Source: Pseudomonadota bacterium (GTDB lineage: Bacteria > Pseudomonadota > Gammaproteobacteria > Burkholderiales > Rhodocyclaceae). Taken from it: DNA of 64,000 bases. The stretch spans positions 1 to 64,000 of the forward strand of contig JAKOTN010000091.1 in NCBI GenBank assembly GCA_029776255.1, in the 5' to 3' direction. Made by a program: the position numbers and the translations under genes. Of this stretch, positions 1 to 64,000 are shown in pieces. A model generated the notes under the pieces. It was not told the DNA's origin and made no database searches. It worked only from the letters and a program-made list of their open reading frames with translations. The stretch's first letter is position 1; every line of letters starts with the position of its first letter.

Positions 1-31
1 CGCTGTTCGGCTGGCGATTGTCTGTCACATA

Positions 32-108
32 GGGCGAAATCCGCCCGCAGGTCGCTGAAAGGCGACCAACAACCCCGAAAGGGGCCATAGCACCGGCTGA
101 AATCCGGT
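32..108. other. Cluster of four consecutive GC-rich hairpins upstream of chrA
   Basis: Four perfect stem-loops follow one another closely: GGGCG/CGCCC (32-46), GGTCGC/GCGACC (50-67), CCCC/GGGG with a GAAA loop (73-84) and ACCGG/CCGGT (92-108). All loops are A-rich (AAATC, TGAAAG, GAAA, CTGAAAT). Spacers are 3 to 7 bases. This regular design looks like a structured RNA or a repeated intergenic element, not a terminator, because no T-run follows. I do not recognise a named RNA family. The minus strand also stays open from about 86 towards 1 and the plus strand is open to a TAG at 88-90, so a truncated small ORF cannot be excluded. The left edge of the window cuts the context. Confidence 0.5.
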
Positions 109-205
109 TTCCAGGCACCAACAGGGTTGAACGGCAGATATTTAATCATCGTCAGCGCCAAATGGCCGAAGGCGTCAGGGTCTTTTTGAGCATCCTGTTA
201 ATGAT

Positions 206-1489
206 GTGTGCCTTTATTTATCGTTTTTCGTTATCGAAATTCGATTATCATGGTCAAACGACACCGGAAATCAAGATGCGACCGTGACCGATACCGTCAA
301 GACCGACCGCGGCCCTTGGACTGTTTTTCTGATTTTTCTGCGACTGGGCCTAACCTCCTTTGGTGGCCCGATTGCCCATTTGGGTTACTTTCGCGATGAA
401 TTGGTGACGCGGCGGCAGTGGCTGAGCGAGCGCAGCTATGCCGATTTGGTGGCCCTCTGCCAATTCCTACCGGGGCCGGCCAGCAGTCAGGTCGGGATCG
501 CGCTCGGTCTGTCCCGATCCGGCTATGCCGGAGCGTTGGCCGCGTGGGCGGGCTTCACGCTGCCGTCAGCGATTGCGCTGATCCTGTTTGCGCTGGGCAT
601 CGCCAGTTACGGCGATGCGATGCCGTCTGGCGTGCTGCACGGATTGGAGGTGGTGGCCGTGGCGGTGGTTTCCCAAGCCGTGTGGGGGATGGCTCGCAAC
701 CTCTGTCCGGACGCGCCGCGCATCACCATCATGGCGGCGGCGACTTGCATTGTGCTTCTGGTGCCGTCCGCTTGGGGGCAAGTGGCGGTCATCGCCATTG
801 CAGCGATCATTGGCTTGTGGATGTTCAAACCGCGGCAGGGGGCTGCGCATGACCCGTTGCCGATTGCTATCCGGCGTCGCGTTGGCTTGTTCTGGCTGAC
901 GCTGTTCTTTGCGCTGCTGACGGGGCTGCCGTTGTTGACGGCGATGTTCCCGAATCAGACGCTGTCGATGGTGGATGCCTTCTACCGGGCCGGATCGCTG
1001 GTCTTTGGTGGTGGGCATGTCGTGCTGCCGTTGCTGCAAGCCGAAGTGGTGCCTTCCGGCTGGGTCAGCAATGACGCATTTCTGGCAGGCTACGGTGCCG
1101 CGCAAGCCGTTCCTGGCCCTTTGTTCACCTTTGCGGCGTTTCTCGGTGCTTCGATGAACCAGGCCCCCTCCGGCTGGTTGGGTGGCTTGGTCTGCCTGTT
1201 GGCGATCTTCGCGCCGTCCTTCCTGCTGGTAGTGGGTGCGTTGCCGTTCTGGGAACGTCTGCGCGGCAACACCCGCACGCAAGCGGCGTTGTTGGGCATC
1301 AATGCGGCCGTGGTTGGCCTGCTGCTGGCTGCCCTCTATCAACCAGCATGGACGAGCGCGATTCATGCGCCACGAGATTTCGGCTTGGCCCTTGTGGCAC
1401 TGGTTGCCCTGATGTCCTGGAAGCTGCCGCCATGGCTGATCGTGGTTGGCGGTGGTATGGCGGGCTGGTTGTTGAGCGTGACTCTGTGA
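206..1489 (+). CDS. chrA: Chromate transporter, ChrA (CHR) family
   Basis: Inner-membrane protein of the chromate ion transporter family, which expels chromate. The protein is 427 residues from the GTG at 206, the long two-domain form. Each half carries CHR-type motifs: FGGPIAHLGYFRDE and FLPGPASSQVGIALG in the first, and FGGGHVVLPLL with GYGAAQAVPGPLFTFAAFLG in the second. Many hydrophobic segments are visible. The first 26 residues look atypical, so translation may start at the in-frame GTG at 284, giving MTDTVKTDRG. The padR-type regulator follows after 4 bases, so the two are probably co-transcribed. A sulfate-related role is possible for some members, but chromate resistance is the usual assignment. 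Confidence 0.9.
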   Translation: MCLYLSFFVIEIRLSWSNDTGNQDATVTDTVKTDRGPWTVFLIFLRLGLTSFGGPIAHLGYFRDELVTRRQWLSERSYADLVALCQFLPGPASSQVGIALGLSRSGYAGALAAWAGFTLPSAIALILFALGIASYGDAMPSGVLHGLEVVAVAVVSQAVWGMARNLCPDAPRITIMAAATCIVLLVPSAWGQVAVIAIAAIIGLWMFKPRQGAAHDPLPIAIRRRVGLFWLTLFFALLTGLPLLTAMFPNQTLSMVDAFYRAGSLVFGGGHVVLPLLQAEVVPSGWVSNDAFLAGYGAAQAVPGPLFTFAAFLGASMNQAPSGWLGGLVCLLAIFAPSFLLVVGALPFWERLRGNTRTQAALLGINAAVVGLLLAALYQPAWTSAIHAPRDFGLALVALVALMSWKLPPWLIVVGGGMAGWLLSVTL

Positions 1490-1493
1490 GGTT

Positions 1494-1802
1494 TTGAGCG
1501 TGACCGACAAAGACCTTTACGGCGGCTTGATCCGTTTGCACATCCTGCATCACGCAGCCGAAGAACCCATCTTTGGCCTCGGCATCATCGAGGAGTTGCG
1601 ACACCACGGTTACGAGATTAGTGCGGGCACCTTGTATCCGATGCTGCACGGATTGGAAAAGAAGGGGTATCTCACTTCACGGCATGAGCGCACCGGTCGA
1701 CGGGATCGGCGGGTGTATGAGATCACCGAGCGAGGTCGCGTGGCGCTGACCGATGCCAAAGCCAAGGTCAAGGATCTGTTCGGCGAACTGATAGAAAAAT
1801 AA
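1494..1802 (+). CDS. PadR-family transcriptional regulator
   Basis: Small 102-residue winged-helix repressor of the PadR family. Family features seen are LYGGLIRLHILHHAAEEP near the start, a helix with GLGIIEELRHHGYEISAGTLYPMLHGLEKKGYL, and the wing RRVYEITERGR. It lacks the long C-terminal dimerisation coiled coil of classical PadR, so it belongs to the short subfamily 2. The start shown is TTG at 1494; GTG at 1500 is an alternative. It lies 4 bases after chrA on the same strand, so it probably controls its own operon with chrA, perhaps in response to chromate. That role is inferred from position. Confidence 0.88.
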   Translation: MSVTDKDLYGGLIRLHILHHAAEEPIFGLGIIEELRHHGYEISAGTLYPMLHGLEKKGYLTSRHERTGRRDRRVYEITERGRVALTDAKAKVKDLFGELIEK

Positions 1803-1868
1803 TTTGCTGATGGTTGTGGTGCGGTTGACTTCTAATAGTCCGCGCGGCCGTCTTCTGACAACGACACC

Positions 1869-2192
1869 CGGCGCCATTTCTTCCAGAATGTCGGCCGCGC
1901 GCTCTTTGTCCATCCCTTCCTGGAGGTCGGCGACCCGTTCGTCGCTTACCACTTCGAGCGTTTCGGCGACCGTCTCGTCGTCCAGTGCCGCGACGATCTC
2001 GGCGCTCTCACGGAAAGAAAGCGCTTCGACGATGCGTCCCAGGTCGACCGGATTGATTTCGGAAAGCCTGTCGTAAGAAACTTCGAGCCGAACCGGCGCA
2101 TTGCTTGCCAGGTACCGTGCCTCTTGCCAATCGATGATTTCGTCGGTTTTGCCATGAACCGTCCGGTCAAGGAGCGATGCGAAGAAAATCAT
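1869..2192 (-). pseudogene. Decayed fragment of an MgtE_N-domain protein
   Basis: Residues from the ATG at 2192 read through DWQEARYLASNAPVRL and then a helical repeat with SFRESAEIVAALDDETVAETLE and KERAADILEEMAP. This is the signature of the MgtE N-terminal domain found in magnesium transporters and in soluble PRC-barrel/MgtE_N/CBS proteins. Similarity ends abruptly after EMAP at about 1869. The frame then runs on through unrelated sequence, antisense to the end of the PadR gene, to a stop at 1677. The start reads SLLDRTVHGK, like the beginning of a PRC barrel, but goes directly into DWQEARYL, so the middle of that barrel seems deleted. I therefore call a broken remnant; expression of a short protein is possible but not indicated. 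Confidence 0.6.
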
Positions 2193-2626
2193 TGCGCTCT
2201 TCCGTTGCCGCTGGTGCGGCGGTAGCGACCCAGCGCATGCGTGAACGTTGAGGCCGACAGCGCTTCCGTCCGTGACGGCGGCGCTCGGGCGCAAGGAATT
2301 GCACGCGAGACGACGTGCGCTACAACGGCTTAATGAACGATCGCCGTGTGGAAGTACGCTAAAAATCCCAGGAAGGGATTACGCGGATGCCACATTCCCC
2401 GGGCGGGGTGCGGCAGGGGACTAACCTGCGTTATCTCGCCAAGGTGACATCGGCTGCGTGCCGATAACTGCCAGACGAACAATGACCCGCGGTTATGTCT
2501 CCAAAAGACGATGTCGCGGATCCCATAAAAAACGTTGTTTTATCAATTTGTTGTTTTTGATTTTCATACTTGCCGCTCTCGCGGTTGGCGAGTGGTCGTG
2601 CCCGAAACGCCATGGCGCGAGGCCGC
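2193..2626. other. Stretch without a recognisable gene
   Basis: I see no credible coding region between the MgtE-like remnant and the oprB promoter. It contains a short hairpin ATCGGC/GCCGAT at about 2449-2465 and an AT-rich block around 2526-2570 that contrasts with the GC-rich surroundings. Nothing here matches a known RNA family as far as I can tell. Confidence 0.5.
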
Positions 2627-2655
2627 TTGCGGGTCTTGAGGGAATGGGCTATAAC
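2627..2655 (+). promoter_or_regulatory. Predicted sigma-70 promoter of the porin gene
   Basis: A -35 box TTGCGG (2627-2632) and a -10 box TATAAC (2650-2655) are separated by exactly 17 bases. The porin ATG is 34 bases downstream of the -10 box, leaving room for a short leader. Confidence 0.55.
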
Positions 2656-2689
2656 AAGCCGCTTCGATAATCGAACGAGAGAGCAGGGC

Positions 2690-4117
2690 ATGAAATCGAA
2701 AAATGAAAAACGGGAAGTCGCCCTGATCGCAACGCTGTTATGCGCCGCTCTTGCCGTTTCGCAAAACGTTTCGGCCGCCGCCGATATGAAGGAAGCCGCC
2801 ATGGTGATGACGGAAGCGGCTGCCGAGGAGCCGACGGATTCGGAAGACTCTCCCGCGGCGGCCGGCGGCGAGAAAACCGCCGAAGCGGAAAAACCGACCG
2901 ATTGGCAGGGAACCACCATTACCGGCGACTGGGATGGCGCGCGCCAGCGCCTGTCGGACGCGGGCGTGCAGGCCGATCTGCAGTTTACCGCCGACTATCT
3001 CCGCGACACCGCCGGCGGTCAGCGGCGTGGCGGCGCTTACGTTGGCCACGCTGATGTCATTTTGCGTTTCGACGGTCGGAAATTGATTGGCTGGGAGGGC
3101 GGTTCCGGTTATCTGCACCTGATCAGCAATAGCGGCCACCGTGCCAATCTCAATTACGTCGGCAGTCTGATGGGGGTGGACAATCTGGAGGCGCCGGTCA
3201 ACCGTTCCGGCGTGTTCAAGGCGTGGCTTCAGCAATCCTTCCTCGACGACAAGGCGTCGGTGCGCGTCGGGCTGTACCCGATCGACACCGAATTCTATGT
3301 CACCGATTCCTCCGGGATTTTCCTGCACCCGTCGTTCGGCATGGCCGCCGAGGCGGCGAATTTCGGCAGTTTGAGCGGTCCCTCGATCTATGCGACAAGT
3401 TCCCATGGCGCGCGTTTGCGGATCGAACCCGATCCCGCCTGGTATGGGATGCTGGCGGTGACCCGTGGCGTGCCATCGGACCGGATTGCCTCGGCCGGTC
3501 CCAACGTCAGTTGGCGCAACAGCAACGGCGGCATGACCGTCGCCGAAGTCGGTTTCAGCCCGGCGAAGGCGTTTGCCGAACGTGGCGCGGCGGCGAGCGC
3601 CGGCGACGATTACGAGCCGATCAGCAAGCTGGCGCTCGGCGCGTGGCGCTACGCGCCACGGTTTTCGCAACTCGCGGCCGTCGACGCGGCCGGAGATCCG
3701 TTGCGAGGATCGCATTGGGGCGCCTATTTTCTGGCCGAACAGACGGTCTACCGCGTTCCCGAGTCGGCTCGCGACCTGACCGCGTTCGTGCGTTACGGAT
3801 TCACCGACGGCAGGACCAGCACCCTCGGGTACTCTTTCAGCGTTGGCCTGAGCAGCCGGGGCACGTTCGCGGAGCGTGAAAAGGACAGCTTCGGCATCGC
3901 CGCGACGCGCGCGCATGCCGACCCGCAGGGACGCCAGCAGCTATCCGACGACCTCGGGACGCTGTCGTCGAACGACGAAACCGCGCTGGAAGTCACCTAT
4001 CGGGCGCAAGTGGCGGCGGGTGTCGCCGTGCAGCCCGTTCTTCAACGTATCTGGCGCCCGAATTTTTCGCTGCCGAACGCCACCGTGGCCGGCGTCCGCC
4101 TGCAACTCGCCTTCTAA
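2690..4117 (+). CDS. OprB-family carbohydrate-selective porin
   Basis: Outer-membrane beta-barrel porin for passive uptake of sugars or other small solutes. The 475-residue product starts at ATG 2690 after AGAGAGCAGGG. It has an N-terminal signal peptide (KREVALIATLLCAALAVSQNVSAA), then an Ala/Glu-rich linker to about residue 70. The mature domain begins with ITGDWDGARQRLSDAGV, the hallmark of OprB proteins, and ends in a terminal Phe (LQLAF), as expected for insertion by the BAM complex. The longer reading frame upstream to 2570 lacks a signal peptide at its own start and is rejected. The gene is monocistronic or followed by tam after 80 bases. Confidence 0.88.
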   Translation: MKSKNEKREVALIATLLCAALAVSQNVSAAADMKEAAMVMTEAAAEEPTDSEDSPAAAGGEKTAEAEKPTDWQGTTITGDWDGARQRLSDAGVQADLQFTADYLRDTAGGQRRGGAYVGHADVILRFDGRKLIGWEGGSGYLHLISNSGHRANLNYVGSLMGVDNLEAPVNRSGVFKAWLQQSFLDDKASVRVGLYPIDTEFYVTDSSGIFLHPSFGMAAEAANFGSLSGPSIYATSSHGARLRIEPDPAWYGMLAVTRGVPSDRIASAGPNVSWRNSNGGMTVAEVGFSPAKAFAERGAAASAGDDYEPISKLALGAWRYAPRFSQLAAVDAAGDPLRGSHWGAYFLAEQTVYRVPESARDLTAFVRYGFTDGRTSTLGYSFSVGLSSRGTFAEREKDSFGIAATRAHADPQGRQQLSDDLGTLSSNDETALEVTYRAQVAAGVAVQPVLQRIWRPNFSLPNATVAGVRLQLAF

Positions 4118-4197
4118 ACGGCCGGCGCGAGCGATCCACCAGGGGCCGGGCGACTGCTTTCGGCGGCTACGGCAGGCGCTCGGGAAAGAAGGAGCAC

Positions 4198-4983
4198 ATG
4201 AGCTGGGACCCCGAGCAGTATCTCAAATTCGCCGATGCCCGCCGGCGTCCGGCGGACGATCTGCTGGCGCGTCTGGACGGCGTGGCGGCCTCGTCCGTCG
4301 TGGATCTCGGCTGCGGTGCCGGCAACATCACCCGTCTGCTGGCCGCGCGTTGGCCGCGGGCGCGCATCGTCGGCGTCGATAACGATCCGGCGATGCTGGA
4401 AAAAGCGGCGATGAATGCCGGGAATGCCGTGAATGCGGAAACGGCGGCGATCGCGTGGCGGCGTGCCGACATCGCGACGTGGCACGCGTCGCCCGCGCCG
4501 GATCTGATTTTTTCGAACGCCGCCTTGCACTGGCTGGACGACCACCCACGGCTTTTCCCGACGCTGATCGGGCAACTGGCCGATGACGGCGTGCTGGCCG
4601 CGCAGATGCCGGCCAATTTCGCCGCGCCGTCGCATCGTCTGTTGCGCGAACTGGCGGACGAGCCGCCGTGGCGCGAGAGACTGTGCGGCGCGCGCATGGG
4701 TAGCGTGCTGTCGGCCGAGGATTACCATCGCCTGTTGTCGCCGCATTGTCGTTTTCTGGAAGTGTGGGAAACGTGCTACTGGCAATGGCTGGCCGGCGAG
4801 GATGCCGTGTTCGAGTGGATGAAGGGAACCACCTTGCGGCCTTACCTGGAACGCCTCGATTCGTCGGTCAGCGAGGATTTCCTGGCGATCTACCGCCAAC
4901 GCTTGCGCGCGGCCTATCCTCGTCAGGCTGGCGGTGGCACGCTGTTTCCCTTCAAGCGACTGTTTTTCGTGGCGCGGCGTTGA
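4198..4983 (+). CDS. tam: Trans-aconitate 2-methyltransferase
   Basis: SAM-dependent methyltransferase, 261 residues, expected to esterify trans-aconitate, a by-product that inhibits aconitase. It opens with MSWDPEQYLKFADARRRPADDLL, diagnostic of Tam. The SAM-binding motif VVDLGCGAGNITRLLA follows at about residues 33-48, with an acidic VGVDND motif II. The start is supported by AAGAAGGAG a few bases upstream of ATG 4198. Its stop overlaps the predicted TTG start of the next gene (TTGA), so the two are translationally coupled. Confidence 0.92.
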   Translation: MSWDPEQYLKFADARRRPADDLLARLDGVAASSVVDLGCGAGNITRLLAARWPRARIVGVDNDPAMLEKAAMNAGNAVNAETAAIAWRRADIATWHASPAPDLIFSNAALHWLDDHPRLFPTLIGQLADDGVLAAQMPANFAAPSHRLLRELADEPPWRERLCGARMGSVLSAEDYHRLLSPHCRFLEVWETCYWQWLAGEDAVFEWMKGTTLRPYLERLDSSVSEDFLAIYRQRLRAAYPRQAGGGTLFPFKRLFFVARR

Positions 4984-5762
4984 CGGACTTGTCGGCGCTC
5001 GATGGCGTTTTGCTGGCTGGTCTGGCGGTGGCGGCCCTGTTCGCCGGTTTCATCGATGCGGTGGTCGGCGGCGGCGGGCTGATCCAGATTCCGGCGCTGT
5101 TCGGCGCCCTGCCGGGTGAAACGCCGGCGACACTGTTCGGTACCAACAAATTTTCCAGTGTTTTCGGCACCAGTAACGCCGCCTGGCGTTACGCCCGTCG
5201 TGTGCGGATGCCCTGGCGGACGACGCTGCCGGCGGCGGTATCCGCCTTTGCCTGTTCCTACGGCGGCGCCATGGCGGTCGCCTGGTTGCCGCCGGCGACC
5301 TTGCGACCCCTGATTCTGGCGCTGCTGGTTGCCGCCGCGGTGTACACCTTCGCCCGCCGTGACTTCGGCACGCTGCACGCCCCGCAGCACGGCGGTGGCC
5401 GCGAGTTCGCCTACGCGCTGGTTCTTGGCGGCGCGATCGGCTTCTACGACGGTTTTTTCGGCCCGGGAACCGGTAGTTTTCTGATCTTCCTGTTCATCCG
5501 TTTTTTCGGCTTCGACTTCCTGCACGCCTCGGCGGCGTCGAAAGTGGTCAATGTCGCCACCAACCTCGCTGCCCTGGGTTTCTTCATTCCGCACGGCCAT
5601 TTCCTGGTCGTTCCGGCGGTCGCGATGGCGACTTGCAATGTTCTTGGTTCGCTGCTCGGCACACAGCTTGCGCTTCGGCATGGCAGCGGCTTCGTCAGAA
5701 AGGTGTTTTTGTGCGTCGTCAGCGTATTTATCCTTAAATTTGCGCACGATACCTTTTATTAG
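4980..5762 (+). CDS. TSUP-family (TauE/SafE, YfcA-like) permease
   Basis: Inner-membrane permease of the sulfite exporter TauE/SafE family, about 260 residues with roughly eight hydrophobic segments. Family motifs are FAGFIDAVVGGGGLIQIPALF near the N terminus and GFYDGFFGPGTGSFL in the second half. This is the duplicated half-transporter layout, close to YfcA. Substrates in the family are small organic or sulfur-containing anions; this one is unknown. The start is uncertain. TTG at 4980 overlaps the tam stop by 4 bases and gives a proper N terminus before the first membrane helix; an upstream frame within tam does not look like protein. Confidence 0.82.
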   Translation: MTDLSALDGVLLAGLAVAALFAGFIDAVVGGGGLIQIPALFGALPGETPATLFGTNKFSSVFGTSNAAWRYARRVRMPWRTTLPAAVSAFACSYGGAMAVAWLPPATLRPLILALLVAAAVYTFARRDFGTLHAPQHGGGREFAYALVLGGAIGFYDGFFGPGTGSFLIFLFIRFFGFDFLHASAASKVVNVATNLAALGFFIPHGHFLVVPAVAMATCNVLGSLLGTQLALRHGSGFVRKVFLCVVSVFILKFAHDTFY

Positions 5763-5855
5763 ACTTGTCTCGTCGTCGCATCGACCGCACAATGACGGCT
5801 TGCCGCGAGCGGCCCGGCGGCACCACAACACCGACAATTTCCGTTGAGGGAGACG

Positions 5856-7010
5856 ATGAAAATCCAAGGATCGATGGCCCGCCTACTGGCCCTGCTCGCG
5901 GCGTCCTTCGCCGCCACCGTTCACGCCGACATCAACGTCGGCGTGACTCTTTCAGCCACCGGGCCCGCCGCCTCGCTGGGCATTCCGGAGAAAAACAGCG
6001 TCGCTTTGCTGCCGACGACCATCGCCGGCCAGAAAATCAATTACATCGTTCTCGACGACGCGTCCGACACCACGACCGCGGTCAAGAACATCCGCAAGTT
6101 GGTCACCGAGAACAAGGTCGACGTGGTGGTCGGCTCGACGATCACACCGAACTCCCTGGCGATGATCGACGTCGCCGCCGAAGCCGAAACGCCGATGATC
6201 GCCATGGCCGCCGCCGCGCGAATCATCGAACCGATGGACGCCAAGCGCCATTGGGTGTTCAAGACGCCGCAGAACGACGCGCAGATGGCGACGGCCATCG
6301 TGCAACACATGAGCAACCAGAACGTCAAGACGGTGGCCTTCATCGGTTTCGCCGACGCCTATGGCGAAGGCTGGTGGAACGAATTTTCAAAAATCGCCGA
6401 AGCCCGCAAAATCCAGATCGTTGGCAACGAGCGCTTCAATCGCGCCGACACCTCGGTGACCGGCCAAGTGCTGAAAATCCTGGCCGCCAAGCCGGATGCG
6501 GTGCTGATCGGCGGTGCCGGCACGCCGGCGGCCCTGCCGCAAAAATCGCTGAAGGAAAAGGGTTACAAGGGAGTCATCTACCAAACGCACGGAGTGGCCA
6601 ACGCCGATTTCCTGCGCATTTGCGGCAAGGACTGCGAAGGCACTTTCCTGCCGGCCGGGCCGGTGCTGGTGGCGGCGCAATTGCCGGACGGCAATCCGGT
6701 CAAGAAAGCGGCTCTCGAATACGTCAACAAATATGAAGCGGCCTATGGAAAAGGCAGTGTGTCGACCTTCGGCGCGCACGCCTGGGATGCCGCCCGACTG
6801 TTGACCAATGCCATTCCGGAAGCGCTGAAGAAAGCGCAGCCGGGAACCAGGGAATTCCGCAAGGCGCTGCGCGACGCGCTCGAAGGGACCAAGAATCTCA
6901 GCGCGGCGCACGGCGTGTTCAACATGACCGCGAGCGACCACCTGGGTTTCGACCAGCGCGCGCGCGTGATGGTCAAGATCGAAGGCGGCAACTGGAAGTT
7001 GGTGCCGTAA
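5856..7010 (+). CDS. livK: Periplasmic substrate-binding protein of a branched-chain amino-acid type ABC importer
   Basis: 384-residue LivK/BraC-type solute-binding protein. It has a signal peptide ending VHA before DINVGVTLSATGPAASLGIPEKN, and the type I periplasmic-binding fold (Peripla_BP_6). Recognisable segments are VVVGSTITPNSLAMIDVAAEAETPMI and KTVAFIGFADAYGEGWWNEF. The ATG at 5856 is preceded by GAGGGAGACG, a strong ribosome-binding site. It heads the cluster livK-livH-livMG-livF, so it delivers ligand to that importer. The family also includes urea, amide and aromatic-acid binders, so leucine-type specificity is not certain. Confidence 0.87.
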   Translation: MKIQGSMARLLALLAASFAATVHADINVGVTLSATGPAASLGIPEKNSVALLPTTIAGQKINYIVLDDASDTTTAVKNIRKLVTENKVDVVVGSTITPNSLAMIDVAAEAETPMIAMAAAARIIEPMDAKRHWVFKTPQNDAQMATAIVQHMSNQNVKTVAFIGFADAYGEGWWNEFSKIAEARKIQIVGNERFNRADTSVTGQVLKILAAKPDAVLIGGAGTPAALPQKSLKEKGYKGVIYQTHGVANADFLRICGKDCEGTFLPAGPVLVAAQLPDGNPVKKAALEYVNKYEAAYGKGSVSTFGAHAWDAARLLTNAIPEALKKAQPGTREFRKALRDALEGTKNLSAAHGVFNMTASDHLGFDQRARVMVKIEGGNWKLVP

Positions 7011-7139
7011 CAGCGACTTTTCGCCGTCGTCGAACCGCGGCATCCCGTTCCGAACGGCGATTTCCGCTGGCGGCGAGGCGATCATCTCCGGCCGGCGTGG
7101 AGCGCCGCGCGCCGGCCGGAGGCGACCGGAATCGTATCG

Positions 7140-8174
7140 ATGGAATTGCAGATCGCATTGCTGCTGGGCCAGGACGGGATCACCAACGGCGCCATTTACG
7201 CGCTCCTGGCGCTGGCGTTGGTGCTGGTGTTCGCGGTGACGCGCGTGATATTCATTCCGCAAGGCGAGTTCGTCGCTTTCGGCGCCTTGACCCTGGCCAG
7301 CCTGCAGGCCGGCAAGCTCCCGGGGACCGTCTGGCTGCTGCTTTGCCTGGGGGCCGCGATTGCGGTACTCGAAAGCCTGCGCGCGGCTCGCGAACGGTGT
7401 TTTCGGCAGATTCCGCTGATTTTGCTGATCAATTGCGCGGCGCCGCTGTTGCTGGCCGGCGTGCTGGTGGCTTTCTCGCCGGCGACTCTGCCGTTGCCGG
7501 TGCAAGTGCTGCTGGCCCTGATGCTGGTGGTGCCGCTCGGGCCGATGATCTACCGCCTGGCGTATCAGCCGGTCGCCGATCTGACGGTGCTGGCGCTGTT
7601 GATCGTTTCGGTGGCGGTGCACGTCACCCTGGTCGGCATCGGCCTGCTGTTCTTCGGCGCCGAAGGTTCCCGCACGCCGGCGTTCACCGACGCCAGTTTT
7701 GAAATCGGCGACACCGTGCTGCAAGGCCAGACGATATTGGTGCTGGTCGCCAGCGCGTTGCTGATCGTTGCTTTGTATCTGTTTTTCGAGCGCACGATCT
7801 ACGGCAAGGCGTTGCGCGCGACGGCGATGAACCGTACCGGTGCGCGCCTGATGGGGATTTCGGGCACTTTGGCGGGCCAGTTGTCGTTTACCCTCGCGGC
7901 GGCGATTGGCGCGTTGTCGGGGATCCTGATCTCGCCGCTGACCACGATCTACTACGATTCGGGTTTTCTGATCGGGCTGAAAGGTTTTGTCGGCGCCATC
8001 ATCGGCGGGCTGGCCAGCTATCCGGTTGCCGCCGCCGGCGCCGTGCTGGTCGGTCTGCTCGAATCGTATTCCTCCTTCTGGGCCAGCGCCTTCAAGGAAG
8101 TCATCGTCTTTACCCTGATCATTCCGGTGTTGCTGTGGCGCTCGTTGAAGACACGGCACGTGGAGGCGGAATGA
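7140..8174 (+). CDS. livH: LivH-type ABC permease
   Basis: 344-residue inner-membrane permease of the LivH family. The N terminus [33 protein letters not shown] is the family signature. The C-terminal half contains [18 protein letters not shown], the region that contacts the ATPase, and [20 protein letters not shown]. It is longer than E. coli LivH (about 308), with an extra stretch around residues 60-120. The stop overlaps the next start as ATGA, so the two halves of the membrane domain are made together. The 129-base gap after livK holds only a distant GGAGG. Confidence 0.9.
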
Positions 8175-9949
8175 GCAACCGTCCGCCGGTCGTCCTGACG
8201 TTATATCTGTCGGTTTTCCTTGTCGCGCTGGCCGTCGCGCCGCTGATCCTGCCGGAGTTTTACATCACCCTGCTCAACTACATCGGTTTGTACGCGATCG
8301 TCGCCCTCGGTCTGGTGATGCTTACCGGTGTCGGCGGCCTGACCTCGTTCGGGCAAGCGGCTTTCGTCGGTCTCGGCGCCTATGCCTCGGCGTATCTGAC
8401 GACGGTGCACGGGATTTCGCCCTGGCTGACGCTGCCGGCCGGCCTGCTGATCACGGCCCTGGTGGCGGTGACGCTTGGTCTGGTGACGCTGCGCCTGTCC
8501 GGCCATTTCCTGCCGCTGGGCACCATCGCCTGGGGGATGAGTTTTTACTACCTGTTCGGCAATCTGGAAGCGCTCGGCGGTCACACCGGCATTGCCGGCA
8601 TTCCATCGTTGCAATTGTTCGATCTGGAACTTAAATCGGGGCGTGAATATTTTTATCTGATCTGGGTGGTGCTGCTGGCGGCGGTTTTCGCGACGCGTAA
8701 TTTGCTGGATTCGCGCGAGGGCCGCGCGGTGCGCGCGCTCAAGGGCGGCTCGGTGATGGCGGAGGCGATGGGCGTGAATACGCCGCGCGCGAAAATCGTC
8801 GCGTTCACCATCGCCGCGCTATTCGCCAGCACCTCCGGCTGGCTGTATGCGCACCTGCAGCGCTTCGTCAATCCGACGCCATTTTCATTGGCGCAAGGCA
8901 TCGAATACCTGTTCATGGCCGTCGTCGGCGGCGTGTCGCATGTCTGGGGGGCCATTCTCGGCGCTGGCTTGATCACCATCCTCAAGCAGTGGTTGCAAGA
9001 CTGGTTGCCGCGGCTGCTCGGGCAGAGCGGCAACTTCGAGATGATCGTTTTCGGACTATTGATGATTTTCGTGTTGCATCGCGCCCGCGATGGCGTCTGG
9101 CCGATGATCCAGCGTTTCTTGCCGCGCCGGACGGTGCGGGCGCCGACCGGCGGCGCCGCCAGTCTGCCGCGTCGGCCGCTGCCGGTCGCCGGTTCGGTCG
9201 TGCTGGAGGTGCAAAATGCCAGCAAGCGCTTTGGCGGTCTGGTTGCCAACGACAAGGTCAGTTTCGATGTCAAGGCGGGCGAGGTGATGGCCTTGATCGG
9301 GCCGAACGGCGCCGGGAAGAGCACCATGTTCAACGGCATCTCGGGTGTCGATCCGCTCAGCGCCGGCGCCGTCGTCTTTCGCGGTGCCAATGTCGAATCC
9401 CTGTCGGCGCGGGAAATCGCCCGGCGCGGCATGAGCCGGACCTTCCAGCATGTGCGCCTGTTGCCGGCGATGACGGTCATCGAAAACGTTGCCATCGGCG
9501 CGCACTTGCGAGGCCACAAGGGTGTCATCGCCGCCGCCTGTCGCGCCGACCGCGCCGAAGAGGCGCGTCTGCTGCACGAAGCGGCGCGGCAGATCGAGCG
9601 CTGCGGTCTCGGCGAACAGATGTACGAAGCGGCGGGCAGCCTGCCGCTCGGCAAGCAGCGGATCGTTGAAATCGCGCGCGCATTGGCGGCCGACCCCTGT
9701 CTGCTGCTGCTCGACGAGCCGGCGGCCGGTTTGCGCTACCTTGAGAAACAGTCGCTTGGCGAACTTCTGCGGCGCTTGCGCGCCGAAGGCATGGCCATTT
9801 TGCTGGTCGAGCACGATATGGATTTCGTGATGGGTCTGGCTGATCGGGTGGTGGTGATGGAGTTCGGTCACAAGCTGGCCGCCGGTTTGCCGGAGGAAAT
9901 ACAGCGCAATCCGGCGGTCGTCGAGGCGTATCTGGGAGGGGTCGAATGA
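8171..9949 (+). CDS. Fused LivM permease - LivG ATPase
   Basis: 592-residue fusion of two subunits that are usually separate. Residues 1 to about 310 form a LivM-type permease ([41 protein letters not shown], split here as one region). A linker of about 30 residues, rich in Arg, Pro and Ala, follows. A LivG ATPase runs from about 340 to the end. Walker [10 protein letters not shown] lies near residues 376-384, the signature region reads [15 protein letters not shown] near 490, Walker B is LLLLDEP and the H-loop is VEHD. The signature departs from the usual LSYGQQR. Start ATG 8171 overlaps the livH stop, and the stop overlaps livF as ATGA. The nucleotide sequence runs through the junction without a frameshift. 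Confidence 0.9.
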
Positions 9950-10704
9950 ACGCGGCGATTGACCCGGCCGAGCCGGAAATCGTTCTCGACGCGGCGGGCT
10001 TGTCGGTCGCTTACGGCAAGGTCACCGCGCTGCGTGATGTGTCGCTGAAGGTGCGCAAGGGCGAGATCGTCACAGTCATCGGCCCAAACGGTGCCGGCAA
10101 GACGACGCTGCTCTCGGCGTTGATCGGCTTGTTGCCGGTGCGCGGTGAACTGGTCTATCTGGGCGAGCGCCAAGGTCCGGGTCGTTCGGTGGAAAAACTG
10201 GTCCGACAAGGGATGACCCTGGTGCCGGAGAAGCGCGAACTCTTTGCCGAAATGAGCGTCGAGGACAACCTGCTGATGGGGGCGTTCGACCGTTATCGCG
10301 CGGGCCATCGCGACGAACTGGAAACCATGGACCAAGTCTTCGACATCTTTCCGCGTCTGCGCGAGCGTCGCCAGCAGATGGCCGGAACGCTGTCCGGTGG
10401 CGAACGCCAGATGCTGGCCATGGGCCGCGCGTTGATGGCCAAGCCGAAGCTGCTGTTGCTCGACGAGCCCAGTCTGGGACTCGCGCCGTTGATCATCAAG
10501 GAGATCTTTCGCACGGTGGCGCGACTCAGGAAAACCGGCGTGGCGATTTTGCTGGTCGAACAGAACGCGCGCGCCGCGTTGCAAGTGGCCGACTACGGCT
10601 ACGTCCTGGAAACCGGCGACTTGTCGCTGGCCGGGCCGAGTCGCGATCTGGCGAACGATCCGCGGGTCATCGAGAGCTATCTGGGCCTTGGCGGTCGTGG
10701 CTAA
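9946..10704 (+). CDS. livF: LivF-type ABC ATPase
   Basis: 252-residue ATPase, partner of the LivG half in the importer. Walker A is GPNGAGKTTLL, the signature is LSGGERQMLAMGRALM, Walker B is LLLLDEPSLGLAPL and the switch is LVEQNA. The central PEKRELFAEMSVEDNLLMGA segment is typical of LivF. ATG 9946 overlaps the stop of the LivM-LivG fusion. The 3' end overlaps by 4 bases with the convergent response-regulator gene, so no room is left for a terminator between them. Confidence 0.93.
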   Translation: MNAAIDPAEPEIVLDAAGLSVAYGKVTALRDVSLKVRKGEIVTVIGPNGAGKTTLLSALIGLLPVRGELVYLGERQGPGRSVEKLVRQGMTLVPEKRELFAEMSVEDNLLMGAFDRYRAGHRDELETMDQVFDIFPRLRERRQQMAGTLSGGERQMLAMGRALMAKPKLLLLDEPSLGLAPLIIKEIFRTVARLRKTGVAILLVEQNARAALQVADYGYVLETGDLSLAGPSRDLANDPRVIESYLGLGGRG

Positions 10705-12440
10705 CCGTCGTGCGGTTCCACCCGCGGCGGGCCTTCGATAGCGCGCCTGGCGCCGAAGGGAACGATCGGGATGCCGTACTTTCGCGCCACGCGCTGATAG
10801 GATTCGCGCGCGGAAATCACCTTGGGATTGCGCATGTCCTTGGTCTGCGCGGTTTGCAGGTAATGCAGGCCGCGTTTGGCGAGATCGTGGTCCCAGCCGT
10901 TGAGATCCAGCAGCGTGAAAATCGCTTTTGTGGCGTTGACCAGAAACTGCATGTTGGGGACACGGTCCGCCGCTTCCGTCAGCAGCTTTACCGACGCGGC
11001 GACATCGCCCTTGCGCGCCGCGAGCACGCCGCGATTATTGAGTTCGACGATTTCCTTGCCCACCTCGGCCAGCAGCGCGTGACCGTCCTCGGCCTTGCCG
11101 GTCTTGGCGTAAATGCGCTGGACGTGCGCGATCACCGCGCGGTCCTCGTGGTTCTCGGCGGCGACCTGACGAACGATGTCGCGCGCGGCCGTCTCGTCGC
11201 CGGTGGCCAGGCACGCGTGCGCAAGATCCAGCGTCAGCTTTTGCGACAGCACGGCGTGAGAGCGTCCGACTTTTCTCAGCGAATCGTGTAATTCCAGGGC
11301 TTTTTCCACGGCCCGTTTGGCGATCGTCGCCTCGCCCTCCATGTTGGCGCACAGACTTTCCATCACCAGCGCGGCGACTTCGCCTTGTTTGCTGCCGCGC
11401 CAACTGCGCCGCAATTCCTCGGTGACCGCCCGGGCCGCCTTGGTTTGCCCGCGGTCAAGCATCACCCGCGACAGGTTGGTATAGTCGTTGATGTCCTTCA
11501 GCGATGAGCCGCGACGACGATCGAGCACCTTGCTGTAGGCTCTTTCGGCCGTCTTCAAGTCGTTGTTGCGTGCCGCGACATCGCCGACCATGCGCTGCCG
11601 GGCGGAATTGTTGGGCGAGATCAGAACGGCGCGCTGTAGAACCTCCTGCGCGTCGACAAGTTTGCCCATTTCCTCGTGTACATCGGCGAGAAAATCGTAG
11701 GCGGCCATGAATTCCGGAAAGTCTTCGATGATTGCCTGTCCGATGGCTTCCGCCTCGGGCAGTTGTTTCTGGCCGCGTCGCGAAATCGCCAGTCCCATGC
11801 GCGCCCACGGCAGGGGACGTTGCCCGAGAACCTGCTGGTAGACGGTCTGCGCTTCCTCGTGGCGCCCGAGCGCATTCAGGATGTCGCCCTTGAAACGCAG
11901 GGCGTCAAAAAGAAAGCCGTTGTTTTGGGCGATCAGGCGTTCGCAGAGAATCAGTGCCTCGGCATAGGCGCCATTGTCGAGGCTTTCGAACAGCGGGGTG
12001 AAAAAGCGTTTTTTGTTCAGGGCGCGAAGCAAGCGGCCTTGCAATTCGTCGACGGTGAACGGTTTGATCAGATAATCGTCAACCGACAATTCGGCGATCG
12101 AGACGACGTTGTGATATTCGCGCTCGCTGGTGATCACGATGAATACCGTGCTCAGCGAAACCAGATGCTGGTGCCGGAGTTCTTCGAGCAGTTGCTGGCT
12201 GTCCCGCCCGTCTTCGAGAATGTAGTCGGCGAGAATGATGTCGAAGTCAATGGCCTTGACCTGCCGCAGAACGTCCGCCGAACTGCTGGCGCTGCGCACC
12301 GAATTGATACCCATCGCCGACAACATCAGGCGCAACGAGCTGCGCGCATTGGGGTAACGGTCAATCAGCAGCGCTTGCTTATTGGCCAGTTCCTTGCCCA
12401 GCTTGTGGAGTAGTTCTGCGGTCGACTCGGGTCTTGCCAT
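10701..12440 (-). CDS. Response regulator with C-terminal TPR repeats
   Basis: 579-residue cytoplasmic protein. Residues 20-140 are a CheY-like receiver with LLIDRYPNARSS at the acidic pocket, the phosphoacceptor D72 in IILADYILEDG, the conserved Thr/Ser in VIVITSE and Lys in DDYLIKPF. The acidic pocket has only one Asp where two are usual. From about residue 150 on there are TPR repeats (YAEALILCERLIAQNNGFLFDALRFKGDILNALGRHEEA, shown as one repeat region). No DNA-binding or enzymatic output domain is seen, so output is probably protein-protein. Relatives sit near chemotaxis or pilus genes, but no histidine kinase is encoded nearby. The ATG at 12440 follows AAGG. Confidence 0.85.
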   Translation of the reverse strand: MARPESTAELLHKLGKELANKQALLIDRYPNARSSLRLMLSAMGINSVRSASSSADVLRQVKAIDFDIILADYILEDGRDSQQLLEELRHQHLVSLSTVFIVITSEREYHNVVSIAELSVDDYLIKPFTVDELQGRLLRALNKKRFFTPLFESLDNGAYAEALILCERLIAQNNGFLFDALRFKGDILNALGRHEEAQTVYQQVLGQRPLPWARMGLAISRRGQKQLPEAEAIGQAIIEDFPEFMAAYDFLADVHEEMGKLVDAQEVLQRAVLISPNNSARQRMVGDVAARNNDLKTAERAYSKVLDRRRGSSLKDINDYTNLSRVMLDRGQTKAARAVTEELRRSWRGSKQGEVAALVMESLCANMEGEATIAKRAVEKALELHDSLRKVGRSHAVLSQKLTLDLAHACLATGDETAARDIVRQVAAENHEDRAVIAHVQRIYAKTGKAEDGHALLAEVGKEIVELNNRGVLAARKGDVAASVKLLTEAADRVPNMQFLVNATKAIFTLLDLNGWDHDLAKRGLHYLQTAQTKDMRNPKVISARESYQRVARKYGIPIVPFGARRAIEGPPRVEPHDG

Positions 12441-12506
12441 GGAATTAACCTTACTCGACCGCAACGTGCCGATCAAGCCATGCCGGCGGTCAGCCGACGC
12501 CCGACT

Positions 12507-12544
12507 GTTCTGGCGCCTCCTCCCGTGTCAGGCGCCGGCGGAAC
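12507..12544 (-). terminator. Hairpin downstream of ahpF
   Basis: Perfect 7-bp stem GGCGCCT (12512-12518) / AGGCGCC (12530-12536), extended by flanking GTTC/GAAC. It lies 19 bases beyond the ahpF stop. There is no T-run, so it may be a transcript-stabilising structure or a Rho-dependent end. Confidence 0.4.
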
Positions 12545-12562
12545 AGGTCGCGGGCGGTTCGG

Positions 12563-14122
12563 TCAGGACGCCGATTGGCGAATCAGATAATCGAAGGCAC
12601 TCAGCGACGCTTTCGCGCCTTCGCCCATGGCGATGACGATTTGTTTGTACGGCACGGTGGTGACGTCGCCGGCGGCGAAAACCCCGGCAATCGAGGTTTC
12701 ACCGCGCGCGTTGACCTCGATTTCACCGCGTGGCGACAGGGCGACTGTGCCTTTCAGCCACTCGCTGTTCGGCAACAGGCCGATCTGGACGAAAATTCCC
12801 TCAAGATCGATCCGGTGGTTCTGACCGCTGTCGCGATCGATATACCTTAGACCGTCGACCTTTTCGCCGTCGCCGCTGACTTCGGTGGTCAGCGCGCCGA
12901 CAATGACCGTGACGTTAGGCAGGCTGAACAGTTTTTTCTGTAGCACCGCGTCGGCGCGCAGCGTGGCGTCGAATTCGAGCAGCGTGACCTGCGCGACGAT
13001 GCCGGCCAGATCGATTGCCGCTTCGACGCCCGAGTTGCCGCCACCGATCACCGCCACGCGCTTGCCCTTGAACAACGGGCCGTCGCAGTGCGGGCAGTAG
13101 GCGACGCCACGGCCACGGTAGTCTTTTTCTCCCGGAACGTTCATTTCCCGCCAGCGCGCGCCGGTAGCCAGAATCACCGTCTTGCCACGCAGTGTCGCGC
13201 CACTGGCCAGCCGTATTTCGGTCAGGCCACGGTCCTGGTCTGGCAGCAGCGCGGTGGCGGTCTGCAGATTGATGATATCCACATCGTAATCCTTGACGTG
13301 CTCCTCCAGTCCAGCGGCCAGCCTGGGGCCGTCGGTGGCCTTTACCGAGATGAAATTCTCGATGGCCAGGGTGTCGAGCACCTGTCCGCCGAAACGCTCG
13401 CCGACGATGGCGGTGCGAATGCCCTTGCGTGCCGCGTAGATCGCGGCGGCGGCGCCGGCCGGACCGCCGCCGACGACCAGAACATCGAAAGGCGCGCGTG
13501 CCGAAATCTTCTCTGTCTCGCGCTGCGCGGCGTCGCGATCGATCTTGCCGACGATTTCCTCCAGCAGCATCCGGCCCTGCCCGAAGTGCTCGCCGTTCAG
13601 AAAAATCGTCGGCACGCCCATGATCTGGCGGGCATTGATCTCGTCCTGGAACAAGGCGCCGTCGATCATCTGGTGGCTGATGCCGGGGTTTTGCACCGAC
13701 AGCAGGTTGAGGGCCTGCACCACCTCCGGGCAATTGTGGCACGACAGGGAAATGAAGGTTTCGAAATGGAAGCGGCCGGTGATGCCGCGAATGGTCTCGA
13801 TCACGCCGGCGTCGACTTTCGGCGGATGGCCGCCGGTTTGCAGCAGGGCGAGGATCAGCGACGTGAACTCGTGCCCCATGGGAATGCCCGCGAAACTGAT
13901 TCGTGCCTCCTCGCCAGGGCGACCGACCGTGAACGACGGCTTGCGCGCCGCGTTACCGTCGGTTCTGACGCTGACTTTTTCGGAGAGAGCGCCGATGTCG
14001 TCAAGCAAGTCCGCCATTTGACGAGAGGCGTCGCCGCCGTCGAGCGAGGCAATCAGTTCGATGGGGTGCTGTATTTTTTCGAGATAAGCCTGAATCTGGG
14101 CTTTGACATTGGCGTCCAACAT
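12563..14122 (-). CDS. ahpF: Alkyl hydroperoxide reductase subunit F
   Basis: 519-residue flavoprotein disulfide reductase that passes electrons from NADH to AhpC. The N-terminal double-thioredoxin domain carries C128-H-N-C131. The FAD domain starts at [16 protein letters not shown] near residue 212, and the redox pair C343-P-H-C346 lies in [11 protein letters not shown]. The NADH-binding motif [17 protein letters not shown] follows, and the C-terminal FAD motif is [15 protein letters not shown]. Length and cysteine spacing match E. coli AhpF. It lies 120 bases after ahpC on the same strand, behind a strong hairpin that could lower its expression relative to ahpC. Confidence 0.96.
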
Positions 14123-14150
14123 GACCGTTCTCCCTTGACGAGTACCATGG

Positions 14151-14185
14151 AAAAGGGGCCGCGATGTGTTGCTGGCGACCCCTTT
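14151..14185 (-). terminator. Intercistronic attenuator hairpin between ahpC and ahpF
   Basis: Read on the minus strand, AAAGGGGTCGC pairs fully with GCGGCCCCTTT (one T-G wobble) around a 12-base loop, followed by a short T-run. This is an 11-bp stem 29 bases before the ahpF start. It probably ends part of the transcripts, so that more AhpC than AhpF is made. Confidence 0.6.
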
Positions 14186-14242
14186 GCGATGACACTTGGC
14201 GACATGCGGCGAGAAATCCTCGCCGCACGCCTGGCGTGAGGC

Positions 14243-14806
14243 TTAAATCTTGCCGACGAGGTCGAGCGACGGCGCGAGTGTGGCGTCGCCCGGTGTCCAT
14301 TTGGCGGGACAGACTTCGCCCGGATGGCTGGCGACGTATTGCGCGGCTTGCACCTTGCGCAGCAGTTCCTTGGCGTCGCGGCCGATGCCCAGGTCGTGGA
14401 TTTCGCAGACCTTGATCACGCCTTCAGGGTTGATGACGAAAGTGCCGCGCAACGCCAGGCCTTCTTCCTCGATCATCACCCCGAAATTGCGGGTCAGCGT
14501 GCCGGTCGGATCGCCGACCATCGGGTAATGAATTTTCTTGATGGTGTCCGAGGCATCGTGCCAGGCCTTGTGGGTGAAATGCGTGTCGGTCGACACGGCG
14601 TAGACTTCGACGCCGATCTTCTGGAAGGCGGCGTATTCATCGGCCAGATCGCCGAGTTCGGTCGGGCAAACGAAAGTGAAGTCGGCGGGATAGAAGACGA
14701 CCACCGACCATTTGCCTTTCAGATCGGCATCGGAAACAGGAACAAACGCGCCATTGTGAAACGCGGTGGCTTTGAACGGTTTGACTTCGGTATTGATCAG
14801 GGACAT
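14243..14806 (-). CDS. ahpC: Alkyl hydroperoxide reductase subunit C (2-Cys peroxiredoxin)
   Basis: 187-residue typical 2-Cys peroxiredoxin that reduces organic hydroperoxides and hydrogen peroxide. The peroxidatic C47 is in [12 protein letters not shown], and the resolving C166 is in [10 protein letters not shown]. Numbering and length match enterobacterial AhpC (C46/C165 without Met). ATG 14806 follows CAGGAGAACCCACG; a longer frame to 14896 is rejected because the family starts at [12 protein letters not shown] complete OxyR-type motif and promoter lie upstream. It is followed by ahpF, its reductase. Confidence 0.97.
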
Positions 14807-14853
14807 CGTGGGTTCTCCTGGAGTGTGTTGAGTAACGGGAAGCGACGAGAGGA

Positions 14854-14883
14854 ATACTAAAAGAGCCGACAGAATTGTTCCAA
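14854..14883 (-). promoter_or_regulatory. Predicted ahpC promoter
   Basis: On the minus strand TTGGAA (14883-14878) and TAGTAT (14859-14854) are spaced by 18 bases. The -35 box abuts the OxyR motif, the arrangement used when OxyR contacts RNA polymerase directly. Confidence 0.6.
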
Positions 14884-14919
14884 TTGATTCTGGCAATTCA
14901 AGTCATAGTCAAACGCTAT
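14883..14919 (-). promoter_or_regulatory. OxyR-type operator upstream of ahpC
   Basis: On the plus strand the four tetranucleotides ATTG, CAAT, ATAG and CTAT are separated by exactly 7 bases each. The E. coli OxyR consensus is ATAG-N7-CTAT-N7-ATAG-N7-CTAT; the downstream half matches perfectly and the upstream half 6 of 8. The position next to the -35 box fits activation of ahpCF by peroxide. No oxyR gene lies in this window. Confidence 0.72.
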
Positions 14920-15168
14920 GCGCGGGCGGTTCTCCTCGGCCGGCGGGTTGCTTCCGCACGGTGGATTTTATCGGCTGTTGCGCGTGTCGTGGGTGCTACC
15001 GCCATCCGGAAAAGCGTGTTCGCCGTCATCGCCGCGCATTTTCCGCTCTCCTGGCTCCGCTTTGCGGGCACGGCGCTATCTCCCCTGAAACCTGTTATCT
15101 TTCAGCGAACTGGCGTAGAATCGCGCTCTTTTCCGTTTTTTGTTGCCGGGCGAAAATGCTGAATTTCC
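14920..15168. other. Intergenic region upstream of mnmG
   Basis: With the ahpC regulatory region this makes 362 bases without a gene. It is GC-rich with no credible ORF. A possible -10 box TAGAAT at 15116-15121 lies 48 bases before the mnmG start; I find no convincing -35 partner. Confidence 0.4.
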
Positions 15169-17094
15169 ATGCTGTTTCCTGATCGCTTCGATGTGATCGT
15201 CGTCGGCGGTGGCCATGCCGGCTGCGAGGCGGCGCTGGCCGCGGCTCGCATGGGTGCCAAGACGCTGCTCCTGACACACAACCTCGACACCTTGGGCGCG
15301 ATGAGTTGCAACCCATCGATTGGCGGCATCGGCAAGGGGCATCTGGTCAAGGAAGTCGACGCCCTGGGCGGCGCAATGGCGGTGGCTACCGACGAGGCCG
15401 GCATCCAGTTCCGGGTACTCAATTCGAGCAAGGGGCCGGCGGTGCGCGCGACGCGGGCGCAGGCCGACCGCGCGCTATACCGGCAGGCCATTCGCCATCG
15501 TCTTGAAAATCAGCCGAATCTGACCATTTTCGCCCAGCCTTGTGACGATCTGCTGCTCGAGGGCGATCAGGTCGGCGGCGTGGTGACACAGTTGGGCGTC
15601 ACTTTCGCCGCGCGCGCGGTGGTGCTGACCGCCGGCACGTTTCTCAACGGGTTGATTCATGTTGGCTTGGCGAATCACGTCGGCGGACGAATGGGCGATC
15701 CGCCATCGTTGTCGCTGGCGGCGCGTTTGCGCGAGATGCAAATGCCCGCCGGCCGTTTGAAAACCGGAACGCCGCCGCGCCTGGACGGAAAAACCATCGA
15801 TTTCTCGGCACTGGTCGAACAGCATTCCGACGATCCCTTGCCGGTTTTCTCGTTTCTCGGCGACAGGGCGCAACATCCGCGCCAACTGCCGTGCTGGATC
15901 ACCAGCACCAATACGCGCACACACGACATCATCCGCGCCAATCTGGATCGCTCGCCAATGTACACCGGCGTGATCGAGGGCGTGGGGCCGCGCTACTGCC
16001 CTTCGATCGAGGACAAAATCCACCGCTTCGCCGCCAAGGACAGCCACAACGTTTTCCTTGAGCCAGAAGGTCTGGGGACGCACGAAATTTACCCGAACGG
16101 TATTTCCACCAGCCTGCCGTTCGACGTGCAGCTGGCGATTGTCCGTTCGATGCGCGGCCTGGAAAAATGCCATGTCCTGCGGCCGGGCTACGCCATCGAA
16201 TACGATTATTTCGATCCGCGCGCGCTCAGCGCGTCGCTGGAAACCAAGGACATTCGCGGTCTGTTTTTCGCGGGACAGATCAATGGCACCACCGGTTACG
16301 AAGAGGCGGCGGCGCAAGGGCTGCTCGCCGGCGCCAACGCGGCGCTTCTGGCGCGGGAGCAGCCACCCTGGACGCCGCGCCGCGACCAAGCCTATCTCGG
16401 CGTGCTGGTCGACGACCTGATCACCCGTGGCGTTTCCGAGCCGTACCGGATGTTCACCAGCCGGGCGGAATACCGCCTGTCGTTGCGCGAGGATAACGCC
16501 GATCTGCGTTTGACCGAGATCGGCCGGCGGCTTGGCCTGGTCGACGAGCGGCGCTGGGCGGCATTCTGCGACAAGCAGGAAGCCATCGCCGTCGAACAGG
16601 AGCGCTTGAAGTCGACCTGGGTGCATCCAGAACGTCTCGCGGACGCCGAGGCGCTGCGTCTGTTCGGCCGCAAGCTTGAGCATGAATACACGCTGTACGA
16701 GTTGTTGCGGCGCCCCGACGTGCCTTATTCGGCGCTGATGACCTTGCGTCTTGGCGATTCGCCGGTCGATGGCGGCGTACGTGATGCGCCGGTAATCGAG
16801 CAGATCGACATTCAGGCCAAATATCAAGGCTATATCGAACGTCAGAGGGAGGAAGTCGCCAAGAATCTGGCTAACGAGGAAACCTGTTTTCCCAGCGATT
16901 TCGACTTCGGCGCGGTCGGCGGTCTGTCCCGGGAAGTGCAACAGAAACTGCTGCTACATCGCCCGCGGACCATCGGCCAGGCGTCGCGTATACAGGGGGT
17001 GACACCGGCGGCGATTTCCATACTGCTGGTGTCCCTGAAGCGGCATGGCGAGGATACGTCGGATCGGCGCCCGTCCGTCGGCGTCGCGCGATGA
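15169..17094 (+). CDS. mnmG: tRNA uridine-5-carboxymethylaminomethyl modification enzyme MnmG (GidA)
   Basis: 641-residue FAD protein that, with MnmE, modifies wobble U34 of several tRNAs. The dinucleotide-binding motif [21 protein letters not shown] is at residues 9-29 (given here at its key [10 protein letters not shown]), followed by [24 protein letters not shown]. The second conserved region is [20 protein letters not shown]. The C-terminal helical domain that binds MnmE is complete. Length is near the usual 630. It begins the conserved cluster mnmG-rsmG-parA-parB, and its stop overlaps rsmG by 4 bases. Confidence 0.97.
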
Positions 17095-17720
17095 CGCCGG
17101 CGACGCAGCTCGCGGAAGGGCTACGGCTTCTTGAAATCGATCTTCCCGCGACGACGCAAACCCGGTTGCTCGATTATTTGGCCGTGCTCGAGAAATGGAA
17201 CCGTGTTTATCAACTGACGGCGCTGCGCGATACCACGCTGGCGGTCAGCCACCACCTGCTCGATTCCTTGGCGGTTCTGCCTTTCGTTCAGTCGCCGGAT
17301 CTGCTGGATGTCGGCAGCGGCGGCGGGATGCCGGGCATTCCGTTGGCGATTGCCTGTCCTGAATTACGCGTGCTCCTGCTCGACAGCAACTCGAAGAAGG
17401 CGGCGTTCTTACGTCAGGCGATCATCGAGTTGGGTTTGACGAATATTGCCGTACACTGCGGGCGGGTCGAAAAATTCCAGCCAACGGCACGATTCACGGC
17501 GATCATTGCCCGGGCGTTTTCCAGTCTGGCCGATTTGGTGACCTTGTCGCGCCATCTGCGGCACACGGAGGGGCGATGGCTGGCGATGAAAGGGGTATGG
17601 CCCGCGAACGAAATCGCCAATCTGCCAGCCGACGTCGCGGTCAGGGCGGCGCATGCCCTGCATGTACCCGGCGTCGACGGCGAGCGACATTTGCTGGTGA
17701 TCGGCAACAGCGAGACATAG
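17091..17720 (+). CDS. rsmG: 16S rRNA (guanine-N7) methyltransferase RsmG (GidB)
   Basis: 209-residue SAM methyltransferase acting on G527 of 16S rRNA. The SAM motif [17 protein letters not shown] and the following [14 protein letters not shown] are characteristic, as is the N-terminal [22 protein letters not shown] 17091 overlaps the mnmG stop (ATGA), so translation is coupled. Loss of this enzyme gives low-level streptomycin resistance in other bacteria. parA follows after 18 bases. Confidence 0.96.
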
Positions 17721-17738
17721 CCCCGAGGGAGGCGCGAT

Positions 17739-18545
17739 TTGGCGAAAATACTTGCGGTAACAAACCAGAAGGGCGGCGTCGGAAAAACCACCACCGCCGT
17801 CAATCTCGCGGCCTGCCTTGCCGAAGCGGGACAGCGGGTGTTGTTGATCGATCTGGACCCGCAGGGCAACGCCACCACCGGTTGCGGCGTCGTCAAGCGC
17901 GAGGCCTTGCCGACCGTCTATCAAATCCTTATTGGGCGGTCGACGATCCCGGATACGGTGTTGCAGACCGATTTCGGCTTTCATCTATTGCCGGCCAACC
18001 GCGAGCTGGCCGGTGCCGAGGTCGACTTGATCAGCCTCGAGCAACGCGAATACCGCCTGCGCGATGCGCTCAAAGAAGTTCGCGCCGATTTTGATTTCAT
18101 TCTCATGGACTGTCCGCCGGCGCTGAACATGCTCACCGTCAATGGACTGGCCGCCGCCGATCGAGTGATGATTCCGATGCAGTGCGAGTACTACGCGTTG
18201 GAAGGTTTGACCGATCTGGTGGCGACGTTAAGAAAAGTGCGCGCCAATCTCAATCCGGCGCTCGAAATCGAGGGCCTTTTGCGCACCATGTTCGACCCGC
18301 GTTCCACCTTGACCCAACAAGTGTCGCGCGAACTGGAAGGACACTTTGGCGACAAGGTCTATAAGACCATCATTCCGCGCAATGTGCGGTTGGCGGAGGC
18401 GCCATCGTATGGCAAACCGGTGATTGCTTTCGATCGCGGCTCCAGGGGCGCTCAGGGCTACTTGCTGTTGGCGCAAGAACTGCTAGATCGACGGACGGAC
18501 AACAAGGCGGCGGGGGTAGCAGCCGTCGCGGGGGTGGCACAATGA
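17739..18545 (+). CDS. parA: Chromosome-partitioning ATPase ParA (Soj)
   Basis: 268-residue deviant Walker ATPase. The motif KGGVGKTTTAVNLAA is at residues 11-25, the Walker A' is LLIDLDPQGNATTG and the third motif is FILMDCPPALNML. It works with ParB to move the origin region after replication. The start is TTG 17739, preceded by GAGGGAGGCG at good distance, and gives the normal N terminus AKILAVTNQKGG. The stop overlaps parB as ATGA. No convincing parS site was seen in the window. Confidence 0.95.
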   Translation: MAKILAVTNQKGGVGKTTTAVNLAACLAEAGQRVLLIDLDPQGNATTGCGVVKREALPTVYQILIGRSTIPDTVLQTDFGFHLLPANRELAGAEVDLISLEQREYRLRDALKEVRADFDFILMDCPPALNMLTVNGLAAADRVMIPMQCEYYALEGLTDLVATLRKVRANLNPALEIEGLLRTMFDPRSTLTQQVSRELEGHFGDKVYKTIIPRNVRLAEAPSYGKPVIAFDRGSRGAQGYLLLAQELLDRRTDNKAAGVAAVAGVAQ

Positions 18546-19381
18546 AAATGAAAGGACTGGGTCGCGGGCTTGACGCCCTTCTGGCCGGCAACGACGCGCA
18601 GAACAAGGAACAGCAGCGCACATTGCCGGTCGGTCACATTCAACCCGGCAAGTATCAGCCGCGAACGCGCATGGACGCCGCCTCTCTCGAGGAACTGGCC
18701 GCATCGATTAGGGTTCAGGGATTGATGCAGCCCATTCTCGTTCGCCCGATCAGTGACGAGCGCTATGAAATCATCGCTGGCGAACGGCGCTGGCGGGCCG
18801 CGCAGATGGCCGGCTTGAGCGACGTATCGACCCTGATCCGGGAAATTCCGGACGAAGCCGCCTTGGCGATGGCGCTGATCGAGAACATCCAGCGCGAGAA
18901 TCTCAATCCGCTGGAGGAGGCGCTCGGTCTGCAGCGACTGATCGACGAATTCACGATGACCCACCAGCAGGCGGCCGATGCCGTCGGCCGGTCGCGGCCG
19001 GCTGCGTCGAATCTGCTGCGCTTGCTCCAGCTTGCAACGCCTGTGCAGGAATTGCTGATGCGGGGCGAAATCGACATGGGACATGCCAGGGCGCTTCTGC
19101 CCCTGGCCGGCGCGCTGCAGGTTCAATTGGCGCAACGGGTGGTGCAAAAAGGTTTGTCGGTGCGCGAAACCGAGCGATTGGTGCAATACGCGTTGCGCCC
19201 TCCCAAAGAGAGCGCCACACCGAAACCCGACCGCGATGTGCTTCGTCTACAGGAGGAGTTGGCCGATTTCCTCGGTGCGCGGGTGGCCATTCGCGCCAAC
19301 CGTCGTGGCGCGGGCAAGGTACTGATCGAGTTTGGCGACCTCGATCAGCTCGAAGGAATTCTGCAGCGTCTGCGGCATTGA
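18542..19381 (+). CDS. parB: Chromosome-partitioning protein ParB (Spo0J)
   Basis: 279-residue parS-binding CTPase. The N terminus KGLGRGLDALLAGND is the ParA-contact motif. The ParB/Sulfiredoxin-like domain has SIRVQGLMQPILVRP and the CTP-binding GERRWRAAQMAGL, with ENIQRENLNPLEEA. The helix-turn-helix TMTHQQAADAVGRSRPAASN is next, and the C-terminal dimerisation region ends in LEGILQRLRH. Start ATG 18542 overlaps the parA stop. Confidence 0.95.
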   Translation: MKMKGLGRGLDALLAGNDAQNKEQQRTLPVGHIQPGKYQPRTRMDAASLEELAASIRVQGLMQPILVRPISDERYEIIAGERRWRAAQMAGLSDVSTLIREIPDEAALAMALIENIQRENLNPLEEALGLQRLIDEFTMTHQQAADAVGRSRPAASNLLRLLQLATPVQELLMRGEIDMGHARALLPLAGALQVQLAQRVVQKGLSVRETERLVQYALRPPKESATPKPDRDVLRLQEELADFLGARVAIRANRRGAGKVLIEFGDLDQLEGILQRLRH

Positions 19382-19473
19382 TGCGCCGCACCATGCGGCC
19401 CTTTCGAAGAGGGGTAAAAAATGGCTGCAAGGCAGGTTTCATCAAGAAAACCAAACTTTTCTGCAAGTGCGGT

Positions 19474-19502
19474 TTGATTCCGTATTGCGAGTCTGGTATC
19501 CT
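19474..19502 (+). promoter_or_regulatory. Predicted promoter of the ATP synthase operon
   Basis: -35 TTGATT (19474-19479) and -10 TATCCT (19497-19502) are spaced by exactly 17 bases. The atpI start is 25 bases further downstream. The sequence from 19382 to here is AT-richer than its surroundings. Confidence 0.55.
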
Positions 19503-19526
19503 TTGCTCGTTTTGGAGGGGCAAGCC

Positions 19527-20682
<1,156 letters not shown>

Positions 20683-20760
20683 TGAGTAGTCGCTGAAATC
20701 CATTTTTCGCAAGTTTTGATTCTCGTTGTCTTGTTTAACCCATTTAGCATGTTTTACTAG

Positions 20761-21039
<279 letters not shown>

Positions 21040-21079
21040 TCGCTTCTCCTATCGGACTGACTCTTAACAGGAGGTTAGC

Positions 21080-21550
21080 GTGAACATCAACGCAACGTTG
21101 ATTGGCGAAGCGATCTGGTTCGGTGTATTTATCTGGATCACCATGAAATACGTTTGGCCGCCGCTCCAAAAAGCCATGGCCGATCGTCAGAAGCTGATCG
21201 CTGATGGGCTGGCGGCCGGTGAGCGTGGTAAGCACGAGCTGGAGTTGGCTGGCAAACGTTCGGCCGATGCGCTGCGCGATGCCAAGGCGAAAGCTGCCGA
21301 GATTGTTGCTGCTTCGGAAAAGCGTGCGGCGCAAATGATTGAGGAAGCCAAGCTGGCCGCAAAAATCGAGGCGGATAAGGTGGTTCTCTCGGCTAAAGCG
21401 GAAATCGCTCAGCAAGTCGAGCAGGCGCGGGCCGAGCTGCGCGGTCGTGTTGCCGATCTCGCCGTGGCCGGTGCCGAGCGGATCCTGAGGCGTGAAGTTG
21501 ACGCTAGGGTGCATGCCGACATGTTGGTCGCGCTCAAGCAGGAACTCTAA
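21080..21550 (+). CDS. atpF: F-type ATP synthase subunit b
   Basis: 156-residue peripheral-stalk subunit. One N-terminal membrane helix ([21 protein letters not shown]) is followed by a long Ala/Glu/Lys-rich coiled coil. The start is GTG 21080 with AGGAGG just upstream. It is followed by atpH after 4 bases. Confidence 0.96.
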
Positions 21551-21554
21551 AATC

Positions 21555-22091
21555 ATGGCCGAACTCGTTACCATCGCGCGCCCTTACGCTGAAGCGGTCT
21601 TTCGCATCGCGCTGGAGAACAAGGCGCTAGCTGCGTGGTCCGAGAGGTTGTCGTTGCTTTCTTCAATTGCAGAGGATGGTCAGATGCGTCTATGCATTGG
21701 CAATCCTGAGTTGTCGGCCTCGCAGAAGAGTGATCTCTTCAAGTCGGTGATTGGTCGGGCATTGGAGGGTAGCGAAGCCAATCTGATCGATGTCCTCGCC
21801 GCCAGTGAGCGACTTTCTGTTCTGCCTGAAATTGCTAGCCTTTTTGAGGCTCAGAGATCGGCTCAAGAAGGCGTTAAGGAGGCCACGATCTACAGCGCTT
21901 TTCCGTTAGACGAGGAGCAGCGCAAGGCGTTGATTGGGGACCTGGAAGTGCGCTTCAAGACCCGGCTAACTGCCGAAGTTGTCGTCGATAAAAAACTGAT
22001 CGGCGGCGTCAAGATTGTGGTTGGCGACCAGGTTCTCGACACGTCCGTTAGCGGAAAGCTGGAGAGCTTGCGGTTGGCGCTTAAGAACTAG
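21555..22091 (+). CDS. atpH: F-type ATP synthase subunit delta
   Basis: 178-residue subunit joining the peripheral stalk to the top of F1. It starts [22 protein letters not shown], the family N terminus, and ends with the conserved [23 protein letters not shown]. Start ATG 21555 is chosen over an upstream in-frame ATG inside atpF. Length is as usual. Confidence 0.96.
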
Positions 22092-22101
22092 GAGAATTTC
22101 C

Positions 22102-23640
22102 ATGCAGTTGAATCCTTCAGAAATCAGCGAACTGATCAAAGGCAAGATCGAAAATCTTGCGATCAGCGCCGATCTGCGCACCCAAGGCACCGTAGTATCG
22201 GTGACCGATGGTATCTGCCGTATTTACGGCCTGACTGACGTCATGCAAGGGGAGATGCTGGAGTTCCCGGGCAACACCTTTGGCATGGCTCTCAACCTTG
22301 ATCGCGACTCGGTTGGCGCGGTGGTTCTCGGGGAATACGACGAAATCAGCGAGGGCGACATCGTCAAAACGACGGGCCGCATTCTTGAGGTACCAGTTGG
22401 CCCGGAACTGCTTGGCCGTGTCGTAAATTCGCTGGGTCAGCCTATCGATGGTAAAGGTCCGGTCAATAACAAGTTGACCGATAAGATTGAAAAGGTCGCC
22501 CCGGGCGTGATCTGGCGCAAGTCGGTATCGCAGCCTGTGCAGACCGGTTTGAAGTCAATTGATGCGATGGTGCCGATTGGCCGTGGTCAGCGTGAATTGA
22601 TCATCGGTGACCGGCAAACCGGCAAAACAGCTGTGGCGGTCGATACGATCATCAACCAAAAAGGCCAAAACCTGATCTGCATTTACGTGGCGGTCGGACA
22701 AAAAGCGTCGACAGTTGCTAACGTCGTTCGCCGCTTGGAAGAAAACGGCGCGATGGAATACACCATTATCGTCGCCGCGACGGCGTCCGAATCGGCGGCG
22801 CTGCAGTACATCGCGCCGTATTCCGGTTGTACGATGGGTGAGTATTTCCGTGATCGGGGTCAGGATGCTCTCATTATCTATGACGATTTGACCAAGCAAG
22901 CTTGGGCATATCGGCAAGTATCGCTGCTCCTGCGGCGTCCGCCAGGACGTGAGGCGTATCCAGGCGATGTATTTTATCTGCACTCCCGTCTTCTCGAGCG
23001 TGCTGCGCGCGTGTCGGAAGAGTGGGTGGAAAAATTTACCAACGGGGAAGTCAAAGGCAAAACGGGTTCCTTGACCGCTTTGCCGGTCATTGAAACGCAG
23101 GCTGGCGACGTTTCGGCTTTCGTGCCGACCAACGTTATCTCGATTACGGATGGCCAAATCTTCCTTGATACCGATCTTTTTAACTCGGGTATTCGTCCTG
23201 CCATCGACGCGGGTATTTCTGTCTCGCGGGTTGGCGGTGCTGCGCAAACCAAGGTAATCAAAAAGCTTGGTGGTGGTGTCCGTTTGGCACTTGCACAGTA
23301 TCGTGAGCTGGCAGCTTTCGCACAGTTTGCTTCCGACCTTGACGAAGCGACGCGGAAGCAGCTCGACCGGGGCCGTTTGGTGACCGAGTTGATGAAGCAG
23401 CCGCAATATTCGCCACTGACCATCTCTGAAATGGCAATTACCTTGCACGCAGTCAACAAAGGTCTCTTCGATGATGTCGAGGTGAAAAAGGCGCTGGCTA
23501 CCGAAAAACAGATGCACGGCTTTATCAAGCAAAAATACGCCGACCTCATCACCAAGATCGAAACGAGCAAGGATCTTGATGCCGACGCTGAGCAAAAGCT
23601 CACTAAGGCGATTGAGGAGTTCAAGGCCACTCTGGCCTGA
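22102..23640 (+). CDS. atpA: F-type ATP synthase subunit alpha
   Basis: 512-residue regulatory nucleotide-binding subunit of F1. Walker A is [11 protein letters not shown], and the conserved [14 protein letters not shown] loop is present near residue 375. It starts [19 protein letters not shown] after TAGGAG. The 19-base gap to atpG contains GAGGAGG. Confidence 0.97.
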
Positions 23641-23659
23641 TCGATCGAGGAGGTTTGCC

Positions 23660-25961
<2,302 letters not shown>

Positions 25962-25978
25962 AACAGGGTTACGATATG

Positions 25979-26012
25979 CCGCTTTCGTGCTGTAGAACCG
26001 GTACGAAAGCGG
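25979..26012 (+). other. Hairpin between atpD and atpC
   Basis: A perfect 10-bp stem CCGCTTTCGT/ACGAAAGCGG with a 14-base loop sits 18 bases after the atpD stop and 27 bases before atpC. No T-run follows. It may slow 3' decay, be an RNase site, or reduce atpC expression. Confidence 0.55.
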
Positions 26013-26039
26013 TTTGGAAAGCCAGCAAGGAAAAAAACC

Positions 26040-26462
26040 ATGTCCATTAGAGTACACGTAGATGTTGTGAGTGCCGAGGAGCTAATTTTTTCTGGGCAAA
26101 CCGATTTTGCTGTATTTCCGGGTGAGGCAGGCGAGCTTGGAATTTATCCGCGGCATACGCCGCTTCTTACGCGTATCAAGCCGGGTACCGTCCGTTTAAA
26201 GATTCCTGATCGCGACGAGTATGAATTGGTCTACGTCTCGGGTGGAATGCTAGAGGTGCAGCCAGCCTTGATTACCGTTTTGGCTGATACGGCTATTCGT
26301 GCGCACGATCTCGATGAAGCTAAAGCTATGGAAGCTAAGCGTCGTGCGGAAGAAGCGCTTAAAAATCGCAGTTCCGATGTGGGTTTGGCTACAGCAGAAG
26401 CTGAATTGGCACAAGCTGTTGCGCAGTTGCAAGCCATTAAAAAACTGCGAAATCGTCATTGA
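26040..26462 (+). CDS. atpC: F-type ATP synthase subunit epsilon
   Basis: 140-residue inhibitory subunit of the rotor. The N-terminal beta-sandwich includes [23 protein letters not shown], and the C-terminal helices contain [20 protein letters not shown] 26040 follows AAGGAAAAAAACC. It is the last gene of the operon, ended by a strong terminator. Confidence 0.96.
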
Positions 26463-26490
26463 CAAGACCAAAAGTGACAACAAAACCAAC

Positions 26491-26519
26491 AAAAAAAGCA
26501 GCCATCAGGCTGCTTTTTT
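26491..26519. terminator. Bidirectional Rho-independent terminator
   Basis: AAAAGCAGCC-ATCA-GGCTGCTTTT forms a 10-bp stem with a T-run on the plus side and an A-run before it. It therefore ends both the atp operon (plus) and the ubiJ transcript (minus, stop 7 bases away). Confidence 0.88.
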
Positions 26520-26525
26520 ATGAAT

Positions 26526-27101
26526 TCAACGGCAACCGAGTCGTTCGATGCGAATTTGTAAGCAAGCAACATCATCACGCAGAGCATCGACCTCTCGGCA
26601 ATACTTATTGATGTCGTCGTGGTTGGCAGTGCCTGCTTTTTCTTCTTCGTTGTTCAGAAAATCTGCGATAGTGTTTGCCAGTTTTCCAACTACCAGTATA
26701 TTTAATCGACTAAAACGCACGAGAGAACGGCAAGCGCGACGGGCAATAATATCGCCTACAAATAACGATAAATCGTGTTCGATATCCCAGCGCAAATTCC
26801 GAAAAACGAAGGCTAGAGTTTCGGCGAATTCGGCGGATCCCGCAATTTTTACGGCAGAGAATAGCGTGTGCCGATTATTAAGCAATCGGATTAATGTATC
26901 GTCTGGAAAGCGTATGATGGCTATCGAGTGTAATTTCTCTGGCATGCACCGGACAATAAATCCGCTTTGGTCTATACCGAAAACTAAACTGAAATGTTGA
27001 CCGAATTCAAGTCGGGCGGTTTCACCGGAAAAAGCTTTCAATCGTGTTTGTGCCCATTCCTCTCCGGCCAATACATGGTTAAATAATTTAAATAGAGGCA
27101 T
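26526..27101 (-). CDS. ubiJ: Ubiquinone biosynthesis accessory factor UbiJ (SCP2 domain)
   Basis: 191-residue soluble lipid-binding protein that supports the ubiquinone-synthesis complex. It begins MPLFKLFNHVLAGEEWAQTRLKAFSGETARLEF, the SCP2-type fold seen in UbiJ/YigP. The C-terminal third is a charged helical region (EVDALRDDVACLQIRIERLG). The chosen start is ATG 27101; a TTG at 27125 would add 8 residues. The gene is clearly more AT-rich than its neighbours. UbiB, the usual next gene, is absent, and the convergent atp operon begins instead. Confidence 0.8.
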   Translation of the reverse strand: MPLFKLFNHVLAGEEWAQTRLKAFSGETARLEFGQHFSLVFGIDQSGFIVRCMPEKLHSIAIIRFPDDTLIRLLNNRHTLFSAVKIAGSAEFAETLAFVFRNLRWDIEHDLSLFVGDIIARRACRSLVRFSRLNILVVGKLANTIADFLNNEEEKAGTANHDDINKYCREVDALRDDVACLQIRIERLGCR

Positions 27102-27174
27102 TCTAAACTTAGTTATGTTTCTCAATCATGGCCACAACTCGTGAAATCTATAATGGATTTTTGGCCAGCACATT

Positions 27175-27205
27175 AAAAAAACCATCGGTGCCGGAGGCCT
27201 GATGC
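27175..27205 (-). terminator. Probable terminator after ubiE
   Basis: On the minus strand CATC...GATG encloses GGCC-TCC-GGC and is followed by seven T residues. It lies 56 bases beyond the ubiE stop and upstream of ubiJ, so ubiJ may be partly uncoupled from ubiE. Confidence 0.5.
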
Positions 27206-27260
27206 ATATTGTAAATAAGAGCAGGAGATGCGCAAAGGAAACGACTTTGTGTTTTTGCGT

Positions 27261-28001
27261 TTAAATTTTGAAGCCGCGATGCAAGGCGACGACACCAAAA
27301 GCCATATTGAAATAATCGACATTCTGAAAACTAGCCCGCTCCATCAGCATTTTCAGCGTCTCTTGGTCCGGATGTACGCGAATTGATTCGGCCAGATAGC
27401 GATAGCTCGCTTCGTCGTTTGTGATGATTTTTCCAATGCGAGGAATTATTTTGAAGGAATAAAAATCGTAGACGGGTTCCAGGGGTTTCCAGATGCTTGA
27501 AAACTCCAGTACCAGCAGGCGACCTCCAGGTTTTAAAACCCGCCGCATTTCCGTTAGGGCGCGGTCCTTGTGGGTCATGTTGCGAAGTCCGAAGGCGACG
27601 GTTACACAGTCAAAGTAGTCGCTGGGGAAGGGTAATTTTTCCGCATCGCATTGAACTGCGGGAATCATGACGCCGAGGTCGTAAAGGCGGTCACGACCTC
27701 GGGTAAGCATGGCGTTGTTAATGTCGGTTAGCCAAACTTGACCTCTACCACCGAGTTTTCTGGCAAATGTCAAAGCGAGATCTCCGGTGCCGCCGGCAAC
27801 ATCGAGAATTCTATAGCCATCCCGAACGCCGCTTTTGGCGATGGCAAAGGATTTCCATAGCCTGTGAAGACCGCCCGACATCAGATCGTTCATCAGGTCA
27901 TAACGTTGCGCGACGGAGTCGAACACCCCCGCGACGTGCCGTGCCTTTTCCTTTTCAGCGACTTCTTGATAGCCGAAATGAGTTTTGTTGGAGTCAGTCA
28001 T
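27261..28001 (-). CDS. ubiE: Ubiquinone/menaquinone C-methyltransferase UbiE
   Basis: 246-residue SAM methyltransferase acting on demethylmenaquinone and 2-octaprenyl-6-methoxy-1,4-benzoquinol. The SAM motif is [17 protein letters not shown]. Family motifs are [25 protein letters not shown] and [22 protein letters not shown]. The N terminus [36 protein letters not shown] is diagnostic. It lies 18 bases after the DUF971 gene. Confidence 0.96.
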
Positions 28002-28019
28002 GATGGAAACGGAATCTTG

Positions 28020-28448
28020 TCAGTGATTGCCACACGTTTTCGGGGCGTTTACGGCGGTGTCGCCTGGAAGTGCTGCCGGATCGCGGCTAGCACCAGCATT
28101 TGCGAGGCGTTCCAAGTAAGTTTGCCAGAGTTGTTCGCGGTGACGACCGAGGTTGTGGAGTAAATCCCACGAGTACAGACCGCTGTCATGACCGTCGGAA
28201 AATATTGGCCGGATTGCGTAATTACCCACTGCTTCCACACGGACAATATCGACATTACGTTTGCCAACTTGCAGAACTTCTTGTCCTACGCCGTGCCCCC
28301 GCGCTTCTGCGGAAGGTGTGAATACACGAAGGAATTCGTAAGTCAGTTCGAAATGTTCACCATCGTCGAAAGTGATATCGACAATGCGTGATTGCTGTTG
28401 AAATTTAATTTCCGTGGGAGTTTTTGTGTTGGCATCCAAGCCTGCCAT
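28020..28448 (-). CDS. DUF971 (gamma-butyrobetaine hydroxylase-like N-terminal domain) protein
   Basis: 142-residue protein of unknown function with the DUF971 fold. Typical segments are PTEIKFQQQSRIVDITFDDGEHFELTYEFLRVFTPSAE, NVDIVRVEAVGNYAIRPIFSDGHDSGLYSWDLL and LWQTYLERL. The conserved GHDSGLYSW is present. Relatives have been linked to iron-sulfur or metal-binding roles, but this is not settled. In betaproteobacteria it is regularly encoded just before ubiE, as here, so it may act in quinone-related metabolism. Confidence 0.85.
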   Translation of the reverse strand: MAGLDANTKTPTEIKFQQQSRIVDITFDDGEHFELTYEFLRVFTPSAEARGHGVGQEVLQVGKRNVDIVRVEAVGNYAIRPIFSDGHDSGLYSWDLLHNLGRHREQLWQTYLERLANAGASRDPAALPGDTAVNAPKTCGNH

Positions 28449-28522
28449 GAGTGTACCGAGGGAAAATTGCGATCAGCCATCATAGCGCAAAAAACACACA
28501 TTTAACCGAAATTCCGGCTTGA

Positions 28523-29725
28523 CTAGATCCGATGAGTGTGTACTCGCGCGAATTTTCTTTTGCCGACTTGAATGACGAAGGTGCCGCAAGATGCTAGAGT
28601 CATATTCTTGTCAGTGATTTTAGTACCGTCGATTTTGACGCCACCCTGCTCTAACATGCGCCAAGCCTCTGAAGTGCTGGCTGTTAACCCTACTCGTTTA
28701 AGTACCAGCGCGATGTTAAGGGATTGGTCGGCACCATCTAGATAAATATCCAGGATGTCATCGGGAACAGCGCCGTGGCGAAAACGTGCTTCGAAATCGG
28801 CGAGCGCGTGGCTGCCGGCGACCGCGCCGTGAAAGCGCTCGACGATTTCCTGGGCAAGCAACACTTTGATGTCGCGAGGATTCCGCCCGCCCGCGACGTC
28901 GTTTTTGAAACCATCGATGACTTGGCTGTCGCGAAAAGAGAGCAGATCGTAGTAACGCCACATCAGATCGTCGGAGATGGACATCAGTTTGCCGAACATT
29001 TCTCCAGGAGGCTCGTTGACTCCCACATAGTTGCCAAGGGATTTAGACATTTTATGAACGCCGTCGAGGCCTTCGAGCAGTGGCATCGTCAGCACGCACT
29101 GCGGCGCCTGACCGTAATGTTTTTGTAATTCTCGCCCAACCAAAAGGTTGAATTTCTGGTCGGTGCCACCGATTTCGACATCTGCTTTCATTGCAACCGA
29201 ATCGTACCCCTGGCACAAAGGATACAAGAGTTCGTGAATGGCGATTGGCTGACCGCCACGGTAACGCTTGGCGAAGTCGTCGCGCTCCAACATTCTGGCC
29301 ACGGTATGCAGGGCCGCCAGTTGTATCATCCCAGCCGCGCCTAGCGACTCGAACCAGATGGAATTGAAACAAACTTCGGTTTTTTCGGGGTCGAGTATCT
29401 TGAATACTTGTTCTTGATACGTTTTTGCATTTTCGACGACCTGTTCACGTGTGAGCGGGGGGCGGGTCGTGTTTTTTCCTGTCGGGTCACCAATCATGCC
29501 GGTAAAGTCGCCGATCAGGAACAATACGTGGTGACCGAGATCCTGAAAGTGCCGAAGCTTGTTGATCAGAACGGTGTGTCCCAAATGCAGGTCGGGGGCG
29601 GTCGGGTCAAAGCCCGCCTTTATGCGCAACGGTCGCCCACTCTTCAATTTTTCAAGCAGGTCGGTTTCAATCAATAATTCTTCCGAACCGCGCTTGATAT
29701 GTTTGAGATCGTCCACAACGCGCAT
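28523..29725 (-). CDS. tyrS: Tyrosyl-tRNA synthetase
   Basis: 400-residue class I aminoacyl-tRNA synthetase. The HIGH-type motif is HLGHTVLI in [15 protein letters not shown], and KMSKS is in [13 protein letters not shown]. The C-terminal S4-like RNA-binding domain ([17 protein letters not shown]) is complete. Start ATG 29725. It is transcribed divergently from the M23 peptidase gene, with 84 bases between them. Confidence 0.97.
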
Positions 29726-29809
29726 GCCAGTCTCTCGTTTCGCCCGGAGGCTTTTGGTGAAGGTGTTGTCCTGTGGTAGGCTAGAACGTTTGCTGCTTAT
29801 AGTTCGCCC

Positions 29810-31141
29810 ATGAACAACGATAAACGCCGGATTCTACCGTATTCCGCACTGACGATCGACCGACTGGTGCGCCATCGCTGGGCGGTTTCCGCCTTGGCGG
29901 GCGCATCGTTGCTGGGTATGGTTGCTGCATTCGCTATCGCTCCGCCGCAGGATTCCTCGCAAATTAGAGTCGAAGCCGTCCTCCAGCACTTGCCAACGCC
30001 TGACATGACCGTGGTCACTACCGACGAAAAGGCTTTCCTGCGGGAGGAGCGCATCTATGGGAACGATACCGTCGCCAGCTTATTGAATCGCTTGGGCGTC
30101 GATGATCGCGATGCGTTGCGTTTCTTGGTAAAAGATCGGCACGCCCAAGCCTTGGTGAGTAGCCAGTTACGTCCTGGTGTTGTGGTTTCCGCCAAGGTGG
30201 GAGCGTCCGGAGAGTTGCTGTATTTCGCGTTTCCACTGGTCGATAAAAATACTTTGATCGTTGTCGAGCCACGCGATAAGAGTTTTGTGGCTAGAGAAGA
30301 GGCTTTGAAACTGGAACCGCGAACGGTTATCAAGTCTGGTGTGATCCAAGGGGCCTTTTTTCGAGCCGTGGACGCTGTTGGTATTCCCGATGATGTCGCT
30401 AATCAGTTGGTGGGAATCTTCGGCGGCGAAGGAAATTTTTATCGCTCCTTACGCCAAGGTGATCGCTTTTCGGTGGTTTACGAAGCTTTTTCCTTCCGCG
30501 GTCAGGAAATTCGTAGTGGCCGCATCCTTGCTGCCGAATTAGTTAGCCGGCAGCGGTCGATGCAAGCGTATTGGTTTCAGTATGAACCGGGCAAGGGCGG
30601 TTATTACACGGCGGAAGGAAAGAGCCTGAGCAAACCATTCCTTTTGGCGCCTCTGGAGACTTCTAAAATCACTTCCGGTTTTTCAAGTGCGCGTTTTCAC
30701 CCGATTTTGCAGACCTGGCGGGCGCACAAGGGGGTGGACTACGCGGCTCCGATGGGTACGCGGGTATTGGCCGTCGCGGATGGTGTCGTCGAGACCGCTG
30801 AAAGTCAGAACGGTTATGGCAACATGATTGTTATTCGTCACGATGCCATGTATTCCACTGCGTATGGTCACCTTAGCGACTACGCGGCGGGGATGGCCAA
30901 GGGCGCACGTGTTCGCCAGGGCGATACCATCGGTTATGTTGGGCAGACCGGATTGGCGACCACGCCGCATCTTCACTATGAGTTTCGAATCAACGATGAG
31001 CAGGTCGATCCGCAGTTGATGGAGATGGCGACCTTGATGCCGCTCGATCGGATGCAACTTGTTCGCTTCAAGGGCACCAGAACAGCCATGCGGGCGCAAT
31101 TGGATCTGGCCAAGGAAATCACTCTGGCTTCAATTGAGTAA
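29810..31141 (+). CDS. M23-family murein endopeptidase (MepM/YebA-like)
   Basis: 443-residue cell-wall hydrolase. An N-terminal membrane anchor ([23 protein letters not shown]) is followed by periplasmic domains. The LytM catalytic domain is near residues 295-400: zinc ligands are seen in [13 protein letters not shown]-type sequence as HKGVD (H and D) and in [10 protein letters not shown] (HLH). A second conserved His is in YGHLS. It cuts cross-links between peptidoglycan peptides. The tyrS-divergent position is usual in betaproteobacteria. Confidence 0.9.
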
Positions 31142-31160
31142 TGCTGGAAAAGTGTCGCCA

Positions 31161-32213
31161 TCAGACGGTTAGGTCGATTTGCTGTAACGTTCCCGCACTA
31201 CCGTTTTCGTTCAAATAAATACCGGTTGACCGCATTTCGGCTTGTAGCTGGTTGTCGGTGGTTTTGAGCGAGAACGGTGTGGCAACACTGGCAACACTGA
31301 GCGCGCCGACACCTGCTTGACTTAAGGGAGTCAATTGATCCGCTCCAGTGGCGTTCTTGGTCCAGAGGCCTAGTTCCGCATAGGCCGCGTCGCCCTCGTC
31401 TATCCAGCCGTTATTGTCACTGTCGAGAGCGGCCAGCTCGGCAAAACCATTGCCGCTCAATGCACCAAATAATTCCCGGCCATTGTTGATCTTGCCGTCG
31501 CCGTTGCGGTCAAAAACCAGGAAGCCGCTACCTCCAGCGACGAAGTTGATATTTTCATTTGCCCCGTCCGCATCGAGATCAAAGCTAAACCGCTGGCTGG
31601 TCAGTTGCGGCGTTGCGCCGTGGAAATTCAGCACCAAGGGGTCTTTCGTTGGACGGGCTTCGCTGGCAGCGACCTTGAAATCCGTTTCCTGACGAAAGCT
31701 GCGGCTCATTTTCAGTGTGATCGAAAAATTGATTTCCTGGCCGTCAGTCGTTTGAACGCTACCTGAGGCATGAAAGCTGCTTTGCTCAAGCTCGGTGTAA
31801 GACTCATGGCGGGTGTATTCAACGGCAAGGCCATTGGCCGGTTGCGTGAAAGAATCCGACGTCGTGGGCGCTTCGGTTGAAACGCTGCCCGGGGGCAGCG
31901 TCGAGGCGTCGAAGACCGCGACGGTGCGTCCAGTCAGTATTTCCACCATCGCACGAATCAGTCGAAGTGTGGGATCGTTGTCTGCGGAGTTCAAACGCTC
32001 ATCAATAGCAGCGCTCTCGTTCAATTGAGCCTGTTTGCCGGAATCAGAGATTCTCACGCGTGAGTCCTCAGGGTGATCCCTATTCGTTGCCCTGTCTGGG
32101 CCACGTGTTGGACCGTTGTTCCTTGCGCTTAAATTCAACGATTCACGAACTTCATGTTGCTGCAAACGACTGGAATTCGCATCCAGTTGCAACGAGGCGC
32201 CGGCGATTTTCAT
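31161..32213 (-). CDS. Hypothetical protein with calcium-binding EF-hand-like loops
   Basis: 350-residue protein without a signal peptide. The first 200 residues are low-complexity and polar, with a segment SITLKMSRSFRQETDFKV. The C-terminal part has FDLDADGANENINF, then DRNGDGKINNGRELFG (about residues 234-249) and DSDNNGWIDEGDAAY (about 262-276). These Asp/Asn-Gly loops match dockerin or EF-hand calcium sites in VCBS/RTX-type proteins. It may be exported without a classical signal. It ends 20 bases from the convergent peptidase gene. I do not recognise a specific function. Confidence 0.7.
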   Translation of the reverse strand: MKIAGASLQLDANSSRLQQHEVRESLNLSARNNGPTRGPDRATNRDHPEDSRVRISDSGKQAQLNESAAIDERLNSADNDPTLRLIRAMVEILTGRTVAVFDASTLPPGSVSTEAPTTSDSFTQPANGLAVEYTRHESYTELEQSSFHASGSVQTTDGQEINFSITLKMSRSFRQETDFKVAASEARPTKDPLVLNFHGATPQLTSQRFSFDLDADGANENINFVAGGSGFLVFDRNGDGKINNGRELFGALSGNGFAELAALDSDNNGWIDEGDAAYAELGLWTKNATGADQLTPLSQAGVGALSVASVATPFSLKTTDNQLQAEMRSTGIYLNENGSAGTLQQIDLTV

Positions 32214-32353
32214 GGACTTCTCCCAGATTTTGAGTACGGTGACCGTAGGTTGTCTACGGTCGAAAAGCGATGGCGCTTAAGGTGTGCGGAGGAAGTTCAC
32301 GCCGCTGTCGTGGCGATCTGGCATTTTTCGGGAAGGGGTTGCCTATTCCGGAA

Positions 32354-33457
32354 TCAGAATTTCGCACCCAGTGCCTTAGCGCGCAGGGCGCTTTGTTCGA
32401 AGGCTGAGCGGTCGTCTGTTTCTTGCGTTGGCCAACCATGAAGGTGTCGCGCCGCGATATCGGCTAGCGCATGAATCCAGTCATCGCGTTCGTTCAGACA
32501 AGGGATGTAGCGATAATCCTGACCGCCGGCGATGATAAACGTTGATTTTCCCTCGATCGCAATTTCCTCGAGAGTTTCCAGGCAATCGGCGGTAAAGCCC
32601 GGACAGATGACATCAACGCGCTGCACGCCGCTCTGGCCGAGAGCGTGGAGCGTTGCCGTCGTATAGGGCTGTAGCCACTCTGTCCGACCGAAACGCGATT
32701 GAAAACAGATTTGGTAGCGCTCTTGTCGCAGGTCCAACGACTCCGCGAGCAAGCGAGCGGTTTTGAGGCATTCACAGTGGTACGGATCGCCTTTGTCCAG
32801 AGTGTAACGAGGTAATCCGTGAAAACTGATTATCAACCGGTAGGAATCGCCCGGCGGGCCGTGTCTGGCCCAGTGCTCGCGAACGCTGGTGGCCAGCGCG
32901 GCGATGTAGCCAGGATGCGCTGAAAAATCGCGGACATAGCGCATTTCCGGATGGTTGCGGGTTTTCAGCAACCATCGGCATGCTTCATCGGCGACCGAGG
33001 CGGTGGTGCTGGCGGAATACTGAGGATAGAGCGGCAGCAACAAGATTCGTGTGCATCCCTTGGATTTCAGTTTGGACAGCTTTTCTTTGATCGACGGTTC
33101 GCCGTAGCGCATGGCGTAGTCGACAACCAGGCGGTGCCCGGCCTGACCGAGAAAACCATCCAGCAGTTTAGCCTGACGTTCAACATGAACCTTCAACGGT
33201 GAACCGTCCGCCGTCCATATGGCCGCGTATTTTTCCGCCGAGCGTCGTGGTCTGACGTTGAGAATGATTCCATTGAGGATCAACCACCAGAGCAGGCGAG
33301 GAATTTCGACCACGCGGCTATCGGAGAGAAATTCACGCAGGTAGCGACGTACCGCTGGCACTGTCGGCGTCTCCGGTGTGCCCAGGTTGATCAGCAAAAC
33401 GGCGGTCTCGGTCCGGGTGCCATGTTGGTGTGCCGGTTCCGGCAGATAGCGTGTCAT
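32354..33457 (-). CDS. hemH: Ferrochelatase
   Basis: 367-residue enzyme inserting iron into protoporphyrin IX in the last step of heme synthesis. Motifs seen are [47 protein letters not shown], the catalytic His region [11 protein letters not shown] and [15 protein letters not shown]. Start ATG 33457 is chosen since the 16 upstream residues are not family-like. The 140 bases before the stop-side neighbour contain nothing recognisable. Confidence 0.95.
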
Positions 33458-33676
33458 AAATTCCACTTTCGGGCATTTCAATCGAGCACGCTGAAAGAAT
33501 AACATCGTGAGGTATGCGGTGAAGCCAGTGAAGGTGTCGATTACGGGGGGGGGCTGTCATGGAGAATGATTTGGCGTCATTCGGTGCGGCTGGCTTTAGG
33601 TCGATGCGCCGTTTTTTTGACAAGATTTCTCGGGGAAATTTGAATTTGACAGGGAAAAGCCTCGACGCTAGCACAT
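33458..33676. other. Gene-free stretch upstream of hemH
   Basis: No credible ORF. It contains a run of nine G residues at 33545-33553. Together with the tRNA terminator region it is 338 bases without a protein gene. Confidence 0.5.
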
Positions 33677-33711
33677 AAAAAAGCCGACCCTGTGTTTTAC
33701 AGTTTCGGCTT
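33677..33711 (-). terminator. Rho-independent terminator downstream of tRNA-Ala
   Basis: On the minus strand AAGCCGA pairs with TCGGCTT, with an inner CTGT/ACAG stem, followed by six T residues. It lies about 85 bases beyond the tRNA 3' end. Confidence 0.75.
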
Positions 33712-33795
33712 GTCATTCGGTGCCAGGAAGAACATGCGTGCCGGATGGTCAACACTATGCCTTCCGGGATACCAGGAAAAACCAGTGGATTTTTC

Positions 33796-33871
33796 TGGTG
33801 GAGACAGGCGGGATCGAACCGCCGACCTTCTGATTGCGAACCAGACGCTCTCCCAGCTGAGCTATGCCCCC
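33796..33871 (-). tRNA. tRNA-Ala (anticodon CGC)
   Basis: 76 bases folding as a full cloverleaf with encoded CCA. The acceptor stem is GGGGGCA/TGTCTCC and contains the G3-U70 pair that identifies alanine tRNA. The D-arm is AGCTCAGCTGGGAGAGC, the anticodon loop TTCGCAA in a 5-bp stem gives anticodon CGC (codon GCG), and the T-arm is GGCGG-TTCGATC-CCGCC. It has its own promoter and terminator. Confidence 0.95.
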
Positions 33872-33883
33872 GAAGCCCAGCGG

Positions 33884-33912
33884 ATTGTACTTGGCGAAGC
33901 TTATTCCGTCAA
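33884..33912 (-). promoter_or_regulatory. Promoter of tRNA-Ala
   Basis: On the minus strand TTGACG (33912-33907) and TACAAT (33889-33884) are spaced by exactly 17 bases. The mature tRNA begins 12 bases after the -10 box. Confidence 0.78.
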
Positions 33913-34069
33913 ATCCAACAAGGCGATTGCTTGGACTTCAAGGCAATCCGACGTTTTGGAAGGGGGGCTTGAGGTTTCGCCGTTTCTCCGGGTTGCGGTC
34001 GATGGACATTGCAAGCAGGCGTTCAAGGGCGGCAGGTTTCTGACCGTACAAACAACCGCGCTGGCGTTT

Positions 34070-34115
34070 ATCGGATGACCAATGTCGGAAAGATCGGATG
34101 ACCAATGTCGGAAAG
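34070..34115. repeat. Perfect 23-bp tandem direct repeat (two copies)
   Basis: The unit ATCGGATGACCAATGTCGG plus AAAG occurs twice without a gap at 34070-34092 and 34093-34115. It is outside any gene. Confidence 0.9.
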
Positions 34116-34172
34116 GCAGGAGTGGACGCGACACCATGGTTGGTTTCACGTCAGTCAATAACACAAGTGATT

Positions 34173-34946
34173 TTATGGAAGCTTGCCGACGCCGACCATC
34201 CGATTGAAAAGCAGTGTGCTGGGAATCCAAACAACCTCATCGTCGAAAGTCGGCGTCGGTGTTTTCTTGACAAATATATTTTGGGTGACGGCATCTTTCC
34301 ACGCACCGGTTGCCGGGTTTAGCACCAGTTGGTTTTCTCTCTCGTCGACATCAGCGCCCGTTGAGATTTGCGTTCCCGCCGGCGTGTAGGCGCCGCGTCC
34401 ATTCTTGCCGTGCGAAATGACGATTGCCGGTAAGCTGTTGGCGACATCGGAACCACCCGAGGCGATTCGGATAGTCATGTCGCCGTTCGCGCATAAGTTG
34501 AAGCCTGCCTGTGTCGCGGTAAGCGTGCAAGCGCCGTTGGGGAGGGATGGCGGTAGCCGGGTAAACGTTTGGGTGACTACATAGGTATAGCGCCGTCCCC
34601 AGGCGTCGGTTTCGTCAACTCCCAGCGTTACCCAGGGTAACACGCCGTAAGTAACGGCGCATCCGCCAGCCAGCGGCGCCGGTGCGATCCCCGCGCCGGC
34701 GGCGGTGTTGGCCGTCGTTGGCAATGCGGGACACGGAAAATAGCCATTGGCAATGACGAAACCGAGTAGTGCCTCGCGAATTTCCGCCAGGGCCTTGCGG
34801 GTTTCATTGGTGTCCCGCATATCGATTTGCGCGCTCAATGGGACCAGCAAGCCGCCAAGCATCAACGCGACGATGACTAGAACGACCGTCATCTCGGTCA
34901 GTGTGAATCCGCGAGCGAGAGATCCCGGCTGACGTGGCGGGTTCAT
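34173..34946 (-). CDS. Type IV prepilin-like protein
   Basis: 257-residue protein with a type III signal: a short basic leader ending in Gly, then FTLTEMTVVLVIVALMLGG, with the Glu at mature position 5 needed for methylation and assembly. The globular part is unusually large for a major pilin and has several Cys (CPALP, GGCAV, NGACTL, NLCANG), probably disulfide-bonded. ATG 34946 overlaps the preceding stop as ATGA; an ATG 9 bases earlier is possible. It is the last gene of the MSHA-like operon and the only clear Glu5 prepilin in it. It may be a minor pilin or tip protein. Confidence 0.82.
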   Translation of the reverse strand: MNPPRQPGSLARGFTLTEMTVVLVIVALMLGGLLVPLSAQIDMRDTNETRKALAEIREALLGFVIANGYFPCPALPTTANTAAGAGIAPAPLAGGCAVTYGVLPWVTLGVDETDAWGRRYTYVVTQTFTRLPPSLPNGACTLTATQAGFNLCANGDMTIRIASGGSDVANSLPAIVISHGKNGRGAYTPAGTQISTGADVDERENQLVLNPATGAWKDAVTQNIFVKKTPTPTFDDEVVWIPSTLLFNRMVGVGKLP

Positions 34947-36286
34947 TTCAGGCATCTCAGAATATCGGTTTGCGGTGACGTGGCGGTGAAGGTGGATCTG
35001 CCGACGAAATTCACCGCCGTGGCTGTCGGTGAGGCGAACGAGTTGTTGTTCGGTGTTTCCAGATAATTGTTTTTGTCTGCTTTTTCGGCGGCGGTGAGGC
35101 GAGTTTGAGAGGAGGTGCGCCGTCCGCCAAAAATCAGTACCCGCTGGCAGGGATATTCACTCGGCGCGCCGTCGATCGTGATGTTGGCCGGTGTGGGTAA
35201 CGCGGTGAGAAACAACATCTCTTTCCAGTTCTTACAGAAATCGGGATCGGGGGCGGACGAACAAACGAGATTGTCGGTTCCTTTGGGGCCGGCGATAGCT
35301 ACTGGAGGAGGTATGACGTCACCACTCGTGGGAGGAGCTCCGGGAACCGGCGTTCCTGGCGAAGTGGCTGCCGTATCGTTCTGAGTTTTGAAGTAATCGA
35401 GTAGCGCGCCGATGGCTAAGGCGAAGTCGCTGCGTTTGCTTACCAGATTAAAGATATCGTCAACGGAGATAAAGGCGAACCGGTCATTGTAGTGATCGTT
35501 GCTTGTCAGGACGAAGACTTTATTGGCGGTGCTCGTGGCGACCCGGTTGTTGGTGCTGCCGGCGAAGTAGTTGACCGCGCCGCCAACGGCATCGGCGCCA
35601 TCGAAGGTATCGAGATAATTTCGGGCGTCGTAATTGCCGCCGCATTCGGTGTACGCGGCGTCGGCCAGTTGTCGATCTTGCCCATCGACAGGGTTTCCCG
35701 GGGCGACGATCAGCGCCGCGAGGTTGGCGGCGATCAGGGTGCCACTCGAAACGACGTCGATCTGGCCTGGTGTGTCCCAATTCAGTACGTCTGTTTTCGG
35801 CGTGATCTTGAAGCGGCCGGAGACGACATACCAGTAGCACTCTCCATTAGCATCGCGCAGGGCGCCGCTATGCATGGTGGCCCATGGCAGCTTGCCGATT
35901 ACCGAGAAATCCTGACCGTTGCCGGTGAAATTTGGGGATGCCGTTCCCTCGCTGGGAAGGCCACCGACGCCGGCACCGAGATCGGGCAGGCGCAGGTAGC
36001 CGGCGTCTCCGAGCGCCGCCGAGGAGAATCGCGAAGCCATATCGCCGAGCACGATGGCTCTGGCTTCCGTCAGGGTGACTGCTTCGTTCTGCGCGCGCGC
36101 AGCCAGCAAGCCGGCGGTATTGAGTTGCTTGAGGAACAGATACACTCCCAAAAGCATGGCGACGGCCAGCATGGTCAGCAGCACGATCCCGGACTGCTGT
36201 CTGGCGCAAGCACACCGGTACCGTAGCGGCGGACGCTTCGTTCGGTCTGGTGGTGACGCGGGTGGTCGCGTCTCCGATGTCGCCAT
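34943..36286 (-). CDS. PilX/GspK-like membrane protein of the pilus operon
   Basis: 447-residue protein. Near residue 33 it has QQSGIVLLTMLAVAMLLGVYLFLKQL, a prepilin-like hydrophobic helix after a basic leader. Position 5 after the Gly is Leu, not Glu, as in GspK and PilX. The large C-terminal part is periplasmic and contains several Cys. GspK-type proteins cap the pseudopilus tip. ATG 36286 lies 14 bases after the upstream stop; a longer frame to 36517 has low-complexity Arg-rich sequence antisense-like to the neighbour and is rejected. Function is by analogy only. Confidence 0.65.
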   Translation of the reverse strand: MATSETRPPASPPDRTKRPPLRYRCACARQQSGIVLLTMLAVAMLLGVYLFLKQLNTAGLLAARAQNEAVTLTEARAIVLGDMASRFSSAALGDAGYLRLPDLGAGVGGLPSEGTASPNFTGNGQDFSVIGKLPWATMHSGALRDANGECYWYVVSGRFKITPKTDVLNWDTPGQIDVVSSGTLIAANLAALIVAPGNPVDGQDRQLADAAYTECGGNYDARNYLDTFDGADAVGGAVNYFAGSTNNRVATSTANKVFVLTSNDHYNDRFAFISVDDIFNLVSKRSDFALAIGALLDYFKTQNDTAATSPGTPVPGAPPTSGDVIPPPVAIAGPKGTDNLVCSSAPDPDFCKNWKEMLFLTALPTPANITIDGAPSEYPCQRVLIFGGRRTSSQTRLTAAEKADKNNYLETPNNNSFASPTATAVNFVGRSTFTATSPQTDILRCLK

Positions 36287-36300
36287 TGATTGCACGGGCT

Positions 36301-36765
36301 TTAAGGTGTGGCGGATCGACGATGAACGCGGATGCGACCGCCTGCGAGCAAGTCCGACGCTTCTCCGGTTTGGCTGTTCACCGCATCGCCGACACGGGCA
36401 TGGGCTGCAGGCAAGTCGTGGCTCTCGATGCGGATCGCGCCGGGGGTACTTGGGCGCGCACTGACGGTCAGGCCGCTGAGCCGTTCGCTTTCGTGTTGCG
36501 GATTGCCATTTACCCATGCCGTTCGTTTGCCACTACTGCGCATGACGATGCCATCGACGGTCAGGGTGGGTGCGACCATCGCCGGTTGCTTGTCGAGCGT
36601 GTTCATCGTCCTTTGTCGGTCGAGTTGCTGACGCCTTTCAGCCGAGAAGAAGAGGCGGCCAAGCGTGTCCTCGGCGTTTGCGTGCGGGCAAAGGGTCACG
36701 AGCAGTGCCAAGCCGCTCAGAGTCAGTCGCGAGGCACGGTTTTCCGTTCGTGAGGCGTGTCTCAT
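36301..36765 (-). CDS. MshK-like periplasmic protein
   Basis: 154-residue protein with a signal peptide (LTLSGLALLVTLCPHANAED). The segment DTLGRLFFSAERRQQLDRQR, followed by LTVDGIVMRSSGKRTAWVNG, is typical of small MshK/PilP-like proteins of MSHA loci, which probably link the inner-membrane platform to the secretin. It starts immediately after the preceding stop. Confidence 0.6.
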   Translation of the reverse strand: MRHASRTENRASRLTLSGLALLVTLCPHANAEDTLGRLFFSAERRQQLDRQRTMNTLDKQPAMVAPTLTVDGIVMRSSGKRTAWVNGNPQHESERLSGLTVSARPSTPGAIRIESHDLPAAHARVGDAVNSQTGEASDLLAGGRIRVHRRSATP

Positions 36766-37365
36766 TTAGTTTTTCCCTGGGTCGCGCAGGGTTATCCAGT
36801 CGATTTCACAAATGGCCGCGAGGTTCGCGTGGCTGTTGGCACGTTCCTCGGGTGTAAGCGCAAGGCGAGAGATGTTGCAACTCTTGACCGCGATCAGTGC
36901 GTTTGCCTGATTGCGCAGGTCGCCGAGCAGGCGAAGCAGATCTTCTTCGTGCAGTAGCTTCAGTTGCAGCTTCATCGCACTGGCGTAGGCGACATCGTTG
37001 GGCGATGTACTCTCAAGCGGACGTTGTGGCGAAATCTCATAGTCGAGATCAAGCAGCTGATGCTTGTCGCGGATGTTCTTGAGCAATTCCACCCACTCCA
37101 GGCGCTGCTCGTCGCCAATGATGCCACGCTCCCTTAGTTTGTTGAAAATAATCGACTTTTCCTTGATTTCGATTTCCTCGTCGCGAACCTGTTTGAGTTT
37201 GGTATCGAGTTCCGCACGCTGTTGGGCGCTGTTTTTCTGGGCCAGTTGCGCGTTCTTTCTGGCGTCGGCCGTGAAATAAAGGCTGGCTGCGCCGACAACG
37301 GTCATTAGTACCGCGGCCACGGTACTGTTGCGAATTTTGCGAAAATCGGTGGGACGCAGTTTCAT
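36766..37365 (-). CDS. MshJ/PilO-like inner-membrane platform protein
   Basis: 199-residue bitopic protein: one N-terminal helix (TVAAVLMTVVGAASLYFTA), then a coiled coil rich in Lys, Glu and Gln to about residue 80, then a small globular domain. This topology is that of MshJ/PilO/GspM. Its start overlaps the stop of the preceding gene by 4 bases. Sequence similarity alone is weak; operon position is the main argument. Confidence 0.6.
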   Translation of the reverse strand: MKLRPTDFRKIRNSTVAAVLMTVVGAASLYFTADARKNAQLAQKNSAQQRAELDTKLKQVRDEEIEIKEKSIIFNKLRERGIIGDEQRLEWVELLKNIRDKHQLLDLDYEISPQRPLESTSPNDVAYASAMKLQLKLLHEEDLLRLLGDLRNQANALIAVKSCNISRLALTPEERANSHANLAAICEIDWITLRDPGKN

Positions 37366-38915
37366 GGTCCGAGAGGTCTACTGATCCGTACCTTGAATGC
37401 GCGGGACTGCGTCTCGTCGATAAGCGCATTTCCCCACCCTTTCAGAGATTTACCGGATTCGACATCGAAGGGTTGCTGCAAGACGTCGATGTCAAGTTTG
37501 GCGTTGCGCTTCAAGGCGTCTATGAACCGATTGAAAACCACCAACACTTGCCTTGGCGGCGTTTCCGCGCTCAAGCGCAAGGTGCCGCTGAAAATGGCAA
37601 CCTCGTTGACGATGTTTGGCGTCGAAGGCGGGTTGACTTTCGCTGGCGTAGCCAAGGGTTTTCGGGGGGGGGCGTTTTCGTCGACGGATTTCCACTCGAT
37701 GTTTTCAATTTCGACGGCTTCCGAGGATTGCAGCGCACGACTGATTTCGCGAAACAGACCGTCCGGCAGGATGCTTTCCCGCTCAAGGTTGGCGTACTGG
37801 CGGATGACCCGCCGCAGACTGTCGTTGTCGGTGGGGATGGACGGAAAAGTTTTGACGATGCTGTCGTACCGCCGACGAGCCAGATCGGTTTCCGCCGTTA
37901 CAAAAGCTGTTTCTTGTTGCAAGCGATACGCATCGAAAGCCAGTTTTCCCGAGGTGAGCAGGCAAGCGCCGAGAATCAAGGCGCCGCTTCCTTGCAGCAA
38001 CGTGCGGATTCGCCACAGATAATACCCCCGGCGGATGTCGTCGCCGGCAAACTGTGCGCCTCGAGCATTCTTCGCCAACAGTTGCAGAAAAAGCTGTTCG
38101 CAACGAGTGTCCACTGGTGGCGTATTGCAACCGCATCTGCGCGCGCTTTCTTCGATGTCGAGAATGACGAAAGAAAGCGTTTCACTATTTTCACAACTGT
38201 TTTCGATTGCCTTGCGGGCGTTGGCGTGGGCGAGCAGGTACGCCCCGATGGATTCGTGACGCCCGATGATCCGCTGGCTGACCAGATATTGCTGAAGTTT
38301 ATGCGCTTCGTTGGAGAAGGTTTGCGCGATGCCGCCGATGCTGCTGTTATGCAGTGGCGTCAAGCGGCTGAATTGCAGTTCGCCGTTTTCCAGATAGCTC
38401 TGGCGCAAACCCTGGTCCTGAATGGTGAGCAGCAGACAGCGTTTGTCGGTCACGCCGATCGTTTTCAGCAGCAAGGGCGCAAGCAGTGGCAGCGAATAGA
38501 GTCCCCGCAACGGGACATCGGCATCCGTTATTGCCGCCAGCCATGGACTGAATGCGTCGTTGTTGGTCAGTGCGGCGAGCATGATCCGCTCGTCTTTCCG
38601 CCGCGACTTCTGATGTCCGAGGGATACCGAGGTGGTCAGCGAAGCATTGAAGAATAGCTGCCCGCATTTGCGCGCAATGATCGCGCTGCGATCTTTTCCG
38701 TGCAGAAAGGGAATGGTTTCAATCTGAAAGCTTTCTTCCGAAACATCGGCCAGAATCGAGAAAATGCTTCTTCTGTGTGTTGCGAGATACGCGGTGAACC
38801 GGTTTAAACCGTCCGCGGTGTTTTCGAAGCTGTCTTCGTGATTCAGAATGCCGGCTTTCCAGACGAAAACCGTTACCTGATGGGCGCTAAAGTAAATGAG
38901 GCGGCGGTTATACAT
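37362..38915 (-). CDS. MshI-like platform protein (PilM/PilN or GspL-type)
   Basis: 517-residue protein. The N-terminal half is cytoplasmic, with an actin-like layout as in GspL/PilM. A single membrane helix, ALILGACLLTSGKLAFDA, lies near residue 330. The C-terminal third is periplasmic, ending in a ferredoxin-like region (VEIENIEWKSV, RQVLVVFNRFIDALKRN). A run of nine C on the coding strand (37664-37672) encodes part of NAPPRKP and is prone to slippage. The assignment rests on topology and position between mshG and an mshJ-like gene. Confidence 0.62.
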   Translation of the reverse strand: MYNRRLIYFSAHQVTVFVWKAGILNHEDSFENTADGLNRFTAYLATHRRSIFSILADVSEESFQIETIPFLHGKDRSAIIARKCGQLFFNASLTTSVSLGHQKSRRKDERIMLAALTNNDAFSPWLAAITDADVPLRGLYSLPLLAPLLLKTIGVTDKRCLLLTIQDQGLRQSYLENGELQFSRLTPLHNSSIGGIAQTFSNEAHKLQQYLVSQRIIGRHESIGAYLLAHANARKAIENSCENSETLSFVILDIEESARRCGCNTPPVDTRCEQLFLQLLAKNARGAQFAGDDIRRGYYLWRIRTLLQGSGALILGACLLTSGKLAFDAYRLQQETAFVTAETDLARRRYDSIVKTFPSIPTDNDSLRRVIRQYANLERESILPDGLFREISRALQSSEAVEIENIEWKSVDENAPPRKPLATPAKVNPPSTPNIVNEVAIFSGTLRLSAETPPRQVLVVFNRFIDALKRNAKLDIDVLQQPFDVESGKSLKGWGNALIDETQSRAFKVRISRPLGP

Positions 38916-38920
38916 GGGCG

Positions 38921-40123
38921 TCAGGTCTTGATTTTGCTGATCACGTCATAAACCGGCCCGAGCACGGAGAGCATGATCCAGCCGAGCAGGGCGCCCATGA
39001 TGACGGTGAGGGCCGGCTCGACGAGTTGTTGCATTTTCTGGACCGATTCGCGGACATCGCGGGTATAGAAGTAGCTGACATTCATCAAGGCATTATCGAG
39101 CGCGCCGGTGTTTTCTCCGACACGCAGCATGCGAATGACCAGCGGCGGGAAAAAACCGGTGCTATGGAAGGCGGCCGTCACGTTTTGGCCCTCACCGATC
39201 AACTGTTCGACACGTTCAAGCCCCTGCTGAATGACAAGGTTGCCAACCACGCCTTGTGTGGTGCGTATCGATTCGAGAATAGGAATGCCTGAAGAGTACA
39301 GCAGCGCAAAAGTGTTGGCGAAGCGCGAGAGAACGATTTTACGCAGTATTTCGCCCAGCAACGGGAGCCGTAGTTTGAGTTCGTCGAAACGGACGCGCGC
39401 CAAGGGATTGCGGGTCAGCAAAAAACGGATCGATATCGCGACAACGATCGGCAGCAGCAGCGGCACATACCAGTAACCGACCAGCAGATCGGAGACAAAA
39501 AACAGAATCCGGGTTTGCATGGGCAGTTCTTGTCCCATGTTCTTGACGAACATCTTGAGCTGCGGAACCATATAGACCATCAGGAAAAAGGTCGCGGCGA
39601 GCACGATCGTGCCGACAAATGCCGGATAGGTGAGCATTTTCTTGGTCTGCGAAGCGAGTTCATCTTCCCAGCGTAGCGACTCGTTGAGGCTTTGCAGGAC
39701 CTCCGCCAGACGACCGGAGGTTTCTCCTGAGCGAATCAAGCTGACAAAGACTCTGTCGAAAACACGCCGATGACTTTCCATGGCTTGTGAAAGTGTTTGA
39801 CCGCCTTCGATCGACTCGATCAACATGGCGACCACTTCACGGAAACGCGGATGTTCGAGACTGTCGCGCAGATCGGTCAGCCCTTCGAGGACGGGCACGC
39901 CGGCTCGTACCAGTTGTTGCAGGTGAAAACAGAAGTGAATGATTTCGCGGCGAGGAACCCCGGCGTTGGCGAACAACGTGCGATTGTTGACCGGCTCGCC
40001 GTTGATCAGGTCGAGTTCCATGCGTTTAAGGCGCATTTCCAGGTCGACGATGTTGAGCGCGTCGATGCGCCCGAATACCATGCGTCCTTCTGGGTTGACC
40101 GCCTTGTAAGTGTAGAGCGGCAC
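38921..40123 (-). CDS. mshG: MSHA/type II secretion inner-membrane platform protein (GspF/PilC family)
   Basis: 400-residue polytopic protein with the duplicated T2SSF domain. Typical segments are HFCFHLQQLVRAGVPVLEGLTDLRDSL, FDRVFVSLIRSGETSGRLAEVLQSL and TFALLYSSGIPILESI, with the C-terminal ALTVIMGALLGWIMLSVLGPVYD. It forms the membrane base on which the ATPase acts. It follows mshE after 5 bases. Confidence 0.9.
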   Translation of the reverse strand: MPLYTYKAVNPEGRMVFGRIDALNIVDLEMRLKRMELDLINGEPVNNRTLFANAGVPRREIIHFCFHLQQLVRAGVPVLEGLTDLRDSLEHPRFREVVAMLIESIEGGQTLSQAMESHRRVFDRVFVSLIRSGETSGRLAEVLQSLNESLRWEDELASQTKKMLTYPAFVGTIVLAATFFLMVYMVPQLKMFVKNMGQELPMQTRILFFVSDLLVGYWYVPLLLPIVVAISIRFLLTRNPLARVRFDELKLRLPLLGEILRKIVLSRFANTFALLYSSGIPILESIRTTQGVVGNLVIQQGLERVEQLIGEGQNVTAAFHSTGFFPPLVIRMLRVGENTGALDNALMNVSYFYTRDVRESVQKMQQLVEPALTVIMGALLGWIMLSVLGPVYDVISKIKT

Positions 40124-40128
40124 GTTCG

Positions 40129-41886
40129 CTACATCCGGTCGGTCAGGTCGACCACACGTCCGACTTCCTCTAGCGAGGTGGAACCGTCGAGAACGCGACG
40201 CAGACCGTCGTCGGCCAAGGTGACGAAACCCTGTTGACTGGCTAGTTGCCGCATTTCCCGAACCGTGCTGCGGCGGGCGATCAGTTCGTCCATGTCCGCG
40301 TTGACCCGCAGCACTTCCATTATCGCCAGACGCCCGCGATAGCCCTGAAAGTCACAGCGTTCGCAACCGCCCGGGCGATAAATCACGGGGCGCGCCGCGC
40401 CACCTTCCGCCAGGGTGCCCAGCAAGCGGGTTTCATGCGCTTCCGCCTGATACGGCACCTTGCAGTGTACGCATAGCCGTCGCACCAGGCGTTGGGCAAC
40501 GATGCCGATGATATTGCCTGCCATGATGTCCGGCAAAATACCGATGTCGAGCAGACGAGGGATGGCGCCGATGGCCGAATTGGTGTGCAAGGTGGAATAG
40601 ACTTGATGGCCGGTCATCGCCGCCCGCAAGGCCATTTCGGCTGTTTCCGCGTCGCGGACTTCACCGACAAGAATAATGTCCGGGTCCTGCCGCATCATCG
40701 AGCGTATGCCGTTGGCGAAATCGAGTTTCACCGATTCGGCTACCGAGGTTTGCCGGACCAAGGTCATCGGATATTCGACCGGGTCTTCAAGGGTCATGAT
40801 GTTCACGCCCTCGGAGTTGATATGGTTGAGCACCGAATAAAGCGTCGTCGTCTTGCCGCTGCCGGTGGGGCCGGTGACGAAAACAATGCCCTCGGGACGG
40901 GCAATCATCAACTTCAGCTGGTTGAGCTGGTCTTCGGCCAGGCCGAGACCTTCCAGCGGCACTATCCCTTTCTGGCGGTCGAGAATCCGCAGCACGATAT
41001 TCTCACCGTGGATCGTCGGTTGCGCCGAAACACGAAAATCGATTTGCCGTCCCCGCATGTTGAGCGAGATGCGCCCATCCTGCGGGGCGCGCGCTTCGGC
41101 GATGTTCATTCCGGAAAGCACCTTGATGCGCACCGCCATTGCCGGCCAATAGGTTTTGTGCAGCGAGCGGATTTGTCGCAGCATGCCGTCGATGCGATAG
41201 CGGATGCGCAGAAAGCTGGCTTCGGGTTCGAAGTGCACGTCGGAGGAGTCGTGTTTGACGGCGTCGGTCAGGATCGAATCGATCAGGCGGACAACGGGTT
41301 GACTGTATTCGTCGGCCGACGATTGCAAACCGCGAAAGTCGACTTCGCCGGTTTCGATTTCGTGCAGGATGCCGTCGATCGACAGTTCGTGACCGTAATA
41401 CTGATCGATCGCGCGATCGATTTCGGTCTCGCCGGCGAGCAGGGTGTCGATCTCGATTTCGTCGCTGTTGAGTCCGCGGATCCTGTCGAGGGCGACGATG
41501 TCGTTGATGTCGGCGATGGCCACGGTCAAACGCCTGTTTTCGGAGTCGAAATCGAGCGGTAGCAAATGGTGCCGCTTGGCGAGGTCGCGCGGCACGAAAT
41601 TCAGCGCCGAGGGGTCGATGATGGCGTTCGACAAATCGACGCTTTGTTTTCCCAGGCTTTCCGACAGCGCATCGCGCAACGTCGCTTCCGTGACGAAGCC
41701 AAGCGAAACCAGCAACTTGCCGAGTGGCCGGTTCGACTTCATTTGTTCCAACAGCGAGATCCGCAACTGATCTTCGCTGAGGATGCCTTTGTTGATCAGA
41801 ATTTGACCAAGCGGCCTGGCGTGGCGGTGGGTTCCCGAGGCGTTCACGAGGGGCTGAGCGGGCGGTTCAGGTTGGGCGGTCGCCAT
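40129..41886 (-). CDS. mshE: MSHA pilus assembly ATPase (GspE/PilB family)
   Basis: 585-residue hexameric ATPase that powers pilus extension. Residues 20-170 form an MshEN domain with two RxLGQxLxxxGxLxxxQL-like repeats (RPLGQILINKGILSEDQL and RPLGKLLVSLGFVTEATL), the region that binds cyclic di-GMP in MshE. Walker A is GPTGSGKTTTLYSVL and Walker B is DPDIILVGEVRDAETA. The zinc tetracysteine CVHC...CERC is present near the C terminus. This suggests control by cyclic di-GMP. Confidence 0.92.
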   Translation of the reverse strand: MATAQPEPPAQPLVNASGTHRHARPLGQILINKGILSEDQLRISLLEQMKSNRPLGKLLVSLGFVTEATLRDALSESLGKQSVDLSNAIIDPSALNFVPRDLAKRHHLLPLDFDSENRRLTVAIADINDIVALDRIRGLNSDEIEIDTLLAGETEIDRAIDQYYGHELSIDGILHEIETGEVDFRGLQSSADEYSQPVVRLIDSILTDAVKHDSSDVHFEPEASFLRIRYRIDGMLRQIRSLHKTYWPAMAVRIKVLSGMNIAEARAPQDGRISLNMRGRQIDFRVSAQPTIHGENIVLRILDRQKGIVPLEGLGLAEDQLNQLKLMIARPEGIVFVTGPTGSGKTTTLYSVLNHINSEGVNIMTLEDPVEYPMTLVRQTSVAESVKLDFANGIRSMMRQDPDIILVGEVRDAETAEMALRAAMTGHQVYSTLHTNSAIGAIPRLLDIGILPDIMAGNIIGIVAQRLVRRLCVHCKVPYQAEAHETRLLGTLAEGGAARPVIYRPGGCERCDFQGYRGRLAIMEVLRVNADMDELIARRSTVREMRQLASQQGFVTLADDGLRRVLDGSTSLEEVGRVVDLTDRM

Positions 41887-41898
41887 CGGCCGTGATCA

Positions 41899-43218
41899 TC
41901 ATGGTTGCAGTTCGGCAACGCGTCTGGCGATGGCATTCTTGTCGAACGTGCCATGGCGGGTTTCGGCGGCGCTCAAGGCCATCCGATAATACTGGGTGGC
42001 CAGCTTGGCCTGACGAAGGTGGTCCAGACTGACAGCGACATTGAAAATATAGTCGGCGTTGTCCGGTTCGAGCGCATAGGATTGAAAGAAAGCCTGTTGT
42101 GCCTCCTTCCAGCGGCTTTGCCGCGCATACAGATTGCCGAGCGCGAAATGAAGCGACGGTGAGTCCGGCTGGCTGGCAAGCAGGGTTCTCAGGCGGCTTT
42201 CTGTCTGGCCGCCATCGCTCTGCGTCCGCAGATTGATCAGCGCCGCCTGCGCGGTGGCGTCGTTGGGGTCGGCGTCGAGCACCCGTTGATACAGGTGTTG
42301 CGCCCGGTCGTTTTGTCCTTGGCGGGAGGCGATCGCCGCCAGCCCAAGCAAGGCGTCCGTATTTCTCGGGTCGCCGCGCAGCACGTGTTCATATGCGCGC
42401 CGAGAGTCGTCCAGCCGGTCCGCCAGCCACGCCTCGTACGCCACATTGAGCGTGTGGTCCGTCGGGGTGCGCCGGTTTCCCGGACGGAGGACGCTGGTGC
42501 CGGCAACGCCCTCTTCCGCTGGGTAAGCACGCGGTGGGCGCCGGTTTGAGCGAATTTCGCGCGTCGGAATTCTGGTTTGGGTCGCGATCGGCGGCGACTG
42601 CCGCGCGCCGCCGGTTTCCGCCGTGGGCATTGCTGTTTGCGCCGCCATTGCGATTTCCGTCGATGCCATCGGCTCGGGGCGAGGCGCTGTCACGGCCGAT
42701 GGCTCGGGGGAGGCACTGGCGGCGGGATTTGTAGCGGGATTCGTGGCTGGAATCGCGGGCTTCGGTGCGGCCGCGGTTGTCGATTGCGCCAGGGAACCTC
42801 CTTTGGACATGTTTTCCAGTTGCCACCAGAAGTAGCCGCCGATGGCTACGGCCGCCACGCCGGCAAAGCCGAGAAACAACCACAGCGGGGTGGCGCGGCG
42901 CGGCGTCTCCTTGGCGGCAAAGACGTTTTTCGCCGCCAGGCGTTCGGCAGTCTGGCGAGGGTCGTCGCGGTTCTGGGCGGCATTGACTTTCGCCGCCGAC
43001 CGCGCGGGCGGTGGCGTCGGGAGGTCGAAAGTCAGATCGCTATCGGCGGCGTCGGGATCATCGACCAGCGGTGGTAGAGCGTGGTTGCGGGGCGGCGACG
43101 TTTCTAGCGGGTCGAGGCGAAGCTCAGGCGACGAGGCGACAGTTTCTGGCCTGTCCGCCAAATGGTTGGTGCGCTTGGCTTCTTCCGCCCGGCGCAGGGC
43201 ATCCATCAGCAAACTCAC
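41899..43218 (-). CDS. MshN-like TPR protein of the pilus operon
   Basis: 439-residue protein starting MSLLMDALRRAEEAKR, the N-terminal motif of GspB/MshN-type proteins. One membrane helix lies near residue 115 (LWLFLGFAGVAAVAIGGYFWW). A long Ala/Pro/Thr-rich linker leads to TPR repeats from about residue 260 (NVAYEAWLADRLDDSRRAYEHVLR, then DALLGLAAIASRQGQNDRAQHLY). It probably spans the periplasm towards the secretin. The GTG start overlaps the mshL stop by 4 bases. MshM, an AAA ATPase that usually lies between these genes, is missing. Confidence 0.72.
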   Translation of the reverse strand: MSLLMDALRRAEEAKRTNHLADRPETVASSPELRLDPLETSPPRNHALPPLVDDPDAADSDLTFDLPTPPPARSAAKVNAAQNRDDPRQTAERLAAKNVFAAKETPRRATPLWLFLGFAGVAAVAIGGYFWWQLENMSKGGSLAQSTTAAAPKPAIPATNPATNPAASASPEPSAVTAPRPEPMASTEIAMAAQTAMPTAETGGARQSPPIATQTRIPTREIRSNRRPPRAYPAEEGVAGTSVLRPGNRRTPTDHTLNVAYEAWLADRLDDSRRAYEHVLRGDPRNTDALLGLAAIASRQGQNDRAQHLYQRVLDADPNDATAQAALINLRTQSDGGQTESRLRTLLASQPDSPSLHFALGNLYARQSRWKEAQQAFFQSYALEPDNADYIFNVAVSLDHLRQAKLATQYYRMALSAAETRHGTFDKNAIARRVAELQP

Positions 43219-45026
43219 CTTAGCGGCTCCGGAGACGGTGGGGCGAAAGGCTGATAAATCGGATCGGTCTTGAAAAAATCCCGTTTCGGCAAGGAGGCCT
43301 TGAAGTGACTGAAGTCGCCGTCAAGCGAGGCATCCTTGATCACCGTCGGCCGCAGAAAGACGACAAGTTCGGACTTGGTGGACGAGTTGCTCCGATTATT
43401 CAAGACTTCGCCGATCAACGGTATGTCTCCCAGGCCGGGCACGCGCCCGTTCCGGTTGTCGATCCTGTCTTCCATCAGACCGCCGAGGACGGCGATGTCG
43501 CCGCTGTCGATGCGCATCATCGATTCGATTTCGCGGGTGCGAATCTGCGGTACGAGGTTCTTGATGCTGTTCTTTGCTAGCTCCGGGTTGGGGTCCTGTT
43601 TCAGTTCGGCGATACTGGAGATCGATGGGCGCACATTCAAGGTGACCGTGCCGTCATCGCTGATTTGCGGTGTCAGGCTCATGAAGAAGCCGATGGAAAC
43701 CGCCTGCGGCGTGGTGGTGGTGGTCACCGTGGCGTTGGTATTGGCGTTGCCGGGAACCACGTCCTGTTTAACGTTGAAATACACGAAGTCTTCCGACACC
43801 TTGAGGGTTGCCGTCTGGTTGTTGAGTACCGAAAGCTTGGGACTGGAAAGCACCTTGACGGTGCCGAAGTCACGCAGCAGGTCGACCGTCGCCAGGAGAT
43901 TGAGCGGATTGGTGTCCTGGTATTTGACGATGTAAGGCGTCGCCGTGTTGTTGACGTTTGTCGCCAGCGTCGGTTTTGTGACCTTGAAACCGCTGCCGTC
44001 GCTGCGCAGACGACTCCATTCGATGCCCTGTTGGTAGCCATCGCTCAGAGTGACCTCGACGATGGTGGCCTCGATCAGCACTTGACGGCGCGCGCCGTGC
44101 ATCACCCGGTCCAGGAATTCCTGAACGCGCTCATGTTGGCGCGAGGTGGCCCGGACGGTGATGATGCCGCCTTCCGGGTTGGCGATCACCGACGCCGCCT
44201 CGCGAAAGGTCATGCGCTTGACGATGGTGGCGCCGGTGTTTTGCAAGGTGGCCGGATTCGGGCTGGCCGCCAGCGATGACAGGGCCTGCGCCGCCCGCGC
44301 GGTGAGGGTTTTCGGCGTCGGCGGCTGCGCGCCGGTGCCGGTGGTGTGCTGGGTGGCGGCTTGTTCGGTGGTGGTTTCGGTCGATCCCTCGGGGAAAATC
44401 TTGTCGGTTTCGTGCAGCAGCTCTTTCAGATTTTTTTCCAGCGATTCCCAAAAGTGGTTCTTCGACTTGTTTTCGATCTGGATGCGCGAGGTGTTGCCGC
44501 CGCCGACCGAACTTCCCGATGTGGCGCCAGTCGAAATTTGCGTGTTGGTCGATACCGTGCCGGTGACGTCGCGCGCGACGTTGACGTAATCCACCTTGTA
44601 ATTGCGCAGATATGGGGTATCCGGCATCACCGCCAGATTGGGGCCATCCATTTCAAAACGCATGTCGACCTGTTTGGCGATCCGGGTGAGCAATTGCGGC
44701 AAGGTTTGGTCGATGGCGTTGAGCGTCACGGTGCCTGTGAGGCCGGGGTGGATATCGACATTCAGTTTGGCGTCGCGGGCCAGGGCGAACAGCAGATCGT
44801 GGACGTTGATGTTATTGACCACCACGCTATAGGTTTCGGTTTTGCCCGTTGCCTTGGGGCGCGGCAGCGAAACGCTTTGCCGCACCGGGAGCGGAATCGC
44901 GCCCGGCGCTCGGGAAAGGCCTTCATCCTGCAGATGCCCGGCCGATGGTCCGCCGCTGAGGGTTGACGGCGTGCATGCCGGCAGCAGTAGAACGATTGGC
45001 AGGAGACCGAAGATTCGCGGGAACAC
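43215..45026 (-). CDS. mshL: MSHA-type secretin lipoprotein
   Basis: 603-residue outer-membrane secretin. It has a lipoprotein signal with lipobox LPAC (Cys18). An N-terminal secretin/TonB short domain (VNNINVHDLLFALARDAKLNVDI) is followed by N-domains and a Thr/Ser-rich insert. The C-terminal secretin core has LIEATIVEVTLSDGYQQGIEW, VLSSPKLSVLNNQTATLKV and IDSGDIAVLGGLMEDR, ending with VPGLGDIPLIGEVL. GTG start at 45026. It is the first gene of the ten-kilobase pilus operon. Confidence 0.92.
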   Translation of the reverse strand: MFPRIFGLLPIVLLLPACTPSTLSGGPSAGHLQDEGLSRAPGAIPLPVRQSVSLPRPKATGKTETYSVVVNNINVHDLLFALARDAKLNVDIHPGLTGTVTLNAIDQTLPQLLTRIAKQVDMRFEMDGPNLAVMPDTPYLRNYKVDYVNVARDVTGTVSTNTQISTGATSGSSVGGGNTSRIQIENKSKNHFWESLEKNLKELLHETDKIFPEGSTETTTEQAATQHTTGTGAQPPTPKTLTARAAQALSSLAASPNPATLQNTGATIVKRMTFREAASVIANPEGGIITVRATSRQHERVQEFLDRVMHGARRQVLIEATIVEVTLSDGYQQGIEWSRLRSDGSGFKVTKPTLATNVNNTATPYIVKYQDTNPLNLLATVDLLRDFGTVKVLSSPKLSVLNNQTATLKVSEDFVYFNVKQDVVPGNANTNATVTTTTTPQAVSIGFFMSLTPQISDDGTVTLNVRPSISSIAELKQDPNPELAKNSIKNLVPQIRTREIESMMRIDSGDIAVLGGLMEDRIDNRNGRVPGLGDIPLIGEVLNNRSNSSTKSELVVFLRPTVIKDASLDGDFSHFKASLPKRDFFKTDPIYQPFAPPSPEPLR

Positions 45027-45212
45027 GCTGAGATTCTATCCATTAAAAACGACGTTCGATCATACCACGACGCTGCGTTGTTACAACTGGCTGATTTTTA
45101 TTGCTTTGGCGCTGTCCGGGCTTGGTTCGGGCATCGACTTGCCTCGTTTGAGGTGGGCTTCTTCTTCCTCCCGCCGGTATTACGTCGGCGATTGATCATT
45201 CAGCGACCGCTC

Positions 45213-46631
45213 CTAGTCACGGAGATCGGCATTGTTTCCTACAACGGCGACCATGGTCAGCCGCTTGAGTGCCAATTCGCGCGGGAACAAGGTCACCAGC
45301 GCGTCGACCGAGGGGGTTTGTTCCTGACCGGTCAGCAAAATGCGCACCGGCATCGCCAGGCGGGGCATTTTGACGCCGTGTCGGGCGACGCATTCCTTGA
45401 TCAGGGCGCCGATGGCCGCCTTCTCCCAGGCGACCGTCGCCAGACCGGCGACGAAATCCGCCAGCACCGGCAAGGCGTCCGGCGTTACGTGCTTGGCCAG
45501 ACGGTCGGCTGGCGGCCGGGGGGGGACATAGAAAACTTCGGCCGCGTCGGCCAGTTCGTTCAGATTGCCGACACGCTCCTTGTGCAAATCGATGATCGCC
45601 GCCAGGGAGGGCGTTTCGGCAACCGTTACCCCGCGGGCGACCAGACGTTCGCCCACCAGGGATCGCAGGCGAGCGGTGTCGGCGCGTTTCAGATAATGGG
45701 CATTGAGCCAGTTCAGTTTTTCGGTGTTGAATTGCGCCGCCGAGGGCGTGATGTGGTCGAGATCGAACCACTCGCGGAATTGCGACATCGAAAAGATTTC
45801 GTCGTCGCCGTGCGCCCAGCCTAGGCGCGCGAGGTAGTTGAGGACCGCTTCCGGCAGATAGCCGTCGTCGTCGTACTGCATGACGCTGACCGCGCCATGA
45901 CGTTTTGACAGCTTTTGCCCGTCGTCGCCGAGAATCATCGACAGATGCGCGTAAAGCGGCACCCGCGCGCCGAGTGCTTGCAGGATGTTGATCTGGCGCG
46001 GCGTGTTGTTGACGTGATCGTCGCCGCGAATGACGTGCGTGATGCCCATGTCCCAATCGTCCACCACCACGCAGAAGTTGTATGTGGGCGTGCCGTCGGC
46101 GCGGGCGATGATCAGATCGTCGAGTTCCGCATTGGCGATTTCGATACGGCCCTTGACCAGATCGTCCCAGGCGACCACGCCATCGGAGGGATTCCTGAAA
46201 CGGATGACCGGCGCCCGATCATCCGGCGGTTCAGGCAATTGTTTACCCGGCTCCGGTCGCCAGCGACCGTCGTAACGCGGTTTCAGCCCCTGTTCGCGTT
46301 GCGCCTGACGGAGCTGTTCGAGTTCCTCCGGCGTGGTGTAGCAGCGGTAAGCGCTGCCGGCGGCGAGCATTCCGTCGAGCACTTCCCGGTAGCGTGTCAG
46401 CCGCCGCGTCTGATAATACGGTCCCTCGTCGGGCGTCAGGCCCAGCCAGCGCATGCCGTCGAGAATGGCTTGCACGGCTTCCGGCGTGGAGCGGGCCAGA
46501 TCGGTATCTTCGATCCGCAGAATGAAGCTGCCGCCGTGGCGCCGCGCGTAGGCCCAGGAAAAGAGGGCGGTGCGCGCCCCACCGATATGCAGGTAACCGG
46601 TTGGCGACGGCGCGAAACGGGTGCGGATCAT
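45213..46631 (-). CDS. gltX: Glutamyl-tRNA synthetase
   Basis: 472-residue class I synthetase. The HIGH-type motif is in [17 protein letters not shown], and KMSKS appears as [10 protein letters not shown]. The Glu-binding and anticodon-binding regions look complete. A run of eight C on the coding strand at 45518-45525 encodes PPRPP. Start ATG 46631. The 106-base gap upstream contains hairpins belonging to the end of the DAB operon. Confidence 0.97.
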
Positions 46632-46716
46632 GATGGCTCGCTGATTGTTCGTAAAACGCTATTTTAGAGGAAGCCTCGGCGTCGGCCGCGGCTTATCGAC
46701 GAGGAACGCCTCTTCG

Positions 46717-46734
46717 TCGCCCGACGTCGGGCGA
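46717..46734 (-). terminator. Perfect palindrome after the DAB operon
   Basis: TCGCCCGACGTCGGGCGA is an 18-base perfect inverted repeat starting 4 bases beyond the last DAB gene. It can form an 8-bp GC-rich stem. No T-run follows, so it is a weak terminator or a stabilising 3' structure. Confidence 0.5.
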
Positions 46735-46737
46735 TCC

Positions 46738-48231
46738 TTACAGCCCAGCGAGTGCCGCCACCCAGGCCTCGGCGGTAGGGCGGAGCAATTCGAGAACGGG
46801 TCGCGGATACCAACCGATCGCGAGGATCAGCGCGCTTGACGGCAGCAACAGCGCCAGTTCGCGCGGCAGCAGGTCTTCCGCGGTCGCCAGTTCGGGCGAG
46901 GGCGGCCCGAAGAACGCTTGCCGGAAGGGGGCGAGAAACGCGGCGGCGGCGAGGATGGTGCCGAACAGGGCGGCGAGACCGGCGCCGGTGTGACTGTGCA
47001 GCGCGGCGACGACGATCAGCAATTCGGCCGGAAAGCCGCTGGTCCCAGGCAGACCGATGCCAGCCAGGCCGAAGAACAGGAAAAATCCCGACAGCAGCGG
47101 CATGTTGCGCATCGCGCCGCCGAGGCGCGCGATGTCGGTCGATCCGGTTCGGCGCTGCAACAACGCCAGCACCAGGAAAGCGCTTCCCGCGCTGACGCTG
47201 AAGTTGAGCAGCAGCAAGAGTACCCCTTGCAGGGCCGAGACCGAAAAGGTCGACAGTCCGAGCACGACCAGCCCGACGTGCGCCAGACTCAAATACGCCA
47301 GCACGCCGCGCAGATTGCTTTGCGCCAGCGCCGCCACGCCGCCGTAAAGGATGGCCACGGCGCCAACGCCGGCCAGCAGCCAGTGCAGTTCCCGCGCCGC
47401 CAGCGGCGCCAGCGGAATGGCGAAGCGGATCAGGCCGTAAGCCCCGAGTTTGAGTCCGACCAGCAGGGCGGTGATCGCCGCCGGCGCGCCCATGGCCATC
47501 GATGGCAGCCAGGTATGCAGGGGGACCAGCGGTACCTTGACGCCAAAACCCAGCAGCAGCAGCAGGAAGACCGCGTATTGCGCGCCTTCGGGCAAGGGCG
47601 TGGCGAGCAGCGTCGGCAGCGCGAAGACTGGTGCGCCGCCCTTGGCATGCGCGAAAACCAGGGTCAGCATGCCGAGCAGCAGGGGCACCCCGCCGGCGAG
47701 CATGATCAGGAAATAACGCACCGCCGCCGTTTGTCGCCCGCCGCCCGGTCCCCACAGGCTGACCAGCAGATAGAGCGGCACCAGCGTCGCTTCCCAGCAG
47801 AACAGGAACAAAATACCGTCGAGGGCGCAGAAAATTCCCAGCGTCGCCGCTTCTAGCAACAGCAGCAGGGCGAAATACAGTCCGGGCGCCAGCGGCGCGC
47901 CGGTGGCCGTCACCCGCCAGCTGGCCACCACGGCGCCACCGAAAAGCAAGGCGGTGGCGGGCAGGAAGAGCAACGAGATGCCGTCGACGCCGACCCGGTA
48001 AGCGATGTTCAGGCCGCCGATCCAGGTCCCCGCCTCGACCAGCTGGAACGTCGGGTTGCCGGAATCGAAGGCGAGGAGCACCAGCAGCGCGCACAGCAGC
48101 GTCAGCGCGGCGCTGCCGAGCGCGATCCATTGCGCCCATGGCGCCCGCCGGCATGCGGCGGAGAACAGGGCGCCGAAAACGGGCAGCGCCAACAGCACGC
48201 TGAGCAGCGGGTAGTTCGTCAATTCAACCAT
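46738..48231 (-). CDS. NuoM/MrpD-like antiporter subunit, third accessory subunit of the DAB operon
   Basis: 497-residue polytopic proton-translocating subunit (Proton_antipo_M domain). Residues of the proton path are kept: E147 in FCWEATLVP (helix 5), K232 in GFGVKVPLVPLHTWLP (helix 7), K261 in GLKLGAYGLIRF (helix 8) and E403 in GLPGTSGFPAELL (helix 12). The HAQAPT-like loop is altered to MAMGAPAAIT. It is the last gene of the operon, and its start overlaps the preceding stop by 8 bases. No NADH-binding or quinone-site subunits are encoded nearby, so it is not part of complex I. Confidence 0.85.
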   Translation of the reverse strand: MVELTNYPLLSVLLALPVFGALFSAACRRAPWAQWIALGSAALTLLCALLVLLAFDSGNPTFQLVEAGTWIGGLNIAYRVGVDGISLLFLPATALLFGGAVVASWRVTATGAPLAPGLYFALLLLLEAATLGIFCALDGILFLFCWEATLVPLYLLVSLWGPGGGRQTAAVRYFLIMLAGGVPLLLGMLTLVFAHAKGGAPVFALPTLLATPLPEGAQYAVFLLLLLGFGVKVPLVPLHTWLPSMAMGAPAAITALLVGLKLGAYGLIRFAIPLAPLAARELHWLLAGVGAVAILYGGVAALAQSNLRGVLAYLSLAHVGLVVLGLSTFSVSALQGVLLLLLNFSVSAGSAFLVLALLQRRTGSTDIARLGGAMRNMPLLSGFFLFFGLAGIGLPGTSGFPAELLIVVAALHSHTGAGLAALFGTILAAAAFLAPFRQAFFGPPSPELATAEDLLPRELALLLPSSALILAIGWYPRPVLELLRPTAEAWVAALAGL

Positions 48232-49723
48232 GGGAGAAATAGGCCGCCAGGGCCTGCGTTGCCGTGTCGGTGAGCTTCAGCCACGGTTCGGGGTAAAAGC
48301 CGGCGACGAGCAGGACCAGCAGCGTCGTGCCGCCGACGAAATACTCCATGCCGCCGGTCGGCGTGATTCGGGCCGACGGCAGGTCACGCGGCCGCGGCGC
48401 CAGAAAGGCGCGTTGAAAGGCCCAGAGCAGGAAACCGGCGGCGGCGACGTTGCCCAGGGCGGTGGCGATTGTCGGCAAGGCGCCAAAGGTTTCTATCGAT
48501 GCTTCGAGTACCAGATGCACGGCGTCGAAGCCCGGCGTCCCAGGCATGCCGAGAATCGACAGGCCGCCGATCAGGAAGGCGATGGCGATGAATGGCAGGC
48601 GGTCGAACAGGCCGCCGAGCCGGTCGAGATTGGTGGTGCCGGTGCGACGATACACATAGCCGACCATCAGCAGCATCACCGTCGCCGCCAGGCCGAAATT
48701 GACCGCCAGCAGCAGCGCGCCCTGCAAGCCGGCCGGATGCAGGGTGAACAGGCCGATGACGATCAGGCTGGTGTGGCTGACGACGGCGAAAGCCAGCAGG
48801 CGGCGCAGATTGGCTTGCCGGAAGGCGAGCGTCGCGGTGAAGAAGACGCCGACCATGGCGAACGCGACGACATAGGGCTGCCAGACTTTCACCGCTTCGG
48901 CGGTCAGCGGCAGCAAGAAACGCGCCATCCCGTAAATGCCGACCTTGACGCCGAGCAGCAGAACCGGCCCGACGGCGACCAGCCCCTGGCCGGCGGAGTT
49001 TGGCAGCCAGCCGTGCAAGGGAAACAAGGGCGTGCGTACCGCCAGGCCGTAAAACAGCAGGTAGAACGCCACCGACTGGTACTTGCCGATCTGCGGCGTG
49101 CGTAACAGGTCGAACAGATCGAAGGTCCAGCGGCCGCCGGCGACATCGGCCTGACTCCAGACCAGCACCACGGCGCCGGCGACGAACAGACACCAGCCGA
49201 AAAGCTGGTATTGCAGAAAACGCGCCAGAGCCAGACTCTCCTCGCGCAAGGTCGCCCAGCGCCACAGCAGATAAGCGACCAGTCCGAACTGTAGCGCCGA
49301 GGCGCCCGCGAACCACAACAGATTCATCGTCGTCAACATCGTCATCTGCGACGATTCGATGACCAGCAACACGCATAGCAGATGTGCCGGCGTGAGATGC
49401 TGGCGAGCCATGCCGTAAAACGACAGCAGGACGCCGAGCAGGGCGGTGAGCAGGATGAACAGCACGCTGACGCCGTCGACCGCGGTGTGATAGGCGATGA
49501 AATCGGCGCGTTCGGCGAATTGCATCGCGCCGGTGGACACGTCGATGCGCGCGTAAAGATCGATCGCCAGCACCAGTTCGAGCAGCGCGCACAAACGGCC
49601 GAGCGGCAAGGCCAGACTTTTGTCGCGCATCGCCGCCAGCAGCGCCGCCGCCAGCAGCGGCAGCCCTTGCAAGGCCGCCAGCGGCGGATAGCCGGCGAGA
49701 ACGTGCCAGGACACTTCGTTCAT
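48224..49723 (-). CDS. Degenerate NuoM-like subunit of the DAB operon
   Basis: 499-residue polytopic homologue of NuoM. Compared with its two sister subunits, the helix-5 Glu is replaced (WFAGASALQ; G140 at the position), the helix-7 Lys is Arg (R230 in GLAVRTPLFPLHGWLP) and the helix-12 Glu is Val (V402 in GMPGTPGFDAVHLV). Only the helix-8 Lys remains (K260 in LLGVKVGIYGMARF). The reading frame is intact and overlaps both neighbours, so it is maintained, but it may be structural and not pump protons. ATG 49723 overlaps the dabB stop by 4 bases. Confidence 0.8.
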   Translation of the reverse strand: MNEVSWHVLAGYPPLAALQGLPLLAAALLAAMRDKSLALPLGRLCALLELVLAIDLYARIDVSTGAMQFAERADFIAYHTAVDGVSVLFILLTALLGVLLSFYGMARQHLTPAHLLCVLLVIESSQMTMLTTMNLLWFAGASALQFGLVAYLLWRWATLREESLALARFLQYQLFGWCLFVAGAVVLVWSQADVAGGRWTFDLFDLLRTPQIGKYQSVAFYLLFYGLAVRTPLFPLHGWLPNSAGQGLVAVGPVLLLGVKVGIYGMARFLLPLTAEAVKVWQPYVVAFAMVGVFFTATLAFRQANLRRLLAFAVVSHTSLIVIGLFTLHPAGLQGALLLAVNFGLAATVMLLMVGYVYRRTGTTNLDRLGGLFDRLPFIAIAFLIGGLSILGMPGTPGFDAVHLVLEASIETFGALPTIATALGNVAAAGFLLWAFQRAFLAPRPRDLPSARITPTGGMEYFVGGTTLLVLLVAGFYPEPWLKLTDTATQALAAYFSHG

Positions 49724-51273
49724 AGGATCACCACCAGGGTCGCCATCACCATCAGCATCAGATAGCGCGGCTGTTCGAGCAACTGTTCGACGGCGTCGGC
49801 ATAGTTGACCAGGCGCTGCAAGTGTTTCATCAACGCGCCGTCGCCGCTGAGCAGCAAGCGGCTTTCCAGGATTTGCAAGCGGTCGGCGAAGGCGAACAAG
49901 GCGCGCCCGGCCAGCCCGTGACCACGAATCAGCTCGTCCGTTGCCCACTCGTCGCCGCCCGCCTCGTCCGGGCGCGGCGCGCCGACCAAGGGATCGATGA
50001 AACGCTCGTCCAGGGCGCGCGCATCGCGGCCCAGCAACAGGGTTGGGCGTGTCAAAAGGCCGTGCGTCAGCGGCTCGATCCAGAATCGTTGCAGCGCGGC
50101 GGTATACCACCAGCGTCGTCTGGCCAGCCAGTGCGGCACCGGCTTGGCCGGACCGTGCACCAGATGCATGTACGCCGGCGCGAGCAGGAACTGATACGCC
50201 CGCCAGGCGGCGTGCAGGCCGAGGTGGAGGGCCGCCAGCCAGAACAGGCCCAGACCGCAAAACAGGACCATCAGTCCGACCTGGGCGACAGTGGCGAAAA
50301 TCAAGGCCGATTTGACATCGCTTTGCACCAGCGCGCAGAGGCCGCCATAGCACGCGGTCGCCAGGCCGAGCACCGCCAGCAACGTCATCAGGTCCGGCAC
50401 CTGCACCAGCGCGCCTTGCAGGCGGCAGAGCAGATAGACGCCGGCATGCACCAGCAGCGAACCGTAAAAAACCGCCGACGACGGCGTTGGTCCTTCCAGC
50501 GCGCGGGCGATCCACGGCGAGAACGGCAGTTGCGCCGATTTTGTCAGCGCGGCGACCGTGAAACCGATCAGCAGCAGGCGCAGGGTCACCGTGGTCAGGC
50601 TACCGTTGCCGGCCTGCTCGGCCAGACCGGTCCACTCGACGGTGCTCGCCGACCATGTCGCCAGGCCGATGCCAAGCAGGAAGCCGGCGTCGCCGATACG
50701 GTTGGTCAGAAAAACGAACAGTGCGTTGCCGGTGGCCACCGGCCGCTCCCAGGCGTAACCGATCAACAACCACGAGCTGAAACCGGCCAGTTCCCAGCCG
50801 ACGAAAGCCAGCACCGCGTTGCCGGCGAGAACGATCAGCAGCATGCCGGCCAGAAACAGGCACATGCCGAGGAAAAAGCGGCCAAAGCCGCGTTCACGGT
50901 GCAGATAGGTCGCCGAAAAACGTAGCGCGATCCAGGCGATCAGCGCCACCAGCGTCGCGATCGGCAAGCTATAAGCGTCGAGGATGAACGACAGGCGGAC
51001 CGGCACCGCGCCGATGTGCAGCCAGTCGTCGAGGATCGTCACGGCGGCGGCCTCGCGGACGAGCGCCGCCAGATCGAGCACCAGCAACAGCAGCAGCGCG
51101 CCGAGCGCCGCCGCCGTGGCCACGCCCGCCGTCACGGCTTCCTGCGCCTCGCCGTGTCCGCGTAACAGGCGGAACGCGATGGCCAGCGCCGCCAGCAGCG
51201 GCAGCAGCGGCACCAGGGCGACCAGCGGCGGCGTTGCGGCGAGCGCGGCGGCGAAGATGGCGAAGGCGTTCAT
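49720..51273 (-). CDS. dabB: DabB, NuoL-like ion-coupling subunit
   Basis: 517-residue polytopic membrane protein of the NuoL/ND5 type found with DabA. E161 in FVGWELAGFSSWLLIG and K245 in ALTKSAQLPFSPWI match the NuoL proton-path residues. The following GPTPSSAVFYGSLLVHAGVYLL differs from NuoL (SALIHAATMV) in the way seen in DabB proteins as I recall them. The helix-12 Lys is Arg (HAAWRAYQFLLAP). It lacks the long amphipathic helix HL of NuoL. In the DAB system this subunit couples an ion gradient to vectorial CO2 hydration by DabA. The start overlaps the dabA stop by 4 bases. Confidence 0.85.
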   Translation of the reverse strand: MNAFAIFAAALAATPPLVALVPLLPLLAALAIAFRLLRGHGEAQEAVTAGVATAAALGALLLLLVLDLAALVREAAAVTILDDWLHIGAVPVRLSFILDAYSLPIATLVALIAWIALRFSATYLHRERGFGRFFLGMCLFLAGMLLIVLAGNAVLAFVGWELAGFSSWLLIGYAWERPVATGNALFVFLTNRIGDAGFLLGIGLATWSASTVEWTGLAEQAGNGSLTTVTLRLLLIGFTVAALTKSAQLPFSPWIARALEGPTPSSAVFYGSLLVHAGVYLLCRLQGALVQVPDLMTLLAVLGLATACYGGLCALVQSDVKSALIFATVAQVGLMVLFCGLGLFWLAALHLGLHAAWRAYQFLLAPAYMHLVHGPAKPVPHWLARRRWWYTAALQRFWIEPLTHGLLTRPTLLLGRDARALDERFIDPLVGAPRPDEAGGDEWATDELIRGHGLAGRALFAFADRLQILESRLLLSGDGALMKHLQRLVNYADAVEQLLEQPRYLMLMVMATLVVIL

Positions 51274-54200
51274 CGTGTCGCCACCGGGCGCCGCAGCAAG
51301 GCCAGCGGTAGCGCGTCGTCCCGGCCGGCGAACCAGTCGGCCGAGCGTTCGACCTCGGGCAGCGGCGCCGCGTCGGTCTCCGCCCGCCACGCCTGCCAGC
51401 CGACGGCCGGATCGAAGAGATGGATCGCTCCCGAGTCCGGCTCCTGTGCCGCCAGGACGATCCAGCCCTGGCCGATCAACTCGCGCAGCGGTGCTTGCCG
51501 ATGGTAAATCGCGCTGAGAATTTCCGGCGTCTGCTCGACGACGACCAGCAGGCGCATTGCTTCATGGACTTCGATCATCTGTAGTGGCAGACCGGTGCGC
51601 AGATCGGAACTCGCGCCCTGCATGACGCCGAACAAGCCGGCCAGATTGTGCATGACCTTGCTGCCGCAGCCGAAACCCTCGTTGTCGACCGTCGAGAAAT
51701 AGTATTCGAGGCTGATGCCGGCGCCGACCGGGCCGGCGGCCAACAAGGTGCTTTCCAGGATGCTTCCGTCGGCGTCCGGCAGCGGATCGTAGGAAATGAG
51801 AAACACGCGCCGATCGAGAAAGAGGCCGCGGCTCATCGTCCGGCGGCCGACGACCGCGGCGGCGACGGTGGCGTGGCCCAACTCCGGCCGCGCTTGGGCG
51901 AAATCCTGACGGCGGTCGCGCAAATGGTGCAACGCTTGCCGCGGCGAGGGTCTGGTCGGCGCCGAGGCGAAGCGGCGGCAGCGCTCGACGGCATGCAGAC
52001 GCGCCGCCATTTCGCAGTCGCGCTGCAAGGCGGTCACCGCCGCCCGATGGCTGGCCGGGATCGCGTCCGTGTCGTACCAGGCGAAAGTCTCGTCGCAGGT
52101 GTTGTGCTCGACGCTCAGGAAATACGTGGCGTCGGGAATGCGCAGCCCTTGTGCGCCCAGACGCGCGCGCACCGCCGGGCGGTTGGCCATCGCCGCGAAA
52201 ACACGGGCGTTGGGACCGCCGTGGCGACCGGAACAGGCGCCGCAATCGTAAGCCGCCAGATGCGGGTTGTTGCGGCTGTCCGAGCCGTGCCCGACGATCA
52301 CCACCAAGGGCGCGAAATGCTCGGTCAGGCCGATGCCGCGCAGGAAAGCGCCGACGCGCGCCGCCTGCTCGTCCTCGCTGAAGCCGCGACGCGGCGCCTC
52401 GGCGCTCGCCGGACGACGCGCCTCTTCCGCCGTGGCGGTCAAGTGCAGCGTGCTGGGCACGAGGGTATCGAAGGCTTGGCGGCGACGCGCCAGCCAGTCG
52501 CCGAAGCGTCCCGGCGTCAGCGTGCGCGCCAGCAGAACCAGCAGGGCCAGCGGCGCGGCGGCGGCGTTGAGCATCGCTGCCCGCAAACCGCCCCGTCGCG
52601 TGCCCTGGTGCAGGCGTTCCTGCCATGCCAGGCGCCAGCGCCGTCGCCGCCGGTGACGGTCGCCGGCCGCTTCGGCATTCGCCGGCACGGTTTCATGGAC
52701 GGTATTCTCCGGTCGCACCACCACCGGGCACAGCGCGGTCGGCGCGTCGTCGTCGAGTCCTTGCCAGAGCATCGGCACGCCGTAAAAGCCGGCGGCGCCA
52801 AAGGTTTCGTAGGTCGGGTTGACTTCTTCGAGGTGGCGGCGGGTGCCTTCCTCGCGATCATCCATGCACAGCACCAGTTGCGCGCTGGCACGTCCCGCCA
52901 GCGGCCGCGCGCGACGGTGGTTGGCGGTCAGCGCCGCGAAGAGTTGTTGTCGGTAATGATGTTCGTAAGCCAGCAGCCACAGCAGGCCTCGCTGCTCGTC
53001 GCTCGGCGAGTCGGCGCAACGCCGCATGGTTTCGGCGCCGGCGCGGCCGATGGCGCGTAATTCGCGTCCGCACAGCCCCAGATCGCGGGCGAGGACGAAC
53101 AGCGGCCAGGCGTCCGACGATGCGCGGTCGCCGGATGCCGCGCTGGCGCGAAGCGCCGCCGCCAGGCGGGTCGCCAACTGTCGCCAGATGTCACCATCGT
53201 CGTTGGTCGGCTCGCCAAGGTGGGCTTGCAGCCATTCGAGCGCGTGGTCGGGAAGCCGGCGATCGCTGTGGGCGTCGCGGGCCACAAGTTCCGCCGGCCG
53301 GGTGACGAAGTAGTCGCCGAGCGTTTGCAGCGGCAGCGAAACGCCCCATAGACGGCGGAGCAGGCGTTCGGCGTGCAGTCTTTCGAGAACGAGCCGCACG
53401 GCGAGAAAATCGACCAGCGCCACCGGCGGATCGCCGGCTTCGGGGCGGGATTGGCGCCGATGGAACATGCCGGCCCAGCCGGGAAGTTCCAGCGCCAGCC
53501 GGCGCAGGCAGGGCGCCCAGTCGCTTTCGGCGATGCCCAGCCGCCGCAACTCGCCGACCATCGCCGGTAGCGGCTCGTCGGGCAATTGCTCGACTTCATG
53601 CCGCGCGCCGGGGAATTCGTCGAATTCCCATCCCCAGTCCTGGCCGGCGCTGTGGCGCCAGGCAGCGTAGAAGCCGTGTTCGCGCGCCGGGTTCCGCCAG
53701 GCCGCCAGACCCTGGTCGAGATGGGCGGCGAGGTGACGGATCAACATCGTCCGCAGCGCCGGCCGAAAATCCTCGCCGGAAAGATGCCGCAGCAGTTCCG
53801 CCGGGGTCCACGTCTCGCCCAGGCGGGCGAGCAGTTCTTGCCAAAGCGCGGCTGCCGCCTCGGCCGTGGGCGCGGCCAGGGTTTCGGCGAGGGGCGCCGG
53901 TTCGTCGACGCGCTCGGGAGCCAGATCCCGCGCCGCCGCCCACAGGTCGGCGACGGCCGCGCGCTCGTCGAGTCCGTCGGCCGCGGCGGCGCGCAGCAGG
54001 CGTTGCCGCGCACGTGGCTCCATGTCGTCGGGCAGCTTGGCGAACACGGCCCGTTCCTCGGCCAGCCAGCGCAGACGGGTCGGCGTGACGCTTTCCGGCG
54101 CGTGCAGCAGCGCCGCCCGCAGCACGTCGCCGCGGCGCAGTTCGAAATCGTCGCCGTCGAGCAGCGCGTCGTCGGCGCGCAGGGCTGGCAGTTGTCGCAG

Positions 54201-54485
54201 CGCCGCGTCGAGATCGGCGGTGGTGATCCGTCCGGCCTGGAACAGTTCGCGGCAGCGTTGCGGCGCCAGCCAGGGCCGCGCGCCGCCAAGGCGCGACGCT
54301 TCGGTCAACGCGGTGGCGAAAGGCAGATGCTGGTACGCGTGCAAGGTGTTGTGATGAACGAAGTCGCGCAAGGGCGCTTGCGCGGGCAGGACATGCGCCA
54401 GTTCGTCCAGGCAGGCCTGGACGCGCGCCAGCGGGTCGTTGCTCGCGCGGCCGGCTGTCGAAGAGACGGAATGCGGCGGACTCAC
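51270..54485 (-). CDS. dabA: DabA (DUF2309), zinc subunit of the inorganic-carbon accumulation complex
   Basis: 1071-residue peripheral protein of the DUF2309/UPF0753 family. In Halothiobacillus DabA forms with DabB an energy-coupled, carbonic-anhydrase-like pump that accumulates bicarbonate. The N-terminal motif DFVHHNTLHAYQHLPF is present. The predicted zinc ligands are C540 and D542 (LCMDDREEGTRRH) and H733 and C748 (GHGSDSRNNPHLAAYDCGACSG). The His-to-Cys distance of 15 residues is that of the known site. The protein belongs to the longer class of the family. GTG 54485 immediately follows the upstream stop (TGAGTG). Confidence 0.92.
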   Translation of the reverse strand: MSPPHSVSSTAGRASNDPLARVQACLDELAHVLPAQAPLRDFVHHNTLHAYQHLPFATALTEASRLGGARPWLAPQRCRELFQAGRITTADLDAALRQLPALRADDALLDGDDFELRRGDVLRAALLHAPESVTPTRLRWLAEERAVFAKLPDDMEPRARQRLLRAAAADGLDERAAVADLWAAARDLAPERVDEPAPLAETLAAPTAEAAAALWQELLARLGETWTPAELLRHLSGEDFRPALRTMLIRHLAAHLDQGLAAWRNPAREHGFYAAWRHSAGQDWGWEFDEFPGARHEVEQLPDEPLPAMVGELRRLGIAESDWAPCLRRLALELPGWAGMFHRRQSRPEAGDPPVALVDFLAVRLVLERLHAERLLRRLWGVSLPLQTLGDYFVTRPAELVARDAHSDRRLPDHALEWLQAHLGEPTNDDGDIWRQLATRLAAALRASAASGDRASSDAWPLFVLARDLGLCGRELRAIGRAGAETMRRCADSPSDEQRGLLWLLAYEHHYRQQLFAALTANHRRARPLAGRASAQLVLCMDDREEGTRRHLEEVNPTYETFGAAGFYGVPMLWQGLDDDAPTALCPVVVRPENTVHETVPANAEAAGDRHRRRRRWRLAWQERLHQGTRRGGLRAAMLNAAAAPLALLVLLARTLTPGRFGDWLARRRQAFDTLVPSTLHLTATAEEARRPASAEAPRRGFSEDEQAARVGAFLRGIGLTEHFAPLVVIVGHGSDSRNNPHLAAYDCGACSGRHGGPNARVFAAMANRPAVRARLGAQGLRIPDATYFLSVEHNTCDETFAWYDTDAIPASHRAAVTALQRDCEMAARLHAVERCRRFASAPTRPSPRQALHHLRDRRQDFAQARPELGHATVAAAVVGRRTMSRGLFLDRRVFLISYDPLPDADGSILESTLLAAGPVGAGISLEYYFSTVDNEGFGCGSKVMHNLAGLFGVMQGASSDLRTGLPLQMIEVHEAMRLLVVVEQTPEILSAIYHRQAPLRELIGQGWIVLAAQEPDSGAIHLFDPAVGWQAWRAETDAAPLPEVERSADWFAGRDDALPLALLRRPVATR

Positions 54486-55958
54486 TCAGCCCCCGAAATG
54501 ATGCGCCAGCCGGCTTACCGACGAGGCCAGGATGTCGAGCAGCGGCGCCGGGTAGAAGCCCATGCCGACGATGCCGGCCGCCAGCAAGCCGGCGGCGGCG
54601 ATTTCGTTGCGGTCGAGATCGGCGAAGGCCGCCACGCCGGCCGGCGTGCCGCCAAAGGGACGTTCGGGACCGGTCGACAGGCAGCGGATGGCGCGCAGGG
54701 CGTAGGCGGCGGTGATCAGCATGCCGAGCGACACCAGCGCCAACCAGCCGCCCCAGCGGCCATAGGCGCCGATCAGCACATGCAGTTCGGCGATGAAACC
54801 GGCGCTTCCCGGCAGGCCGACCGCCGCCAGCAGGGTGAAGATCAGGAAGGCCGCGAAGCGCGGCGCCACCCGGTTCAGCGACCCGTAAACCGCCAGGTCG
54901 CGAGTGTGCGTGCGCTCGTAGAGCAGGCCGATCAGCAGGAACAACAGGCCGGCGACCAGTCCGTGCGCGACCATCTGCATCAGCGCGCCGTTGAGTCCGG
55001 CCTTGTTGAGCGCGGCGATCCCGAGCAGGACGATGCCCATGTGCGAGATCGACGAATAGGCGATCATCGCCTTCAGGTCGGTTTGCCGCCAGGCCAGCAC
55101 CGCGCCGTGGAGCAGGCTCAGCAAGGCCAGACCCGCCAGCCAGTCCTGCAAGTTCAGTGCCGCCGCAGGCAAGGTGCCGGCGGCGCGGATCAAGCCGTAA
55201 GCGCCCATTTTCAGCAGGATGCCGGAAAGCAGGATCGAAATCGGGCTCGGCGCCTCGACGTGCGCCAGCGGTAGCCAGCCGTGCAAGGGCACGATCGGCA
55301 TCTTGACGCCGAAGCCGATCAGCAGGCCGACGAAGATCAGCGTCTGCGTCCGCAGCGGCAGTTGCGCGCCGCCTTCGGCCATGTCATTCATCGCGAAACT
55401 ATGCCCCGGCGCCACGTCGTAAAGCAGCAGCAGCGCGATGAGCATGAATACCGAACCGCCCAGGGTGTAAAGCACGAAATTGAGCGCCGCGCGGTGACGA
55501 TTGGCGCCGCCGAGACGATCGATCAGAAAAAACAGCGGAATCAGCGTCAGTTCCCAGCAGACGTAGAACAGCGACCAGTCGCGGGCGGTGAACACGATCA
55601 GCAAGGCGGTTTCGAGAACCAGCAGCAGAAAGAAATAGAGTTTGGCGCCGTTGCGAATCCCTTGCGAGGAAAAAATGGCGACAAAACAGAGCACGGTGGC
55701 CAGCAGGACCATCGGCAGCGAAACGCCGTCCACCCCGAGCGCCAGATTGGAACCGAGCCGGGGATTCCAGGGGCGGGTTTCAAAAAACTGGATTTCGGCG
55801 CTTGTCGGATCGAAATCGGCCAGCAGCAGACAGGCGCAGACGACGGTCGCGGCGGCGATCGCGCTGGCCGAACGGCGCAACAGGTCCACGCGGCGACTGG
55901 GCAGCAGCAGCAGCAGCAGGGCGCCGAAAAGCGGCAGCAGGAGCAGGATTTTCAGCAT
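54486..55958 (-). CDS. NuoM-like antiporter subunit, first gene of the DAB operon
   Basis: 490-residue polytopic subunit and the closest of the set to true NuoM. All four proton-path residues are present: E136 in [10 protein letters not shown]219 in [17 protein letters not shown]250 in [12 protein letters not shown] and E391 in [15 protein letters not shown]. The loop [16 protein letters not shown] retains the HVEAPS motif. It is placed before dabA, whose GTG start abuts its stop. There is no clear Shine-Dalgarno before ATG 55958; a structured leader lies just upstream. It is unlikely to be a complex I remnant because no other nuo gene is present. Confidence 0.86.
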
Positions 55959-55980
55959 CGTTGGCGAGGGAAGCGGGGCA

Positions 55981-56021
55981 GAAAAAGGAGCCCCCCGGAA
56001 ATACTCTTTTTCATCGGGGGC
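55981..56021 (-). promoter_or_regulatory. Structured leader of the DAB operon with pseudoknot topology
   Basis: On the minus strand the order is GCCCCCG, GAAAAAGAG, CGGGGGGC, CTCCTTTTTC. The first pairs with the third (GC-only) and the second with the fourth (9 bp with one bulged C). The pairings interlock, so they form either an H-type pseudoknot or two exclusive hairpins. The element ends 22 bases before the first start codon. Confidence 0.5.
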
Positions 56022-56022
56022 G

Positions 56023-56031
56023 ATTATGCCA
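56023..56031 (-). promoter_or_regulatory. Possible extended -10 promoter of the DAB operon
   Basis: TGGCATAAT on the minus strand fits an extended -10 (TGN plus CATAAT). No -35 box is seen at the right distance, which suggests an activator-dependent promoter. Transcription would begin near 56016, at the structured leader. Confidence 0.4.
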
Positions 56032-56078
56032 GTATTGCTGTCATCCGCGTTCCATCCGCGCCGCACCCGGAGTCGACC

Positions 56079-56372
56079 ATGCCCCAGATCATCTGCCGAC
56101 GTTTTTGCATTCGCGGCCGTGTCCAGGGTGTTGGCTATCGTTGGTCCTTCTGCGCCGAAGCGAACCGCCTCGGCGTCACGGGCTGGGTGCGCAACCGCGG
56201 CGACGGCCGCGTCGAGGCGCTGGTCGAAGGCCCGCGCGAAGCGGTCGAGGCGCTGCTCGCCTGGGCGCATCGCGGGCCGCCGATGGCGCGCGTCGACGGC
56301 GTCGATTGCGCGGAGGGCAACGCCGCCGCGATCGGCGCCCGCGAAGGTTTCGCGCAACTCGCCACTTTATGA
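56079..56372 (+). CDS. acyP: Acylphosphatase
   Basis: 97-residue enzyme that hydrolyses carboxyl-phosphate bonds of acyl phosphates. The signature [21 protein letters not shown] contains the catalytic Arg and the phosphate loop; the second motif is [18 protein letters not shown] with the catalytic Asn. ATG 56079 is chosen because the upstream frame is antisense to the DAB leader. It is divergent from the DAB operon and 40 bases before the DyP gene. Confidence 0.93.
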
Positions 56373-56412
56373 ATCGTTCTTCAACCGCCCATCTCTCCGA
56401 GGTCGTCCGACG

Positions 56413-57294
56413 ATGAACACACCACAAGCCGGCATCCTGCTTCCCTTGCCCCCCTTGGCGCGCTACCTGTCTTTTTCGCTCGAACCGTCCTCGCATCCCA
56501 GCGACAGCCTGCGCGCGCTGCGCGATCTGGCCGATGGCGAACGGACGGTGGTCGGTTTCGGTCGCCTTCTGGTGTCGGCCCTGAGCGAGGAGATACCGGG
56601 CTTGCGCGCCTTCCCGGCGCTGACCGGTCTTGGCGTCGACGTTCCGGCGACGCCGATGGCGCTGTGGATTTGGTTGCGCGGCGACGACCGCGGTGAGCTA
56701 TTGCATCGCTCCCGCCGTCTGGAGCAGGCACTGGCGCCGGCGTTCCGGCTCGACGACAACCGCGATGCGTTTCTCCATGCCGGTGGCCGCGATCTGTCCG
56801 GTTTCGAGGACGGGACCGAGAATCCGACCGGCGACGCGGCCCGCGAGGCGGCGATCGTTGATCCGAAGGACCCGCGACTCGGCGGCTCCAGCTTCGTCGC
56901 CGTGCAGCGCTGGGCGCACAACTTTTCCCGGCTGGAGGCCATGACCGCCGACGAGCGCGATCTGAGCGTCGGTCGTCGCCAGGTCGATAACGACGAAATC
57001 GACGATGCGCCGGAATCGGCGCACGTCAAACGTACCGCGCAGGAGAGTTTCACGCCGGCGGCCTTTGTCGTGCGGCGTTCGATGCCGTGGGTCGAGGGCA
57101 ATCGCGGCGGGCTGATGTTCGTTTCCTTCGCCACTTCTTTCGACGCCTTCGAAGCGCAGTTGCGGCGGATGCTGGGTACCGAGGACGGTATCGTCGACGG
57201 CTTGTTCAAGTTCACGCACCCGGAAACCGGCGCCTATTTCTGGTGCCCGGGGGTTGTCGACGGGCGACTGGATCTCTCGCCGCTGGGCTTGTAA
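56413..57294 (+). CDS. DyP-type heme peroxidase
   Basis: 293-residue dye-decolorizing peroxidase. The family motif GFEDGTENP gives the distal Asp D133, and the proximal heme ligand is predicted as H204 in ESAHVKRTA. The C-terminal GLMFVSFATSFDAFEAQLRRMLG and FKFTHPETGAYFWCPG are typical of the YfeX-like branch. There is no Tat signal, so it is cytoplasmic or packaged. ATG 56413 follows the acylphosphatase gene closely. The heme supply fits with hemH elsewhere in the window but there is no linkage. Confidence 0.9.
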   Translation: MNTPQAGILLPLPPLARYLSFSLEPSSHPSDSLRALRDLADGERTVVGFGRLLVSALSEEIPGLRAFPALTGLGVDVPATPMALWIWLRGDDRGELLHRSRRLEQALAPAFRLDDNRDAFLHAGGRDLSGFEDGTENPTGDAAREAAIVDPKDPRLGGSSFVAVQRWAHNFSRLEAMTADERDLSVGRRQVDNDEIDDAPESAHVKRTAQESFTPAAFVVRRSMPWVEGNRGGLMFVSFATSFDAFEAQLRRMLGTEDGIVDGLFKFTHPETGAYFWCPGVVDGRLDLSPLGL

Positions 57295-57296
57295 GT

Positions 57297-57314
57297 CTCC
57301 GGCAGCGGAGTTTT
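57297..57314 (+). terminator. Short terminator after the DyP gene
   Basis: CTCCG-GCAG-CGGAG followed by TTTT, 2 bases beyond the stop codon. The stem is short, so termination is probably partial. Confidence 0.45.
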
Positions 57315-57342
57315 GCACCTTTGGCCGGGATTTCGGTACAGT
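57313..57342 (+). promoter_or_regulatory. Predicted promoter of the GNAT-PilZ gene
   Basis: TTGCAC (57313-57318) and TACAGT (57337-57342) are spaced by 18 bases. The start codon lies 52 bases downstream of the -10 box. Confidence 0.55.
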
Positions 57343-57394
57343 AGACAGTTGAACAAAGGGGGATTTTTCCGGAACGTCATGGGGAGGTGTTCCG

Positions 57395-58771
57395 GTGAGA
57401 GCATGGAAAAAGCGTGCCTTTCGGACAGCTGGGCTTGCTGAGGGAATGCTGATGATTAAAAAAATTATTCTTCCAGTACGCAAGCTGGTGCAGCGAACGC
57501 TGAAGCGGTTCTTCAACTTTCTGCCGACCAAACGGCGTTTTGCCGTTTATCGCAATTTCGTCGATTGCAACCCCGAGCCGACAGATCGCCTGGTCCTGAA
57601 GATCGCCGATACCCAGGAGGAACTCGAAGCGTGCTTCAAGCTGCTGCACGATGCCTACGTCGACAGTGGTTTCATGACACCGGATCCTTCCGGCATGCGG
57701 GTGACCATCTACCATGCCTTGCCGACGACCACCACCTTGTGCGCCAAGTTCGATGGCGAAGTGGTGGGCACCCTGTCCTTGATCCGGGAAAGCGTCCTCG
57801 GTTTTCCGTTGCAACGGATTTTCGATCTCAGCGCCTTGCGGGCGAAGAAAGGCAACATCGCGGAAGTGTCGGCGCTGGCCATCCACCGACGTTTTCGGCG
57901 CACCGGCGGCAGCATCCTCTTTCCGCTGATGAAGTTCATGTACGAGTATTGCACGACGTTCTTCGATACCCGGCACCTGGTCATCGCCGTCAATCCCTCG
58001 CACATCGAAATGTACGAATCGCTGCTGTTTTTCCAGCGACTGACGCAGAATGTGGTCGAAAACTACGACTTCGTGAACGGCGCCCCGGCGGTCGGCGCGA
58101 CGCTCGATCTGGGCACCGCGCCGGAAATCTTCAGAAAACACTACGGCATGAAGCCACCGCGGAGAAACCTGCACGCGTTCTTTACCCAGGTCAAGCTGGA
58201 CAATATCAAACTGCCGCCGCGCCGTTTCTACACCACCAACGATCCCGTGCTGACACCGGAACTGCTGGATTACTTTTTCAACGTGCGCACCAACGTTTTC
58301 AGCACGATCAGCGATCGCAAGAAAATTCTCCTGAATACCATCTACGATTTGCCGGCCTACCGCGCCGTGCTGCCGCCCAGTCCCCCGGAGACGGATGAGG
58401 ATGGCGTCGATGGTCAGCGGCACCGCCGTTTCTCCGTCCGCTGTCCGGCGCGCTTCTCGGTCGGCGGGGGCGACGGCGTCGATGATGGCAAGGTGGCGCT
58501 CGAAATCGTGCAACTCTCGCGCTATGGCTTCAAGGCGCACGCCCTGGCGGCGATTCCGATCAATTACTGGGGTGAAATCACCATCCAGCTGGGTCCCTCC
58601 GAAGTGTCGCGGGTGCAGGTCTCGGCCGCCCAGAAAGGCGATGGTGGCCTGTACACCTTCCGGCTCGGCGAGCCGGATCTGGTCTGGCGCAAGTTCGTCA
58701 ACGCGCTATACGGCAGCAGCACCCACGCCGATCTCGAAAACGCCACCCAATTCATGAACGATCGCCGTTGA
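57395..58771 (+). CDS. FeeM-like GNAT acyltransferase fused to a PilZ domain
   Basis: 458-residue cytoplasmic protein. Residues 60-280 resemble the N-acyl amino-acid synthase (FeeM) branch of the GNAT fold, with FKLLHDAYVDSGFM near the start and EVSALAIHRRFRRTGGSILFPLMKF near 155-180. From about residue 340 a PilZ domain follows: RFSVR (R345 and R349) is the RxxxR cyclic di-GMP loop, and QLSRYG (373-378) stands in for the D/N-x-S-x-x-G motif with Gln replacing Asp/Asn. Start GTG 57395 follows GGGGAGG. The 3' end overlaps the convergent AraC gene by 20 bases. The substrate is unknown; a lipid or acyl-amino acid product controlled by cyclic di-GMP is inference. Confidence 0.75.
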   Translation: MRAWKKRAFRTAGLAEGMLMIKKIILPVRKLVQRTLKRFFNFLPTKRRFAVYRNFVDCNPEPTDRLVLKIADTQEELEACFKLLHDAYVDSGFMTPDPSGMRVTIYHALPTTTTLCAKFDGEVVGTLSLIRESVLGFPLQRIFDLSALRAKKGNIAEVSALAIHRRFRRTGGSILFPLMKFMYEYCTTFFDTRHLVIAVNPSHIEMYESLLFFQRLTQNVVENYDFVNGAPAVGATLDLGTAPEIFRKHYGMKPPRRNLHAFFTQVKLDNIKLPPRRFYTTNDPVLTPELLDYFFNVRTNVFSTISDRKKILLNTIYDLPAYRAVLPPSPPETDEDGVDGQRHRRFSVRCPARFSVGGGDGVDDGKVALEIVQLSRYGFKAHALAAIPINYWGEITIQLGPSEVSRVQVSAAQKGDGGLYTFRLGEPDLVWRKFVNALYGSSTHADLENATQFMNDRR

Positions 58772-59837
58772 GCGCATCGTCCTGTCCGCGCGCCGCGCCG
58801 TTGCCGGCCATCGGCGGGTGTCGCCGCCGGTAATGGGCCGGCGCCATGCCTGTCCAGCGCAGGAAAGCCCGGTAAAACGCCGCCGTGTCGGCAAATCCCA
58901 GTTCGGCGGCGACAGCGGTCAGCGTTTTCGTGGTTTTCGTCAGGCGCTCGATCGCCAGATCGCGGCGCAAGGCATCCTTGATCGCCTGAAAGCTGGAGCC
59001 TTCCTCGCCCAGGCGACGATGCAGGGTGCGTGGCGATAAATGCAGGGTGTGCGCGATCTCCGGCAAGGATGGCGAGGCGGTCCGCGCGTCGCGCAGCGCG
59101 TTGCGCACGCGCAGCACCATCTCGCGATCGCGCCGGTAAAGGGTTGTCAACTTGCCGGGCGCGCCGTCGAGAAAGCTTCGCAGGGAGGCATCGTCGCGGC
59201 AGACCGGCAGGTCGAGCAGGTTGGCGGCGAAGCGGGCGGTCAGGAACTCGGCGTCGAAGGTCGATTGCGCGGTGTAGATCAAGACATAGTCGTCGGCGTG
59301 CGCGGGGCGTGGGTAGGGAAAGGCCACGGCGTCGAGGACGATGCCGCGCCCGACCAGCCAGGAAAACAGGCCGTGCAGCCAGCGCAGCAGCCACTCGAAG
59401 GCAAACACCCGTCCGATCGACAGCGGCCGCGCTTCACCGATGCACAGGCGCGCCTGCTCGCCATCGCGGTCGACGCGCACCGCCAAATCGGGCAGCACCA
59501 GCCGCAGAAAACGGATGCTGCGCGCGATGGCCTCGGCCAGTGTCGGCGCGCTGATGATGCCGCGACAGAGAAACTCGAATGTGCCGACCCGCATCGGCGA
59601 CGAAAACAGCGCGAAGCCCTCGTCGTCGAGTTCGAGATTGATCAGGTTGTAGAGTTCGGCGTAGCGCGCGACCGGGATGCGCGCCATCGGGTCATCGAGC
59701 AGCGACCGGGCGATGCCGGCGCGTTCCAGTAGCCGTTCGGCGTCGTGCCCCGCGTGCCGCGGACCGGCGAGCATGCCTTGCACGAAGGCGACCGCCACTG
59801 TCGCGCGGCGTTTGGCGGTCTTTTCAGGGTGTGGCAT
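58752..59837 (-). CDS. AraC-family transcriptional regulator (arabinose-binding-domain type)
   Basis: 361-residue regulator. The N-terminal half is of the AraC arabinose-binding-like type (PF12625) seen in OruR/ArgR-like regulators: MLAGPRHAGHDAERLLERAGI and VARYAELYNLINLELDDEGFALFSSPMRVGTFEFLCRG. The C-terminal HTH_18 has two helix-turn-helix units, SLPEIAHTLHLSPRTLHRRLGEEGSSFQAI and TLTAVAAELGFADTAAFYRAFLRWTGMAPAHYR. The start is uncertain; ATG 59837 is preferred over a TTG at 59876. It is divergent from icmF, so it may control it. Confidence 0.85.
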   Translation of the reverse strand: MPHPEKTAKRRATVAVAFVQGMLAGPRHAGHDAERLLERAGIARSLLDDPMARIPVARYAELYNLINLELDDEGFALFSSPMRVGTFEFLCRGIISAPTLAEAIARSIRFLRLVLPDLAVRVDRDGEQARLCIGEARPLSIGRVFAFEWLLRWLHGLFSWLVGRGIVLDAVAFPYPRPAHADDYVLIYTAQSTFDAEFLTARFAANLLDLPVCRDDASLRSFLDGAPGKLTTLYRRDREMVLRVRNALRDARTASPSLPEIAHTLHLSPRTLHRRLGEEGSSFQAIKDALRRDLAIERLTKTTKTLTAVAAELGFADTAAFYRAFLRWTGMAPAHYRRRHPPMAGNGAARGQDDALNGDRS

Positions 59838-60005
59838 TTGTGCCGCGCAAGGCTGTGTATTGACAGACAATTTCAAGTTGGCAATTTTTACATTGTTCGA
59901 GGCGTATAGGGTAATGGCTTTCTTGCCCGCAACTTTTTACCATGGGCGTCCTTGTGCAATTTCCTGGTAACCGGAACATTTCCGATTTCGTGGAGACCGA
60001 ACCTC

Positions 60006-63000
60006 ATGACCGACCTTTCCATCGCCAAAAAGCTCTCGCCCTACAAGCCGAAGAACAAGGTGCGTTTCGTCACCGCCGCCTCGCTGTTCGACGGGCATGA
60101 CGCGTCGATCAACATCATGCGCCGCATTTTGCAATCGACCGGCGCCGAAGTGATTCACCTCGGGCACAACCGTTCGGTGCAGGAGATCGTCAATGCGGCG
60201 TTGCAGGAAGACGTGCAGGGGATCGCCATCACCTCGTACCAGGGCGGGCATGTCGAATTCTTCAAGTACATGATCGATCTCCTGAAAGCCGGTGGCGGCG
60301 AAAACATTCAGGTGTTCGGCGGCGGCGGCGGCGTGATCGTCCCCAGCGAAATCGAGGAATTGCATGCCTACGGCGTGACACGGGTCTACTCGCCGGAGGA
60401 CGGCCAGTCAATGGGGCTGCAGGGCATGATCAACGAGGTGGTGGCCAAGTCCGATGTCGATCTGTCAACGCTGGCGCCAAGCGAGCCGGAGGCCGTTCTG
60501 GCGGCGCTGAAGGCCGGCGACCGGCGTAAACTGGCGCAAATCATCACTGCCCTGGAAAACGGCGTTTATCCGGAAGCGCTGCGCAAGAAAATCGTGCATG
60601 CCGCCGCCGCGCTGAAGGTGCCGACGCTGGGCATCACCGGCACCGGCGGCGCTGGAAAATCCTCGTTGACCGACGAACTGGTGCGCCGTTTCCGGCTCGA
60701 TCAGGGGGACAGCCTCAAGTTGGCGATCGTTTCCATCGATCCGTCGCGCAAGCGCACGGGCGGCGCGCTGCTTGGCGACCGCATCCGCATGAACGCCATC
60801 GAGCACCCGCGAATCTTCATGCGCTCGCTGGCGACGCGCGATACGGGTTCGGAACTCTCCAGCGCCTTGCCGGAAGTGATCGCCGCCTGCAAACTGGCCG
60901 GCTTCGATTTCGTGATCGTCGAAACCTCGGGCATCGGTCAGGGCAATGCGGCGATCGTGCCGCTGGTCGACGTCTCGCTGTATGTGATGACTCCCGAATT
61001 CGGCGCCGCTTCGCAGCTGGAAAAGATCGACATGCTCGACTTCGCCGACTTCGTGGCGATCAACAAATTCGACCGCAAGGGCGCCGACGATGCGCTACGC
61101 GATGTCCGCAAGCAGTATCAGCGCAACCATGAAGCTTTCTCGCAAAGCCCCGACGAAATGCCGGTTTTCGGCACCATGGCCGCGCGCTTCAACGACGACG
61201 GTGTCACCGCGCTCTATCAGGCCATCGCGCACAAGCTCGGCGCGCTTGGCCTGAAGCTGAAAAAAGGCAAGTTGCCGACGATCGGCGTCCGGCAGTCGTC
61301 GAACCAGCGGGCCATCGTCCCGGCGCAACGCGTGCGCTACCTGGCCGAGATCGCCGAAGCGGTTCGCGGCTACCACGCCCACACCGCCGAACAGGCCGAA
61401 ATCGCCCGCGAGCGGCAGTCGCTGCGCATCGCCAAGACGCTTTTTCAAGCCCGTGGCAAGGCCGCCGGCGACTTCGACGAAATGGTCGCCTGGAAGGATT
61501 CGCAACTCGACGCGCGGGCGAAAAAGCTGCTCGACATGTGGCCGAAAACCGTCGAGCTGTACGCGCAGGACGAGTACGTGGTCAAAATCCGGGACAAGGA
61601 AATCCGTACCCGGCTGACCAACAGCTCGCTGTCCGGCTCGCGCATCCGCAAGGTGTCGCTGCCGACCTACCGGGACGACGGCGAAGTGTTGCGTTTCCTG
61701 ATGAGGGAAAACATCCCCGGCTCCTTCCCGTTCACCGCCGGCGTCTTCGCCTTCAAGCGCGAAAACGAGGACCCGACGCGGATGTTCGCCGGCGAGGGCG
61801 ATGCCTTCCGCACCAACCGGCGCTTCAAGCGGGTTTCCGAGGGAATGCCCGCCAAGCGGCTGTCGACCGCCTTCGATTCCGTGACCCTCTACGGTTGCGA
61901 CCCGGACGCGCGGCCGGACATTTACGGCAAGGTCGGCAATTCCGGCGTCTCGATCGCCACGCTCGACGACATGAAAGTGCTGTTCGACGGCTTCGAACTG
62001 TGCGCGCCGACCACCTCCGTCTCGCTGACCATCAACGGCCCGGCGCCGATCATTCTGTCGATGTTCTTCAACACCGCCATCGACCAGCAGATCGACAAGT
62101 TCCGCGTCGACAACGGCCGCGATCCGACCGAGGACGAAATCCAGAAAATCCGCACCTGGGTACTGGCCAACGTGCGCGGGACGGTACAGGCCGACATCCT
62201 GAAAGAGGATCAAGGCCAGAACACCTGCATCTTCTCCACCGAATTCGCGCTCAAGATGATGGGCGACATCCAGGAATTCTTCGTCCACAACAACATCGGC
62301 AACTTCTACTCGGTATCGATTTCCGGCTATCACATCGCCGAAGCCGGCGCCAACCCGATCTCGCAACTGGCCTTCACCCTGGCCAACGGTTTCACCTACG
62401 TCGAAGCCTATCTGGCGCGCGGCATGCATATCGACGATTTCGCGCCCAACCTGTCGTTCTTCTTCAGCAACGGCATGGACCCGGAATACTCGGTCATCGG
62501 TCGCGTCGCCCGTCGCATCTGGGCGGTGGCGATGAAGAACAAGTACGGCGCCAACGAACGCAGCCAGAAACTGAAGTACCACATTCAGACCTCCGGCCGC
62601 TCGCTCCACGCCCAGGAAATGGCCTTCAACGACATCCGCACCACCTTGCAGGCGCTGATCGCCATCTACGACAACTGCAATTCGCTGCACACCAACGCCT
62701 ACGACGAGGCGATCACCACCCCGACCGAGGAATCGGTGCGCCGCGCCATGGCCATCCAGTTGATCATCAACCGCGAATGGGGCCTGGCGATGAACGAAAA
62801 CCCCAACCAAGGCTCGTTCATCATCGACGAACTCACCGATCTGGTCGAGGAAGCGGTGCTCAAGGAATTCGAGGCCATCGCCTCGCGCGGCGGCGTGCTC
62901 GGCGCCATGGAAACCGGCTACCAGCGCGGCAAGATTCAGGAGGAATCGCTGTATTACGAGCACAAGAAACACGACGGCTCGTTCCCGATCGTCGGCGTCA

Positions 63001-63272
63001 ACACCTTCCGCAATCCGCAGGGCGACGCGCAGGTCGAGATCGAACTGGCCCGGTCGACCGACGAGGAGAAACGATCGCAACTCAATCGCCTGCAAGCGTT
63101 CCAGCAACGCAATGCCGGCGAATCGGCGGCGATGCTTGAGCGCCTGAAACAAACCGTGATCGATAACGGCAACGTTTTCGCGGTCCTGATTGACGCCGTC
63201 CGGCTGTGTTCGCTGGGACAGATCACCACCGCGCTTTACGATGTCGGTGGCCAATACCGGCGCAGCATGTAA
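60006..63272 (+). CDS. icmF: Fused isobutyryl-CoA mutase IcmF
   Basis: 1088-residue adenosylcobalamin enzyme that interconverts isobutyryl-CoA and butyryl-CoA and carries its own G-protein chaperone. The B12-binding domain is N-terminal, with the lower ligand H31 in [12 protein letters not shown]. The MeaI-type GTPase domain has Walker [10 protein letters not shown] (212-220) and NKFD. The mutase barrel follows. F594 (RMFAGEG) and Q738 (GQNTCIF) align with the two substrate residues that mark isobutyryl-CoA specificity; their spacing of 144 equals that in characterised IcmF, and the pivalyl-CoA variants differ here. ATG 60006 is chosen over a GTG or ATG 54 bases earlier. No B12 riboswitch was recognised upstream. 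Confidence 0.96.
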
Positions 63273-64000
63273 GCGGTAATCGCGACGGCAGGGCCGCGGG
63301 CGGAGAACGGCGAGGCGATTTTTTTCGCTTCGCCGGTTCTCGGAAAAACGGTGGCCGACAACCCGAAATCCGGCACGGTTGTACGTACTTTCATGATGGT
63401 CGTTCGAAGGGATGATAAAGTCACCGCCGCCCCGGTTCGGTCATTCGACGGACGACGCCGCACTGAAACGGACACTGGCGGTTTTTCCGTCCTTTTAGTG
63501 GTGTCACGACGGATGGCCAGAAGTTTTCGGATTATTCCATTGCCGCTTGGTCCGGCGCCTGGCCGCGCTGTCGGATCAGTGTTCGAGGGTTCGGAGGCCG
63601 GAAAACACCAAACAACGACACCAAAAAACGTGGTCGGTTTTTTTGGCGTGTTTTACTCGGGGAGGTAGGGGGACGTTTCGGCGGGAAAAATCCCGTTTGG
63701 CGGCACGCGGCCGCAAACGAAAATCGTTGCGCAAAGCAACGAGATCCAATGAGGTGAATTCCACGATTCTTCGCACCCTGGGCCGTGCCACGCGTGGCGC
63801 GTTATGCCGGATTCTTCAATTTTAGTCACTGGCGGACGCAGTGCGGAGCGAACCATGATCTCCGCGCGGCGCTCATGGACACCTCATGAGGAATGGCCGT
63901 TTTCGGTGCTCCGCACCAATAGTTTGCTCGCGCCAGGACAGGCAAGCCAATCTTGAAAAAGGCTGCTCGTTGCCATTCTTGACGGGATTGGCCGGCCGTG
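63273..64000. other. Gene-free stretch at the right end
   Basis: 728 bases without a credible coding region. It contains hairpins at 63304-63340, 63621-63646 (CCAAAAAAC/GTTTTTTTGG) and 63724-63742 (TCGTTGC/GCAACGA). The short frames here have no recognisable protein features. The next gene, if any, starts outside the window. Confidence 0.5.
63304..63340 (+). terminator. Hairpin downstream of icmF, possible terminator
   Basis: AGAAC-GGCGA pairs with TCGCC-GTTCT with one bulged G. The loop carries a T-run. It lies 31 bases after the icmF stop. There is no T-run after the stem, so its efficiency is doubtful. Confidence 0.4.

What the first reader, a model, noticed from the sequence alone, without database searches (positions are those of the whole stretch)
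46738..56021. Expanded DAB inorganic-carbon operon with four antiporter-like subunits
The characterised DAB system needs DabA (DUF2309) and one NuoL-like DabB. Here five genes overlap or abut in one operon: NuoM-like, dabA, NuoL-like dabB, NuoM-like, NuoM-like. DabA keeps the zinc ligand pattern C540/D542/H733/C748, and no complex I dehydrogenase or quinone subunits are present. This suggests a larger, Mrp-like multi-antiporter base driving DabA, which could translocate several ions per CO2 hydrated. The architecture is seen directly; the function is inferred from DAB work in Halothiobacillus and from complex I homology.
Basis: partly seen in the sequence, partly recalled or inferred. Interest (0 to 1): 0.9.

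Follow-up and report, generated by a model that had tools for sequence, protein, structure and literature searches.

The report
Five-part proton-driven carbon dioxide trap
This is a conserved five-gene version of a bacterial machine that is thought to use the proton gradient to turn carbon dioxide into bicarbonate; it carries three extra complex-I-like membrane proteins and a different set of key residues from the studied two-part machine, so it may run on a different coupling scheme.

Summary
The five genes are real: minus strand, NuoM-like (M1), dabA, dabB (L), NuoM-like (M2), NuoM-like (M3), overlapping or abutting, in a Candidatus Accumulibacter relative. It is no local oddity: of 122 loci with this DabA type, 95 show M1>A>L>M2>M3 and 18 more are cut by contig ends. 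Natural fusions (M1-DabA in one genome, DabB-M2 in four) tie the extra subunits to DabA/DabB. M1, M2 and M3 are each one clade on the NuoM branch, not Mrp. M1 and M3 keep four NuoM channel residues; M2 has lost three, so four working channels is unlikely. Against DAB2-like and carboxysome-linked DAB1-like systems this class has His for Leu at the catalytic transition-state position (124/124 vs 0/59), lacks the finger Glu essential in DAB2 (0/124 vs 59/59), and its DabB keeps a complex-I Glu (103/104 vs 0/59). These switches map to one branch, and a basal relative has them without M1/M3 being found. The gene neighbourhood, and the idea that more membrane genes move more ions, were printed in 2017; I found no print of the switches or fusions. 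Multi-proton drive remains inferred.

The parts
54486..55958 (-). M1, NuoM-like subunit (490 aa); TM5 Glu, TM7 Lys, TM8 Lys and TM12 Glu kept
51270..54485 (-). dabA (1071 aa, GTG start); C540/H733/C748 zinc site, D542-R544 dyad, H871 at the transition-state position, no finger Glu
49720..51273 (-). dabB (517 aa, ATG in ATGA overlap with dabA); NuoL-like over its first three quarters; NuoL E144/R175/D178/K229 equivalents kept
48224..49723 (-). M2, degenerate NuoM-like subunit (499 aa from the ATG in ATGA overlap with dabB); lacks TM5 Glu and TM12 Glu, Arg for TM7 Lys
46738..48231 (-). M3, NuoM-like subunit (497 aa); TM5 Glu, TM7 Lys, TM8 Lys and TM12 Glu kept

Best explanation
A vectorial carbonic anhydrase of the DAB/DAC family in a five-subunit form. 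Cytoplasmic DabA hydrates CO2 to bicarbonate at a beta-CA-like zinc site. DabB holds DabA's hydrophobic hairpin in the membrane. M2, a worn-out NuoM, is a structural neighbour of DabB. M1 and M3, intact NuoM-type channels, let protons in down the proton-motive force and pass the push sideways along the charged axis to DabB, whose complex-I-type Glu/Arg/Asp/Lys pairs are kept, and so to DabA. In this class the push no longer goes through a Glu in DabA's finger, as in DAB2, but through neighbouring antiporter subunits. Shown: gene content, order, fusions, clades, residue patterns. Inferred: that the five form one complex, who sits next to whom, the direction, the proton path, and more than one proton per CO2.
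For: Order M1>A>L>M2>M3 in 95 of 122 loci, 88 of 113 after removal of repeated DabA. One ORF holds M1 and DabA in Ca. Competibacter phosphatis; one ORF holds DabB and M2 in L149, L154, L165 and L167. In two genomes with dabA elsewhere, the four membrane genes stay together as M1>M3>L>M2, the second one's M1 cut by its contig start. In a tree with 11 loci of each, M1, M2, M3 and L are each one side of a starred branch; M2 and M3 are sisters. Distance correlations among the five subunits are 0.82-0.92 over 87 complete loci. All four NuoM channel residues are kept in 105/105 M1 and in M3 (89/89 for three of them, 86 with three gapped for TM12 Glu). DabB TM5 Glu: 103/104 here, 0/29 DAB2-like, 0/30 DAB1-like; finger Glu: 0/124 here, 29/29 and 30/30 elsewhere. 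In DAB2 the finger Glu is essential, and putting Glu at DabB I151 halves growth yield (PMC13144422 section 11).
Against: No experiment. Basal relative L076 (genome G316) already has the class's DabA residues and, by eye, the DabB Glu, with only A>L and a diverged 433-aa antiporter-like gene; no M1-type protein was found in that genome, so the switch does not need M1/M3, unless they were lost or missed. The residue switches map to one branch of the DabA tree, so the association counts as one event. The AlphaFold model of a natural DabB-M2 fusion does not fix how the halves sit (pTM 0.58). Eleven of 124 have Asp at the finger position. Distance correlations are confounded with species history.
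Confidence: 0.5

Rival explanations
1. One complex, but M1, M2 and M3 are scaffold or regulatory parts and only DabB conducts, so the proton cost per CO2 is as in DAB2.
For: M2 is plainly degenerate; L076 appears to do with fewer subunits.
Against: M1 and M3 keep the channel residues across divergent lineages (105/105; 86 of 86 scored for the least complete column), unlikely if they did not conduct; the finger Glu of DabA is lost.
Confidence: 0.2
2. Same five-part complex, but run on sodium or as a bicarbonate-coupled transporter, as was proposed for MpsAB.
For: MpsAB was proposed to be a sodium/bicarbonate symporter (PMC13144422 sections 4 and 11).
Against: The extra subunits are NuoM-type, with no Mrp small subunits; DAB2 itself kept full activity without sodium.
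Confidence: 0.12
3. The machine runs the other way: a downhill reaction such as CO2 hydration pumps ions out (the 2017 proposal was an exergonic reaction driving a pump).
For: Proposed for ybcC operons in PMC5700660. The His at the transition-state position could make DabA active without a membrane push (inference).
Against: DAB2 accumulates inorganic carbon and is sensitive to an uncoupler (PMC13144422 section 4).
Confidence: 0.08
4. Two separate machines in one operon: a DabA-DabB pair and a separate M1-M2-M3 antiporter.
For: In G157 and G161 dabA lies on another contig.
Against: There dabB stays with M1-M3, not with dabA; fusions M1-DabA and DabB-M2 cross the supposed border; dabB sits between dabA and M2.
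Confidence: 0.07

Closest known systems
DAB2 of Halothiobacillus neapolitanus (DabA2-DabB2; cryo-EM 9rd0, PMC13144422)
   Same: PF10070 DabA with the same zinc ligands and Asp-Arg dyad; NuoL-like DabB with a changed C-terminal part; hydrophobic hairpin in DabA at the finger's place.
   Different: Two genes and no extra antiporters; DabA2 870 aa in the PDB entry; finger Glu444, Leu658 and Ser356 in DabA2 versus no Glu, His871 and Glu545 here; DabB2 Ile151 versus Glu here; DabB2 His260 and Lys347 (matched through NuoL numbering offsets) are Tyr and Arg here.
DAB1-like, carboxysome-linked systems (label by resemblance: long DabA, gap after dabB, CsoSCA in the genome)
   Same: Long DabA (about 1040-1100 aa in most); sister clade of the window's DabA class.
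   Different: dabB, a gap, then dabA; no extra antiporters on that strand; all 30 have the DAB2-type residues Glu (finger), Leu and Ser.
'Clade C' ybcC (COG3002) neighbourhoods with COG1008 NuoM, COGNAT 2017 (PMC5700660)
   Same: ybcC/dabA upstream of the nuoL homologue with extra NuoM genes; authors suggested that the number of membrane genes might set the number of ions.
   Different: No fusions, residue comparison or carbonic anhydrase assignment in the passages I read; the supplementary tree was not read.
Respiratory complex I membrane arm (NuoL, NuoM, NuoN)
   Same: M1 and M3 have the NuoM residue set; DabB has the NuoL TM5 Glu, Arg175, Asp178 and TM7 Lys equivalents.
   Different: The operon holds only four antiporter-like genes and dabA; no dehydrogenase or quinone part.
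Cyanobacterial NDH-1MS CO2-uptake complex
   Same: CO2 hydration coupled to a complex with antiporter-like subunits (subunit make-up recalled; coupling from PMC13144422 section 4).
   Different: There the drive is ferredoxin oxidation; here no electron-transfer subunit is in the operon.

Membership tests
DAB/DAC vectorial carbonic anhydrase | PF10070 DabA next to a PF00361 NuoL-like DabB | tested here: met
DAB/DAC vectorial carbonic anhydrase | Zinc site Cys-His-Cys with Asp-Arg dyad | tested here: met
   C540, H733, C748 124/124; D542 and R544 123/124
DAB/DAC vectorial carbonic anhydrase | Finger hairpin in DabA with the essential Glu444 of DAB2 | tested here: not met
   Hairpin predicted (helices 602-628 and 634-656); Glu absent in 124/124. 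Shown essential in DAB2; not known to define the whole family
DAB/DAC vectorial carbonic anhydrase | Uncoupler-sensitive CO2 accumulation, rescue of a CA-less E. coli | not testable with these tools
   bench test
DAB2 subtype | Leu at the transition-state position and Ser after Arg355 | tested here: not met
   His and Glu in 124/124; Leu and Ser in 29/29 DAB2-like
COGNAT clade C | dabA upstream of dabB plus NuoM gene(s) | tested here: met
   whether the window's sequences fall in that published clade was not tested
Mrp antiporter | MrpA/MrpD-type large subunits plus small subunits | tested here: not met
   Large subunits fall with NuoM and NuoL; the five genes abut or overlap, leaving no room for small subunits between them
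Complex I | Dehydrogenase and quinone modules | tested here: not met
   Operon holds only the five genes; NuoL, M and N-type genes are elsewhere, on contig C117

The most novel reading that the evidence does not exclude
The five-gene class is a third, mechanistically distinct kind of proton-driven carbonic anhydrase: an active site with His in the transition-state place instead of Leu, no finger Glu, and a complex-I-like lateral charge relay from two intact NuoM channels through DabB's Glu/Arg/Asp/Lys pairs, so that two or three protons drive each CO2 and the enzyme can work at a low membrane potential or low CO2.
Probability: 0.35. Interest if true: 0.78.

Novelty: new variant of a known kind. 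Interest (0 to 1): 0.62.

Why it matters
How complex-I-like subunits pass energy sideways is a long-standing question, and here nature seems to have tied such subunits to a simple, electron-free reaction. If the relay is real, the five-gene DAB would let coupling be tested without NADH or quinone, against a two-subunit relative with a solved structure, and the swapped residues name the mutants to make. Among the Pseudomonadota sequences compared, DabA falls into three clades, two of which (DAB1-like, DAB2-like) share one residue set, so results from DAB2 should not be carried over to this one. Carriers include Accumulibacter, Nitrosomonas and Nitrosospira, Methylobacter and Methylomonas, Thiothrix and Magnetococcales (record titles). 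Only 2 of 33 five-type genomes fetched from the phylum sample have a PF00016 (RuBisCO family) match (several genomes are incomplete and many are of a few families), so it may supply bicarbonate to other carboxylations as well as to the Calvin cycle.

Tried and rejected
Mrp-like base: rejected by the tree and the lack of room for small subunits. Length of DabA as the mark of the class: rejected, since DAB1-like DabA are as long but have DAB2 residues and no extra genes on their strand. Link to RuBisCO or carboxysomes: not supported; 2 of 33 five-type genomes (32 fetched from the phylum sample plus the window's own; read off by eye) have a PF00016 match, and of the 55 DabA match rows in 67 carboxysome-bearing genomes (some rows fragments) the 41 DabA that I read in 40 loci were 30 DAB1-like and 11 DAB2-like, none of the five-gene type. 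Placing M2 against DabB by folding a natural fusion: a first alignment put the M2 rows on the DabB half; with 10 DabB and 26 M2 rows the halves were good but pTM was 0.58, so no arrangement can be read. Foldseek found no PDB match for the DabA model at E <= 0.001; the DAB2 entries are probably newer than that copy. Third gene of L076 as M2: not supported, no hit to the M2 profile, 33 and 31 bits to M1 and M3. Literature: ten searches; nothing in the listings or passages seen reported the residue switches or fusions, but only open-licence papers are held, and the 2019 Halothiobacillus study and the COGNAT supplement were not read.

Rows dropped before the residue counts: subunit matches under set scores (M1 480, L 300, M2 240, M3 330 bits) and identical sequences. 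One search lists those under the score: 29 rows. Most are pieces at contig ends or split ORFs, or antiporters of other loci; the one near-full-length DabB among them is that of L076. The five-type DabA group itself was set by score with the window's DabA (over 500 bits), not by neighbours.
Full report
What is there. On the minus strand of the window, between an acylphosphatase-like gene and gltX (names of these two by eye), five genes follow without gaps: M1 54486-55958, dabA 51270-54485, dabB 49720-51273, M2 48224-49723, M3 46738-48231. M1's stop abuts the dabA start, dabA/dabB and dabB/M2 share ATGA, M2 and M3 overlap by 8 nt. Pfam and NCBIfam name them NuoM, DabA, NuoL-like, NuoM, NuoM. The genome is a relative of Candidatus Accumulibacter, judged from the named contigs most similar to the window's DabA (63-67% identity). 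It also has NuoL, M and N-type genes on C117, an MrpA/MnhB-type locus on C1, and an antiporter pair beside a complex-I-49-kDa-like protein on C22, a PF00016 RuBisCO-family match and a beta-class carbonic anhydrase match.

How common it is. PF10070 was found in 69 of 398 genomes drawn from the phylum and in 27 of 41 relatives. DabA scoring over 500 bits with the window's DabA was called 'five-type'; 122 loci hold one by the count, the window included. Of these, 95 carry M1>A>L>M2>M3 in that order; counting each repeated DabA once, 88 of 113. Two more loci (one contig seen twice) have M2 in two pieces, and Thiothrix L173 has M1>A>L>A>L>M2>M3. Of the remaining 24, 18 are cut by a contig end (contig ranges). 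The other six: L080 and L089 (genomes G157, G161) have dabA alone, with M1>M3>L>M2 together on another contig (in G161 the contig begins inside M1); L149, L154 and L165 are split or shuffled; L156 has M1 fused to DabA near a contig end. A seventh case, L076 (genome G316), missed the score cut but is in the DabA residue counts and groups with five-type in the tree: it has A>L followed by a diverged 433-aa antiporter-like protein, and no M1-type protein was found in its genome. The 18 other loci of the first 60 have shorter DabA, dabB before dabA, and no extra antiporter match in the stretch held.

Do the extra subunits belong? Four lines. First, order. Second, natural fusions: M1 (71-549) and DabA (564-1668) in one 1673-aa ORF of Ca. 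Competibacter phosphatis; DabB and M2 in one ORF of about 1010-1090 aa in L149, L154, L165 and L167. The four DabB-M2 fusions are much alike (70-83% identity) and may be one event; the M1-DabA fusion is seen once. Third, a tree of 65 rows (11 loci for each of M1, M2, M3 and L, 12 short-class DabB, 9 references; IQ-TREE quick search): each of the five groups is one side of a starred branch; M2 and M3 are sisters (96); all three lie with NuoM, and DabB of both classes with NuoL. Fourth, pairwise distances of the five subunits over 87 complete loci correlate at 0.82-0.92, though shared species history would give some of this.

Residues. In 105 M1 and 89 M3 sequences that passed score cuts, TM5 Glu, TM7 Lys and TM8 Lys are invariant; TM12 Glu is present in 105/105 M1 and 86 of 89 M3, three being gapped. 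M2 (96) has no TM5 Glu (95 scored, one gapped), Arg for the TM7 Lys (95, one gapped), keeps TM8 Lys, and has no TM12 Glu (mostly Val or Ala), with an invariant His next to that place. DabB of this class keeps the NuoL TM5 Glu (103/104, Lys in one), Arg175, Asp178 and TM7 Lys equivalents (104/104 each) (E. coli numbering from the sequences). So the operon encodes two intact NuoM-type channels, one degenerate copy, and a NuoL-like half-channel; that M2 is inactive is inferred.

The sharp difference from DAB2. The DAB2 cryo-EM paper (PMC13144422; abstract and sections 4, 8, 11, 12 read) names zinc ligands C351, H524, C539, the D353-R355 dyad, Leu658 at the place of the transition-state residue of beta-CAs, and finger Glu444, whose replacement abolishes activity; DabB2 has Ile151 where NuoL has Glu144, and putting Glu there halves growth yield. 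I mapped these by the alignment and by MAFFT alignments. Zinc ligands and dyad are shared by all classes. But Leu658 is His871 in 124/124 five-type DabA; Ser356 is Glu545 in 124/124; the finger Glu is absent in 124/124 (Asp in 11). In 18 short-class DabA all three are Leu, Ser, Glu. These 124 rows include repeats; 115 aligned rows are distinct.

Control with DAB1. To ask whether this merely follows DabA length, I searched 369 genomes of the class for the carboxysomal anhydrase CsoSCA (67 hits), then those 67 for DabA (37 hits), and fetched 40 loci. Thirty hold a long DabA behind dabB with no extra antiporter on that strand; one of these, L280, has complex-I-like NuoM and NuoL matches on the opposite strand some kilobases away. 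By comparing positions, 20 of the 30 lie within about 12 kb of CsoSCA; the other 10 lie on other contigs or far off. I call them DAB1-like by resemblance; the Halothiobacillus DAB1 sequence itself was not compared. Eleven DabA are DAB2-like. All 30 DAB1-like and all 29 DAB2-like have Leu, Ser and finger Glu; none of 30 and none of 29 has the DabB Glu (DAB1-like: His in 23). A tree of 58 DabA puts the three classes apart, five-type sister to DAB1-like (96), L076 at the base of five-type. So the switches and the five-gene plan go together but count as one evolutionary event, and L076 shows that the switches do not strictly need M1 and M3.

Structure. AlphaFold2 of the window's DabA: mean pLDDT 88.5, pTM 0.90, with helices at 602-628 and 634-656 in the finger region. 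The DabB-M2 natural fusion: pLDDT 82.4, pTM 0.58; its best PDB matches are NuoM chains over about 490-510 columns (TM-score about 0.9 of the target), and good-rmsd NuoL matches span about 355 columns (that these are the M2 and DabB halves is my reading). The relative placement is not resolved.

How it most likely works. Shown: parts, order, fusions, residue sets. Inferred: DabA, DabB and M1-M3 form one membrane arm; protons entering through M1 and M3 push a complex-I-like charge relay to DabB and DabA; CO2 is hydrated one way. By my own arithmetic a proton-motive force of 150 mV gives about a 350-fold bicarbonate gradient per proton, so two or three protons per CO2 would be far more than a normal cell needs; the gain would be speed, or work at low membrane potential. 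That is a reason for doubt as well as for interest.

What is already known. COGcollator 2.0 (PMC13399641, passages), the 2024 toolkit review (PMC10880623, passages) and a Leptospirillum operon paper (PMC9080137, passages) do not go further in what I read. I found no account of the fusions, the M2 decay, or the residue switches in ten searches of an open-licence library (listed in Tried and rejected).

Noticed in passing
L060, L064, L066, L068, L127: One or two further antiporter-like ORFs (73-116 bits to M1) lie about 2-6 kb upstream of M1 in several relatives; in the window's genome similar-scoring proteins sit on contig C22 beside a complex-I-49-kDa-like gene (L214), so another membrane complex may neighbour DAB there.
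   Followed up: partly
L173:8448-23096: Thiothrix MAG with the dabA-dabB pair repeated inside the operon: M1>A>L>A>L>M2>M3.
   Followed up: no
L076:110-5719: Basal relative with A>L and a diverged 433-aa antiporter-like third gene; it has the five-type DabA residues and, by eye, the DabB Glu, while no M1-type protein was found in its genome.
   Followed up: partly
L149, L154, L165, L167, L156: Competibacter, Contendobacter and one unnamed Pseudomonadota record have split, shuffled or fused versions of the operon (DabB-M2 and M1-DabA fusions).
   Followed up: yes
L257-L286: DAB1-like DabB carries mostly His (23 of 30) at the NuoL TM5 Glu position and Arg (28 of 30) for the TM7 Lys: a second departure from the complex I pattern.
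   Followed up: no
L257:8139-19499: One genome holds a DAB2-like and a DAB1-like pair side by side.
   Followed up: no
window:38921-45026 and 59952-63272: By eye only: a type II secretion or MSHA pilus-like gene set (GspE/GspF-like, secretin-like) and a fused methylmalonyl-CoA mutase-type protein (IcmF-like).
   Followed up: no
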